The translations under genes and the position numbers were made by a program. Below are positions 1 through 44,045 of a stretch of 44,045 nucleotides of DNA, piece after piece; position 1 is the first letter of the stretch; each line of letters begins with the position of its first letter. Under the pieces are notes generated by a model. The model had not been told where the DNA came from. It made no database searches and saw nothing but the letters and a program-made list of their open reading frames with translations. Source of the DNA: Planctomyces sp. (GTDB lineage: Bacteria > Planctomycetota > Planctomycetia > Planctomycetales > Planctomycetaceae); contig JAIXUU010000030.1 of NCBI GenBank assembly GCA_027483405.1, positions 1 through 44,045 on the forward strand, read 5' to 3'.

Positions 1-14
1 ATTTCTATGCACGA

Positions 15-1343
15 CTAATACTTTGGAAAGATCGCTGGCGTCGGGAAGCGGTCTTCGTGATTCAGCGAACCATCTCCCAGATACTCTTCTCTCGGAATAT
101 CGACCAGTGGCCAGTTGCCGGGCCGAACACGCACGACTCGCCCGGGCCGAATGCCTTCAATAATCAGATCCGTTTCAAAACGAATCTGAATGCCACTACT
201 GCCGACTGGCGGCTGGGGCGATGCGTTCACTTCCAGAATGGTTCCACGCGAGGCCATGTGAGCCGGGCCGTATGAACCGCCCGCATGCTTGAGGGTATTC
301 TCTGCCGCATTCATCATAGCGCTGGCCCCTTTCTGAAAATCGGCATACAACGCGGGATCCATTCCGCCAAAGAGCGTGGCGGTCACTGTCGCTCGGCCGA
401 ATTTTCCATACTCCACGGCATCCACATAGGCGGGCATCCACCGTGTGCGAATAAACGCTTTATGTACTTCCGCCTGATGACGGGCCGCATGCTGAATTGA
501 GGCTTCGTCGAGCCAGATATCTGAGATGTGGAATCTGGTAAATATCCCATCGGGCGTGGGCTTCCAGGTAATACCTAACTGCACAGCCATGCCTGCCAGC
601 GATTTCTTTCCACTTGCAGGCCATACACCTTCGGCAATCAGATCGGCGACTTCCAGACGTTCTTTACCACGCCAGATACGAGTCGCTCCGTCGAAGGTCA
701 ACTTTTCCTCTGGAATTTGAGTTTCGGAGTTCTGCGCTGCTTCCTGGCTATTCTTCGGTTCGCAAGTCGCGACGATCATCCCTTCGTGATTCTGCATCTC
801 GATTTCTTTGAGCTTCCAGATCTTGCCTTCACGCAGGCAATGGCTCACTTCATCTTCGAGCAGCAGCACGTGATTCTCAGCCGGTGCAATTCCCGCTCCA
901 CGGTTATGATTCCCGTCGATCGCTTTATTATTCACGGGCAAAACAGGGACAGCCGACGTTTTCGGGTCGGGTGGCAAAAACGCATAAACGTGTAGAACCG
1001 TTCCCAGCGGTATAACTTTCAGGTCTGCAGGGGCATTGTGATAGCGAACTTCTGCATAGGGCAGCATGGCCACCGGGTGAGGATCGTTGCGAAAAAACAT
1101 GCCCGACGCCTGCACTCGAATACTTCCCCGGCGGTTGGGATGATCAACAAAAACCAGTTCTCCCCGGTATTTGTAGGCCTTTTCCAGCGGAGGGAACTTG
1201 CCGACCTCCGGTCGAAATGGCTCCTCTCCACGAACTGGCCCAGTAAAAACACTACTCAGACCCAGGAAAAAAATAATCAACCAGAATGCCATACCTTGAC
1301 TGATATTTTTTGAGTTCAATGAATCGGATTGGGTATTCATCAT
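15..1343 (-). CDS. Secreted protein of unknown function
   Basis: I do not recognise this family. The 442-residue product begins with a polar stretch followed by a hydrophobic segment at about residues 19-36 that reads as a signal peptide ending near a GPVRG sequence, so it is probably exported. The rest is soluble, rich in beta-type sequence, with no catalytic motif that I can see; the last 60 residues look like a compact beta domain. The frame stays open upstream to a TTG at 1394, but tandem ATG codons at 1343 and 1340 give a normal signal peptide, so I prefer 1343. It lies about 74 bases after the DUF1552 gene on the same strand and may be its third operon member. That the group acts outside the cytoplasm is inferred from the signals of all three proteins. 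Confidence 0.7.
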   Translation of the reverse strand: MMNTQSDSLNSKNISQGMAFWLIIFFLGLSSVFTGPVRGEEPFRPEVGKFPPLEKAYKYRGELVFVDHPNRRGSIRVQASGMFFRNDPHPVAMLPYAEVRYHNAPADLKVIPLGTVLHVYAFLPPDPKTSAVPVLPVNNKAIDGNHNRGAGIAPAENHVLLLEDEVSHCLREGKIWKLKEIEMQNHEGMIVATCEPKNSQEAAQNSETQIPEEKLTFDGATRIWRGKERLEVADLIAEGVWPASGKKSLAGMAVQLGITWKPTPDGIFTRFHISDIWLDEASIQHAARHQAEVHKAFIRTRWMPAYVDAVEYGKFGRATVTATLFGGMDPALYADFQKGASAMMNAAENTLKHAGGSYGPAHMASRGTILEVNASPQPPVGSSGIQIRFETDLIIEGIRPGRVVRVRPGNWPLVDIPREEYLGDGSLNHEDRFPTPAIFPKY

Positions 1344-1417
1344 CGAGATATCTTTATTGGCAATTAGTCGTAGGAAGCGAGAGTTGATTGTCAAAGTCGC
1401 TACTGGGAGATCAGCAG

Positions 1418-2776
1418 TTACAGAGCAACAACCTGATTGCTGTCGCCAAACTTATCTGTTTCGACCCCCATCCGCTGGGCCATCAACAACAACAGATTGC
1501 TCATGTGAGCATTCGGATTGGCGGGACGGCTACAGAGCGAATAATGATCGCCTGGTTTATCGAGTCGATACCCACTGAAATGCCCCTGATTAAAATCGAG
1601 ATGGCTGCCATGTTTGAGCCCCAGATCTGAACCACCCGCCAGCACCAGCGGTAAATTGGCATTTCCATGGCTGTGGCCGTAGGACATACCACTGCCAAAG
1701 AGGGCCATTGTTGACCCCAGGAGTGGCTTGCCGTTGAGATCATTCGTCTCTGCCAACCGTGTCAGAAAGTAGCTGAATTGTTCGATAGCAAAAGTGTCAT
1801 ACTTGGTCAGCTTCTCCATATACCCCGCATCACCTCCGTGATGACTGAGTTGATGCCGCGATTCGGTAATACCAATTTCAGGAATCGAAAAGGCATCCCC
1901 TTCACCTCCCAGGCTGAATGTTGCCACGCGGGTGACATCCGTCTGGAATGCCAGCACCATCAGATCGTAGACAGTGCGGAAGTAATCACCGGCCATTGTG
2001 GCCGCTACATCGCGATTGGTGCGTTTACGATCTTCCTCGGAAAGTACTGGTAAAGGTGTATCCAGCCAGGCATCTGCCCTTTTCGTGCGGATCTCGGCTT
2101 CGCGTACAGAGGTCAGATATTGGTCGAGACGGCCTTTATCCGCGGCTCCCATCGCCTGTTCGAGTTGACGTACTTCCATCAGGTTGGCATCCAGGACACT
2201 CGCTTTTCTTCGTAAAGCTCTCCGCTGAGTGGCTGTTCCACCCTTCGGTTCGGCAAACAGAGAAGCGAAGATTTCACTGCAGCGCCGCATGGAAGGTAAG
2301 CGGACCCCGTCAGCTGTCCATCCAAGAGATTCACCGGTTAACGCCACTTCCATCGATGGATAACGCGTATGAGGTGCGGTGATCTCAGCGATTTTCTGAT
2401 CCACCGAAATCGTATTGCGATCCGACGGACCAAGCTTGCCTCCCGTCAACCAGACAGAAATACAATTGTGATGATGACTCAGAGCCCCCGGATGATGTAG
2501 ACCACTGATCGGGGTAATGACCTCTCGATGCTTCTCCAGAGGTTTTAGCGAGCGGGTGAACTGATAGTCTTTTCCCGGCGTCGTGATCTGATAATTCAGT
2601 GAATGCACCCCATTGGCGAGATAGATAAACGCACTTCGCCTGGGTGTGGCTGTCACTCCTTCGGCAGCTTTTAAGGGAACCATGCATTCCAAAAACGGCA
2701 GCGAAATGCATGTTCCGAGCGCACGAAGTGCATGCCGCCGGTCAATCAACCAGGATTGCGAAAGAAAGTTGCTCAT
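1418..2776 (-). CDS. DUF1552 family exported protein
   Basis: The 452-residue product matches the DUF1552 family, common in planctomycetes and usually encoded beside a PSCyt/DUF1592 cytochrome, as here. The N-terminus carries a twin-arginine type motif ([11 protein letters not shown], residues 11-21) followed by a hydrophobic stretch, suggesting Tat export. Later conserved-looking segments include [22 protein letters not shown] and, near the C-terminus, [22 protein letters not shown]. The function of the family is not established; its fold and motifs suggest a relative of the DUF1501/sulfatase-like group, which is inference. The frame is open to 2800, but an AAAGGTGA ribosome binding site stands just before ATG 2776, which decides the start. 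The gene follows the cytochrome gene by 82 bases. Confidence 0.88.
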
Positions 2777-2858
2777 CGAGAGATCACCTTTAGCAGGCAC
2801 TTTTATATACTTAGTAACTGTAGCGTTTATCTATAAATGCGATTCAACGAAGGACGAT

Positions 2859-5315
2859 CTACCGCTTTCTCATCATTCCAGAAAGTGCGACGGCTCGAAT
2901 GATGTCTTTCACGCGGTAATTACTTTTCTTTGCTTCGAGTTCAATCGCCTTCAAATCGTCCTGATCATCAACGGTCAATACCCGACGAAGAGCATATGTA
3001 CAAAGGTGCTCAATAAAGGCCTTCGCAACTTTATCTCGATCTTCCAGCAGCAATTGGCGGAACTCGACAGCATCAGCAAAAGATCGACCATCAGGAAGAA
3101 CACCGGAAGAATCAATCTGCGGATCTTCGCCAACCCCCTTTTCAACTCTTTCGCGAGTACGCCACTGGCCGATCGCATCGTAGTTATCCCAGGCCAGGCC
3201 CAGAGGATCGATCTTGGCATGACAGGCCGCACAACTGGCATGATTGCGATGAGCTTCAATCTTCTGACGCAATGTTGCTTTGGGACTCTCGGGAGGACTC
3301 GGCTCAATCGCACTCACATTGGCAGGCGGTGGAGGGGGTGTTCTGGCAAAAATCGCTTCACTTAACCACACACCGCGATGGACGGGACGATGGCGGGTTC
3401 CATCGGAGGTCAAACTAAGAATTGCCCCCATCGTCAGTAGTCCGCCGCGATGATCTTCCGGCCGAAGTGAGACACGCTGAAAGCCTCCCTCTCTGGGCTC
3501 AGGCAATCCATAAAAGTCACAGAGCCTGGCATTCGCCATGGTCCAGTTCGAGTGAATCAACTCGTCAATGGGAAGATTTTTGGAGAACATCTCGCGGAAG
3601 TATTCCACGGGCTCGGCCCGCATACTTTCTTCCAGCCAGTCGTCATAATTCTTATAGAGTTTCTTATCGGGTGGAAACATTCCTAACTTATGTAACTGCA
3701 GCCATTGGCGAGTGAAGTCATCGACAAAACGATTGGCTTTACTATCTGCCAGAAGACGATCGACTTCTTTGCTCAGAACCTCTCCTTGAAGCTGACCATT
3801 TCGAGCAACCGTCAATAACTCTTCATCGGGCATTGAGCTCCAGAGAAAATAGGAGAGTCGCGACGCGAGTTCGGCATGAGTGAGCTGTTCTCTAGGCGTC
3901 GGCGATCCCTCGACGAGGTAAATAAAATGCCGTGATGTCAATATGCCTTGCAGTGCGACGCGATAGGCTTCAAAGGTATTCTCTCCTGCAGCCAGTTCTT
4001 CTAAATACGACTGGAGATATTGTTCCAGTTCTTCAGGTTTGACTGATCGCCGCCAGGATCTTTCGGCAAAGCGCTGAAGAAATTCGGCTACAACCTGGGG
4101 AGAGGCACCCTCGGGTGGTATGAGATTGTCACGACGCGATTTTTCGGCTTCTGTAACCAGCGGCCCTTCCCACTCGATCCAGTCGAGCAATACGGTCGAA
4201 AACAGACCATTTCCTTGACCATCGAACATCTGGGGAGCGTTTGGATTTAGCAGTCTGGTTTCACTACTGTGAGTAAACATATAGGAGGGACTTGCTAATG
4301 CGTTGCGAAAAGCAGCACCGCCTCTGCGATCAATCACATCAGTCGCCACCACACAGAAATCCAGACTCATCGGCATCTCCAGAAAGACTTCAAACTCGAA
4401 GACCTGCGGGCTGTCTTCAGAAGCAGTCAGGTCGAATTCAATGAGGCCATCAACGGTTTCTTCCCCGGTGGCTTTGCCAATACTCAGATGGGCGGGTTGA
4501 CCACCTGGCGGCCGGATGCCACTGGCCTGTAGACGTAAGCGATACAAACCACTGTGCTCTGGGCCTGTCTTTCCAAACCAGTTGGGAGAGAGTGCATTTT
4601 CGACACGTCCCGGGAAAAGCAGATATCGCAGCGGCCTTTGGATTCCCAGTCGATCCATCGCGGCCTGCTGCTCTTTCCCGCCGCGATATCGAAGATCGAC
4701 AGCCGTTTTGCGAACTTTACGTGCTTCGACTGTGGTCGCAGGAAATGCACGATCAAGAACCGTTCCTGCCGCCTTGTAATAGCGGTCGATATGCGAAGGT
4801 GAAAGAGTCAGTTCTGATCCAATCCTCTCGAAACCGTGCCATAACGTATCTTCGTTAAGTTCTTGCGGCTTCGCTGGATCGTAGCGCACGCCCAAAAGAT
4901 CGTAGACCGTGTTCTGGTATTCTTTGCGACTTAATCGATAATGCGTGACAGCTGCCCGGGCAGCCATGCGCGACGCTCGACCTTCTTTCAGTCGTCCATC
5001 AAGAGCGGTGACAAAGGCTGCAATCTCGGCCTGAGTCGGTTGAGGCTCTTCTTTGGGCGGCATTTCACCGGTATTCACCTTATCCAGAGCTTCAGCCCAG
5101 TGGTGCGAATCCAGCCCTGCTTTGAAATCCCGAGAGAGCTGATCGATCCGGATATCTCCCTCTTCCTTCTGTGGGCCATGACATCGAATGCAGTGCTGGG
5201 CAATAAAACTTTCGATGGCATCTGCCGCTTGAATCGATCCCTGAGTTTCGAAACTCAAGACAACCGTCATCACGGCTGAAAGGAGAACTGAGTTAAAAGT
5301 GACTACCGACTTCAT
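2859..5315 (-). CDS. Planctomycete cytochrome (PSCyt1/DUF1587/1595/1592/1588/1585)
   Basis: This large exported protein has the planctomycete architecture PSCyt1, DUF1587, DUF1595, DUF1592, DUF1588 (PSCyt3) and DUF1585. With the ATG at 5315 it has 818 residues and starts with a hydrophobic signal peptide; a GTG at 5357 in frame would add 14 residues. Two heme c attachment motifs are visible: CIRCH at residues 42-46, followed by an [10 protein letters not shown] segment typical of PSCyt1, and CAACH at about 695-699, followed by [16 protein letters not shown], typical of DUF1588. The central [16 protein letters not shown] sequence marks DUF1587. Such proteins are thought to act in periplasmic electron transfer linked to polymer breakdown, but no substrate is established. 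It is the first gene of a minus-strand group with the DUF1552 gene. Confidence 0.9.
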
Positions 5316-5754
5316 GAGCTGTCTCGACTTGGCTTTGTCGTTTGCGATGGCGATCACACTTCAGCGTATCGGAGATCATTTATGGATGCGAGACAGATCC
5401 TGCCACTTCAACACTAAATTTCCGTCCAGAATCCCTACAACATTGCCCCCACAGGGAGAAACACCTATGAGAACATGAGTCCTGGGAGGTCATAGCCCCA
5501 GTTGATGTTTTGCCGATACTTTCTAATGGCAAGTTAAAGAACACACACTCGGCGGGCAGCATCGCCACAATTGAACAACGAGTTGAGTTCAGCCTGCCAG
5601 AACGGCTTGTAAGACTCGCTTCCCGCCAGGGTACTTCCAGCAAGCTCGAAGTCAGAAACCCAATGATCAATCCGTTTTGACTATGGTTTCTCAGCATGAT
5701 TTCACATGATCATCAGAGAAATTACGGCGTCCCAGCAGGAGAGGTTCTTTTCTC
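5316..5754. other. Intergenic region between divergent genes
   Basis: This gap separates the minus-strand cytochrome gene from the plus-strand Old Yellow Enzyme gene and must hold both promoters. I could not pick out a convincing promoter pair. A 105-codon open frame on the minus strand (5380-5697) has no ribosome binding site or recognisable protein features and I do not call it. The only clear signal is the AGGAGAGG sequence near 5736, which serves the downstream gene. Confidence 0.5.
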
Positions 5755-6837
5755 ATGAGTCAGTTATTCAGCACTTATCAACTGAAGGATGTCAGTTTCC
5801 GCAATCGCATTGCGGTCTCGCCAATGTGTCAGTACTCATCTCATGATGGACATGCGGATGACTGGCATCTGGTGCATCTTGGTGCGCGGGCGGTGGGTGG
5901 TGCCGGTCTGATTGTGGCTGAGGCGACGGCGGTTTCACCCGAGGGTCGAATCTCTCCGGGTGATGCGGGCTTATGGACAGATTCGCAAATTGAGCCGCTG
6001 GCTCGTATCAATCGATTCATTAAAGCGCATGGTGCTGTTGCCGGGATACAGATTGCCCATGCGGGGCGAAAAGCCAGCGCTGACCTTCCCTGGCAAGGTG
6101 GTGGGCATCTTGCGAATGATCAGGGTGGCTGGGATGTGATCGCCCCATCTGCAGAAGCCTTCGGAGACAATCTGACGAAAGTGCCCCAGGCCTTGACGAT
6201 TGATGAAATCCATCAGGTGCAGGGACATTTTGTGGCGGCGGCTAAACGAGCGATTGAAGCTGGATATCAACTTCTCGAGCTTCATTTTGCCCATGGTTAC
6301 CTGGCTCATGAATTCTGGTCACCACTCTCGAATCATCGGACTGATCAATATGGTGGTTCGTGGGAAAACCGAGCCCGCTTTTTAATTGAAACTTTTGATG
6401 CCGTTCGCGCCGTATGGCCTGAACATCTCCCTTTGATTGCCAGACTTTCTGTTACCGACTGGATCGATGGCGGTGTCACTGTGGATGAATCGATCGAACT
6501 GGCTGCTGTATTGAAAAAGCGAGGACTCGATCTGCTTGATGTCAGCCATGGGTTTGTGACACCAGATATCTCTCATGTTCCGTGGGGGCCCGGCTTCATG
6601 GTACCGATTGCCGAAAAGATTCGTCGAGCCGCCGAGATTCCTGTGGCTGTAGGCTGGATGATTACCGAACCGCAGCAGGCGGAAGCGATCATTGCCAATG
6701 GCCAGGCCGATTTTATCATGCTGGCAAGAGCTTCTTTGGCAAACCCTCACTGGCCATATGTGGCTGCCCGGGAACTGGGTGTTGAGCGACCCATGAAGGT
6801 GTTGCCCATCCAGTACTCCAGCGCATTGAGAAGATAG
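5755..6837 (+). CDS. Old Yellow Enzyme, YqjM/NamA class NADPH dehydrogenase
   Basis: The 360-residue product is a flavin (FMN) TIM-barrel oxidoreductase that reduces activated C=C bonds with NADPH. Class-defining features are visible: the YqjM-type cysteine in SPMCQYS (Cys25), the IQIAHAGRKAS strand, the substrate-binding histidine pair in ELHFAHGYLAHEF (His177 and His180), and the SPLSNHRTDQYGGSWENR signature. Length is normal for the class. The ATG is preceded by AGGAGAGG about ten bases upstream. An MDR-type reductase follows after 63 bases on the same strand, so the two are probably co-transcribed and may act on related unsaturated carbonyl substrates; that link is inference. The physiological substrate cannot be told from sequence. 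Confidence 0.93.
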   Translation: MSQLFSTYQLKDVSFRNRIAVSPMCQYSSHDGHADDWHLVHLGARAVGGAGLIVAEATAVSPEGRISPGDAGLWTDSQIEPLARINRFIKAHGAVAGIQIAHAGRKASADLPWQGGGHLANDQGGWDVIAPSAEAFGDNLTKVPQALTIDEIHQVQGHFVAAAKRAIEAGYQLLELHFAHGYLAHEFWSPLSNHRTDQYGGSWENRARFLIETFDAVRAVWPEHLPLIARLSVTDWIDGGVTVDESIELAAVLKKRGLDLLDVSHGFVTPDISHVPWGPGFMVPIAEKIRRAAEIPVAVGWMITEPQQAEAIIANGQADFIMLARASLANPHWPYVAARELGVERPMKVLPIQYSSALRR

Positions 6838-6900
6838 CCTTCGAGGGGTATTTCCGGTAGCAAGTTTTGCAGTTCACTTTGATCAATAGAGCGCCCCCTT

Positions 6901-7932
6901 ATGTATGACATCGATGTTTTTGAGTATGCCCCGACGGCAGACAAGTATCGCCTCGAGCGTAAGCGTCGACCGATGGCAAAACTGGGTTTCCATCAGGTGC
7001 GAGTGGCTGTCAAAGCGGTCTCTTTGAACTATCGGGATCATATTGCATTGCATAACCTGGCTCGCCGGCAGGTGGGTGGCCGCATTCCCTGCTCGGATGG
7101 TGCGGGTGTTGTGGCAGAAGTGGGAGAAGGTGTCACTCGCTGGAAAGTGGGCGACCGTGTGATGGGGAGTTTTTTTGCGACCTGGGAAAAGGGCCCATTC
7201 CAGATGGCTTACCACCAGCATGATCTGGGTGGTACGGTCGATGGCATGCTCGGGAGCTTTGTGACACTGGAGGAATCGGCTCTCGTGGCCACTCCCGGGT
7301 ATCTCTCGGATCTGGAAGCCTCAACCTTACCTTGTGCAGCATTAACGGCCTACCATGCGTTGTTTGTGCGGGGTGGGCTCTCTGCTCGACAAACAGTCTT
7401 GTGCCTGGGGACTGGTGGTGTTTCTGTCTTTGCATTGCAGTTCGCTGCGGCAGCAGGTGCTCAAGTCCTGATGACATCCAGCAGTGATGAAAAACTGGCG
7501 CGTGCCGTTGAACTGGGAGCGACTCATACCATCAACTATCGCTCACATACAGAATGGCAAAAAGTGGTTCATGAACTGACTGCCCATCGGGGTGTGGATC
7601 ATGTGGTCGAAGTGGGTGGGCCGGGAACATTTGATCGCTCGATGCAGTCTGTAGCTGCCGGGGGACATATTGCGTTAATCGGAGTACTCACGGGGTTCGG
7701 GCCACCTACCGGCAGTCTCTTTCCACTCGTGGCCCGTAACATTCGATTGAATGGGATCTATGTCGGCAGCCAGGAAATGTTTAAAGAAATGAATCAATTC
7801 CTGGAGGCACACCAACTGCATCCGGTGATCGATCGTGTGTTTCCTTACGATCAATCACGCCAAGCCTTTGAGTGGCTGGCATCGGGGCATCATTTTGGGA
7901 AGGTCGTCATCGACCTCTCGGCGACCCACTGA
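6901..7932 (+). CDS. MDR superfamily NAD(P)-dependent alcohol dehydrogenase/quinone reductase
   Basis: This 343-residue protein is a medium-chain dehydrogenase/reductase. The N-terminal GroES-like domain holds DGAGVVAEVGEGV and KVGDRVMG, and the Rossmann domain holds LGTGGVSVFALQFAAAAGA, followed by a TSSSDEKL segment that contacts the cofactor. The four-cysteine structural zinc lobe of classical alcohol dehydrogenases is absent, as in quinone oxidoreductase-like members. It probably transfers hydride between NAD(P)H and an alcohol, enone or quinone. It starts 63 bases after the Old Yellow Enzyme gene and is probably in the same transcript. A weak hairpin followed by seven T residues lies just after the stop. 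Confidence 0.9.
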   Translation: MYDIDVFEYAPTADKYRLERKRRPMAKLGFHQVRVAVKAVSLNYRDHIALHNLARRQVGGRIPCSDGAGVVAEVGEGVTRWKVGDRVMGSFFATWEKGPFQMAYHQHDLGGTVDGMLGSFVTLEESALVATPGYLSDLEASTLPCAALTAYHALFVRGGLSARQTVLCLGTGGVSVFALQFAAAAGAQVLMTSSSDEKLARAVELGATHTINYRSHTEWQKVVHELTAHRGVDHVVEVGGPGTFDRSMQSVAAGGHIALIGVLTGFGPPTGSLFPLVARNIRLNGIYVGSQEMFKEMNQFLEAHQLHPVIDRVFPYDQSRQAFEWLASGHHFGKVVIDLSATH

Positions 7933-7944
7933 AGCTGCGGAGGA

Positions 7945-7973
7945 GCGAAGCTGACGTTTTCGCAAGTTTTTTT
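7945..7973 (+). terminator. Weak intrinsic terminator candidate
   Basis: A short stem (GCGAA at 7945-7949 with TTCGC at 7959-7963) is followed by AAG and a run of seven T residues at 7967-7973, 13 bases after the stop of the MDR reductase gene. The position and T run fit an intrinsic terminator, but the stem is only five or six pairs, so the call is tentative. Confidence 0.35.
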
Positions 7974-8199
7974 GAAATTCGCGTGACAAGATCGGCAGGA
8001 ATGGCCGGTTTCACCTTTTCTCAAGTTCTCATATTCCTTAAAACGAGCATGTCATTCAGGAGGATTCAGGCTGGATACGCAGTGGAAAACCTTCGTTTTC
8101 CATCCATGAATCCTGAATGTCAGATCGTTACCGCAAAACATTCTCAACAGTCGTGGAGGATTTCCTGTCCTCCAACCAGAGAATACTGGCAACCAGGGA

Positions 8200-10182
8200 A
8201 TGGTGGGAATCGTGTCATCGATTCGAGAGCAGGATGCACCTCGGAAAAGCCAAGATGCATCTCGGAAAAGACTGTGCCGACCACTGGAGACGAACACAGC
8301 GATCGCTCCCTCAGATGAGCGTTTGGAAAACAATTTCCGACGTGAGCCAGTCGTCAGTCGCCGCCAACATCCGATCATCCACCGACTCGCACAACTCACC
8401 AGACAACCGCTGGCTTACTGGATCTGGGCGACGGTATTGATCGGGATCTCGCTGCGATTTCTTCGTTTTGCCATGGTTCGCCCTCTCTGGTGCGATGAAG
8501 CTTACCTGGCGACGTCAATCCTTTCCCGTGACTTCAAGACTCTCTTCACGCCACTCGAGTATGGCCAGATCGCTCCCAGTGGATTCCTGCTGGGGACATG
8601 GCTGAATGTGGCCACTTGGGGTGCTTCGGAAGTTTCACTGCGTTCTCCCGCGATCATCATGGGGGTGGCGGCACTGGCTTTTTTCCCCTGGGCGGTCCGT
8701 CCATTGGCCAAACGGGAAGTCTGCTGGGTCGCGACGGTGCTTCTGGCTGTCAGTATTTTTCCCGTCCGCCTGGCCAGCGAACTCAAGCCTTACTCCATCG
8801 ATCTTTGTCTTTCCGTATTGCTTCTGGGCTGTGCGATCCGGTCTCTTGCAGATTCGTCGGTCAGACGAACGTTGATCAAACCGCAGCATCGAGGGAACCA
8901 TGCCTGGTTCTGGTTTGGTCTCTTCGTGATCTTGTGTGTGGCCACCCCCTGGATCTCATTCCCGGGCGTTTTTGTCGCTGGTGGAATGATTGTGGGACGC
9001 TTTTTCTGGCAATTGTCGCCACCGCTTCCCAGACTTCCCGCAGGCTTGCTGTTGCAGATTCCCGTCAATGATCGATCCACAATTACGCGCATTCTGCCTT
9101 ATCACTTTGAATCCCGCTCCCTCCGCCTGCAACGGGCCTTGATGGGCGGTTTTCTGGTTGGAATCCCCCTGGTACTCAGCACGTTTTTCATGTGGAACTG
9201 CTTTGGCAAGCAGGCTTATGAGCATGGGAATCAGGTCATGAATCTCAAGGTCTTCTGGCAGGATGCGATGCCCCACAGTTTCTCTGCTCAGGAGATTTTG
9301 CGCTGGCTGGCGGAAGCTCACACAGGCAGTATGGTGGCATATCCTGTGGGTGCAGAGCATGGTGGGAGTGCTGCGACTACGATCTTTCTCGTGTTGGGGA
9401 TCGTTTTACTGGCATTTCGCCAGCGGCAGATTCTTCTTCTGCTTGTTTCGCCGTTTCTACTGACAGCACTGGCCGCTGCACTTCATAAGTATCCCTATGG
9501 GGGATCAGCCCGCATTGCCCAGCACTTGGCCCCGATGATTTGCCTGCTGGTCGCCTGGGGTGTGATCGCTATCTTCCCGAGAAAGACAATCACTGGCAGA
9601 CGACTTTGCCGCCTGCTAGTGGCTGTGATCGGCCTGGGTTTTGTGGTCGGGCAAGGAATTTACTTCATTCAGAAGCCCGCTAAAGATCCCAACGATACTT
9701 CGATAAGAGAAACACTCGCCTCGATCTATTTGCAGACTCCCATCACGCAATCAATCCGCTGTGCCGCTGATGATCATCATGTGGCTTTTGCAGAGCATCA
9801 ACTCTGTTCTGAGCAAGGAGCCAAGTTCAGAGCTAACCGCTTACTTGAAGAAGCCAACCGCAAGCAGCAGTTGAATTCCGTCGTTCCCACCAGTGAAAAA
9901 GTGTTGTTCTTCAGCCATCAGCCGATCCATGAACTCTCTCCTGAGATTCAGTTCGAGTTAGCACAGGCCTTTCCATCGACGGTCTATACACCATCCTGGA
10001 CATACCCTCTGGTGCATTCGAATCGTGATGGTCGGCATGCGGGCTATCTCTTCACTTTTGAAAGAGCACTTTCCGAATTGCAGCCACCTGCCGTCGATCA
10101 CCCGTTGCCAGAAAGCCATCCATCGCCTGGGCAGGACAATCTGGATTTTGTCAGCAACAGCAACTTCCCCCGTTTGCCCTAA
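8200..10182 (+). CDS. GT-C family membrane glycosyltransferase (PMT/ArnT-like)
   Basis: The 660-residue product has many hydrophobic segments spaced as in GT-C glycosyltransferases. The first membrane span starts near residue 73 and is followed by RPLWCDEAYLATSIL, where Asp99 and Glu100 match the acidic catalytic motif in the first outer loop of this superfamily. A long polar C-terminal domain follows the last span at about residue 490. Such enzymes move a sugar from a polyprenyl phosphate carrier to lipid, protein or glycan on the outer face of the membrane; donor and acceptor are unknown here. The first 70 residues are polar, include a 7-residue duplication and may be non-native: the start at 8200 is the least certain part. 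A second GT-C gene follows after 151 bases. Confidence 0.82.
   Translation: MVGIVSSIREQDAPRKSQDASRKRLCRPLETNTAIAPSDERLENNFRREPVVSRRQHPIIHRLAQLTRQPLAYWIWATVLIGISLRFLRFAMVRPLWCDEAYLATSILSRDFKTLFTPLEYGQIAPSGFLLGTWLNVATWGASEVSLRSPAIIMGVAALAFFPWAVRPLAKREVCWVATVLLAVSIFPVRLASELKPYSIDLCLSVLLLGCAIRSLADSSVRRTLIKPQHRGNHAWFWFGLFVILCVATPWISFPGVFVAGGMIVGRFFWQLSPPLPRLPAGLLLQIPVNDRSTITRILPYHFESRSLRLQRALMGGFLVGIPLVLSTFFMWNCFGKQAYEHGNQVMNLKVFWQDAMPHSFSAQEILRWLAEAHTGSMVAYPVGAEHGGSAATTIFLVLGIVLLAFRQRQILLLLVSPFLLTALAAALHKYPYGGSARIAQHLAPMICLLVAWGVIAIFPRKTITGRRLCRLLVAVIGLGFVVGQGIYFIQKPAKDPNDTSIRETLASIYLQTPITQSIRCAADDHHVAFAEHQLCSEQGAKFRANRLLEEANRKQQLNSVVPTSEKVLFFSHQPIHELSPEIQFELAQAFPSTVYTPSWTYPLVHSNRDGRHAGYLFTFERALSELQPPAVDHPLPESHPSPGQDNLDFVSNSNFPRLP
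8233..8274 (+). repeat. 21-bp tandem duplication
   Basis: Two adjacent 21-base units, starting at 8233 and 8254, share the core CTCGGAAAAG and differ at a few positions. They lie in the uncertain N-terminal part of the glycosyltransferase gene and would encode two copies of a DAPRKSQ-like heptapeptide. Confidence 0.7.
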
Positions 10183-10333
10183 CTTACTCTGTGGAATCGA
10201 GTTGGGATTGACCTTTGCCTGCACGTTCTGCTATTGAGCCCGATGCTTGAATCGATTTCTCGGGCACGGATCCTCTCCTGACGGGTCATGTCTTTGAAAA
10301 TGGCCCGCAGGTGCTTTTGCAGGTATCAACGGA

Positions 10334-12346
10334 ATGAACCTTACTGGTCAATGCTCTCCTGCTGGTGGTCAAACCAGTCCGATGCGCCGCTTTCCTGATT
10401 GGATGCTGGAATGGCCTCTATATCTGCTGCTGGCAATCGTCGGGATCGTCTACTTCAGTCGCATTGAGTATCCCCCGCTGCGTGGTGAAGAAACCCGCCG
10501 CGCGCTGGTGGCGATCAATATGCAGACTTCGGGCGACTGGGTTGTTCCCCGCATGCAGGGAACACCCTATTTTATGAGCAGCCGCCCGCCAGTTCATAAC
10601 TGGATGATCGCCGGCAGCATGGCATTGAGAGGTTCCGAAGACATCACTTCGATTCGGCTGCCTTGCCTGTTGGCGGTTACTTTACTTTCGATCATTTTAT
10701 ATGGATATGCCCGGCAATCGTTATCGCGTGTCGGTGCCTTCGCGACGGGGCTGGCTTATGTCACCATGATTCAAGTCATGGAACTGGGCCGCACGGGAGA
10801 GACAGATCTTCCTTTCACTTTGTTTCTCTCATCGGCTCTGCTGTTCTGGCACACTGGCTGGCAGAAACAATGGTCGGCATGGATCATCTGGCCCGTGGCT
10901 TACTTACTGCTGACTGGCGCCATCATGACCAAAGGCCCACAAGCTCCTGTCTACTTCGCCGCGACCATCGGGCTGTATCTGCTGATCAATGGCCGTGCCC
11001 GATTCGCACTCTCCTGGGCCCACCTATCTGGCATTGCTCTATGTGCCAGCCTGATTGCGTCGTGGCTCGTGCCCTTTTACCTGCAATTAGGTGTTCCTGG
11101 TCTTCGCCATGTCTTCACAGGTGATGTCGTTCTTTATGGTGGTGATCGAACAATCTTTACCTATCTGAAACATTTGACGGAATTCCCGATCTCTCTGGTG
11201 GTGGGTTGCTGGGCTCCCTGGTCGTTATTGCTGATCAATCTGTGCTCAAAACCATGGCGTCAACGCATGGCACCTTACCATCAGGTGATGCTGTTTGCCG
11301 GGTTAGCTCTGGTCACATCGTTTCCGACAGTCTGGCTGATCACTGGCACCCGCACACGCTTTTTAATGTCTGTGTACCCATTGGCAGCAGTGCTGATCGG
11401 TGTCACGATTGAAACGCTCTATCAGTGGGTCAAAGCCTCGAAAGCAGTTGAGCCATCCTTAGCCTCCACGTCATCAAGGCGACAGGATAACTTCAACTTC
11501 AATTCTGCGCCGATCCTGTCGCTCTCCAGGTTTATCGGCACCTTTGCCATCCTGGCCTGGATTGCTGGTGGGGTGATGGCTGTGCTGACGGTGGCAACAG
11601 CGTTCTCGCTGCCATTGGGAAATCTGTCAGTCCCACCTGTGTATGGCGTCTTTCTGATGATGGCTGCGGCTCTACTGGGCAGAACCATGTGGGTGTGCCG
11701 ATCGACGGCCACCGAAGCGCGGTGTATTCAAGGTCTCGCGGCCCTGGGATTGTTCGTTGGTGGAACATTCGTGACGGCTGTGGTTGACGATTACACGCGC
11801 CGGAGTTCACGCATCGATCTGGCGGTCGAGAAGTTGCTTAAGGATCTGCCCGAGGGAGCGGAACTTGTCAGTTTGGGAGAAGTCCACCACAATTTTGAAT
11901 ACCAGTACTATCGACGCACTGGTCGCTTTATCCGACGGATCGATCCTGTACCTGATCAACCTCGATCCCTGTCGAGCCGCATTGAATCAGCGGCTGGTGG
12001 GGCTTCGATCAATGACAATCAGCGATCGATCACTTCCCGTTTCTCGCCTGAGCAACTTTCAGGGCTGACCTATCTCTGCACCTCGTACCCCAGGTATCTG
12101 GAGAGCGATTACCTGCCAGTCGCCTGTGAGCAAGTTTGCGTTGTGGCTTGTGGTCGTTTTCTTGGTAAAGACCCAGATATGGGAGTTGTGGTGGCGCGTT
12201 TGCCAGACGAGCATCAACTCGCCGAATCACAGAAGAGCACTGACCTATCCGTCGAAACTCCAAAGGGATCGCAACGATCAGGAGCGATCAGCGAACCTGG
12301 TACGATTCTGCCAGTCTCTGCGACTCAGGAATCCATCCCTCAGTAG
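10334..12346 (+). CDS. GT-C family membrane glycosyltransferase (ArnT/GT39-like)
   Basis: This 670-residue protein is a second polytopic GT-C transferase. After a first span at about residues 27-42 it carries YPPLRGEETRRALVAINM, the counterpart of the DETRYAEIAREM-type motif of ArnT and undecaprenyl-phosphate-linked mannosyltransferases, with Glu52-Glu53 in the acidic positions. About ten further spans reach to residue 490, followed by a polar periplasmic-type domain. It probably uses a polyprenyl-phosphate sugar to decorate an envelope polymer; lipid A, protein and glycan acceptors are all possible. It shares superfamily but little close similarity with the gene before it, so they are probably not a recent duplication. 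The gene converges with the HD-GYP gene 75 bases later, and I see no clear terminator between them. Confidence 0.87.
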   Translation: MNLTGQCSPAGGQTSPMRRFPDWMLEWPLYLLLAIVGIVYFSRIEYPPLRGEETRRALVAINMQTSGDWVVPRMQGTPYFMSSRPPVHNWMIAGSMALRGSEDITSIRLPCLLAVTLLSIILYGYARQSLSRVGAFATGLAYVTMIQVMELGRTGETDLPFTLFLSSALLFWHTGWQKQWSAWIIWPVAYLLLTGAIMTKGPQAPVYFAATIGLYLLINGRARFALSWAHLSGIALCASLIASWLVPFYLQLGVPGLRHVFTGDVVLYGGDRTIFTYLKHLTEFPISLVVGCWAPWSLLLINLCSKPWRQRMAPYHQVMLFAGLALVTSFPTVWLITGTRTRFLMSVYPLAAVLIGVTIETLYQWVKASKAVEPSLASTSSRRQDNFNFNSAPILSLSRFIGTFAILAWIAGGVMAVLTVATAFSLPLGNLSVPPVYGVFLMMAAALLGRTMWVCRSTATEARCIQGLAALGLFVGGTFVTAVVDDYTRRSSRIDLAVEKLLKDLPEGAELVSLGEVHHNFEYQYYRRTGRFIRRIDPVPDQPRSLSSRIESAAGGASINDNQRSITSRFSPEQLSGLTYLCTSYPRYLESDYLPVACEQVCVVACGRFLGKDPDMGVVVARLPDEHQLAESQKSTDLSVETPKGSQRSGAISEPGTILPVSATQESIPQ

Positions 12347-12421
12347 AAATTATCTTCACTGGAACAGTTGGCGGATATCTGGCTTCGCGCTATCAGTCAG
12401 TGACTTTTGGCAAAGAGCGAT

Positions 12422-13762
12422 TTAACGCAGCGTCCTGTTAATCGACACATAGGGATCACACCACGTTTCTTCCTGTGAGCCCGGTGTTGCAATCGCCTGA
12501 ACGACTTCGAGTGGACTGACCATGAGGTCGACGGCGACCCGGCTTTCCAGCGGCACAGGCTGCCCGTCGGCAGTCTGTACGACTTCGATGATCGGCCGGT
12601 CGTATTGATTCCCATTTCGTCGAATCACCTGCGCAATGCTGCCATCATTGAGTGCCACCAGACTACCAATAGGAAAAAGTGACATGACCTTGAGCAAAGC
12701 TCGCGTCACATCGGGATCGACATCGCGAGTTCGAGCCATCCTCAGGATGGTTTCCATCGCTGCATACGGTGTTAATGCCGGTCGCCAGGCACGGGGTGAG
12801 GTGAGTGCCGTGTAGGTGTCGGCGACATTCAAAATTCGGGAGCAGATGTTGATTCGTTCGCTGGTGCGCTGCTTGGGATAACCACGACCATTCGGCCGCT
12901 CGTGAACCTGGTAAGCGATGACGGCTGTCTGACTGGGCAACCCTGTCGTACGGTCCAGAATCTCTGCTGTGTACTGAGAATGTTTCTGGATTTGCAGATG
13001 ATCACCCACACTCAGGATACGATCGGCGTTGAGCAGTTCATCGGGGAGTTTGTACATGCCCCAATCGCAAACCAGACCAGTGACGCAGAGTCGGCGGCTG
13101 TTATCTTCGTCCAGTCCCATCTCGATACCAATCGCCATGGCAAGAACAGCCATTTTCAGCGAATGGTCGGCGAGATCGGGTTTCTTGGCAGCTTCCAGCA
13201 CTACCGAGAGCACGCAATCGGTGTCTTCGGTCGATTGAGCCAGAAATTGAGCGGCCATCTGAGCAACGGCACCACCAGTATCATTGCGGCCCTGCAAGGC
13301 TTCTTTAACAAGATTCGAGAGTTCGGCCTGCGTTTCGCTGCGAAGCTCCGAGACATCTTTTTGAAGCTCTCGATCAAAAGATGTCGCCCCATGCTGACGC
13401 ACTCGATCGCGAACCGCAGGCCCGCTGTTCTGGATCTGAAAGAGACCCTGTTCAACGACATGATCCAGCTTGGCAGAAATATCATCGTGGCTGGCCAGAC
13501 TCGAAGCAGAACGGAGTTCGACCTGATTCAAATTTTGAATCATGGAATCCGCAGCATGGGCACAGACTCGATGGACACCCATGCTTTTGAGCCGACGTTT
13601 GGCGGAACCGGTCAGTTCCTGCCCGGCTGCCAGCAACAGCCTTCCCCGCGTGTCATTCACGGGAAAGACAAGGGGCCGGCCGACAATCAGGTCGTCAATT
13701 GAGACTTCCCGTGTCTGGTCTTCATCAGTCTGGGCGGCTTCGGGGGCTGAGGCCGTAATCAC
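12422..13762 (-). CDS. HD-GYP-like signalling protein with altered catalytic motif
   Basis: The 446-residue product has an N-terminal domain of about 70 residues, a helical linker, an HD-GYP-like domain (about 195-365) and a C-terminal extension. Active HD-GYP enzymes hydrolyse cyclic di-GMP. The layout is preserved: His200, then LVCDWGMYKLP where HDxGK is expected, KHSQYTAEIL (His261), VHERPNGRGYP where HHExxDGxGYP is expected, and NVADTYTAL (Asp315). Thus the His of the HD pair is Cys232, the first His of the HH pair is Val286 and the Asp of DGxGYP is Asn291. Loss of metal ligands suggests a sensor or a non-standard enzyme rather than a normal phosphodiesterase. GTG at 13762 is preceded by GGAG. 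Divergent from the adenosine kinase gene. Confidence 0.85.
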   Translation of the reverse strand: MITASAPEAAQTDEDQTREVSIDDLIVGRPLVFPVNDTRGRLLLAAGQELTGSAKRRLKSMGVHRVCAHAADSMIQNLNQVELRSASSLASHDDISAKLDHVVEQGLFQIQNSGPAVRDRVRQHGATSFDRELQKDVSELRSETQAELSNLVKEALQGRNDTGGAVAQMAAQFLAQSTEDTDCVLSVVLEAAKKPDLADHSLKMAVLAMAIGIEMGLDEDNSRRLCVTGLVCDWGMYKLPDELLNADRILSVGDHLQIQKHSQYTAEILDRTTGLPSQTAVIAYQVHERPNGRGYPKQRTSERINICSRILNVADTYTALTSPRAWRPALTPYAAMETILRMARTRDVDPDVTRALLKVMSLFPIGSLVALNDGSIAQVIRRNGNQYDRPIIEVVQTADGQPVPLESRVAVDLMVSPLEVVQAIATPGSQEETWCDPYVSINRTLR

Positions 13763-14086
13763 GTGGGAACTCCAACTCTGGGTTCGTCAGCAGGATGTAC
13801 CTGCACAAAATGACCATAACTAGTCATCACCAAAACATACCTTGCAAAAGCCCACCAATAGCGATCGAGGCTCATGGTTTCAGAGATTTGAGGTGTTCTA
13901 CCCTTCCAGATCATTCCGCCTCTAACGATTATGACCAGAATTTCGCACAGCAGTTTTCTCCGGCGGAGAGTTCAGTCACAGTGAGGAATTCGCTACGCTT
14001 TCGCCGACAAGATTCTTCTGGGGAATCTGTAACGACCTATCGCTGACTCGCCGTTGCGAGTCAGCGGATGCAGACAGGCTGAACGC
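13763..14086. other. Intergenic region between divergent genes
   Basis: This stretch separates the HD-GYP-like gene (minus) from the adenosine kinase-like gene (plus). Apart from the perfect hairpin at 14041-14066 I see no gene, and no promoter I would defend. Confidence 0.5.
14041..14066 (+). promoter_or_regulatory. Perfect hairpin just upstream of adenosine kinase start
   Basis: CGCTGACTCG at 14041-14050 is the exact reverse complement of CGAGTCAGCG at 14057-14066, giving a 10-bp stem with a 6-base loop (CCGTTG). It ends 20 bases before the ATG at 14087, inside the expected leader. There is no T run on either side, so it is not a standard terminator. It could affect mRNA stability or translation, or be a protein-binding site. 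Confidence 0.6.
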
Positions 14087-15073
14087 ATGAAATTTGATGT
14101 TTACGGTGTGGGCAACGCGATCACCGACATTCAAGCACGAATCTCTGATGAGCTGCTGGAAAAAATCGGTTTCACCAAAGGGGTGATGACGCTGGTCGAA
14201 TCCGAGAAACAGGGCCATGTCCTGGCGAGTCTGGAAGGTCATCCGGTGAATCGCTGTGCGGGTGGTTCCGCATCGAACACGATTGCTGGTATCGCCGATT
14301 TTGGCGGAACTGCGGCTTATGCCGGTAAACTGGCTGATGATGAGATCGGCCGCTTCTGGCTGAGTGACATGCAGGCCTTGGGAGTGACTGTGGACACACC
14401 GCTCGGCACGGGAGTCTCCGGAACTTCGGTCATTCTGATCACGGAAGATGCCCAGCGGACCATGCTCACTCATCTGGGAATTTCGGCCACTTTAGGACCT
14501 GAAGACCTCAGTGAAGAACAGATCGCGGCTTCGCAATACGTTTATGTTGAGGGGTATCTGTTCACGGGGGAAAGTACACGAGCTGCTGCTTACCGAGCGA
14601 TCGAACTGGCGAAAAAACATCAGGTGAAAGTGGCATTCACGGTTTCCGATCCGTTTTTGATTCATCTTTTCCGAGATGAGTTCCTCAAGTTGATCGCAGG
14701 GCCGGTGGACCTCTTGTTCTGCAATCTCGAAGAAGCGCGCAGTCTCACTGGGAAGACCGAGCCTGTCGATTGTGCCCAGCAACTGCATCATCTGGCGGCT
14801 GATGTGGCACTCACACTGGGTGGCGATGGCTCACTGATTTTGCGGGACAATCAGGTGATTCCTATTGAAGCGACTCCCGTTCGCCCGATTGATACGACAG
14901 GGGCAGGCGACATGTATGCGGCAGGCATCCTGTATGGATTGACCAATGGTCTTTCGTATCGGCAGGCAGGCCATCTGGCTTCGCAGGCGGCTGGTCGAGT
15001 TGTCTCGCAACTGGGGGCAAGATTGTCGCGTAAATTCACACCTCAAGAAGTGGCTCGCTTTGCCAGCCTGTAG
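14087..15073 (+). CDS. PfkB family sugar/nucleoside kinase, adenosine kinase-like
   Basis: This 328-residue protein is a ribokinase-fold (PfkB) kinase. It starts with [15 protein letters not shown], as in adenosine kinase-like members, has the first PfkB signature at [18 protein letters not shown] (residues 58-74) and the second at [18 protein letters not shown], where DTTGAGD (269-275) supplies the anion hole and catalytic base Asp275. The likely reaction is ATP-dependent phosphorylation of adenosine or a related nucleoside or sugar in the cytoplasm; sequence alone does not settle which. The frame is open from 14054, but the ATG at 14087 gives the conserved N-terminus. A strong hairpin follows the stop after 20 bases, so this is probably a single-gene transcript. 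Confidence 0.88.
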
Positions 15074-15093
15074 AGCAAAACATTTTCCCCTCA

Positions 15094-15134
15094 GTGGATC
15101 CTGAGGCAGTGAGTTACAGTTCCTCAGGATCCAC
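15094..15134 (+). terminator. Strong hairpin after adenosine kinase gene
   Basis: GTGGATCCTGAGG at 15094-15106 pairs perfectly with CCTCAGGATCCAC at 15122-15134, a 13-bp stem with a 15-base loop, beginning 21 bases after the stop codon. The following bases (AAGAAGTTTG) contain only a short T run, so this is a terminator or 3'-end stabilising hairpin without a classic U tract. Confidence 0.65.
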
Positions 15135-15241
15135 AAGAAGTTTGCAGATGGGTTCTTGCATCTCAACTCCTGGCAGAGTTTACTGCGAAGAATGAGTGGT
15201 GAGTTCCAGCACGAAAGAGTGTGCGAGAAAGGAATCTCGTC

Positions 15242-15832
15242 GTGAAGGGTGCTTCTTTCGATTTCTGCCACGCCATCCGGCGACTCTGCGATGATCTCAC
15301 GATTCGGCTGCCAGAGTTTCGGCATATCGATATGGATCAGGTGGCCATTGGTTTTGCTCAAGCCAGGCGGAGTGTCCCCTATGGTCTGCAGGCCAAACTC
15401 ACACCCATGCGGTTTGAAAATGGCAATCTCGTCACTCGACGCGGGCGGCACAACTGGACAATTCGCCGCCTCTTCGCGGGCGAACAGGAAATCCTTTACA
15501 TTCTCACGTTTTACCTGCCCCGTTTTCAGGAGCAGACATTCCGTGAGAAACTCATCACCATCTGCCACGAACTGTATCACATCAGTGCCGACTTTAACGG
15601 GGACATCCGCCGGTTAAGTGGTCGTTATCATGTGCATAGCCATAGTCAGAATGAATATGACCGTCAGATGGGCGAGTTTGTCGATCAGTATCTGAAGCTC
15701 AATCCCCCGAAAGAGCTTTGCCATTTCCTGAATTTCAATTTTCGACAGCTCGAACAGGAGTATGGCTCAGTCGTCGGACTCAAGATCCCCATTCCCAAAA
15801 TGCTGAGAATTCCCGACCTGCGCACAGCCTGA
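15242..15832 (+). CDS. Predicted HExxH metallopeptidase of unknown family
   Basis: The 196-residue product carries a zinc-peptidase type motif, ICHELYHIS, with His109, Glu110 and His113 placed as in HExxH enzymes. Possible third ligands are in the His-rich segment RYHVHSHSQ (His130, His132, His134). There is no signal peptide or membrane span, so it should be cytoplasmic. Its small size fits minimal gluzincin-like proteins, and it recalls the putative phage metallopeptidase family, though I am not certain of membership. The C-terminus is basic (KIPIPKMLRIPDLR). The frame is open to a GTG at 15221, but AAAGGA at 15228-15233 sits eight bases before GTG 15242, which I prefer. A CoA-binding protein gene follows after 40 bases and may be co-transcribed. 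The target is unknown. Confidence 0.7.
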   Translation: MKGASFDFCHAIRRLCDDLTIRLPEFRHIDMDQVAIGFAQARRSVPYGLQAKLTPMRFENGNLVTRRGRHNWTIRRLFAGEQEILYILTFYLPRFQEQTFREKLITICHELYHISADFNGDIRRLSGRYHVHSHSQNEYDRQMGEFVDQYLKLNPPKELCHFLNFNFRQLEQEYGSVVGLKIPIPKMLRIPDLRTA

Positions 15833-15872
15833 TCGCTGGCAGCAAGCATTGTTACTGAGAAAGAGTTTCTGC

Positions 15873-16262
15873 ATGACCAAGCCCCAGCCGACTGTCGCCA
15901 TTGTTGGAGCGAGTGCTGACCGCACGAAGTATGGCAACAAGTCACTCCGCGCCCATCTGGCACAGGGTTTTCAAGTATTTCCCGTCAATCCCAAAGGTGG
16001 TGAGATTGAAGGCCTGAAGGTGTATTCCAAGCTGAGTGAGTTACCCGGGCCTGTCGATCGAGTTTCGATGTATGTCCCGCCAACTGTCGGGCTTTCGATG
16101 ATCGACGAAATCGCCCGGCTCAAGCCTCAGGAATTATGGCTCAATCCCGGGAGTGAAAGTGACGAACTCTACGAGAAAGCCACCGCGTTAGGCCTGAATG
16201 TTATCATCGCCTGCAGCATTATCGACATTGGCACCACACCCATGGCGTTTGGCGATGCTTGA
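15873..16262 (+). CDS. CoA-binding domain protein (CoA_binding_2)
   Basis: The 129-residue product is a single Rossmann-like CoA-binding domain. It starts with TVAIVGASADRTKYGNKSLRAHLAQG, has the VFPVNPKGGEIEGLKVYSKLSELP segment usual for the family, and ends with LWLNPGSESDELYEKA and an IIACSIIDIG strand. Family members of this size bind CoA or a related nucleotide but have no agreed function; they are homologous to the N-terminal part of succinyl-CoA synthetase alpha. The ATG at 15873 starts directly before the conserved first strand; an in-frame TTG lies at 15849. The gene converges with the RND pump gene, 44 bases apart. Confidence 0.85.
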   Translation: MTKPQPTVAIVGASADRTKYGNKSLRAHLAQGFQVFPVNPKGGEIEGLKVYSKLSELPGPVDRVSMYVPPTVGLSMIDEIARLKPQELWLNPGSESDELYEKATALGLNVIIACSIIDIGTTPMAFGDA

Positions 16263-16306
16263 TTCGTGATGGCCACAATCCAACACGTTTTCCTGGTTTG
16301 AGCAGG

Positions 16307-19300
16307 TCAGACAGGGAATGAGGTGCCCAACCTTTCCGCTGGATCGCTGACAAGATCGGGCGTCTTCGATGGTTGACGGGATCCCACCGGCCACCACCGT
16401 GCCGACAGAATCGCCAGATCATCCCAGATCGAATAGGCCACAGGTGTCAGCAGCAACGTCAACAATAGCGACAAAGCCTGACCTCCCAAAATGACTTTCG
16501 CCATCCCGGCCCGAGCAGCAGCTCCCGGGCCTTCCCCTAGAGCCATCGGAATCATGGCGGCTACCAGCATCACGGTCGTCATCATGATTGGACGCAGACG
16601 CGTACGATTCGCCTCGATGATCGCTTCATCACGAGGCATACCTCGTGCCCTGAGCACATTGGTATAGTCCACCTGGAGAATCCCGTTTTTCTTGACAATT
16701 CCAAAGAGCATGAACAAACCAAACATCGCGTAGATATCCAGGTTCGTCCCTAACAAAATTAAAGACAGAATCGCAAACGGGATTGTGAGCGGAAGTGATA
16801 GCAAGATTGTAATGGGGTGGATAAAGCTTTCGAACTGAGCCGCCAGAATCATATACATGAATATGATTGATAGAATAAACGCAATAAAGAAGTATCCCAT
16901 CGCGTCGCTCATATCACGCGCCTGACCAATAAACTCCCAGCGATAATCGGCTGGGAGATCCATCGATTTCACGAATGCCGTCAGTTCATCCACCGCTTTT
17001 CCCAAGGCAAAACCTTCGAGGTTCGCCATGACGACGACTTGCCGCTGGCGGGAAAATCGTTCGATTGTGCTGGGGCCAAAGGCATCTTCAAACCGGGCGA
17101 CGTTCGCCAGTTCGACAACACCCGTCGAAGTTTTGGTGGAAGGAACTGTCAATCGCCCAATTTCCGCAGCACTGGAGCGATGGTCCCGCTCGGCTCTCAG
17201 CCAGACATCGTATTGCTGATCTGCTTCCTTATACTTCGAGACAGGCAGCCCACCCACGAGGACGTTCCCTGTGGTCGAGATTGCCGCCACAGAGACACCC
17301 AGTTCCGAAGCCCGTTCTCTGAGTGGAATTACACGAAGTTCGGGCTTACGAAAGGAAAGGCTGGTATCCACATCGACATAATGTCTGCGCTGTTTCATCC
17401 AGGCGATGATGCGATCGGAATACTCCTGCAGCTTCGCCATGTCCGGGCCGCGCAGATTCAAGTCAATGGCGACCTGCCGGATTCCCGTCGCCTGAATGAC
17501 CGCCACATCCTGCACGGCGGCCCGTAGATCCGGGTATTGAACGAGCAGTTTTCGGGCATCACTCATCACATCGAACTGAGAAAAATCTCGCTCGGCAATC
17601 GGGAGAATTCGATAGTAAATCGTCGCTTTATTGACCTCTCCCTGGCCTTTGGTAATCCGCCCGGTCGTATCGCCAATTGTGATGAACGAATCAGTGATTC
17701 CCGGTAACTGGCGAATGCGCAGGTCCAACTCTGTCAGCACTTCATCGGCCCGCTGCAGCGTGTAGTCTTCGGGAAGATTCACTGAGACTTCGAACTCACT
17801 CTGGTCATCTTTGGGCACAAAGTCTTTCCCGACCGCCACAAAGAGGACTGGTGTCGAAAAGAGCACCAGAATGGAAGAGGCCACAATCACCCAGCGATGT
17901 CTCATCGACCAGCGGAGAATGGCCACGTAAGCGGCCACAACCTTTTGCCAGAACCAGCCGCCTTCCCCATGATGACCGGTTTCGAGCTTCAAAAAGCGTG
18001 AGCAGAGCATGGGTGTCATCGTGAATGAAATGAGCATGCTCATCAGAATGGAGAAGCCAACCACATATCCGAAGCTCGAGAAGAATCGCCCTACGATCCC
18101 GCCCATAAAGATCACCGGAAGGAAGATCACCAGCAGCGACATCGTTGTCGCGACCACAGCCAGTGCAATCTCTGCCGTGGCCGATCGAGCCGCCTCCATG
18201 GCTGAGAGCTGATACTCCTGCATATGGCGAAAAATGTTCTCGTGAACGACCACTGCATCATCGACCACAATTCCGACAGCGAGAATCAACCCCAGCATGG
18301 TGATGTTGTTGACGGTGAACCCCATAAAATCCATGAAGGCAAATGTCGCCACCATCGAAGTCGGAATCGAGAGTGCGGCAATCAAGGTCGTTCGCCAGTC
18401 GCGCATAAAGAGCAGGATCGTCAGGCTGACCAGAACTGCCGCCAGTACCAGGTGCACCTGCACTTCATGCATCGAGTTTTCAATAAACCGAGACTGATCA
18501 CGAATAATCTTGAGCTGGATATCCGCAGGCAGAATGGCCTGCAGTTCAGCAATTCGTTCTTTGATCTCATGCACGACCTTGACGGTGTTCGTGCCGGATT
18601 GTTTCTGAATGATCAGGCTGACGGCAGCATCGCCCGCTTGGGAAACATTTTTCCCATCAGCAGATCGCGTCCACAATCGACTGAGCCCCCGTGGTTCTTC
18701 GATGGAATCTTCCACACGCCCGACATCGCTGATGCGAACAGGCTGACCACCGCGATTGGCGATAATCAAGCTCTCAAACTCCTGGGGAGTGGCCATACGG
18801 GCCATGGTTCTCAAGACGACTTCGCTTGTTCCGCGATCAACACGCCCCCCGGGTTGTTCCTGATTTTCACGCAGCAAAGCCAGTCGCACATCTTCGATCG
18901 TCAGGTTTGGGAACTTCTGCAATCGATCAGGGTCAATCCAGATATTGATTGCCCGCTGTCGGCTCCCCACCATCGCCACAGAGCCCACTCCCGGCACAGT
19001 CTCCAGGATTTCCTTCACCTGCCGGCGGGCAATCTCGGTGATTTCTCGTTCATCGCGTTTCCCAGAAATCGCGACCGTCAGCACAGGTGTCGCATCGACG
19101 GCGAATTTGTCGATGATCGGAGCGTCAGTACCTTCTGGCAATTGCGAAAGAATCGTGCGAACTTTCGCATCGACTTCCTGGGCAGCAATATCACCATTTT
19201 TGTCGAGATCAAAGCCAATCACGACTTGAGAAGCGCCTTCCTTCGTCGTTGACTTCAATTCATCGATCCCGGCGACCGTATTGACAATCTCCTCAATGGG

Positions 19301-19495
19301 CTTGGTGACCCCGGTCTCCATCTCTTCCACGCTCGCACCGCGAAGTGTCGTGGTGATCGTAACCATCGGGACATCAACATTCGGAAACAGTTCCACCCCC
19401 AATCTGGGATAGGCGGCTAACCCCAGAATGACGGGCGCTGAAACCAGCATCGTGGTGAAAATCGGACGGCGGATGCAAAGTTCCCAGATGGTCAC
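16307..19495 (-). CDS. RND efflux pump, HAE1/AcrB type inner-membrane transporter
   Basis: This 1062-residue protein has the full length and duplicated layout of AcrB-type transporters. It starts with WELCIRRPIFTTMLVSAPVILGLAAYPRLGVELFPNVDVP, shortened here as a typical first span. The proton-relay acidic pair is present in TM4 (GIVVDDAVVVHENIF, around residue 410) and the TM10 lysine in LFGIVKKNGILQVDY. Two large periplasmic loops lie after TM1 and TM7. It should export hydrophobic or amphiphilic compounds using the proton gradient, working with the membrane fusion protein encoded directly upstream. The start overlaps the stop of that gene by four bases (19492-19495), which indicates translational coupling. 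No TolC-like outer membrane gene is in the group. The substrate cannot be predicted. Confidence 0.95.
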   Translation of the reverse strand: MTIWELCIRRPIFTTMLVSAPVILGLAAYPRLGVELFPNVDVPMVTITTTLRGASVEEMETGVTKPIEEIVNTVAGIDELKSTTKEGASQVVIGFDLDKNGDIAAQEVDAKVRTILSQLPEGTDAPIIDKFAVDATPVLTVAISGKRDEREITEIARRQVKEILETVPGVGSVAMVGSRQRAINIWIDPDRLQKFPNLTIEDVRLALLRENQEQPGGRVDRGTSEVVLRTMARMATPQEFESLIIANRGGQPVRISDVGRVEDSIEEPRGLSRLWTRSADGKNVSQAGDAAVSLIIQKQSGTNTVKVVHEIKERIAELQAILPADIQLKIIRDQSRFIENSMHEVQVHLVLAAVLVSLTILLFMRDWRTTLIAALSIPTSMVATFAFMDFMGFTVNNITMLGLILAVGIVVDDAVVVHENIFRHMQEYQLSAMEAARSATAEIALAVVATTMSLLVIFLPVIFMGGIVGRFFSSFGYVVGFSILMSMLISFTMTPMLCSRFLKLETGHHGEGGWFWQKVVAAYVAILRWSMRHRWVIVASSILVLFSTPVLFVAVGKDFVPKDDQSEFEVSVNLPEDYTLQRADEVLTELDLRIRQLPGITDSFITIGDTTGRITKGQGEVNKATIYYRILPIAERDFSQFDVMSDARKLLVQYPDLRAAVQDVAVIQATGIRQVAIDLNLRGPDMAKLQEYSDRIIAWMKQRRHYVDVDTSLSFRKPELRVIPLRERASELGVSVAAISTTGNVLVGGLPVSKYKEADQQYDVWLRAERDHRSSAAEIGRLTVPSTKTSTGVVELANVARFEDAFGPSTIERFSRQRQVVVMANLEGFALGKAVDELTAFVKSMDLPADYRWEFIGQARDMSDAMGYFFIAFILSIIFMYMILAAQFESFIHPITILLSLPLTIPFAILSLILLGTNLDIYAMFGLFMLFGIVKKNGILQVDYTNVLRARGMPRDEAIIEANRTRLRPIMMTTVMLVAAMIPMALGEGPGAAARAGMAKVILGGQALSLLLTLLLTPVAYSIWDDLAILSARWWPVGSRQPSKTPDLVSDPAERLGTSFPV

Positions 19496-21069
19496 TGGTG
19501 GGCTCCTTTCGCTGGAGCAGCAGTTGCCTCAGATTTCGCGTTCGATGCAGCCCTTTCCTGACTTTCAGCTGGCTGCCCAGGTGCGGGGCCTCGCAATTCA
19601 ATCGATATGCCATCGACCAATTGTGATTGACCTGAGGTGACGACCGAGTCACCTGGCTGAAGATCACCCGTCACTTCCACATAAGGAACGCTTTTGCCAT
19701 CAACCTGCTGCTCGATGCGTTCGCCAAGAGTCACGAGAACTTCCCGCACTGTTTTTTGCGGCGTCACTTTGAAAAGCTTGACCACCCCGGCAAACCTCAC
19801 AATCGCTGATTCAGGAACCACGACAGCCGTCGGGCGGTGATCCGTCAGAATCTGGGCAACAGCGAATGAACCCGCTTTCAGGCGGCGATCTTCATTCGGG
19901 ATCGCCACTTCAATTTCAAACGTCCGGCTGCTTCTTTGAATAGTCGGGTTCACGCGTTTCACCTCACCGGTGAAGACTTCACCAGGGTAGGCTTCAATTG
20001 TCACCCGTACCTTTTGCCCGGTCTTGACCTGTCCCATGACTCTTTCAGGAAGCGACACCTTCAGCTTCAAAGGATGTTCGATCACCAGAAGAAAGACGGG
20101 GGAAATCTGAGTCACGACAACATTTTCACCCTCCGAAGCATGACGCTCGGCCACGGTCAATTGTGGTGAACAGGGAACTTTGACATCACCTTCGAGACAG
20201 GTCAGTGTCGGGACAACCACCCGTGTATCTAGCAGTCGCTTTTCAGCTGTTTTTAAGAGTGCGATTTTCTGGCGAATCGCTGCTATCGTTTCTCCGGCCA
20301 GCAATCGTTGCTGGCGAGCCTCGACCTTGGCCACTTCATAATTCGTTTCGGCTCGTTCCAGGTCATCCTGAGTCGTGACTTTTTGAGAGGCGAGTTGTCG
20401 CACCCGCTCCAAAGTGCGAAGGGAATTCAGTTCAAGCAGCATCGCCTTCTGGACGGCCGGGACAGCTTCAACGTTAAAGTTTTGCCCCGGCGGTTCCTTC
20501 AAACCCAGTTTCGAGAGTTCCAGATCCAAAGCACTCTGGCATTCCTTGACAGTCAGCAGGGCATCCTGGGGATCGAGCTCCATGAGCAGATCACCCGGTG
20601 CGACGAGATCACCCACTTCCTTATGGATTGCCAGGATTCTCCCACCCACTTGCGGGCTGAGGCTGATTTCTTCAAATCCTTCAAGGGTGCCCACGGCTTT
20701 GAGCATCCGCTGCACATTGGCGACCTGGGCAGGGCTGGTCGTGACAATCACGGCTGGCTTGGCCTTCGAAGCCGGATCAGGTGAATCCTGAGGATTTGAT
20801 CCTGGAGAAGCAGCCACAGAGTGAGTGCTTTCCCCCTCACTGAGGCCGGTTTCTTGAGTAGCCGATGAGGCTTGAGAATCCCGTGGAGTTGTTGTCTTTC
20901 CCGAGGCAAACTTTTCTCGCCAAAACCAGTATCCCACCAACGAGACGACAGCCAGCGTTATGACGATCACGATGCCCCGGGTCAGGGACGATCCTGGCTT
21001 TGCGGGAGTTGCCGGGTGAATCGTAGCGGGCGGAGGATTCGGATCGGTGATCTGGGCAGTCGCGGTCAC
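19492..21069 (-). CDS. RND membrane fusion protein (HlyD/AcrA family)
   Basis: The 525-residue product is the periplasmic adaptor of the pump encoded just downstream. A single span at about residues 32-48 anchors it, followed by a Ser/Pro/Ala-rich linker, and then the lipoyl half-motif VGGRILAIHKEVGDLVAPGDLLMELD, a helical hairpin, a beta-barrel domain (KVSLPERVMGQVKTGQKVRVTIEAYPG region) and a C-terminal membrane-proximal domain. It is longer than usual (about 380-420) because of the N-terminal linker and an Ala-rich tail. The frame is open to 21156, but that would overlap the TetR gene by 50 bases; GTG at 21069 has GGAAA seven bases upstream and leaves a 37-base gap, so I choose it. Its stop overlaps the pump gene start. 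Confidence 0.9.
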   Translation of the reverse strand: MTATAQITDPNPPPATIHPATPAKPGSSLTRGIVIVITLAVVSLVGYWFWREKFASGKTTTPRDSQASSATQETGLSEGESTHSVAASPGSNPQDSPDPASKAKPAVIVTTSPAQVANVQRMLKAVGTLEGFEEISLSPQVGGRILAIHKEVGDLVAPGDLLMELDPQDALLTVKECQSALDLELSKLGLKEPPGQNFNVEAVPAVQKAMLLELNSLRTLERVRQLASQKVTTQDDLERAETNYEVAKVEARQQRLLAGETIAAIRQKIALLKTAEKRLLDTRVVVPTLTCLEGDVKVPCSPQLTVAERHASEGENVVVTQISPVFLLVIEHPLKLKVSLPERVMGQVKTGQKVRVTIEAYPGEVFTGEVKRVNPTIQRSSRTFEIEVAIPNEDRRLKAGSFAVAQILTDHRPTAVVVPESAIVRFAGVVKLFKVTPQKTVREVLVTLGERIEQQVDGKSVPYVEVTGDLQPGDSVVTSGQSQLVDGISIELRGPAPGQPAESQERAASNAKSEATAAPAKGAHQ

Positions 21070-21106
21070 GTCAATTTCCAAACAGAGTGGCAATGAATGA
21101 TGAGAC

Positions 21107-21829
21107 TTAGTTTCTATTTGAGGCTGGCGTTGAATTCGCAGATTGTTCGTTATCATTCGGGCGACGTACTGAGCCGAGAGAGTTCATGTGAGTCTTCCAG
21201 ACCTCCCATCCCTCGCCAGTCAGTAAGCCTCCGTAGAGCAGATCCATAATTTCTTGAGCCTGCTCCTGGGGATTGGCGATTCTTCCGGCCATGTAATTGG
21301 AAAACATGGTGCCATAGATGAGATCTCCCACGACCCGCCGAACTTTTTCGAGAGGCATGGAGCGCATGACCCCTTGTTCCATGAGTGCTGAAACAAGTGC
21401 ATCCCAGCGGGCACAAGAGGGATCGTCTTCGAGATCGAAGTACGTGGGGCGTCGATGCTTGAAGTGTGATCTTTCAATCACCATCAGATCGACGACATCC
21501 GGATTCTGCTGAAAGAACTGCAGGTAAGCTTCGATGACGAGGGACATCTGCTCAATGAGAGGAGCATTGCGTGGAACCATGCTTTCGAGGGTCGTTGTGA
21601 ATCTCGTGATTTCATGCTTCACCGTAGCGAGAAAAAGGTCCTGCTTCGTCGGGAAGTAGCGGTAGACCGTCCCCTTACCGACACCCAACCTCTGAGCAAG
21701 TTCCTGCAAATCGGTCGGCGCATATCCTTTTTCTGCAAAGAGAGCCGCCGCCGCCTGAAGGATCTCCTCTTCGCGCTGCTTGCGCAAGTTGGGATTCGCG
21801 GGGCGACCGGGCTTGATGGGTGAGTTCAT
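21107..21829 (-). CDS. TetR family transcriptional regulator
   Basis: The 240-residue product has an N-terminal TetR DNA-binding domain: REEEILQAAAALFAEKGY, then the helix-turn-helix LQELAQRLGVGKGTVYRYF and TKQDLFLATVKHE. The C-terminal ligand domain (about 75-215) is unassigned. It heads the operon with the membrane fusion and RND pump genes, so it most likely represses efflux until a pump substrate binds. A perfect 14-bp palindrome (21870-21883) on the predicted start point of the operon promoter is the probable operator, so the protein should control its own synthesis. The frame is open to an ATG at 21862; I choose ATG 21829 because it directly precedes the basic SPIKPGRPANPNLRK arm, but neither has a clear ribosome binding site. 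Confidence 0.92.
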   Translation of the reverse strand: MNSPIKPGRPANPNLRKQREEEILQAAAALFAEKGYAPTDLQELAQRLGVGKGTVYRYFPTKQDLFLATVKHEITRFTTTLESMVPRNAPLIEQMSLVIEAYLQFFQQNPDVVDLMVIERSHFKHRRPTYFDLEDDPSCARWDALVSALMEQGVMRSMPLEKVRRVVGDLIYGTMFSNYMAGRIANPQEQAQEIMDLLYGGLLTGEGWEVWKTHMNSLGSVRRPNDNEQSANSTPASNRN

Positions 21830-21869
21830 GGGCACACAGACAGGGAAGAAATCGATGAGCAATTATTAA

Positions 21870-21883
21870 ACGGACTCGTCCGT
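21870..21883 (-). promoter_or_regulatory. Palindromic operator, probable TetR-type regulator site
   Basis: ACGGAC at 21870-21875 and GTCCGT at 21878-21883 form a perfect inverted repeat with a 2-base centre. It lies right after the -10 element of the promoter at 21887-21914, covering the expected transcription start, and directly before the TetR gene. This is a normal place for an autorepressor site. Confidence 0.7.
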
Positions 21884-21886
21884 CAC

Positions 21887-21914
21887 ATAATATCGGCGTT
21901 CCGATTCCCGTCAA
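21887..21914 (-). promoter_or_regulatory. Sigma-70 type promoter of TetR-efflux operon
   Basis: Read on the minus strand, TTGACG (21909-21914) and TATTAT (21887-21892) are separated by 16 bases. Both are close to the housekeeping consensus. The palindrome at 21870-21883 begins four bases after the -10 element, so a bound regulator would block initiation. The promoter would transcribe the TetR, membrane fusion and RND genes together. Confidence 0.65.
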
Positions 21915-22175
21915 GAGGTTGTGAACTGGCCAGCCACTTCGACAGAGAATCCTGCAGCGACTGAGTTCGACCCTGAGGAAGAGGCAGGAAATCGCAAAAA
22001 GCCGGAGAGATCGTCGGAACTTCTGACGGTGACCTGTGTTTGACAAAGAGAGCCCTTGCCGACAGCAGATGTGGCTCCAACAAGCATGACGCTGGTTCCT
22101 CTGATGATTTGTGTGAATCGTCAGTCAAAAAGCAGGTTTCAAGTCAGGTTCTTCACAGGTTTCGGGGAGTGTGCG

Positions 22176-22952
22176 ATGTTGAAGATTGAACAAGTTTTGA
22201 AGTCAGCGGGCCGCGTTGCCGTAGCAGTGGCTGCAGTGAGCTGTCTGTGGATTTCCACAGCTTCAGCACAGCCTCCCGGCGGTGGTCAGCGTGGTGGTTT
22301 TCAGGGTGGCATGGGTGGGGGAATGGGTGGCGGCCCTATGGGTCTGCTCATGATGCCCGAAGTTCAGACCGAACTGAAAATCACCGATGACCAGAAGACC
22401 AAATTCCGTGAAACGATGCAGGGGATGCGGGAAGGCATGGGAAATCTTCGCGACATGAGCCGCGAAGAACGCGAAAAGGCCATGACTGAACAGACCAAAA
22501 AGATGACTGATTCCGTCAAGTCGATCCTCACACCCGAGCAGTTCACCCGCCTCGAACAACTTCAGGTTCAGCGTGCAGGAGTCGAAGCCCTCATGATTCC
22601 TTCAGTGGCTGAAAAGCTGGCACTGACTGCCGATCAGAAGACTAAGCTCGAAGAAATTCGCACCTCATCGCGTCCAAATCTCGAAGGTATGCGCGATATG
22701 AGCCGCGAAGAACGCACCAAAATGATGGAAGAAATGCGTACCAAACGCACGGAAGCTCAGGCGAAAATGATGGAAGTTCTCACAGCCGAACAGAAGACCA
22801 AACTCGAAGAACTTAAGGGAGCTTCATTCACCTTCCCCGAAAACCCAGGCTTTGGTGGTCGTGGTGGTGCACCCGGACAGCCAGGTCAGCGTGGTCAGGG
22901 TCGCCCCGGTAATCGGCCAGCTCCTGCCGCGGCACCTGCCGATGATCTCTAA
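22176..22952 (+). CDS. Secreted helical protein with LTxxQ-like motifs
   Basis: The 258-residue product has a signal peptide (hydrophobic to about residue 30, ending STASAQ), a Gly-rich segment (GGGQRGGFQGGMGGGMGGG), a long charged helical core and a Gly/Pro/Gln-rich tail. The core contains repeated ITDDQKTKF, LTPEQFTRLEQLQ, LTADQKTKLEEI and LTAEQKTKLEEL motifs and two RDMSREER blocks, so it looks like two similar halves of about 90 residues. LTxxQ motifs are typical of the Spy/CpxP family of periplasmic proteins, so a chaperone or envelope stress role is possible but unproven. ATG 22176 has GGGGAG upstream and gives the signal peptide; the longer frame from 22056 is not needed. A hairpin follows the gene. 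Confidence 0.82.
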   Translation: MLKIEQVLKSAGRVAVAVAAVSCLWISTASAQPPGGGQRGGFQGGMGGGMGGGPMGLLMMPEVQTELKITDDQKTKFRETMQGMREGMGNLRDMSREEREKAMTEQTKKMTDSVKSILTPEQFTRLEQLQVQRAGVEALMIPSVAEKLALTADQKTKLEEIRTSSRPNLEGMRDMSREERTKMMEEMRTKRTEAQAKMMEVLTAEQKTKLEELKGASFTFPENPGFGGRGGAPGQPGQRGQGRPGNRPAPAAAPADDL

Positions 22953-23365
22953 GAATCAATTGTTTATCTCTCCGCATACCGACTGATCGTTTACCTAAAG
23001 CCAGTGGTTTCTCTGACATAGAGACCACTGGCTTTCTCCTTTAACTAACCATCGACACGATTATTCATAACCAGGCTATTAATAACATGACTATTGATAA
23101 GCTGATAAATGCCAGCAGCGATTAATAATCAGCCAATACCGTCACCGAAAGTTCTTTCAGTGCTCCTTGCGAACTCGAGGGCAAATTGCTCTAGTTTAGA
23201 TGTCATAAACTCAAGTTGCTCAACATTCGTAAATCGTCGCTTCCCGGATCACAACCCCGTCATTTCCTATGGGGCTGTTCAATCAGTCTTAAGCGAGGTT
23301 TGCCCTTGGTCGTCGACGAGAGCTTTTGGCATTGAGATCACAGAGTAATGATTGAAGGGCACATG
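22953..23365. other. Intergenic region, partly AT-rich
   Basis: After the hairpin at 22997-23035 comes an AT-rich stretch (about 23041-23130) with two ATTAATAA copies (23078-23085 and 23121-23128) and an inverted GATTATT/AATAATC pair. The rest leads to the Ala-rich protein gene. A small frame at 23109-23348 has no support as a gene. Confidence 0.5.
22997..23035 (+). terminator. Terminator-like hairpin after LTxxQ-like gene
   Basis: AAAGCCAGTGGT (22997-23008) pairs perfectly with ACCACTGGCTTT (23024-23035), and TCTC/GAGA can extend the stem with one bulge. The 3' side continues CTCCTTT. It lies 44 bases after the stop, and the flanking A and T runs inside the stem would let it work in both directions. 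Confidence 0.75.
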
Positions 23366-24550
23366 ATGCGGCATCGAGCAACTCCACTGGTGATGTTATT
23401 GACATTGATCCTCGCGATATCTTCAGCTTCCGCAGAGCAGCGAGGGCGCGGTGGGGAAGGCGGCGGTGGAGATAAGTCGGGTGGCGGCCGCCCGGGTGGA
23501 TCAAGCTCTTCTGCAGAGAAATCTGGCAGCAAGCCTCCGGGTGGAGCGTGGTCTTCGCCTTCAGGTAAAAAACCAGCCAGCAGCCAGGGGGATTTGCCGG
23601 GCAATGAGGACAAGAAAAATCCTTTCAATGCCAACAACCCACAGGGGGCCGCAGCGGCAGCGAATAAAAACAAATCATCCAATCCAACAGGTACTGAGGA
23701 TGCAGCCGCAGGTGCTGCCGCATCGCGTCGAAATCAGCCTACGGCTTCTGGAGCGGAAGGCGCTGCCGCCGGGGCAGCTGCTGCCAATCGAAATCAACCG
23801 ACAATGTCCGGTGCCCAAGGGGCGGCTGTCGGCGCTACGGCAGCGAAAAACAATCAGCCAGCCGCATCCGGCGCAGCCGGTTATGCGGCCGTAAGAGACT
23901 CATTCGATCATTCCAGCCTCTACAGTCCAGAATGGCATGGAGACAATCAGGCGGCATGGACGGCATCCAACTGGCCAGCCAACGCCGCCTATACTAATGC
24001 CAGCCACGCAGCAGTGGCAGCTCACTGTGGCTACCAGACGAACGCTGCTGTCTCCTACGGATACGGCGACAACGTCAATTATGAAAACCAGATGGTCGTC
24101 GTGAATGGCCAGGTGGCAGGGAGTGCTGCAGCATACAGTCAGCAGGCAGCGCAAATGGCCAACAATGGACGAAACGCTACGACAACACCTGCTGATGACT
24201 GGTTGCCGCTGGGCGTCTTCGCCCTGGTTCCTTCAGAAGACCAGCAGCCTCAGTTGACAGTGCAGTTGGCGATCAACAAGCAGGGTGTGTTACGAGGAAA
24301 TTATACGGAACTCGTTTCTGACCACACTCAGTTGATTCATGGAATGGTTGATCCACAAACTCAGCGTGCCGCGTGGACTGTTGGTGATTCCGAAGGTTTC
24401 TACATGGAAGCGGGCCTTAAGAATCTGACCGATGGTGATGCTCCCGTTCTCATTCATCGACGTGGCAAGACCGAACGCTGGGTGCTCGTAAGTTTGCCAC
24501 AACCGCAGAGTGCAGCCACCAATTCCAACAATCAGGGAAATGGGAACTGA
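23366..24550 (+). CDS. Secreted Ala-rich repeat protein, planctomycete surface-protein-like
   Basis: This 394-residue exported protein has a signal peptide ending ISSASAEQ, a Gly/Ser/Lys-rich low-complexity region, 20-residue repeats built on NQPTASGAEGAAAGAAA, an Asn/Ala/Tyr-rich middle part, and a C-terminal domain (about 277-385) starting DDWLPLGVFALVPSEDQ and including LRGNYTELVSD, TQRAAWTVGD and LIHRRGKTERWVLV. From memory, this C-terminal domain resembles planctomycete proteins annotated as mu-protocadherin-like cell-surface proteins; that label says nothing about function. One cysteine is visible. The frame opens at ATG 23348, but GAAGGG at 23354-23359 sits properly for ATG 23366, which I prefer. 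A strong terminator follows. Confidence 0.8.
   Translation: MRHRATPLVMLLTLILAISSASAEQRGRGGEGGGGDKSGGGRPGGSSSSAEKSGSKPPGGAWSSPSGKKPASSQGDLPGNEDKKNPFNANNPQGAAAAANKNKSSNPTGTEDAAAGAAASRRNQPTASGAEGAAAGAAAANRNQPTMSGAQGAAVGATAAKNNQPAASGAAGYAAVRDSFDHSSLYSPEWHGDNQAAWTASNWPANAAYTNASHAAVAAHCGYQTNAAVSYGYGDNVNYENQMVVVNGQVAGSAAAYSQQAAQMANNGRNATTTPADDWLPLGVFALVPSEDQQPQLTVQLAINKQGVLRGNYTELVSDHTQLIHGMVDPQTQRAAWTVGDSEGFYMEAGLKNLTDGDAPVLIHRRGKTERWVLVSLPQPQSAATNSNNQGNGN
23681..23881 (+). repeat. 60-bp in-frame tandem repeat
   Basis: About 3.3 imperfect copies of a 60-base unit encode a 20-residue repeat (NQPTASGAEGAAAGAAA followed by two or three variable residues) within the Ala-rich surface protein. The NQP triplet recurs at exactly 20-residue spacing. 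Copy number may vary between strains. Confidence 0.75.
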
Positions 24551-24635
24551 GCAGCCAGCATGTCGAACGTCCGGCCAGACCATAAAGCCGCTCACCGACT
24601 GACGACTTATTGAATTCGCGATCCGAAAAATCCAT

Positions 24636-24676
24636 CTCCCGGCACCAAACTTTGCGTGGCTGCCGGGAGTTTTTTT
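24636..24676 (+). terminator. Intrinsic terminator after Ala-rich protein gene
   Basis: CTCCCGGCA (24636-24644) pairs perfectly with TGCCGGGAG (24661-24669), followed at once by seven T residues (24670-24676). This is a textbook Rho-independent terminator, 86 bases after the stop of the Ala-rich protein gene. Confidence 0.92.
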
Positions 24677-24754
24677 GTTTCTAGCACTCCTGGGAGGCAA
24701 AGAGTCTTTTAAGTGGCCGTGGGTTCTTTCATGCGTGAACGATCAACCAGACCC

Positions 24755-24779
24755 GCCCATAGGTTAAAGACCTATGGGC
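24755..24779. repeat. Perfect palindrome, 10-bp arms
   Basis: GCCCATAGGT (24755-24764) and ACCTATGGGC (24770-24779) are exact reverse complements around the 5-base centre TAAAG. No T run follows on either strand, so it is not a plain intrinsic terminator. It could be a REP-like element, a processing site, or a regulator site between convergent genes. Confidence 0.6.
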
Positions 24780-24882
24780 AAGAAACATGCAGCATTCATC
24801 ACTTCGCTCAGCAGAGTGTCGCTCAACGAGAGTCGTTGGGCCGAACCTGCCATAAAGTTTCTTGAGCTCTCAAAATGGCAGT

Positions 24883-25107
24883 TCACTCCCAGCGCCATGG
24901 TTCGATCATGCCGGCAGCCAGCAGTCCACCCAACAGAGCAAAGCTCATGGCCATGAGGCGGACGGTCATCACAGCTCTATCCTCACCCAGACGACTCTTC
25001 AGCCATTGCCCCTTCCGGGTTTCAGCCACAATCCACACAGCGCGCTGCAGGAAAAACAGTCCCATCCCGATCAGTGCCAGACCCATCGCCAGTTCTTGAG
25101 AAATCAC
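24883..25107 (-). CDS. Small membrane protein, two spans
   Basis: A 74-residue protein with two hydrophobic segments: LAMGLALIGMGLFFLQRAVWIV (residues about 7-28, shortened to its core LALIGMGLFFL) and MTVRLMAMSFALLGGLLAAG near the C-terminus, joined by a charged loop (ETRKGQWLKSRLGEDRA). No family is recognised. The reason to accept it is the ribosome binding site GAAAGGTGAC (complement of 25111-25120) placed correctly before GTG 25107. The frame continues upstream to 25188, giving a 101-residue version with a third hydrophobic start, which is the alternative. It is divergent from the HldE-like kinase gene. Function unknown. Confidence 0.5.
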   Translation of the reverse strand: MISQELAMGLALIGMGLFFLQRAVWIVAETRKGQWLKSRLGEDRAVMTVRLMAMSFALLGGLLAAGMIEPWRWE

Positions 25108-25240
25108 ACGGTCACCTTTCTGGGATTCTGCTGCTGCGATTACCATAATCGAGAGCAATCCGTTAATCTTCATGCATATCTTGCGCAATTTGATGTGGAT
25201 TCGTCATCCATCGACAGTCGCCTTCATTCGGAATTGAAAT

Positions 25241-26290
25241 ATGAACATCGAGGATCTCCAAAAGCTGTTTTGCGAGTTCCCCTTGCGGCGTATTGCAGTT
25301 CTCGGAGATTTCTTTCTCGATAAGTACCTTGAGATTGATTCTGGACTCTTGGAAACAAGTCAGGAAACAGGCCGCAAAGCCCATCAGGTGGTGGGAGTCC
25401 GTCGCAGTCCAAGTGCTGCGGGGACAGTGATTAACAACCTGGCCGCTTTAGGTGCCGGGGAACTTTATGCCCTGGGAGCCATTGGTGATGATGGAGAAGG
25501 GTACGATCTCCATCAAGGGTTAAGGAAGCTGGGTTGTTCGACAGATGGCCTGCTGCGTTGCCCTGAAATCCGCACTCCCACCAGTATCAAGCCGACCGAA
25601 ATTCATATCCCGGGCCTGCAGGGAGAAATGCACCGTTACGATGTGCGAAATCGTCATCCCACACCGCAATCGGTGATTGCACAACTGACGGCGGCGCTCA
25701 CTCATATTTTGCCGCGAGTCGATGCGTTGATCATTATGGATCAGGTGGAGATTCAGAACACAGGCGTCATCACATCCTCGATGCGAGATGTCCTTGCTGA
25801 GTTGGCATTACGATTTCCAAAAGTGACTTTCTGGGCCGATAGCCGACGGAATGTGCGCCACTTCCGCAATATCATCATCAAGCCCAATCAGTTCGAAGCG
25901 GTCGGACGATTCAAGCCACTCCCTGGCGACGAGCTTGATGAGAAAGATCTGATTCCGGTCGTCCCTCGCTTGCGGGCCGAAACCGGTGCGACCGTCTTTG
26001 TGACTTTGGGCGAAAAAGGGATCATCGTGAGTGATCCCAAACAGCAGCTGATCCCGGGTTTGAAGGTTACAGGTCCGGTTGATCCCACAGGTGCAGGCGA
26101 TGGGGCCACAGCCGGTGCGGTGCTGACTCTGGCTTCTGGTGGTTCTGTAATCGATGCCGCCATTGTGGCCAATCTGGTGGCGGGGGTGACTGTCCAGCAA
26201 TTGGGAGCAACGGGAACTGCGACTCCTGCACAGGTTCTCGCAGCATTTCGTCAATGGCAGGAGCAACACGGTTCACTTTCGTTCAAATAA
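25241..26290 (+). CDS. PfkB family kinase, HldE/RfaE1-like
   Basis: The 349-residue protein is a ribokinase-fold kinase closest in pattern to the heptose 7-phosphate kinase domain (RfaE1/HldE N-terminal part). Visible features are RRIAVLGDFFLDKY at the start, SPSAAGTVINNLAALGA in the first signature region (56-72), WADSRRN and KPNQFEA in the middle as in the RfaE DPK and TPN segments, and DPTGAGD (281-287) with Asp287 as catalytic base. It would phosphorylate a sugar phosphate or sugar in the cytoplasm using ATP. No nucleotidyltransferase domain is fused and none lies nearby, so a role in ADP-heptose synthesis is only a possibility. A Tat-exported sugar isomerase-like gene follows after 117 bases. 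Confidence 0.85.
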   Translation: MNIEDLQKLFCEFPLRRIAVLGDFFLDKYLEIDSGLLETSQETGRKAHQVVGVRRSPSAAGTVINNLAALGAGELYALGAIGDDGEGYDLHQGLRKLGCSTDGLLRCPEIRTPTSIKPTEIHIPGLQGEMHRYDVRNRHPTPQSVIAQLTAALTHILPRVDALIIMDQVEIQNTGVITSSMRDVLAELALRFPKVTFWADSRRNVRHFRNIIIKPNQFEAVGRFKPLPGDELDEKDLIPVVPRLRAETGATVFVTLGEKGIIVSDPKQQLIPGLKVTGPVDPTGAGDGATAGAVLTLASGGSVIDAAIVANLVAGVTVQQLGATGTATPAQVLAAFRQWQEQHGSLSFK

Positions 26291-26407
26291 TTTGGATTCG
26301 CGACCCGCTGGCTGTCATACTTTGATCCATCAAATGCGTTCATTGCAGTTTGTACGATTGAAATCTGCAGATCCGCTCACACTGAGATATCATCAGGGAA
26401 TACCCGC

Positions 26408-27376
26408 ATGCCAGAAAACCTCCCCATTTCTTCCCGCAGGCAGTTTTTTGGCGATTTCACACAGAGTTTGACGGTCGCTGCTGCAGCGACAACGGGCTTG
26501 TCCGTTGCAACAGGTTCAATCCTGGCCAGCGAACCTGCGGTCCCCACTAGTGGCTTGCTCAAGAAGAAGACTCGCTTGTCGCTGGCAGCTTATTCCTGGA
26601 ATGCCCGTCTCGCTAAAGCGTGGGATGAAAAGACTCCACCCAAAGGCGCGACAATCCCGACGTTCATCGACTACTGCGCTTCGCTCGGCCTCGATGGCTG
26701 CGAGTTAACAAGCTACTACTTCCCGAAGGATGTATCGCCAGAGTACCTCTATGCCTGCAAAAACCAGGCATTCCGCAAAGGCCTTGATATCACAGGCACA
26801 GCGATTGGAAACGATTTCTGTCTTCCCGAAGGCCCGGCTCTCGACGCCCAGATGGCGATGACGAAACAGTGGATCGACAACTCCGTTCTGCTGGGGGCAC
26901 CGGTGATTCGTATCTTTGCCGGGAAAGTTGCTAAAGGAGATACCGAGGAAATTGCCTTCGATCGCTGTGTGAAGGGAATTACCGAAGCTGTCGAGTATGC
27001 TGCCAGCAAAGGGGTTTGCCTGGCACTGGAAAATCATGGCGGGATCACTGCCACGCCCGAACAACTCCTCAAGATCTACCACGCTGTCCCCGCCTCGCCT
27101 TTCTTTGGAATCAATTTTGACAGCGGGAACTTTCGCACGGCGGATCCTTATGCCGATCTCGAAAAGATTGCCCCCTTCGCAATCAATGCACAGCTCAAGG
27201 TGGAAATGTTCAATACCAGCGGCAAGAAGGAACTGGCCGATATCCCACGCATTCTTTCCATCCTGAAGAATGCCGGCTATCAGGGCTATCTCATCCTCGA
27301 ATACGAAGCGAGCGAGAATCCGGATGAAGCCATCCCACGCTACGTGGAAGAACTCCGCAAGTTACTGGATGCTTAG
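26408..27376 (+). CDS. Tat-exported sugar phosphate isomerase/epimerase family protein
   Basis: The 322-residue product has a twin-arginine signal (SSRRQFFGDF, about residues 8-17) followed by an Ala/Thr-rich hydrophobic stretch ending near LASEP. The rest is a TIM barrel of the xylose isomerase-like/AP endonuclease 2 family: CASLGLDGCELTSYYFP, VIRIFAGKV, CLALENHGGI, FGINFDSGNF and YLILEYEA carry the acidic and His residues that normally bind a metal ion. Such exported members are frequent in planctomycetes and are assumed to isomerise or epimerise sugars in the periplasm, but substrates are not known. AGGGA lies before the ATG. It may be co-transcribed with the kinase gene upstream. Confidence 0.9.
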   Translation: MPENLPISSRRQFFGDFTQSLTVAAAATTGLSVATGSILASEPAVPTSGLLKKKTRLSLAAYSWNARLAKAWDEKTPPKGATIPTFIDYCASLGLDGCELTSYYFPKDVSPEYLYACKNQAFRKGLDITGTAIGNDFCLPEGPALDAQMAMTKQWIDNSVLLGAPVIRIFAGKVAKGDTEEIAFDRCVKGITEAVEYAASKGVCLALENHGGITATPEQLLKIYHAVPASPFFGINFDSGNFRTADPYADLEKIAPFAINAQLKVEMFNTSGKKELADIPRILSILKNAGYQGYLILEYEASENPDEAIPRYVEELRKLLDA

Positions 27377-27407
27377 TTGTGGAGCTTTGGGGACTCACTG
27401 CAATGTT

Positions 27408-27437
27408 TTGGGTAGATTTCTACGGGGCTTATATAAC
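27408..27437 (+). promoter_or_regulatory. Promoter candidate for YcxB-like gene
   Basis: TTGGGT (27408-27413) and TATAAC (27432-27437) are 18 bases apart, and the -10 is 21 bases before the ATG at 27458. The -10 fits well; the -35 is only a half match. Confidence 0.35.
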
Positions 27438-27457
27438 GTATCTTCCTGAGCATTCAA

Positions 27458-28075
27458 ATGCCAAATCCTAATCACTCATCTCTTAACATTGATGATCTAC
27501 TGATCGATAGCTTCACACTGAAACAAGATCTGCCCCGTTTTGTCATCCAGAAGCCGCCCAGCGTGGATGATGCGTGTTCCGGCTACCAATTGGCAGCCGG
27601 AGGGAATAGTCAGTCTTTGAATCTTCTTTTTTGGTGCATTGTTCTAGCGGCTGCGATTTCGTTCATCGCCATTCAGTTCAGCTCAATTGCTCATTTCGAA
27701 AGCCGGATTCTGTTTTTTGTTTTGACAGGTATCATGGTAATTTGGATTTTTCTGCCAAACCGTAAAAACAAGCGATATTTCACGACGATGGCAGAAAAGG
27801 GGCTAGGCATATTTGAGGTTGGAACCACTGTTATTGCTGATGAAGCTGTCTGGCTCATCTATCCGGACTCTACTTCACGAATTGCATGGCAGCGATTTGA
27901 TCTCTATCAATCGAACCGGAACGCTATCGCTCTAAGAATTCGCGGTGGACCTACTTTTGTAATCCTGACACGCTCCCAAATGGATCGCCAAGAGGACTGG
28001 GAAAGCCTCTTTACTTTCACTAGCGGGCAGTTCCAGAAATACTCTTCTGAATCGAATATGACTGCGACGAGTTAA
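27458..28075 (+). CDS. YcxB-like membrane protein
   Basis: The 205-residue product has about 54 cytoplasmic-type residues, two adjacent spans (about 55-73 and 83-100) and a C-terminal beta domain. In this domain a GIFEVGTTVIADEAVWLIYPDS strand pair is followed by RIAWQRFDLYQSNRNAIALRI and FVILTRSQM, the usual layout of the YcxB-like/bacterial PH-like group. These proteins have no firm function. The gene ends 38 bases before the convergent RsgA gene. Codon use is a little more AT-rich than in its neighbours. No ribosome binding site stands out. Confidence 0.75.
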   Translation: MPNPNHSSLNIDDLLIDSFTLKQDLPRFVIQKPPSVDDACSGYQLAAGGNSQSLNLLFWCIVLAAAISFIAIQFSSIAHFESRILFFVLTGIMVIWIFLPNRKNKRYFTTMAEKGLGIFEVGTTVIADEAVWLIYPDSTSRIAWQRFDLYQSNRNAIALRIRGGPTFVILTRSQMDRQEDWESLFTFTSGQFQKYSSESNMTATS

Positions 28076-28113
28076 TTAAGGTTTGCAATGGCTCATTTCT
28101 GCAATGAAGTATT

Positions 28114-29241
28114 TCAGGCGTCGTCGCCCAGCATCATTCGCAGATAGCTCTCGTAGCGTACTCGTGGGATCAGATCCATCTGCACAGCCCGAATTACGGC
28201 ACAGTCTTCTTCCCGATAATGGCGGCAACTGGGGAAGCGGCATAGAGCCACAAAGGGGCGAAACTCTACAAAATAGCCTTCGATCTCTTCCGGACGAACA
28301 TCCCAGAGTTCCATCTGCCGGATGCCGGGCGTATCGACCACCCAGCCACCTTCAATCAGTGGTAACAATTGGGTGTACCGAGTTGTGTGTTTGCCTTTCT
28401 GCGTGACTTCACTCACCTGGCCGGTCTGGAGAGACAATCCGGGCTGAACAGCATTGAGCAGACTCGATTTCCCCACACCGCTTTGCCCGGCGAAGACCGT
28501 CTGCTCATTTTTGAGCAGTTGCCGCAATCGATCAACACCATAACCAGTGGTCACGCTGGTCATCACGACATCGCAGCCAATCTGGGAATACCAACCCAAA
28601 AGTGAGACCAACTCGACGGGATCAACCAGGTCGATTTTATTGACGCAGACAATCGGGTGTACGCCTCCTTTACCGGCACTGACAAGAAAACGATCGATGA
28701 GCGCTGGCTTCAGATTTGGCTGCGCTGCCGAGCCCACAATGAGCATCTGGCTCACGTTCGCGACCAGAATGTGCTCGCGATTCTGGTGCCCGCGGGAAAG
28801 GACACCTTCGCGGGGTTCGACTCGCTCAATCACACCCGTCGTATCGTCAGAGGCTGTGATCCAGACCTTATCTCCCGCCACGACGGCATTGCGGGTTTCG
28901 CGGGCGACTGTTCTGACAATGCGCCGGACACTGCACATGAATCGGCGGCCATCTTCAACCTGGACAGTGCATTGAGTCGATCCCACGGATGAGAGGACTC
29001 GACCGTAAAGTGCCTTTTCGGGATCAATCTCCAGCACAATCCGGTTTCCATCCAGCGTGGCGCCGCTGATGGTGCGTTTGCGGCTCATCTCATTGCGGCC
29101 GCGAACACGCTCGCTCGATTTCAATTCAAAAACGCGGTCCGCATCGACTTCCACATCTCTGGTGAAATCATTCTTGCGTTGCCGCGTGCTGCGGTTCTTC
29201 AGCAGGTTGGCCCGCAGTTGAGGTTTCGGCTTTTTGGCCAT
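28114..29241 (-). CDS. rsgA: Ribosome small subunit maturation GTPase RsgA
   Basis: The 375-residue product has the circularly permuted GTPase order of RsgA (YjeQ): an N-terminal OB-fold, the G4 motif NKIDLVDP (residues 201-208) before the G1 motif GQSGVGKSS (252-260), then TTRYTQLLP and DTPG (303-306), and a C-terminal zinc site (Cys334, Cys339, His341, Cys347 in CRFPSCRHYREEDC). RsgA helps late maturation of the 30S subunit and releases RbfA, with GTP hydrolysis stimulated by the ribosome. The N-terminus is longer than in E. coli by about 30 basic, low-complexity residues (MAKKPKPQLRANLLKNRSTR). ATG 29241 gives this typical start; the frame is open to 29259. Confidence 0.96.
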   Translation of the reverse strand: MAKKPKPQLRANLLKNRSTRQRKNDFTRDVEVDADRVFELKSSERVRGRNEMSRKRTISGATLDGNRIVLEIDPEKALYGRVLSSVGSTQCTVQVEDGRRFMCSVRRIVRTVARETRNAVVAGDKVWITASDDTTGVIERVEPREGVLSRGHQNREHILVANVSQMLIVGSAAQPNLKPALIDRFLVSAGKGGVHPIVCVNKIDLVDPVELVSLLGWYSQIGCDVVMTSVTTGYGVDRLRQLLKNEQTVFAGQSGVGKSSLLNAVQPGLSLQTGQVSEVTQKGKHTTRYTQLLPLIEGGWVVDTPGIRQMELWDVRPEEIEGYFVEFRPFVALCRFPSCRHYREEDCAVIRAVQMDLIPRVRYESYLRMMLGDDA

Positions 29242-29307
29242 AAGTGGCAGATCCCGCAAAAAACCGATCTCTATGAATTCACTCCACAGAGGAACGCAGG
29301 GGTAGAC

Positions 29308-30873
29308 TCATTCATTTCTTGACCAGTTCAATCTCGACAACGATTCTTCCCAGGCGGTTCGCAGCAAACTGATCTGATCATCCAGATCCCGATGAAACTG
29401 CAATTCCAATTCGGAGTTCACGTTAGATTGTTCCAACCGGCCAGCAATCAGTTTACCAGATCGAGCCGTCTCAGCGGTATGCAATACGGCATTTCCTGAT
29501 TTGCCAGTCGTCGTAAACAGGCCGGGGATTTTTTCCTGAAGCTGAGTCGCATCGGGGACTGTGGCCATAGTGATCACACCCAGCGATGAAAGCTCACTCC
29601 CTGCTGTGGCGGCTTGAACTTTGCCAGTCTCGTCAATCAGCAATTGTGTGCAACTTTCAGGAGCGACGATGGGCGGGTCCAACGGATAAGACCTTGTGCC
29701 AATCTCGACCGCAAGTTGCCTGTCTTCATTCCAGACGAGATGGCCCACACGTGTCAGCAGTTGTTGTTGATCGTGTCGCACCACAAACCAGCCGTAGCCC
29801 TGAATCGCGAGATCCAGTGGTCTTTCGGTAATGATCCATTCGCCGGGTGTTGGATCGATGGTCGTACTCAAAGTCGGCACTTGATCTGCCTGTGGAGTGC
29901 CATGGCTTTGGAGTTGGACCACCCGGCGGCGATAACCAATCGTCTTCGCCTGAGCCATGTTCTGGCGGTGAATGTGCTGTGCTGCGCGAAGGACTCGAAT
30001 TTCTGGAGCCACCGCTTCGATCACATCGGCTGTGCGTAAGACCTCACCGCCGGCATGAGCAGGGATCTGGTGGCTGCCAAATTCTCCGGAAAATGTTTCA
30101 TCGGGCTGCGATGGGATCGCATTCGAGTCCCGGCCCGACGGCTGATCCGAGTTTCCGGGAATCGTGGCATTCTGAGAACCGATTTCCAGGGAAGATTTCG
30201 GCAATCCCACAGGGAACTGCTGCCTCAGCCGAATGAGATCTCTCAGCGATTCCACAGGGACGTTCTGGAACTGCTCCACCCAGATATTGAGTTCGTCTTC
30301 GCTGGCGCTCGGCAATTCTTTTTTGATCACATCGAGACGCTGTTGGCGAGCCGCCATTTCACGCGGTGAACGAGGGACGCTGAGATTCGATGGAGTTTGC
30401 TGAGCTTTGGAAGGTGAATTCGGCTCTTGCACCTGAATCTCCAGAGGAAGATCGGGCAAAGTCGCGGGTTCTTTGAGCGGTGATTCAGCGGGAGGGCCGC
30501 TGTCTGCTTGAGACAAGGGAAGTGGGGATGCATGAGGTTGGAACGGTGCAGGTTCGGAAATGCGTTGTTCGGTTTCACCAGAGGAATGGTTCGTCAGCGA
30601 TCCCGTGCTGGCCAAAATCCTGCCGCCAGAAAGTGTTGCCTCCTTTTCAGAGGACTTAATTACCTGGCGGCTTTCAGCAAAAGCTGGAGACCGCGAATCA
30701 TCTCCCGGTCGAGTTCTTGCGGGAAAGCTCTCGGCATGAGGCCACCAATTCAGCAAGGCAATATGCACTCCAACTGTGCCTGCACAAACGATGAGAACTT
30801 TTGTCAAAATGGATGACTGGGACGACTGGGTGTCCAGGGCAGTTTTTTGTGGACTCGGTGATTCGTTGCTCAT
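29308..30873 (-). CDS. Membrane-anchored FlgG-like flagellar rod-family protein
   Basis: The 521-residue product has a single span at about residues 22-41, a long Ser/Pro/Glu-rich linker (about 45-280, with a helical patch at 170-222), and a C-terminal domain of the FlgE/FlgF/FlgG family. The family signals are RVLRAAQHIHRQNMAQAKTIGYRRR (293-317), the counterpart of the N-terminal rod helix, RPLDLAIQGYGWFVV (351-365), TRVGHLVWNEDRQLAV and GKLIAGRLEQSNVNSELELQ (473-492). In real rod proteins the first helix is at residue 1 and there is no anchor or linker. No flagellar gene lies nearby. This looks like a rod fold reused in the envelope; a true flagellar role is possible but less likely. Confidence 0.75.
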   Translation of the reverse strand: MSNESPSPQKTALDTQSSQSSILTKVLIVCAGTVGVHIALLNWWPHAESFPARTRPGDDSRSPAFAESRQVIKSSEKEATLSGGRILASTGSLTNHSSGETEQRISEPAPFQPHASPLPLSQADSGPPAESPLKEPATLPDLPLEIQVQEPNSPSKAQQTPSNLSVPRSPREMAARQQRLDVIKKELPSASEDELNIWVEQFQNVPVESLRDLIRLRQQFPVGLPKSSLEIGSQNATIPGNSDQPSGRDSNAIPSQPDETFSGEFGSHQIPAHAGGEVLRTADVIEAVAPEIRVLRAAQHIHRQNMAQAKTIGYRRRVVQLQSHGTPQADQVPTLSTTIDPTPGEWIITERPLDLAIQGYGWFVVRHDQQQLLTRVGHLVWNEDRQLAVEIGTRSYPLDPPIVAPESCTQLLIDETGKVQAATAGSELSSLGVITMATVPDATQLQEKIPGLFTTTGKSGNAVLHTAETARSGKLIAGRLEQSNVNSELELQFHRDLDDQISLLRTAWEESLSRLNWSRNE

Positions 30874-31255
30874 GCAGGGATTCTCCGAGCGGATCTGTCA
30901 GTTCGGGGCGCTGGCGGTGTCTAGGGGCATTATCAGTGCGAGAACGAAATTGTGCTTCCGGGAAACAGTCGAATGCATAAACCTACGGTCGAAATTTCGC
31001 CATAAGTCATTTCATAGAAATGTTTTTTGAATCGACCCTGCAGATTCTAGCAACTCGATCGTCTTTTCTGAAGGTCGATGTTCCTGCAATCCAAGGCCTC
31101 TCAAAACCGAAATCTCTTAAATTGCCAGCAAATACACCGACACATTTTGATGTTTTAGTCTGTTGAATTGTCGTGGTTTCCGATATAACTTCCTAGTGAT
31201 TCTACGGCTCTTCTTGCCGCCTTCTCTCCTAGTCCCATCGATAAAGGCTGATCTC
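30874..31255. other. Divergent intergenic region
   Basis: The region separates the FlgG-like gene (minus) from the DUF1559 prepilin gene (plus). The only candidate element is the promoter at 31163-31189. I see no gene or repeat. Confidence 0.5.
31163..31189 (+). promoter_or_regulatory. Promoter candidate for DUF1559 prepilin gene
   Basis: TTGAAT (31163-31168) and TATAAC (31184-31189) are spaced by 15 bases, slightly short. Initiation here would give a leader of about 60 bases before the ATG at 31256. Confidence 0.35.
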
Positions 31256-32329
31256 ATGTCAAAACGCTCTGGATTTACGCTCATTGAACTGCTGGTGGTG
31301 ATCGCCATTATCGCCATCCTGATTGCGTTGCTCCTTCCCGCCGTCCAGCAGGCCCGAGAAGCGGCTCGCCGGACCCAGTGCCGTAACAATCTGAAGCAAC
31401 TGGGCCTCGCACTCCACAACTACCACGATGTCTTTGGCTCATTTGTGTACCGCAAAGGTGGCACACGCGGAAACGGCGATGCTTCGCGCCTCGATGGAAA
31501 CTACAACCGCAGATCAGGCATCGTGTCGCTTTTGCCCTACCTTGATCAGGCACCATTCTACAATCGGCTGGAAGCTGGTGACCCCAGCACCACACCACCT
31601 GTTCCCCCTGGCGGTGCTGCTCCGTGGAGTGGTTGGAGTGGCTACAACATGAGTATTGCAGCCTTCAAGTGCCCATCGGATCCAGTCGTTATCCAGCCAC
31701 GCGGAACTGTGAATTATGCGTTTAACATGGGCGATTTCATCACCAACAATCGTGATGAAACTCGTACCAATGGCTTGTTTGCCTGCAATGCGACTTTTGG
31801 CGTTCGTGATGTGACTGACGGTACCAGCAACACCCTCGCGATGTCTGAGCGATGTGCGGCCAACTTCGGGTTGGCTGGGAAATCTAATGCAGACTATCGT
31901 GAGTCGACACTGTGCAATGTCACAACAATTACCACAAACCCTGGCTCCTGCGTCACACAAGCCCTGGCAGTCAGTTCTAACCGTCGTTACACAACGGTGA
32001 CCAACGTTAAAGGTCGATTTAGCGGTCTTTGGTCGGACGGCCAGGCAGAAATCGTCGGATTTACGCCGATCCTTTCACCTAACTCACCATCATGCATCAG
32101 TGATAACAATGGAAGTTCCGACGGTCCAAGTACGGTTCTTTCCGCCAGCAGTTTCCACACAGGTGGTGTTCATGCTTTGATGGCTGATGGTGCTGTCCGA
32201 TTCATCTCCGATAACATCGATGCTGGCGGCCTCGGGGCAAATGCCAATACACTCGGCGGGCCCAGCCCACATGGCGTCTGGGGTGCACTGGGAACTCGTG
32301 CTGGTGGCGAAGTCACGGGTGATTTCTAA
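31256..32329 (+). CDS. DUF1559 prepilin-like protein (H-x9-DG type)
   Basis: The 357-residue product starts with a type IV pilin-like leader: [20 protein letters not shown], where prepilin peptidase would cut after Gly6 and methylate Phe7, with Glu11 in its usual place. The helix continues to [29 protein letters not shown], the diagnostic start of DUF1559. Near the end [12 protein letters not shown] and VRFISDNID give the H-x9-DG signature. Planctomycetes carry tens to hundreds of these genes; they are thought to form pseudopilus-like surface or periplasmic structures. Fourteen or so Cys and Gly-rich segments make the head domain. AAAGG precedes the ATG. The gene end carries three 14-base repeats. 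Confidence 0.95.
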
Positions 32330-32358
32330 TTGGCGACTTCTAATCGCCGATTTCTAAC
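32321..32358 (+). repeat. 14-bp triplicate across stop codon
   Basis: Three 14-base units start at 32321, 32335 and 32349, each beginning GAT or GAC followed by TTCTAA. The first contains the real end of the prepilin gene (Asp-Phe-stop); the other two repeat that ending in the other two frames. GGCGA and TCGCC in the second unit can form a short hairpin. Confidence 0.65.
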
Positions 32359-32369
32359 GTGACACTCAA

Positions 32370-32394
32370 GCCAGTCTCACAATTCGAGACTGGC
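32370..32394. terminator. Hairpin between convergent genes
   Basis: GCCAGTCTC (32370-32378) pairs perfectly with GAGACTGGC (32386-32394) around a 7-base loop. It lies 40 bases after the prepilin stop and overlaps the last codons of the convergent sigma factor gene. No T run follows on either side, so it may be a weak or Rho-assisted terminator. Confidence 0.5.
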
Positions 32395-33672
32395 GGCCTT
32401 CCTGGCCAGAAAATCTTTCACTGCGGCATCTTCCGTCAGGCCCATGGCGATCATGAGATCACTGTGGGCCTGACTGTTTTGGCCTTGCCGTCGAGCGAGT
32501 TCCGCTGAAACCACCCACCAGGGCTGATAAGTTCTGCATGCCTCGCGCGGAATCAGAGCGAATCGTTCCTTCGCCTGTTCCATCTGATTCGCTTGCAGTA
32601 AAGCCCCGACTTGAGCCACTCTCGCACCCAGAGACGGTGCAAAGCTCAGCAATCCCTCATAGAGCACGGCAATCGCTGGCCAGTCCACAACCGCCTGCAC
32701 CCTTGTAAAGTGCCGCCGGGCACAATGGGCCGATTGAATCGCCGCTTCCCATTGAAATCGACCCGGGGCTTGTTGTTGAAAGGCGGCACTTAACACCGCT
32801 TCCGCCTCATCGAGCATCGCCCCATCCCACAGTTCCGAAGATTGTTCGAGCAGCGGAACATACTGGCCTTCGCTTCCACGCCTGGCGTCACGCCGCGCCT
32901 CACAGAAGAGCAGGAGTGCATACAGCCCTGCCGCTTCGGCAGATTGAGGTAATATTTTTTGAACCACTTGTGCCAGCCAGATGGCTTCTTGGGCGAGAAC
33001 TCGGGTACCAGACTGACCAGACATCGTTTCATCGAAGGCTGTTCCGTAGGCCGCATAGATGGCACTGAGAACATCATCCAGTCGATCCCGCCATTCGTGC
33101 TCAGGTGGCAATTCAAAGGGAATTTTCGCCACTTTCAGTTTGTTTTTTACCCGGACGAGACGCTGACTCATCGTCTGCGGATTGATCAGAAACGCCGAGG
33201 CAATGCGCCCCGCATCAATTCCCAGAACGGCCTGCAAAATGAGTGGCGTTCTCATCGAAGGTTCGATCGCGGGATGAGCGCAAGCGAACATCATGGCCAG
33301 TCGATCATCCTGCAGAGGATCTTCGGTCGAGTGCATTGCCGATTTCTCCTGCAGGAGAGCCATGACCGGGCTGATGACTTCGCGGAGCACACGATCTCGC
33401 AGTTGCCTATGCCTGGTCTCATCGAGCCATTTCCGCTGCGCGACTCGAATCAGCCATGCTTCAGGATCGACTGGTAACCCGCTGTGTGGCCACGTTTCCA
33501 GTGCGGTCAGCAGAGCGCTCGCCAGGGCATCTTCTGCAGCGGCCAGGTCATTCGTCTTCCGACAGATGATCGCCACCAACCGGCCATAGCTCTCGCGGGC
33601 CACGCGTTCGACCGCGAACTGCCATTCCCCGGAAGTCACGCGATGATCAGCAGCATTTTGTGAACCACTCAT
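32377..33672 (-). CDS. ECF42-type RNA polymerase sigma factor
   Basis: The 431-residue product has sigma region 2 (FAVERVARESYGRLVAIICRKTNDLAAAEDALASALLTALE, then PEAWLIRVAQRKWLDETRH) and region 4 (PSMRTPLILQAVLGIDAGRIASAFLINPQTMSQRLVRVKNKL), followed by a C-terminal domain of about 230 residues with TPR-like helices. This is the form of group ECF42, which has no anti-sigma factor and is encoded beside DGPF/YCII proteins, as here. The C-terminal part is thought to be needed for activity. ATG 33672 follows GGGAGAC; the frame is open to 33723. The DGPF gene ends 58 bases upstream, so both are probably on one transcript from the element at 34178-34204. Confidence 0.92.
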   Translation of the reverse strand: MSGSQNAADHRVTSGEWQFAVERVARESYGRLVAIICRKTNDLAAAEDALASALLTALETWPHSGLPVDPEAWLIRVAQRKWLDETRHRQLRDRVLREVISPVMALLQEKSAMHSTEDPLQDDRLAMMFACAHPAIEPSMRTPLILQAVLGIDAGRIASAFLINPQTMSQRLVRVKNKLKVAKIPFELPPEHEWRDRLDDVLSAIYAAYGTAFDETMSGQSGTRVLAQEAIWLAQVVQKILPQSAEAAGLYALLLFCEARRDARRGSEGQYVPLLEQSSELWDGAMLDEAEAVLSAAFQQQAPGRFQWEAAIQSAHCARRHFTRVQAVVDWPAIAVLYEGLLSFAPSLGARVAQVGALLQANQMEQAKERFALIPREACRTYQPWWVVSAELARRQGQNSQAHSDLMIAMGLTEDAAVKDFLARKAASLEL

Positions 33673-33730
33673 CGCGTCTCCCGGCCTCGAACTTTTGCGA
33701 TTCGACCTCAATTGCGTACACAAAAACTTT

Positions 33731-34087
33731 TTATCCGTTCATCGGCAGGATCGGTCGCACTTCTGCTGAACCCGTTAGAGCCGCAGGACAACGTGCTGCC
33801 CATTCGAGTGCCGCTTCGAGATGGGGCACATCGATCACGAACATCCCACCTAACTGCTCCTTGGTGTCTGCGAAGGGACCATCCTGCACATCGCGCTTTC
33901 CGTCACGAATTCGCACCGTTGTCGCAGTGCTGATGGGCTGTAAAGCATTACCGCCCGCCATGACACCCGCTTGAACCAGTGCATCCGAATAGGCTTTGTA
34001 GGCTCCCCAATAAGCACCTGCCCGCTCTGGATGATTGCGAGCTTCTGTTTCATGAGCTGTTTCATAAACCAAGACGGCATAAAGCAT
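33731..34087 (-). CDS. DGPF/YCII-related domain protein
   Basis: The 118-residue product is a YCII-related (DGPF) protein: MLYAVLVYETAHE at the start, an SDALVQAGVMAGGNALQP helix-turn and the DGPF signature in RDVQDGPFADTKEQLGG (residues 65-81). Proteins of this group are co-inherited with ECF42 sigma factors and are their best supported targets; their biochemical role is unknown, though the YCII fold resembles small alpha/beta enzymes. The frame is open to 34174, but AGGGAAC precedes ATG 34087. It is the gene nearest to the predicted ECF42 promoter. Confidence 0.92.
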   Translation of the reverse strand: MLYAVLVYETAHETEARNHPERAGAYWGAYKAYSDALVQAGVMAGGNALQPISTATTVRIRDGKRDVQDGPFADTKEQLGGMFVIDVPHLEAALEWAARCPAALTGSAEVRPILPMNG

Positions 34088-34177
34088 TTTCAGTTCCCTG
34101 ATCTCTTGGCGAGGCGTTCGAATGCCATCGCCTTCAGTCAATTCTCTGGCGAGATCCACGACCTCACTCAGCAAGAT

Positions 34178-34204
34178 GACGATTGGCGGATGGCCATTTC
34201 GACA
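34178..34204 (-). promoter_or_regulatory. Predicted ECF42-dependent promoter (TGTCGA-N17-CGTC)
   Basis: On the minus strand TGTCGA (complement of 34199-34204) is followed after 17 bases by CGTC (complement of 34178-34181). As I recall, ECF42 sigma factors recognise TGTCGA at -35 and CGA/TC, read as CG(A/T)C, at -10. The element lies about 90 bases upstream of the DGPF gene and just after the aldo/keto reductase stop, so it would drive the DGPF gene and the sigma gene: positive autoregulation. Confidence 0.6.
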
Positions 34205-34228
34205 GGAATTTGATTTTTTTCGAAATGT

Positions 34229-35227
34229 TTATGGCAAATCGCGACGGGCAATCGCGGACTCAATCTCCATTAACGTTTCATGGTTGAGTTTTCCCGCCAT
34301 GGCGAATGCGTTTTCCTGAATCTGTTCGGGCCGGTGGGCTCCGCAAAGGGCCGAACTAATCCCCGCTTGATGGATCGTCCACTGGAGCACAAGCCGGGCG
34401 ACCGAAAGCTCACACCGCCTGGCAATCGCCTTCAATTCATCCAGCAAATCCTGGTTCCGTTGCCACTCTTGCCCCTGAAAGACGGCATACTTATGGCGGC
34501 TGTCCGTCGGAGGGAAAACATGCTCTCGCGGATAATGACCCGCCAGCAACCCCTTCATCAGCGGCCAGTAGACAATGCACGAAACCTGGTTTTCCCGGCA
34601 CCACGGCAACTGAGACTGTTCGATTTCCCGTTGCACCATGTTGTAGCGCGGCTGATATGCCGACAGGGGGCACACCCGATGAAACGCCGACAACTGTTCC
34701 AAAGTCGCATTCGAAAGACCGGCACTGCGAATCTTCCCCTGCTCGAACAGCCGTACAAATGCCTCGGCAGAAATCTCGACGGGAACCTGTGGATCCGGGC
34801 CGTGGAGATAGTACAAGTCGATGACATCGGTACCGAGTCGCTGAAGACTCTCTTCACATTGCCGGACGATGGTTTCGGGTCGCCCATCTTTCACTTGAAC
34901 TCGATCTGCACTCCAGTGAATGCCACCTTTCGATGCGATCACAATTTTGTCTCGCACATGGCCTAAGGCTTCCGCAATCAATCGCTCCGATTCTCCTTCG
35001 TAACCATAGCAATAAGCGGTATCGAAGAAGTTGATCCCGGCATCAAAAGCCGCCTGAAGTGTGGCGAGACTTCGAGGCTTCGTCACGCCTTGCGTTGTAA
35101 TGCCCGCAATTGGCCAGCACCCCATCGCAATGCTCGTGACCCGAATATCGGTGGCACCCAGCGTTCTTAATTCTGGCAACACAGGGCCTGACTGTGAGGA
35201 TACGCTCGAATCTGTTGGTGCTGACAT
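34229..35227 (-). CDS. Aldo/keto reductase
   Basis: The 332-residue product is a TIM-barrel NADPH-dependent reductase. The catalytic tetrad is in place: Asp69 and Tyr74 in NFFDTAYCYGYEGESERL, Lys100 in VIASKGGIHW and His142 in DLYYLHGPDP. The C-terminal cofactor segment (SVARLVLQWTIHQAGISSALCGAHRPEQIQENA) is also typical. It reduces an aldehyde or ketone in the cytoplasm; the substrate is unknown. ATG 35227 starts a Ser-rich arm of about 20 residues; the frame is open to 35299. The gene precedes the DGPF-sigma pair by 141 bases on the same strand, but the ECF42-type promoter lies between, so it may be outside that regulation. It is divergent from the methyltransferase gene. Confidence 0.93.
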   Translation of the reverse strand: MSAPTDSSVSSQSGPVLPELRTLGATDIRVTSIAMGCWPIAGITTQGVTKPRSLATLQAAFDAGINFFDTAYCYGYEGESERLIAEALGHVRDKIVIASKGGIHWSADRVQVKDGRPETIVRQCEESLQRLGTDVIDLYYLHGPDPQVPVEISAEAFVRLFEQGKIRSAGLSNATLEQLSAFHRVCPLSAYQPRYNMVQREIEQSQLPWCRENQVSCIVYWPLMKGLLAGHYPREHVFPPTDSRHKYAVFQGQEWQRNQDLLDELKAIARRCELSVARLVLQWTIHQAGISSALCGAHRPEQIQENAFAMAGKLNHETLMEIESAIARRDLP

Positions 35228-35423
35228 ATGCTGCTCAACCTCTGGAAAGCGAATCGTGAGAGGCCATCGTAATGAAAATGACGGAAGACCTGACTTCACT
35301 GTAAGGAAGCGACGATGCCGTCAGTCTATCATTCGATCAGCCTGTGAACTCCTGAGTCATCGCGTCGATGGCTCGGATATCTTTCTCTTTTCATCAAGTC
35401 AGCGATCCGTTCGAAAGTTTTTC

Positions 35424-36014
35424 ATGCGACCAGTGCCGCTAACCACCCTCGCCCATGAACTGCTCAGGCAGCATCTGCAGCCGGGAGATTTCGCAATCGA
35501 CGCGACTGCGGGGAACGGCCATGACATGGAATTTCTCGCCAAAACCGTTGGCCCGGCAGGAATGGTATGGGCATTCGATGTTCAGGAGCAGGCGATCGCT
35601 GCCAGTGAATACCGGCGGTATCAAGCGGGGCTGACCTGGGTGCACTTGCGACAGGTTTCACACAGCCAGATGAAAGCCGTCATCCCCGAAGAATATCATG
35701 GGAAGTTGGCCGCCGTCATGTTTAATCTGGGTTATCTTCCCGGAGGTGATAAGTCCATCACCACCACGGCCACAGAGACGATCACGGCACTCGAGCAGGC
35801 CTTGATGCTGCTTTCTGCGACCGGCCTGCTGACGGTCATGCTCTATCCCGGTCATCCGGCAGGTGCAGCGGAAACGCAAGCTGTGAGGGAATGGGCTCAA
35901 GGTTTACCTGCGTTCTTCGAGGTGCAGACCCAGCAATATGCGGAACGTGGCCCCCTCTCAGCAATACTGATGACCATTCACAAACGACCAGAATCAACTC
36001 TCCACACTCTATGA
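35424..36014 (+). CDS. Class I SAM methyltransferase, YtqB/MnmM-like
   Basis: The 196-residue product matches the YtqB group (rRNA methylase family, Pfam rRNA_methylase). It opens with LTTLAHELLRQHLQPGDFAIDATAGNGHDMEFLA, where DATAGNGHD (26-34) is the SAM-binding loop, and has FNLGYLPGGDKSITT, the conserved NLGYLPGGDK motif of the group, then a VMLYPGHPAGAAE segment. In Bacillus subtilis YtqB was identified as the tRNA mnm5s2U34 methyltransferase MnmM; a tRNA role here follows from the motif only. The frame is open from 35061, but the extra 121 residues overlap the divergent reductase gene and lack methyltransferase features, so I use ATG 35424. The gene converges with the phosphoesterase gene. 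Confidence 0.88.
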   Translation: MRPVPLTTLAHELLRQHLQPGDFAIDATAGNGHDMEFLAKTVGPAGMVWAFDVQEQAIAASEYRRYQAGLTWVHLRQVSHSQMKAVIPEEYHGKLAAVMFNLGYLPGGDKSITTTATETITALEQALMLLSATGLLTVMLYPGHPAGAAETQAVREWAQGLPAFFEVQTQQYAERGPLSAILMTIHKRPESTLHTL

Positions 36015-36024
36015 ATCCAGTCGC

Positions 36025-36048
36025 GATGATCAATCGTTAAAGATCATC
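36025..36048. terminator. Short inverted repeat between convergent genes
   Basis: GATGATC (36025-36031) and GATCATC (36042-36048) are exact reverse complements around a 10-base loop, between the methyltransferase stop and the end of the phosphoesterase gene. The AT-rich 7-bp stem without a T run makes a terminator role uncertain. Confidence 0.3.
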
Positions 36049-37333
36049 CTCTTCGTGCAGCACGTTTATTTCTGGTCATGCAGACATCGGCAATCCGGCC
36101 GTTCTCCTCGAGTGCCACATGAAACCGTTCGTCGCCTTCGAGATGATGGGCCGTCATGTGGTATGACGAACTGACCTTGGCGAGGTAGGGCCGCAACTCG
36201 GGTTCCTTAAGGGGCCGCAACATCCCCCACGAACCATCACCTAAATAAGGCACGCCGTATTTATCTTTTCTGCCATCGGTTAAAGGATGTGACCGTTTGA
36301 AGAGATGGTCGTGATGTTCCAGAACGACATCGACGTTGTAGCGTTCAAAGAGCGGGCACCAGAGTTTTCGCTGCGCAGCCCCCGTTCCTGGCTTATCGCT
36401 GTCGATATTGGCAGCTCGATACGATGGATAGGCGGGGACATGATTGGCCACAAAGAGATGCTTTTTGTCTTGTCGTGCGGCCAGTGTTTTTTCGAGCCAT
36501 GACGTCTGTTCCCCTTCAATGGGCGAAATATGATCGGTATCGAGCAATACAAGGCTGAAATCTTCACCGATATCGTAGACACCGTAGGTCGTATCTGGAT
36601 AAAAACAGTCGAAGACAGAGAGGTAGGAACCCGCCTTTTCACGGGGTTGTTTATAAGCTCCATCGACTTCATGGTTTCCTGGACAGGCCAGCAGCGGAAT
36701 GAGCCGGCCCTCGGGGTCAACCATGTGAGCTCGGTAGTTTTTCAGGAACTTGATAAAGGTTCGGGGCGATTTGCCGTTGTCGTAAGCAAGATCGCCGGCA
36801 ATGAGAGCAAAATAAGGCTCCTGCCGGGCGGCCAATTGATTGGTCCCGATTGCATGGCTGCCAGTACCGGCATCACCACCTGAGACAAAGTGAAAGGTGT
36901 CAGTCAGCTTTTTCGGCATGGTTCGAAAGCGGAACGTGGGAGCATCGGCTCCCATACGAAAGCGATACTCTGTCCCCGGCTGCAGTGACGAAATGCTCGC
37001 CCGATAGACTTTATCCTTCGTCATCGGGAAAGGCTTTGTTGTGACCTTGGCGATCTGCCAGTTGTCACTTTCCAGTGGAGAGTAGGCGATCTCAAGTTCG
37101 TTTCCGTGATCCTGATCGATCCATTGAATGCAGATCGTCGATGTGGGATCGCCCGGCCAAGTGAGGAACATCGTCTCCGGCCCCTCGATCTGCGGTGACA
37201 CAGGCATCCCGTCCGCACCCAGAACTTTGCCGCGGGCATAACGGTCGTCGAATGGGAGTAGATTTGAGGCGGCACTGAAGGTTGCCGCACTGAGCGTTAA
37301 GCCAAGAAACTGACGACGATCAACGACGTTCAT
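36044..37333 (-). CDS. Tat-exported purple acid phosphatase-like metallophosphoesterase
   Basis: The 429-residue product starts with a twin-arginine signal (VVDRRQFLGLTLSAATFS) and then a fibronectin III-like domain (about 45-138, WPGDPTSTICIQW and TEYRFRMGAD) as in purple acid phosphatases. The metallophosphoesterase domain shows SGGDAGTG (Asp154), AGDLAYDNG (Asp181, Tyr184), PGNHEVDG (Asn220, His221), ANHVPAY (His298) and EHHDHLF (His341, His343). These give a two-metal site; Tyr184 is the usual charge-transfer ligand of purple enzymes. It should hydrolyse phosphate esters outside the cytoplasm; the substrate is unknown. The usual Gly of the GHxH motif is replaced (EHHDH). It is a single gene on its strand. 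Confidence 0.9.
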   Translation of the reverse strand: MNVVDRRQFLGLTLSAATFSAASNLLPFDDRYARGKVLGADGMPVSPQIEGPETMFLTWPGDPTSTICIQWIDQDHGNELEIAYSPLESDNWQIAKVTTKPFPMTKDKVYRASISSLQPGTEYRFRMGADAPTFRFRTMPKKLTDTFHFVSGGDAGTGSHAIGTNQLAARQEPYFALIAGDLAYDNGKSPRTFIKFLKNYRAHMVDPEGRLIPLLACPGNHEVDGAYKQPREKAGSYLSVFDCFYPDTTYGVYDIGEDFSLVLLDTDHISPIEGEQTSWLEKTLAARQDKKHLFVANHVPAYPSYRAANIDSDKPGTGAAQRKLWCPLFERYNVDVVLEHHDHLFKRSHPLTDGRKDKYGVPYLGDGSWGMLRPLKEPELRPYLAKVSSSYHMTAHHLEGDERFHVALEENGRIADVCMTRNKRAARRG

Positions 37334-37608
37334 CGAAAAGACCTCTGGCAGAGAATCTGGTGGGAATAATCCGTGCGGTTACAGATGGTGGGGGCCTTCA
37401 GGTATCGAAAGCCGCAATTGAAACAGGCCACAACGGGAGCAAAAAGTGAAGACCTGCTTCAGGAATCTTGCCGAGTTCATGAATTCCATGCCAGTCGAAA
37501 GACTTCGAACGTATGAAGATTCAGCAAATCGAATTGATGATATGCGACTACTCTTTGCACAAAGCCCGCCACGACCTGGACGTCTAGATGGAATACATCC
37601 CATTTTTC

Positions 37609-38925
37609 TTACAATGAAGAGCGACCTGATTCATTTCGCTCGATGAGTCGCTGAAGTACGACCGCCTCATACCCGCGTCCGGTGGGTGTGTAATAGCTTC
37701 GAGGCTCTGTCAGGTAATCCTGCTTGACCCATCCTTCTGGGGCATCGTGAGGATACTGGTAACCTTCACCATGGCCCAGGCGTTTGGCACCGGGATAGTG
37801 GCCATCTCGCAAATGATTCGGGACTGGCAGAATGTATTGTTTCTGAATGTCGCTCAGTGCGTGGTTGATCGCATTGTAAGAGGCGTTCGATTTTGGAGCC
37901 GTGGCCACATAGACCGCTGCTTGTGCTAGAGGAATTCGGCCTTCCGGCATGCCGATCATTTCGAGAGCCTGAGCAGCAGCCATCGCGACAACCAGTGCCT
38001 GAGGATCGGCCATGCCCACATCTTCACTGGCGGCAATCACAATTCGCCTTGCAATGAATCGAGGCTCTTCTCCAGCTTCCAACATGCGTGCCAGCCAGTA
38101 GATCGTGGCATCGGCATCACTGCCACGCATGCTCTTGATAAACGCACTGATGACGTCGTAGTGATCATCACCACTTTTGTCGTAGCGAATGGCCTTCTTT
38201 TGCAGCGATTCCTGTGCGATTTCGAGGGTGAGTTCCAGAACCCGGGAATCTAACGATTCGACAGCAATTTCAAGGGCTAAAAGCGCCCTGCGTGCGTCGC
38301 CATCGCTGCTGGCTGCCAGGAAATCAAAGACTTCTTCGGGAACTTTCAGGTTTTTCTGGCCGTAACCTCGCGTCTCATCGGATAAAGCCTGACGTAGAAC
38401 CGCTCTGATTTCTTCCACAGAGAGCGGCTTCAATTCAAAGATCTGGCTACGGCTCAGAAGCGGAGCAATCAATGCGAAGAAGGGATTGGCCGTCGTGGCT
38501 GCCACTAAGGAGACAACTCCCTGCTCGACATCGGGCAACAGCACATTCTGTTGCTGCTTGTTGAAATGATGCAGTTCGTCGACAAAGAGCAGAGTTTTGG
38601 TGCCGCTCGATTTGAGACGCTCGCGGGATTCATCAAGCGCTTCGCGCAGTTCCTTGACACCGGTGGCAGCCGCATTGAGTGCGATGAATCGCCGCTTTGA
38701 GCTTTTGGCGATGAGTTCCGCGAGAGTTGTCTTTCCAACGCCGGGCGGGCCATAGAAGACGACAGATTGAATGCGATCGGCCATCAACATTCGCCGAAGG
38801 AGTGTCCCTTCTCCCAGAACATGTGACTGCCCGATGAACTCGTTGAGGTTCCGTGGACGCATCCGGGCAGCGAGTGGCTTGGCATCCTCAAGATGCGACG
38901 CCTCAATACTGGCAAAAAGAGACAT
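37609..38925 (-). CDS. rarA: Replication-associated recombination ATPase RarA/MgsA
   Basis: The 438-residue product is a full-length RarA (MgsA) AAA+ ATPase. It opens with PLAARMRPRNLNEFIGQSHVLG, has Walker A GPPGVGKTTLAE, Walker B LLFVDELHHFNKQQQN, sensor 1 VSLVAATTANP and the RarA tail with RFIARRIVIAASEDVGMADP and the tetramerisation region ending HYPGAKRLGHGEGYQYPHDAPEGW. RarA acts at stalled replication forks and loads with SSB. The ATG at 38925 is close to the family start. The gene stands alone; a long gene-free stretch lies upstream and I see no partner gene. The last residues (VVLQRLIERNES) are ordinary. Confidence 0.95.
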   Translation of the reverse strand: MSLFASIEASHLEDAKPLAARMRPRNLNEFIGQSHVLGEGTLLRRMLMADRIQSVVFYGPPGVGKTTLAELIAKSSKRRFIALNAAATGVKELREALDESRERLKSSGTKTLLFVDELHHFNKQQQNVLLPDVEQGVVSLVAATTANPFFALIAPLLSRSQIFELKPLSVEEIRAVLRQALSDETRGYGQKNLKVPEEVFDFLAASSDGDARRALLALEIAVESLDSRVLELTLEIAQESLQKKAIRYDKSGDDHYDVISAFIKSMRGSDADATIYWLARMLEAGEEPRFIARRIVIAASEDVGMADPQALVVAMAAAQALEMIGMPEGRIPLAQAAVYVATAPKSNASYNAINHALSDIQKQYILPVPNHLRDGHYPGAKRLGHGEGYQYPHDAPEGWVKQDYLTEPRSYYTPTGRGYEAVVLQRLIERNESGRSSL

Positions 38926-39047
38926 AGATCACCTGGCATGTGGTAGACTTGTTCCCTCGCCATTATGGCATGGTCAGTAGAAGAGTCTATGGTGAGGCTT
39001 CACGCCAGAGGTGGAGTGAGTACCAAGTGTTGAGGAGCAACTGAATT

Positions 39048-39065
39048 GGTGGATTAGCATCCACC
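39048..39065. repeat. REP-like palindrome
   Basis: GGTGGAT (39048-39054) and ATCCACC (39059-39065) flank the 4-base loop TAGC, directly followed by CTACAGAG. Short palindromes of this GGTGGAT-type composition are often dispersed in bacterial genomes; only one copy is in this window. Confidence 0.5.
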
Positions 39066-39082
39066 CTACAGAGACTTGCCAG

Positions 39083-39270
39083 ATGCAGGCCCCACAAACA
39101 AAACCAGTGGCTGCCGGTTGAGAGCAAGTGAATGATGAATGCTCCAACCAACACCACCTCAGAGGCCGCCCCGCAAACTGAACCTGGGGCGGCCGGTTGA
39201 GAGCGATTGGATGATCAATGTTGCCGTCAACGCCGCCTCAGAGGCCACCCCGCAAACAAAAAGTGCAACC
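39083..39270. repeat. 79-bp imperfect tandem repeat, about 2.3 copies
   Basis: The landmark GCCGGTTGAGAGC occurs at 39113 and 39192, and GAGGCC followed by CCCCGCAAAC at 39162 and 39241: both pairs are exactly 79 bases apart. A partial earlier copy (GCCCCACAAAC, from about 39089) extends the array. The copies differ at roughly one base in five, so the array is old. It is not in frame with any gene I accept. Confidence 0.7.
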
Positions 39271-39823
39271 TCCGCGCGAGCCGTGTGAGCACTGATGGTT
39301 ATCTGAACCCTTAATGTTCAGGTGGATGCCGAACGCCCGGGTTGTGTGAGCCGAGAGGCTGCATTCGCAGCATCGGATATACACGCGGCCAGACGGATCC
39401 GACATCCGAAACAATGATTGTAGGGTCAACGCATTCGGCTCATCACGCGCACCGCAGGGGATGCACAAACCTTTGCAGGCTGAGAAAATGGTAGCGCGCT
39501 GCAGGAGTGCTGACAAGTTCTATCGACAGGCGAAACATGATCTTCTTCAAAAGTTCGATGCTGGTTGAGTTCAAATGAACCGGCTGCACAGGCGGCTGGG
39601 ATCAATTGGCACAACTCATGCATGGTTTGTCAGAGAACTTGTCAGAAACCCAAGGGTTGAACCAATTTTTTGTAAGGTTTACGCTAAACTTAAGGAAATA
39701 TTGAAAAGTCTGTTCCCGGATTTTCAAAGAGAGATCTAACCGGGTGCAGACTGTCATTTTTCAACCTGCCCATTGACACATAATCGCTGCTGCCCTCCCC
39801 CCATTGCTGAGCGGATTCTGAAT

Positions 39824-42652
39824 ATGCCATATGCCGCGACATTCCAGCCTGCCCAGACTGATCACTGCGATTCAATGCACCCGGCTTATTCCAATCACTC
39901 AGATATTGATTGCCAGGATGTCCGTCGATCGAGTGTCGTGAAGGGCCGCCATAACACCAGCCATGGGCTCTGGCAGAGCCTTTGGCAATTGTCCGCCGTA
40001 GTTCTCGCGGTGCTGGTTTTCCCGATCGCAGCACAGGCTCAGTTTGATGCTCTGTTTGGCGATTCGGCAGGTGATTCGCTATTGGGTGGAGCTGCCGCCA
40101 AACCGGAAGTCTCAGCTCAATTGATACTGCTTCCAGAACAGGCGAGCGGACTCCAGGCACAACTCACAGTGACCGTCGTGCTGCCGGAAGGGCACTATAT
40201 TTACGATGTGCAAGGCAAGTTTGAGGGCCGTACCCAGATTCGTACCAAGCTTCCGGAAGGGGTCACTGCGGCAGGCGCATTTGTTTCTGCGAAACCACCA
40301 CAGAAGGTCTTTGAACCCCTCTTTGGCGTCGATCTTTTCAAACTTCACGATTCAGCGACATGGACGCAGGTACTGAATATCGCCCCGACTGTCGATCTCA
40401 AAAATCTGGTCATCAGCGGTGGACTCGAAGGACAATACTGCAGCGCTGGGGAAGGTGGTCAATGCCTGCCAATTATTCCGGCCATCAAATTCTCGGCTAA
40501 GCTCGAAGGAAACATCCCGGAGCGCATGCCGGCCAAGGCGAGCACTACAACAGTCGAGCAGCCCGCCCCAGCACAAATGCTTCCTTTTCGAGTGACCGAG
40601 CGACTCAAGCGTGGCGTGAAGCCTCAGCCGATCGAGTTCACTGCTCAGTTGACTCCCGAAAATGCTAAACCGGGCGAGAAGGTCGAACTTGTCCTCACCG
40701 CGAAGATCGATCCCAAATACCACACTTTCTCAATGACGCAACACGATGGATTTGGAGGCTCGGCCACAGTTGTTGATTTCGAACAATTGAATGGCCTTTC
40801 GGAAGCGGGCCCGTTTGTGGCAGATCATCCCCATGAAATCGAGCCGGGAGCCGGTGGGCCACTGGAGGTTTATCATGAGCGCGTCACCTGGACGAAACCT
40901 TTTGTGGTCAACGAAGGGCAAACCCCCGGAGCGTATGGCTTGAAAGCCATTGTGCATTCACAGGCCTGTACTCAGGGCTCGTGTGTCCCCATGCCAAAGT
41001 TCAAACTGGCTTTGGGGATGCAGGAACCATCTCGCGCTGCTGTCGAAGCTTTGCCTCAAGAACGCGGCTCTCAGGCTGAAACAGGAAACACCAAAGCCCC
41101 CGTTCCACCAGAAGAATCCATTGGCGAATCCACGACGGGGACAGCAGAAACCAACGCCAGCCAGGCGGGTGCTTTAAGTGGTGTGACCTTCTGGGAAGAT
41201 GACGGCGATGCTCAGGAAGAGTCATCTGCAGCGGCAGGGACTTTGGGTTACCTGTTGACAGCCTTTCTCGCGGGATGGCTGGCATTGCTGACCCCTTGTG
41301 CGTTTCCAATGGTGCCGATCACCGTCGGATTTTTCCTCAAGCAGGGGCATGGGAAATCGGTTGGCTTAGCCGTCGTTTACTGCCTGGCGATTATTGGCAC
41401 CTTTACGTTACTTGGCGTGGGACTTTCGCTGATCTTTGGAGCCACATTCCTGACACAACTGGCTAATAATCCCTGGATGAATTTTGCGATCGGGGCGATC
41501 TTTGTCGCTTTTGGTCTGAGCATGCTGGGATTGTTTGAAATTCAGCCGCCATCATGGCTGCTCACATACACAGCCAATCAGGAAGCAGCCGGTGGGTATC
41601 TGGGCGTGATTTTTATGGCGTTAACCTTTACGCTGACATCGTTTACCTGCACCTTTCCCGTGGCAGGGACAATTCTCGTGGCGGCATCTCAAGGGAACGT
41701 GTTCTGGCCGATCCTGGGGATGCTGGCTTTTTCGACGGCTTTTGCGATGCCGTTCTTTCTGCTGGCACTCTTCCCGAGCATGCTGCGCAAGCTTCCCAAG
41801 AGTGGTGGCTGGCTCTTCACGTTAAAGGTGGTGTTGGGGTTTGTGGAAATCGGGGCGGCTATCAAGTTCTTCAGCGTGGCTGATCTCTCGCTGAATCCAC
41901 AGCCCATGCTCTTTGATTTTGCCTTTGTGATGGTGGCCTGGAGTGTGCTGGCCATTACGGCGGGCTTATACCTGCTGGGGATATTCCATCTGTCGCATGA
42001 TCAGCCACAGGATCGAATTTCTCCCTTGCAGGCGTTGGCCGGGACCACATTCCTGGGGCTTTCGCTCTTTCTGATGGTGGGCGTGCTGACTCCGGAAAAG
42101 TCAGGGGGTGCCTTGATGCCGCAGATTCTGGCCTTTGCACCGCCTCAATTGAAGCAGGGCTTCAAGGAGACTGAGGAACTCGGCCCGGTGATGGTGCATG
42201 ATGGAATCCCGTTTGCACTGGATGTGAACCGGGCGCTCACTCTGGCGAAGTCGAAGCAGCAGCCATTGTTCTTTGACTTCACCGGTGTCAATTGTGTCAA
42301 TTGCCGACTGATGGAGCAGAAGATGAAGCTCCCGGATAATCATTCCCGGCTGGAGCGATTTCTGGCGACACAATTGTTTGCTGATCGGGTACCACACATC
42401 ACCGATGCTGATTACGCCGAGAGCCTGCGCGATCGCAACATTGATCTCCAGGTGAAGTGGTTTGGCGATGTTTCACTGCCATCGTATGCAGTGGTTTCGC
42501 CGGATGGAAAAACCATTCTGGCGGTCTATAAGGGGCTTGAACGCAAAGAGGGTGAGTTTGCTGCGTTTCTTGATAAGGGGTGGAATCGCTTCGAGAAGTG
42601 GAAAGCGAAGCAGGTGGCGAGCAAAGAACCCGCATCTGTCGAACGGCGATAG
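39824..42652 (+). CDS. dsbD: Thiol:disulfide interchange protein DsbD with two alpha domains
   Basis: The 942-residue product transfers electrons from cytoplasmic thioredoxin across the membrane. After a signal or anchor segment (about 55-73) come two DsbD-alpha-like domains, each with a Cys pair: GQYCSAGEGGQCLP (Cys206, Cys214) and SQACTQGSCVP (Cys382, Cys387). The membrane domain has eight or so spans, with the redox cysteines in LTPCAFPMVP (Cys492) and TSFTCTFPVAG (Cys609). The C-terminal thioredoxin-like gamma domain holds VNCVNCRLMEQ (Cys824, Cys827). Most DsbD proteins have one alpha domain. The N-terminal 50 residues are poorly conserved-looking; ATG 39824 is one of several possible starts, with an in-frame TTG at 39773. 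Confidence 0.92.
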   Translation: MPYAATFQPAQTDHCDSMHPAYSNHSDIDCQDVRRSSVVKGRHNTSHGLWQSLWQLSAVVLAVLVFPIAAQAQFDALFGDSAGDSLLGGAAAKPEVSAQLILLPEQASGLQAQLTVTVVLPEGHYIYDVQGKFEGRTQIRTKLPEGVTAAGAFVSAKPPQKVFEPLFGVDLFKLHDSATWTQVLNIAPTVDLKNLVISGGLEGQYCSAGEGGQCLPIIPAIKFSAKLEGNIPERMPAKASTTTVEQPAPAQMLPFRVTERLKRGVKPQPIEFTAQLTPENAKPGEKVELVLTAKIDPKYHTFSMTQHDGFGGSATVVDFEQLNGLSEAGPFVADHPHEIEPGAGGPLEVYHERVTWTKPFVVNEGQTPGAYGLKAIVHSQACTQGSCVPMPKFKLALGMQEPSRAAVEALPQERGSQAETGNTKAPVPPEESIGESTTGTAETNASQAGALSGVTFWEDDGDAQEESSAAAGTLGYLLTAFLAGWLALLTPCAFPMVPITVGFFLKQGHGKSVGLAVVYCLAIIGTFTLLGVGLSLIFGATFLTQLANNPWMNFAIGAIFVAFGLSMLGLFEIQPPSWLLTYTANQEAAGGYLGVIFMALTFTLTSFTCTFPVAGTILVAASQGNVFWPILGMLAFSTAFAMPFFLLALFPSMLRKLPKSGGWLFTLKVVLGFVEIGAAIKFFSVADLSLNPQPMLFDFAFVMVAWSVLAITAGLYLLGIFHLSHDQPQDRISPLQALAGTTFLGLSLFLMVGVLTPEKSGGALMPQILAFAPPQLKQGFKETEELGPVMVHDGIPFALDVNRALTLAKSKQQPLFFDFTGVNCVNCRLMEQKMKLPDNHSRLERFLATQLFADRVPHITDADYAESLRDRNIDLQVKWFGDVSLPSYAVVSPDGKTILAVYKGLERKEGEFAAFLDKGWNRFEKWKAKQVASKEPASVERR

Positions 42653-42756
42653 ATTTTCCGCTGAGGATCTGCGTCGTATCTGGAACCAAACGTCGGCGGA
42701 TGCCCCCGGAACAACGGCAGCAGTTCGTTCGTAATGAACTTTCTCGCTAGGATATC

Positions 42757-43419
42757 GTGGGACAAATTGTCTCAATGGTGATGAGTCAGCAATCTATGGC
42801 CCGGCAGGAAGCAGATCACGACGATCTTTTCTCTGAAGCGATTGCACTGATATCACGCGCGCTCTGGAGACGTATTCGCACAGCGGACACCGAAAATGTC
42901 CCCCAAAGTGCTGATGTTGATGAGCTCGCACCCGCTCGACTTCAGAGCGTTGACGAAATTCTCATCGGAACACGAGCGAACGGTTGGCTTTCGATTTATT
43001 GGGATCAATCGTGGATGGTGCAGTTCAATGAAATGAATCAGCTTCGCCGTGCGTATGTTGATCCCTGTCTGTATCGCGCTCAGGGCGGGACATTGTCTCG
43101 CTTGACACGTCATAGAGATCAGCACGAGACATCACTGCTGCGCCATGACCTTCATGAGGCAGAACTTCACAGTTTTCTCGCAAGCATTTCGCAGCGGTTG
43201 AGGGAGACATTTGCATTGCTGGATCGCCCCGACTCTGCCGAGTTGGGAACGTTTCGACTGGTCTCCATGGTGCATCCTATGGATTCAATTCAGCCCCAAG
43301 ATGCTGGACAACTTGAGAAGATGGATTCAACCTTTCTGGCCAGGTCTCTGGTAACGCGTCTGGGTCAGATCTGCTGCCAGAAACTGGTGATTGCCGAGCC
43401 TCCTCGTGGCCGCCATTGA
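42757..43419 (+). CDS. Protein of unknown function, 220 residues
   Basis: I do not recognise this family. The product is soluble with no signal peptide or membrane span. It begins with a helical acidic segment (QEADHDDLFSEAIALISRALWRRI), has an EILIGTRANGWLSIYWDQSW beta-type segment and a central arginine/histidine-rich stretch (LTRHRDQHETSLLRHDLHEAEL), and ends basic. The start is supported by AGGA (42749-42752) before GTG 42757. It lies 104 bases after the DsbD gene and 149 bases before the PH-like gene on the same strand. Co-transcription with either is possible. Function unknown. Confidence 0.6.
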   Translation: MGQIVSMVMSQQSMARQEADHDDLFSEAIALISRALWRRIRTADTENVPQSADVDELAPARLQSVDEILIGTRANGWLSIYWDQSWMVQFNEMNQLRRAYVDPCLYRAQGGTLSRLTRHRDQHETSLLRHDLHEAELHSFLASISQRLRETFALLDRPDSAELGTFRLVSMVHPMDSIQPQDAGQLEKMDSTFLARSLVTRLGQICCQKLVIAEPPRGRH

Positions 43420-43568
43420 AAGTTTCTGCGAAACGACCGCCACGCCAACAATGATCCCGTTTGCCCCCAACAGGCTTGCCCGACGTGCACGATTTGGGGA
43501 GACTCAATGTTGTCTTCGATTTTCGCGACGAGATTTGTGTACTAAACCTTCTGTAACTCAAGTGTCTG

Positions 43569-44045
43569 ATGAACTCCCCAACTTCCAAGTTTTCCACAAA
43601 TGATGAAGAGCGACTGGAGGCGGTCTATCCTTCCATCGCCTGCACAGCTATAGGGAGATACCTGGGAAAGTTGTACGAGAGCCTGCCACATATCACGCCG
43701 AGAGTCCGGCTGTCGTATCTGGTGTGGATACCACCGACCTGGCCCATCGCCATTGTCGCGTATTTATGGCTCAAATTGCGGGGACTTCGCTATGTGGTCA
43801 CAACCTCGGGCGTCGCCATTGAAACCATACTCACACGGCACATCGTGACACAGATCCCCTGGAATGAAGTCACTGAGATCCAGGTCGATCCAGCGAGCTT
43901 TCAATCGTTTTATCGATCCAGCGATATCGTCATCAGGTCACGAGCGGTTGCAGAGCCACTTCGATTACACGCCGTCCCTTTTGCGGACCGTTTCAGTCAA
44001 TTATTGCAGGAAGCGTATCGGGCCGATCAGGCCACAGCACGGGCA
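43569..44045 (+). CDS. PH-like membrane protein, cut by window end
   Basis: An open frame from ATG 43569 runs for 159 codons to the end of the window, so the C-terminus is missing. An in-frame stop at 43554 fixes the start region. The product has about 45 soluble residues, a hydrophobic segment at 49-67 (YLVWIPPTWPIAIVAYLWL) and then a beta-rich part, RYVVTTSGVAIETILTRHIVTQIPWNEVTEIQV, which has the pattern of bacterial PH domains (YdbS/bPH2 type): a TTxG turn followed by strands and IPWxEV. Such proteins are membrane-associated with no firm function. No clear ribosome binding site is visible. Confidence 0.7.
   Translation, partial: MNSPTSKFSTNDEERLEAVYPSIACTAIGRYLGKLYESLPHITPRVRLSYLVWIPPTWPIAIVAYLWLKLRGLRYVVTTSGVAIETILTRHIVTQIPWNEVTEIQVDPASFQSFYRSSDIVIRSRAVAEPLRLHAVPFADRFSQLLQEAYRADQATARA

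Follow-up and report, generated by a model that had tools for sequence, protein, structure and literature searches.

A FlgG-type rod domain behind a predicted membrane anchor, retained in planctomycetes without rod or hook genes

The planctomycete window analyzed in this study, a DNA stretch of 44,045 nucleotides from a budding bacterium of aquatic habitats, encodes a protein with a flagellar rod domain at its C-terminal end and a hydrophobic segment at its N-terminus, which raises the question of what a rod domain does behind a membrane anchor. To our knowledge, the axial proteins (rod, hook, and filament) are regarded as exclusive parts and substrates of the flagellum. The ORF at 29308..30873 on the minus strand was confirmed (ATG start, 521 residues), and the whole gene was assigned to a membrane-anchored rod-domain protein by its TIGR03506 match (97 bits) and its relatives. 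As the preliminary description of this DNA had stated, no flagellar gene is nearby: none was found among the 20 ORFs scanned on either side in the window (0/20), and the FlgG and FlgF of the same genome (contig C450) and its FlhA (contig C289) are encoded on other contigs. The neighboring genes that provide the context are an RsgA GTPase gene downstream (28114..29259, minus strand) and a divergent upstream gene for a DUF1559/N_methyl pseudopilin-like protein (31163..32329, plus strand).

The protein contains a single hydrophobic stretch, a putative N-terminal signal-anchor at approximately residues 22 to 44 (30742..30810; this and the following features are on the minus strand), with a mean Kyte-Doolittle value of 2.03 for residues 22 to 40. 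A matching hydrophobic N-terminal segment (Kyte-Doolittle values of 1.5 to 2.7) is present in 20/20 aligned relatives. Linker 1 (residues 45 to 165; 30379..30741) is rich in Pro, Ser, and Ala (52% P/S/T/A/G) and differs in both sequence and length among relatives; the transmembrane span and Pro/Ser-rich linker described previously are in agreement with these data. A conserved module of approximately 46 residues with a near-invariant Trp (residues 178 to 223; 30205..30342; profile A2, 3.4e-18) lies between this linker and the rod domain and had escaped the preliminary description. The pattern of its consensus, ..I..EL..A..eER.iW.e.L..LPp...r.lL..R, suggests a helical module. Linker 2 (residues 224 to 285; 30019..30204) and an internal copy of the N-terminal (D0) helix of rod proteins (residues 286 to 320; 29914..30018) were delimited by alignment of relatives. 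This helix copy has the motif '..N.a.a.T.Gy.R', starts near residues 286 to 290, close to the residue 290 proposed earlier, and aligns from residue 19 of FlgF onward, also with all relatives. In all aligned relatives, the helix is found from residue 286 onward behind the hydrophobic anchor, whereas it forms the extreme N-terminus of true rod proteins, which pass through the type III system and have no signal sequence. The FlgF/FlgG D1 core (residues 332 to 488; 29410..29880; PF22692 at residues 356 to 421) is followed by a degenerate C-terminal D0 region (residues 489 to 521; 29311..29409), in which PF06429 is unmatched.

In profile searches, residues 298 to 490 match the FlgF, FlgG, and FlgE models, and the FlgG-family signals previously noticed in the C-terminal part are therefore genuine; every tested point of the preliminary description proved correct. 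The scores are above the cut-offs of TIGR03506 (FlgEFG; 1.5e-27, 97.3 bits versus a curated subfamily cut-off of 70.25) and of the PF22692 D1 domain (35.1 bits versus 27), and below the equivalog cut-offs of TIGR02488 for FlgG (79.2 versus 252.75 bits) and TIGR02490 for FlgF (84.3 versus 178.5 bits). The best relatives among PDB sequences are FlgF (4.9e-9) and FlgG (2e-6). A chance match is ruled out because PF22692 is matched in 20/20 aligned relatives and no fewer than 31 genera share the full architecture. The C-terminal D0 model PF06429 gave no match in the 521-residue protein at E values up to 10, and the anchored rod gene was not among the matches when its own genome was searched with this model; among 20 relatives, PF06429 is marginal or weak in 6, and the N-terminal PF00460 is so in 3. 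Since the C-terminal D0 helix is degenerate, rod-like polymerization is probably absent.

By the defining features tested in its sequence, the anchored protein is neither FlgG nor FlgF. It has the D1 domain in common with Salmonella FlgG and FlgF (7bin, 5wrh), as well as the junction motifs 'LDLAIQGYGWFVV' and 'LEQSNVN', and their N-terminal D0 helix survives in it as a remnant. Unlike these proteins, it carries a signal-anchor, two linkers, and the 46-residue module ahead of the rod domain, its D0 C-helix is degenerate, it scores below both equivalog cut-offs, and it is encoded outside flagellar loci and kept without rod or hook. An AlphaFold model of the rod domain from a single sequence (mean pLDDT = 40.6) was unusable. 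A PHROGs search of the 521-residue protein gave no match, and similarities to YjgA (E = 0.09) and YqeH (E = 0.03), which are below the cut-offs and not recurrent, were rejected as chance. In a tree of rod domains, a single branch (support 82/68; present in 78% of the bootstrap trees) separates 40 anchored copies from FlgG and FlgF, and the copy of genome G011 is the one nearest to canonical FlgG and FlgF. The tree has several long branches and moderate support, and is consistent with a single origin of the anchored copies, from a FlgG-type protein that the ancestor of the family possessed.

A survey of planctomycetes that included strains lacking flagellar parts found the full anchor-module-rod form in no fewer than 65 of the 120 genomes and 31 of the 50 genera that represent the window's family; both were counted by hand and are minima. 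Twelve of the 120 genomes have no anchored-rod profile match among the matches listed. Outside the family, where about 175 genomes were searched, two matches to the module profile were obtained, both marginal, and the architecture was not found beyond this one family. No described family with the anchor-module-rod architecture was found in Pfam, NCBIfam, PHROGs, or the PDB sequences, nor did a literature search, which covered few subscription journals, find a paper on such a planctomycete protein. The rod domain itself is already known; the tethering, the module, and the persistence without a rod are new.

The module-only profile A2 recovers a second family besides the anchored rod proteins, namely lipoproteins. 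Their Gly-Cys lipobox is invariant, a copy of the module lies in their N-terminal part, and their conserved C-terminal domain differs from that of the anchored rod proteins. They are found in 231/248 genomes of the class (for example, L067:6919-8880; G001:C1:3595921-3597771; and, in the window's own genome, L066:8078-9278, cut at the contig end). The lipoprotein family has no Pfam match, and a conserved neighborhood of its genes was looked for and not found. As in the anchored rod protein, the module is located behind a membrane anchor and a low-complexity linker; the lipoproteins differ in their lipid anchor, their C-terminal domain, and their spread across the class. Because the module is the same, the lipoprotein and the anchored protein may interact with each other or share a binding partner. 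Genomes G012, G192, G245, and G262 (genera g10 and g64) encode the module behind an anchor in proteins of 138 to 193 residues without a rod domain (L165:1836-2417, L166:2212-2667, L167:2328-2777, and L168:2521-2937), which indicates that some genomes can do without the D1 domain. In G234, the anchor and module form a protein of 247 residues, and the rod domain is found elsewhere in a frame of its own.

INDEPENDENCE from the flagellum is suggested by 14 genomes of seven genera, in which the anchored protein is the sole match to TIGR03506, a model that is strong on FlgE, FlgF, and FlgG and weak on shorter or longer axial-type proteins in flagellated relatives. These rod-less carriers belong to genus g34 (G036, G174, G189, G195, G212, and G259), genus g4 (G006, G155, and G265), and other genera (G009, G030, G088, G273, and G279); G212 is the single-contig genome among them. 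FliF, FliP, and FlhA are all kept in 12/14, and G273 is missing FliF alone. In G279, a draft of 370 contigs that is 96% complete, FliF, FliP, FlhA, and canonical FlgEFG were undetected, and the copy of the anchored protein is full-length; among the carriers, this draft is the clearest case without a type III system. Flagellated members of g34 (G183, G204, G209, and G218) have 12 to 13 FlgEFG matches and two FlhA each, and the three flagellated members searched for FliF and FliP have two of each. Among rod-less G036, G189, G195, and G259, dN/dS is 0.13 to 0.22 (dS below 1, unsaturated), so the gene is maintained in these four species. The anchored protein has persisted after the rod and hook were lost and, in one draft genome, after loss of the entire export core.

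That relatives keep the anchored protein after loss of the rod and hook suggests the re-use of a swimming-motor component as a part of the cell envelope. We consider it most plausible (probability of roughly 0.55) that the protein is an inner-membrane-tethered periplasmic protein, predicted to be exported by Sec, that descends from a FlgG-type rod ancestor and acts as a flagellum-independent envelope component. An envelope or periplasmic location would follow from the signal-anchor. The use of a rod-type fold in the envelope, as the preliminary description had envisaged, gains weight from the retention without rod and hook; its further suggestion of a cell-surface location finds no support over a periplasmic, inner-membrane-anchored one. 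The protein would have left the flagellar type III exporter and adopted the Sec pathway once the signal-anchor, the linkers, and the small helical module were placed ahead of the rod domain, and its hydrophobic N-terminus would direct it through Sec and then stay as its inner-membrane tether. The D1 β-domain has been retained and the rod-packing C-terminal helix has decayed; with the intact D0 lost, the protein would not polymerize and would most likely be a single tethered unit. The module may bind a partner or another copy of itself, the D1 domain may contact another envelope structure, and the anchored protein would work independently of the flagellum. A bridging or scaffold role is what this anatomy would suggest. 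There is about an even chance that the rod domain exchanged the type III exporter for Sec, is tethered to the inner membrane by way of the module that it has in common with a core planctomycete lipoprotein, and became an envelope protein that outlived the flagellum; in rod-less species, it would then be the sole axial-type protein beside a kept export core.

Most rod-less carriers hold FliF, FliP, and FlhA, and thus some link to the export core is possible. The main alternative is that the protein is part of a flagellar-type export machine: tethered beside the FliF/FliP/FlhA core, it might serve as a cap, a plug, or a substitute for the rod, chiefly where a species has the core but no rod or hook exported by the type III system. 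The presence of the three proteins in 12/14 rod-less carriers, the rod-protein origin of the D1 domain, and the complete genome G212, in which FliF-FliG-FliH-FliI, FliO/P, FliR, and FlhA occur with no other FlgEFG protein, are all in line with this proposal. However, the draft G279 retains the protein with the core undetected, whereas G033 and G145 have FliF, FliP, and FlhA and no anchored-rod profile match among the matches listed, and these three genomes weaken it. In addition, the anchored rod gene is not adjacent to core genes, and flagellated families outside this one are without a module-bearing rod protein. We regard a function in the export machine as unlikely.

The neighborhoods of the orthologues, compared over 21 extended loci and the window, are non-flagellar, which rules out that the anchored rod gene belongs to a flagellar operon. 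A single conserved neighborhood was seen among them: in five genera (G004, G006, G016, G027, and G198; loci L079, L080, L085, L089, and L076), genes for an ECF sigma factor, a secreted coiled-coil protein, a DUF1549/DUF1553 protein, and a DUF1501 protein lie downstream of the rod gene, on its own strand and in the order given. DUF1501 is present in 4/5 of these loci, the remaining one ending before it, and the gap between the rod gene and the ECF sigma gene is 12 bp in two of the five. This conserved order and tight spacing would fit an envelope-stress or surface operon, with the anchored protein as the extracytoplasmic partner of the ECF sigma factor and the DUF1549/DUF1553/DUF1501 proteins. 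Nevertheless, an ECF neighbor is missing from every other locus in the comparison, the window among them, and the part that precedes the anchor is at most 21 residues long in aligned relatives, which is too small for an anti-sigma domain; such an operon function is improbable. A large sigma-70-type factor with a C-terminal DUF6596 is encoded two genes from the rod-domain gene in the window (32377-33723, minus strand) and is distinct from the ECF gene found in the five genera.

An accessory role confined to the working flagellum, for example as a bushing or assembly factor, would agree with the flagellar genes in the window's genus and with FlhA in nearly all genomes of the family. The rod-less copies would then be relics, but they are intact and under purifying selection, and the protein is absent from flagellated families outside this one, so that we consider this role very doubtful. 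A functionless, decaying FlgG duplicate, to which the long branches, the fast-evolving sequences, and the loss of the domain in some genera might point, is extremely improbable given that the ORF is intact in no fewer than 31 genera, and a pseudogene or relic is ruled out by the dN/dS of 0.13 to 0.22.

Bacillus subtilis FlhO and FlhP also belong to the FlgF/FlgG type and have their genes away from the main fla/che operon; both are functional rod subunits whose termini are normal and which have no membrane anchor. FlhO and FlhP thus resemble the anchored protein in their type and in their distance from the main flagellar operon, and differ from it in being functional, unanchored rod subunits. 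Rod assembly with these two proteins has been described (PMC12153297). A precedent for flagellar-type parts that serve without a flagellum is the non-flagellated Lysobacter enzymogenes OH11, in which remnants of the flagellar type III secretion system are present (PMC7277350); the case there is one of export-apparatus proteins and twitching motility, whereas a predicted Sec-exported rod-domain protein is concerned here. If a family-wide, selected, Sec-routed copy does persist without rod and hook, a structural domain of the flagellum has been co-opted by the envelope. The species with FliF, FliG, FliH, FliI, FliP, FliR, and FlhA but no rod offer a natural experiment on the use of half a flagellum. 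The export-core loci of G212 (L153:4318-9033, L154:7795-10481, and L108:6641-10461) were found in a genome that also has a sigma factor with this core and no canonical FlgE, FlgF, or FlgG. G036 (L107, L155, and L156) has a similar export core together with an FlhF-like SRP-type GTPase and FliN. In G224, a genome without FliF and FliP, an FlhA remnant with an in-frame TGA (G224:C7:71710-71907; L150) was observed, and the export system of this genome is apparently in decay.
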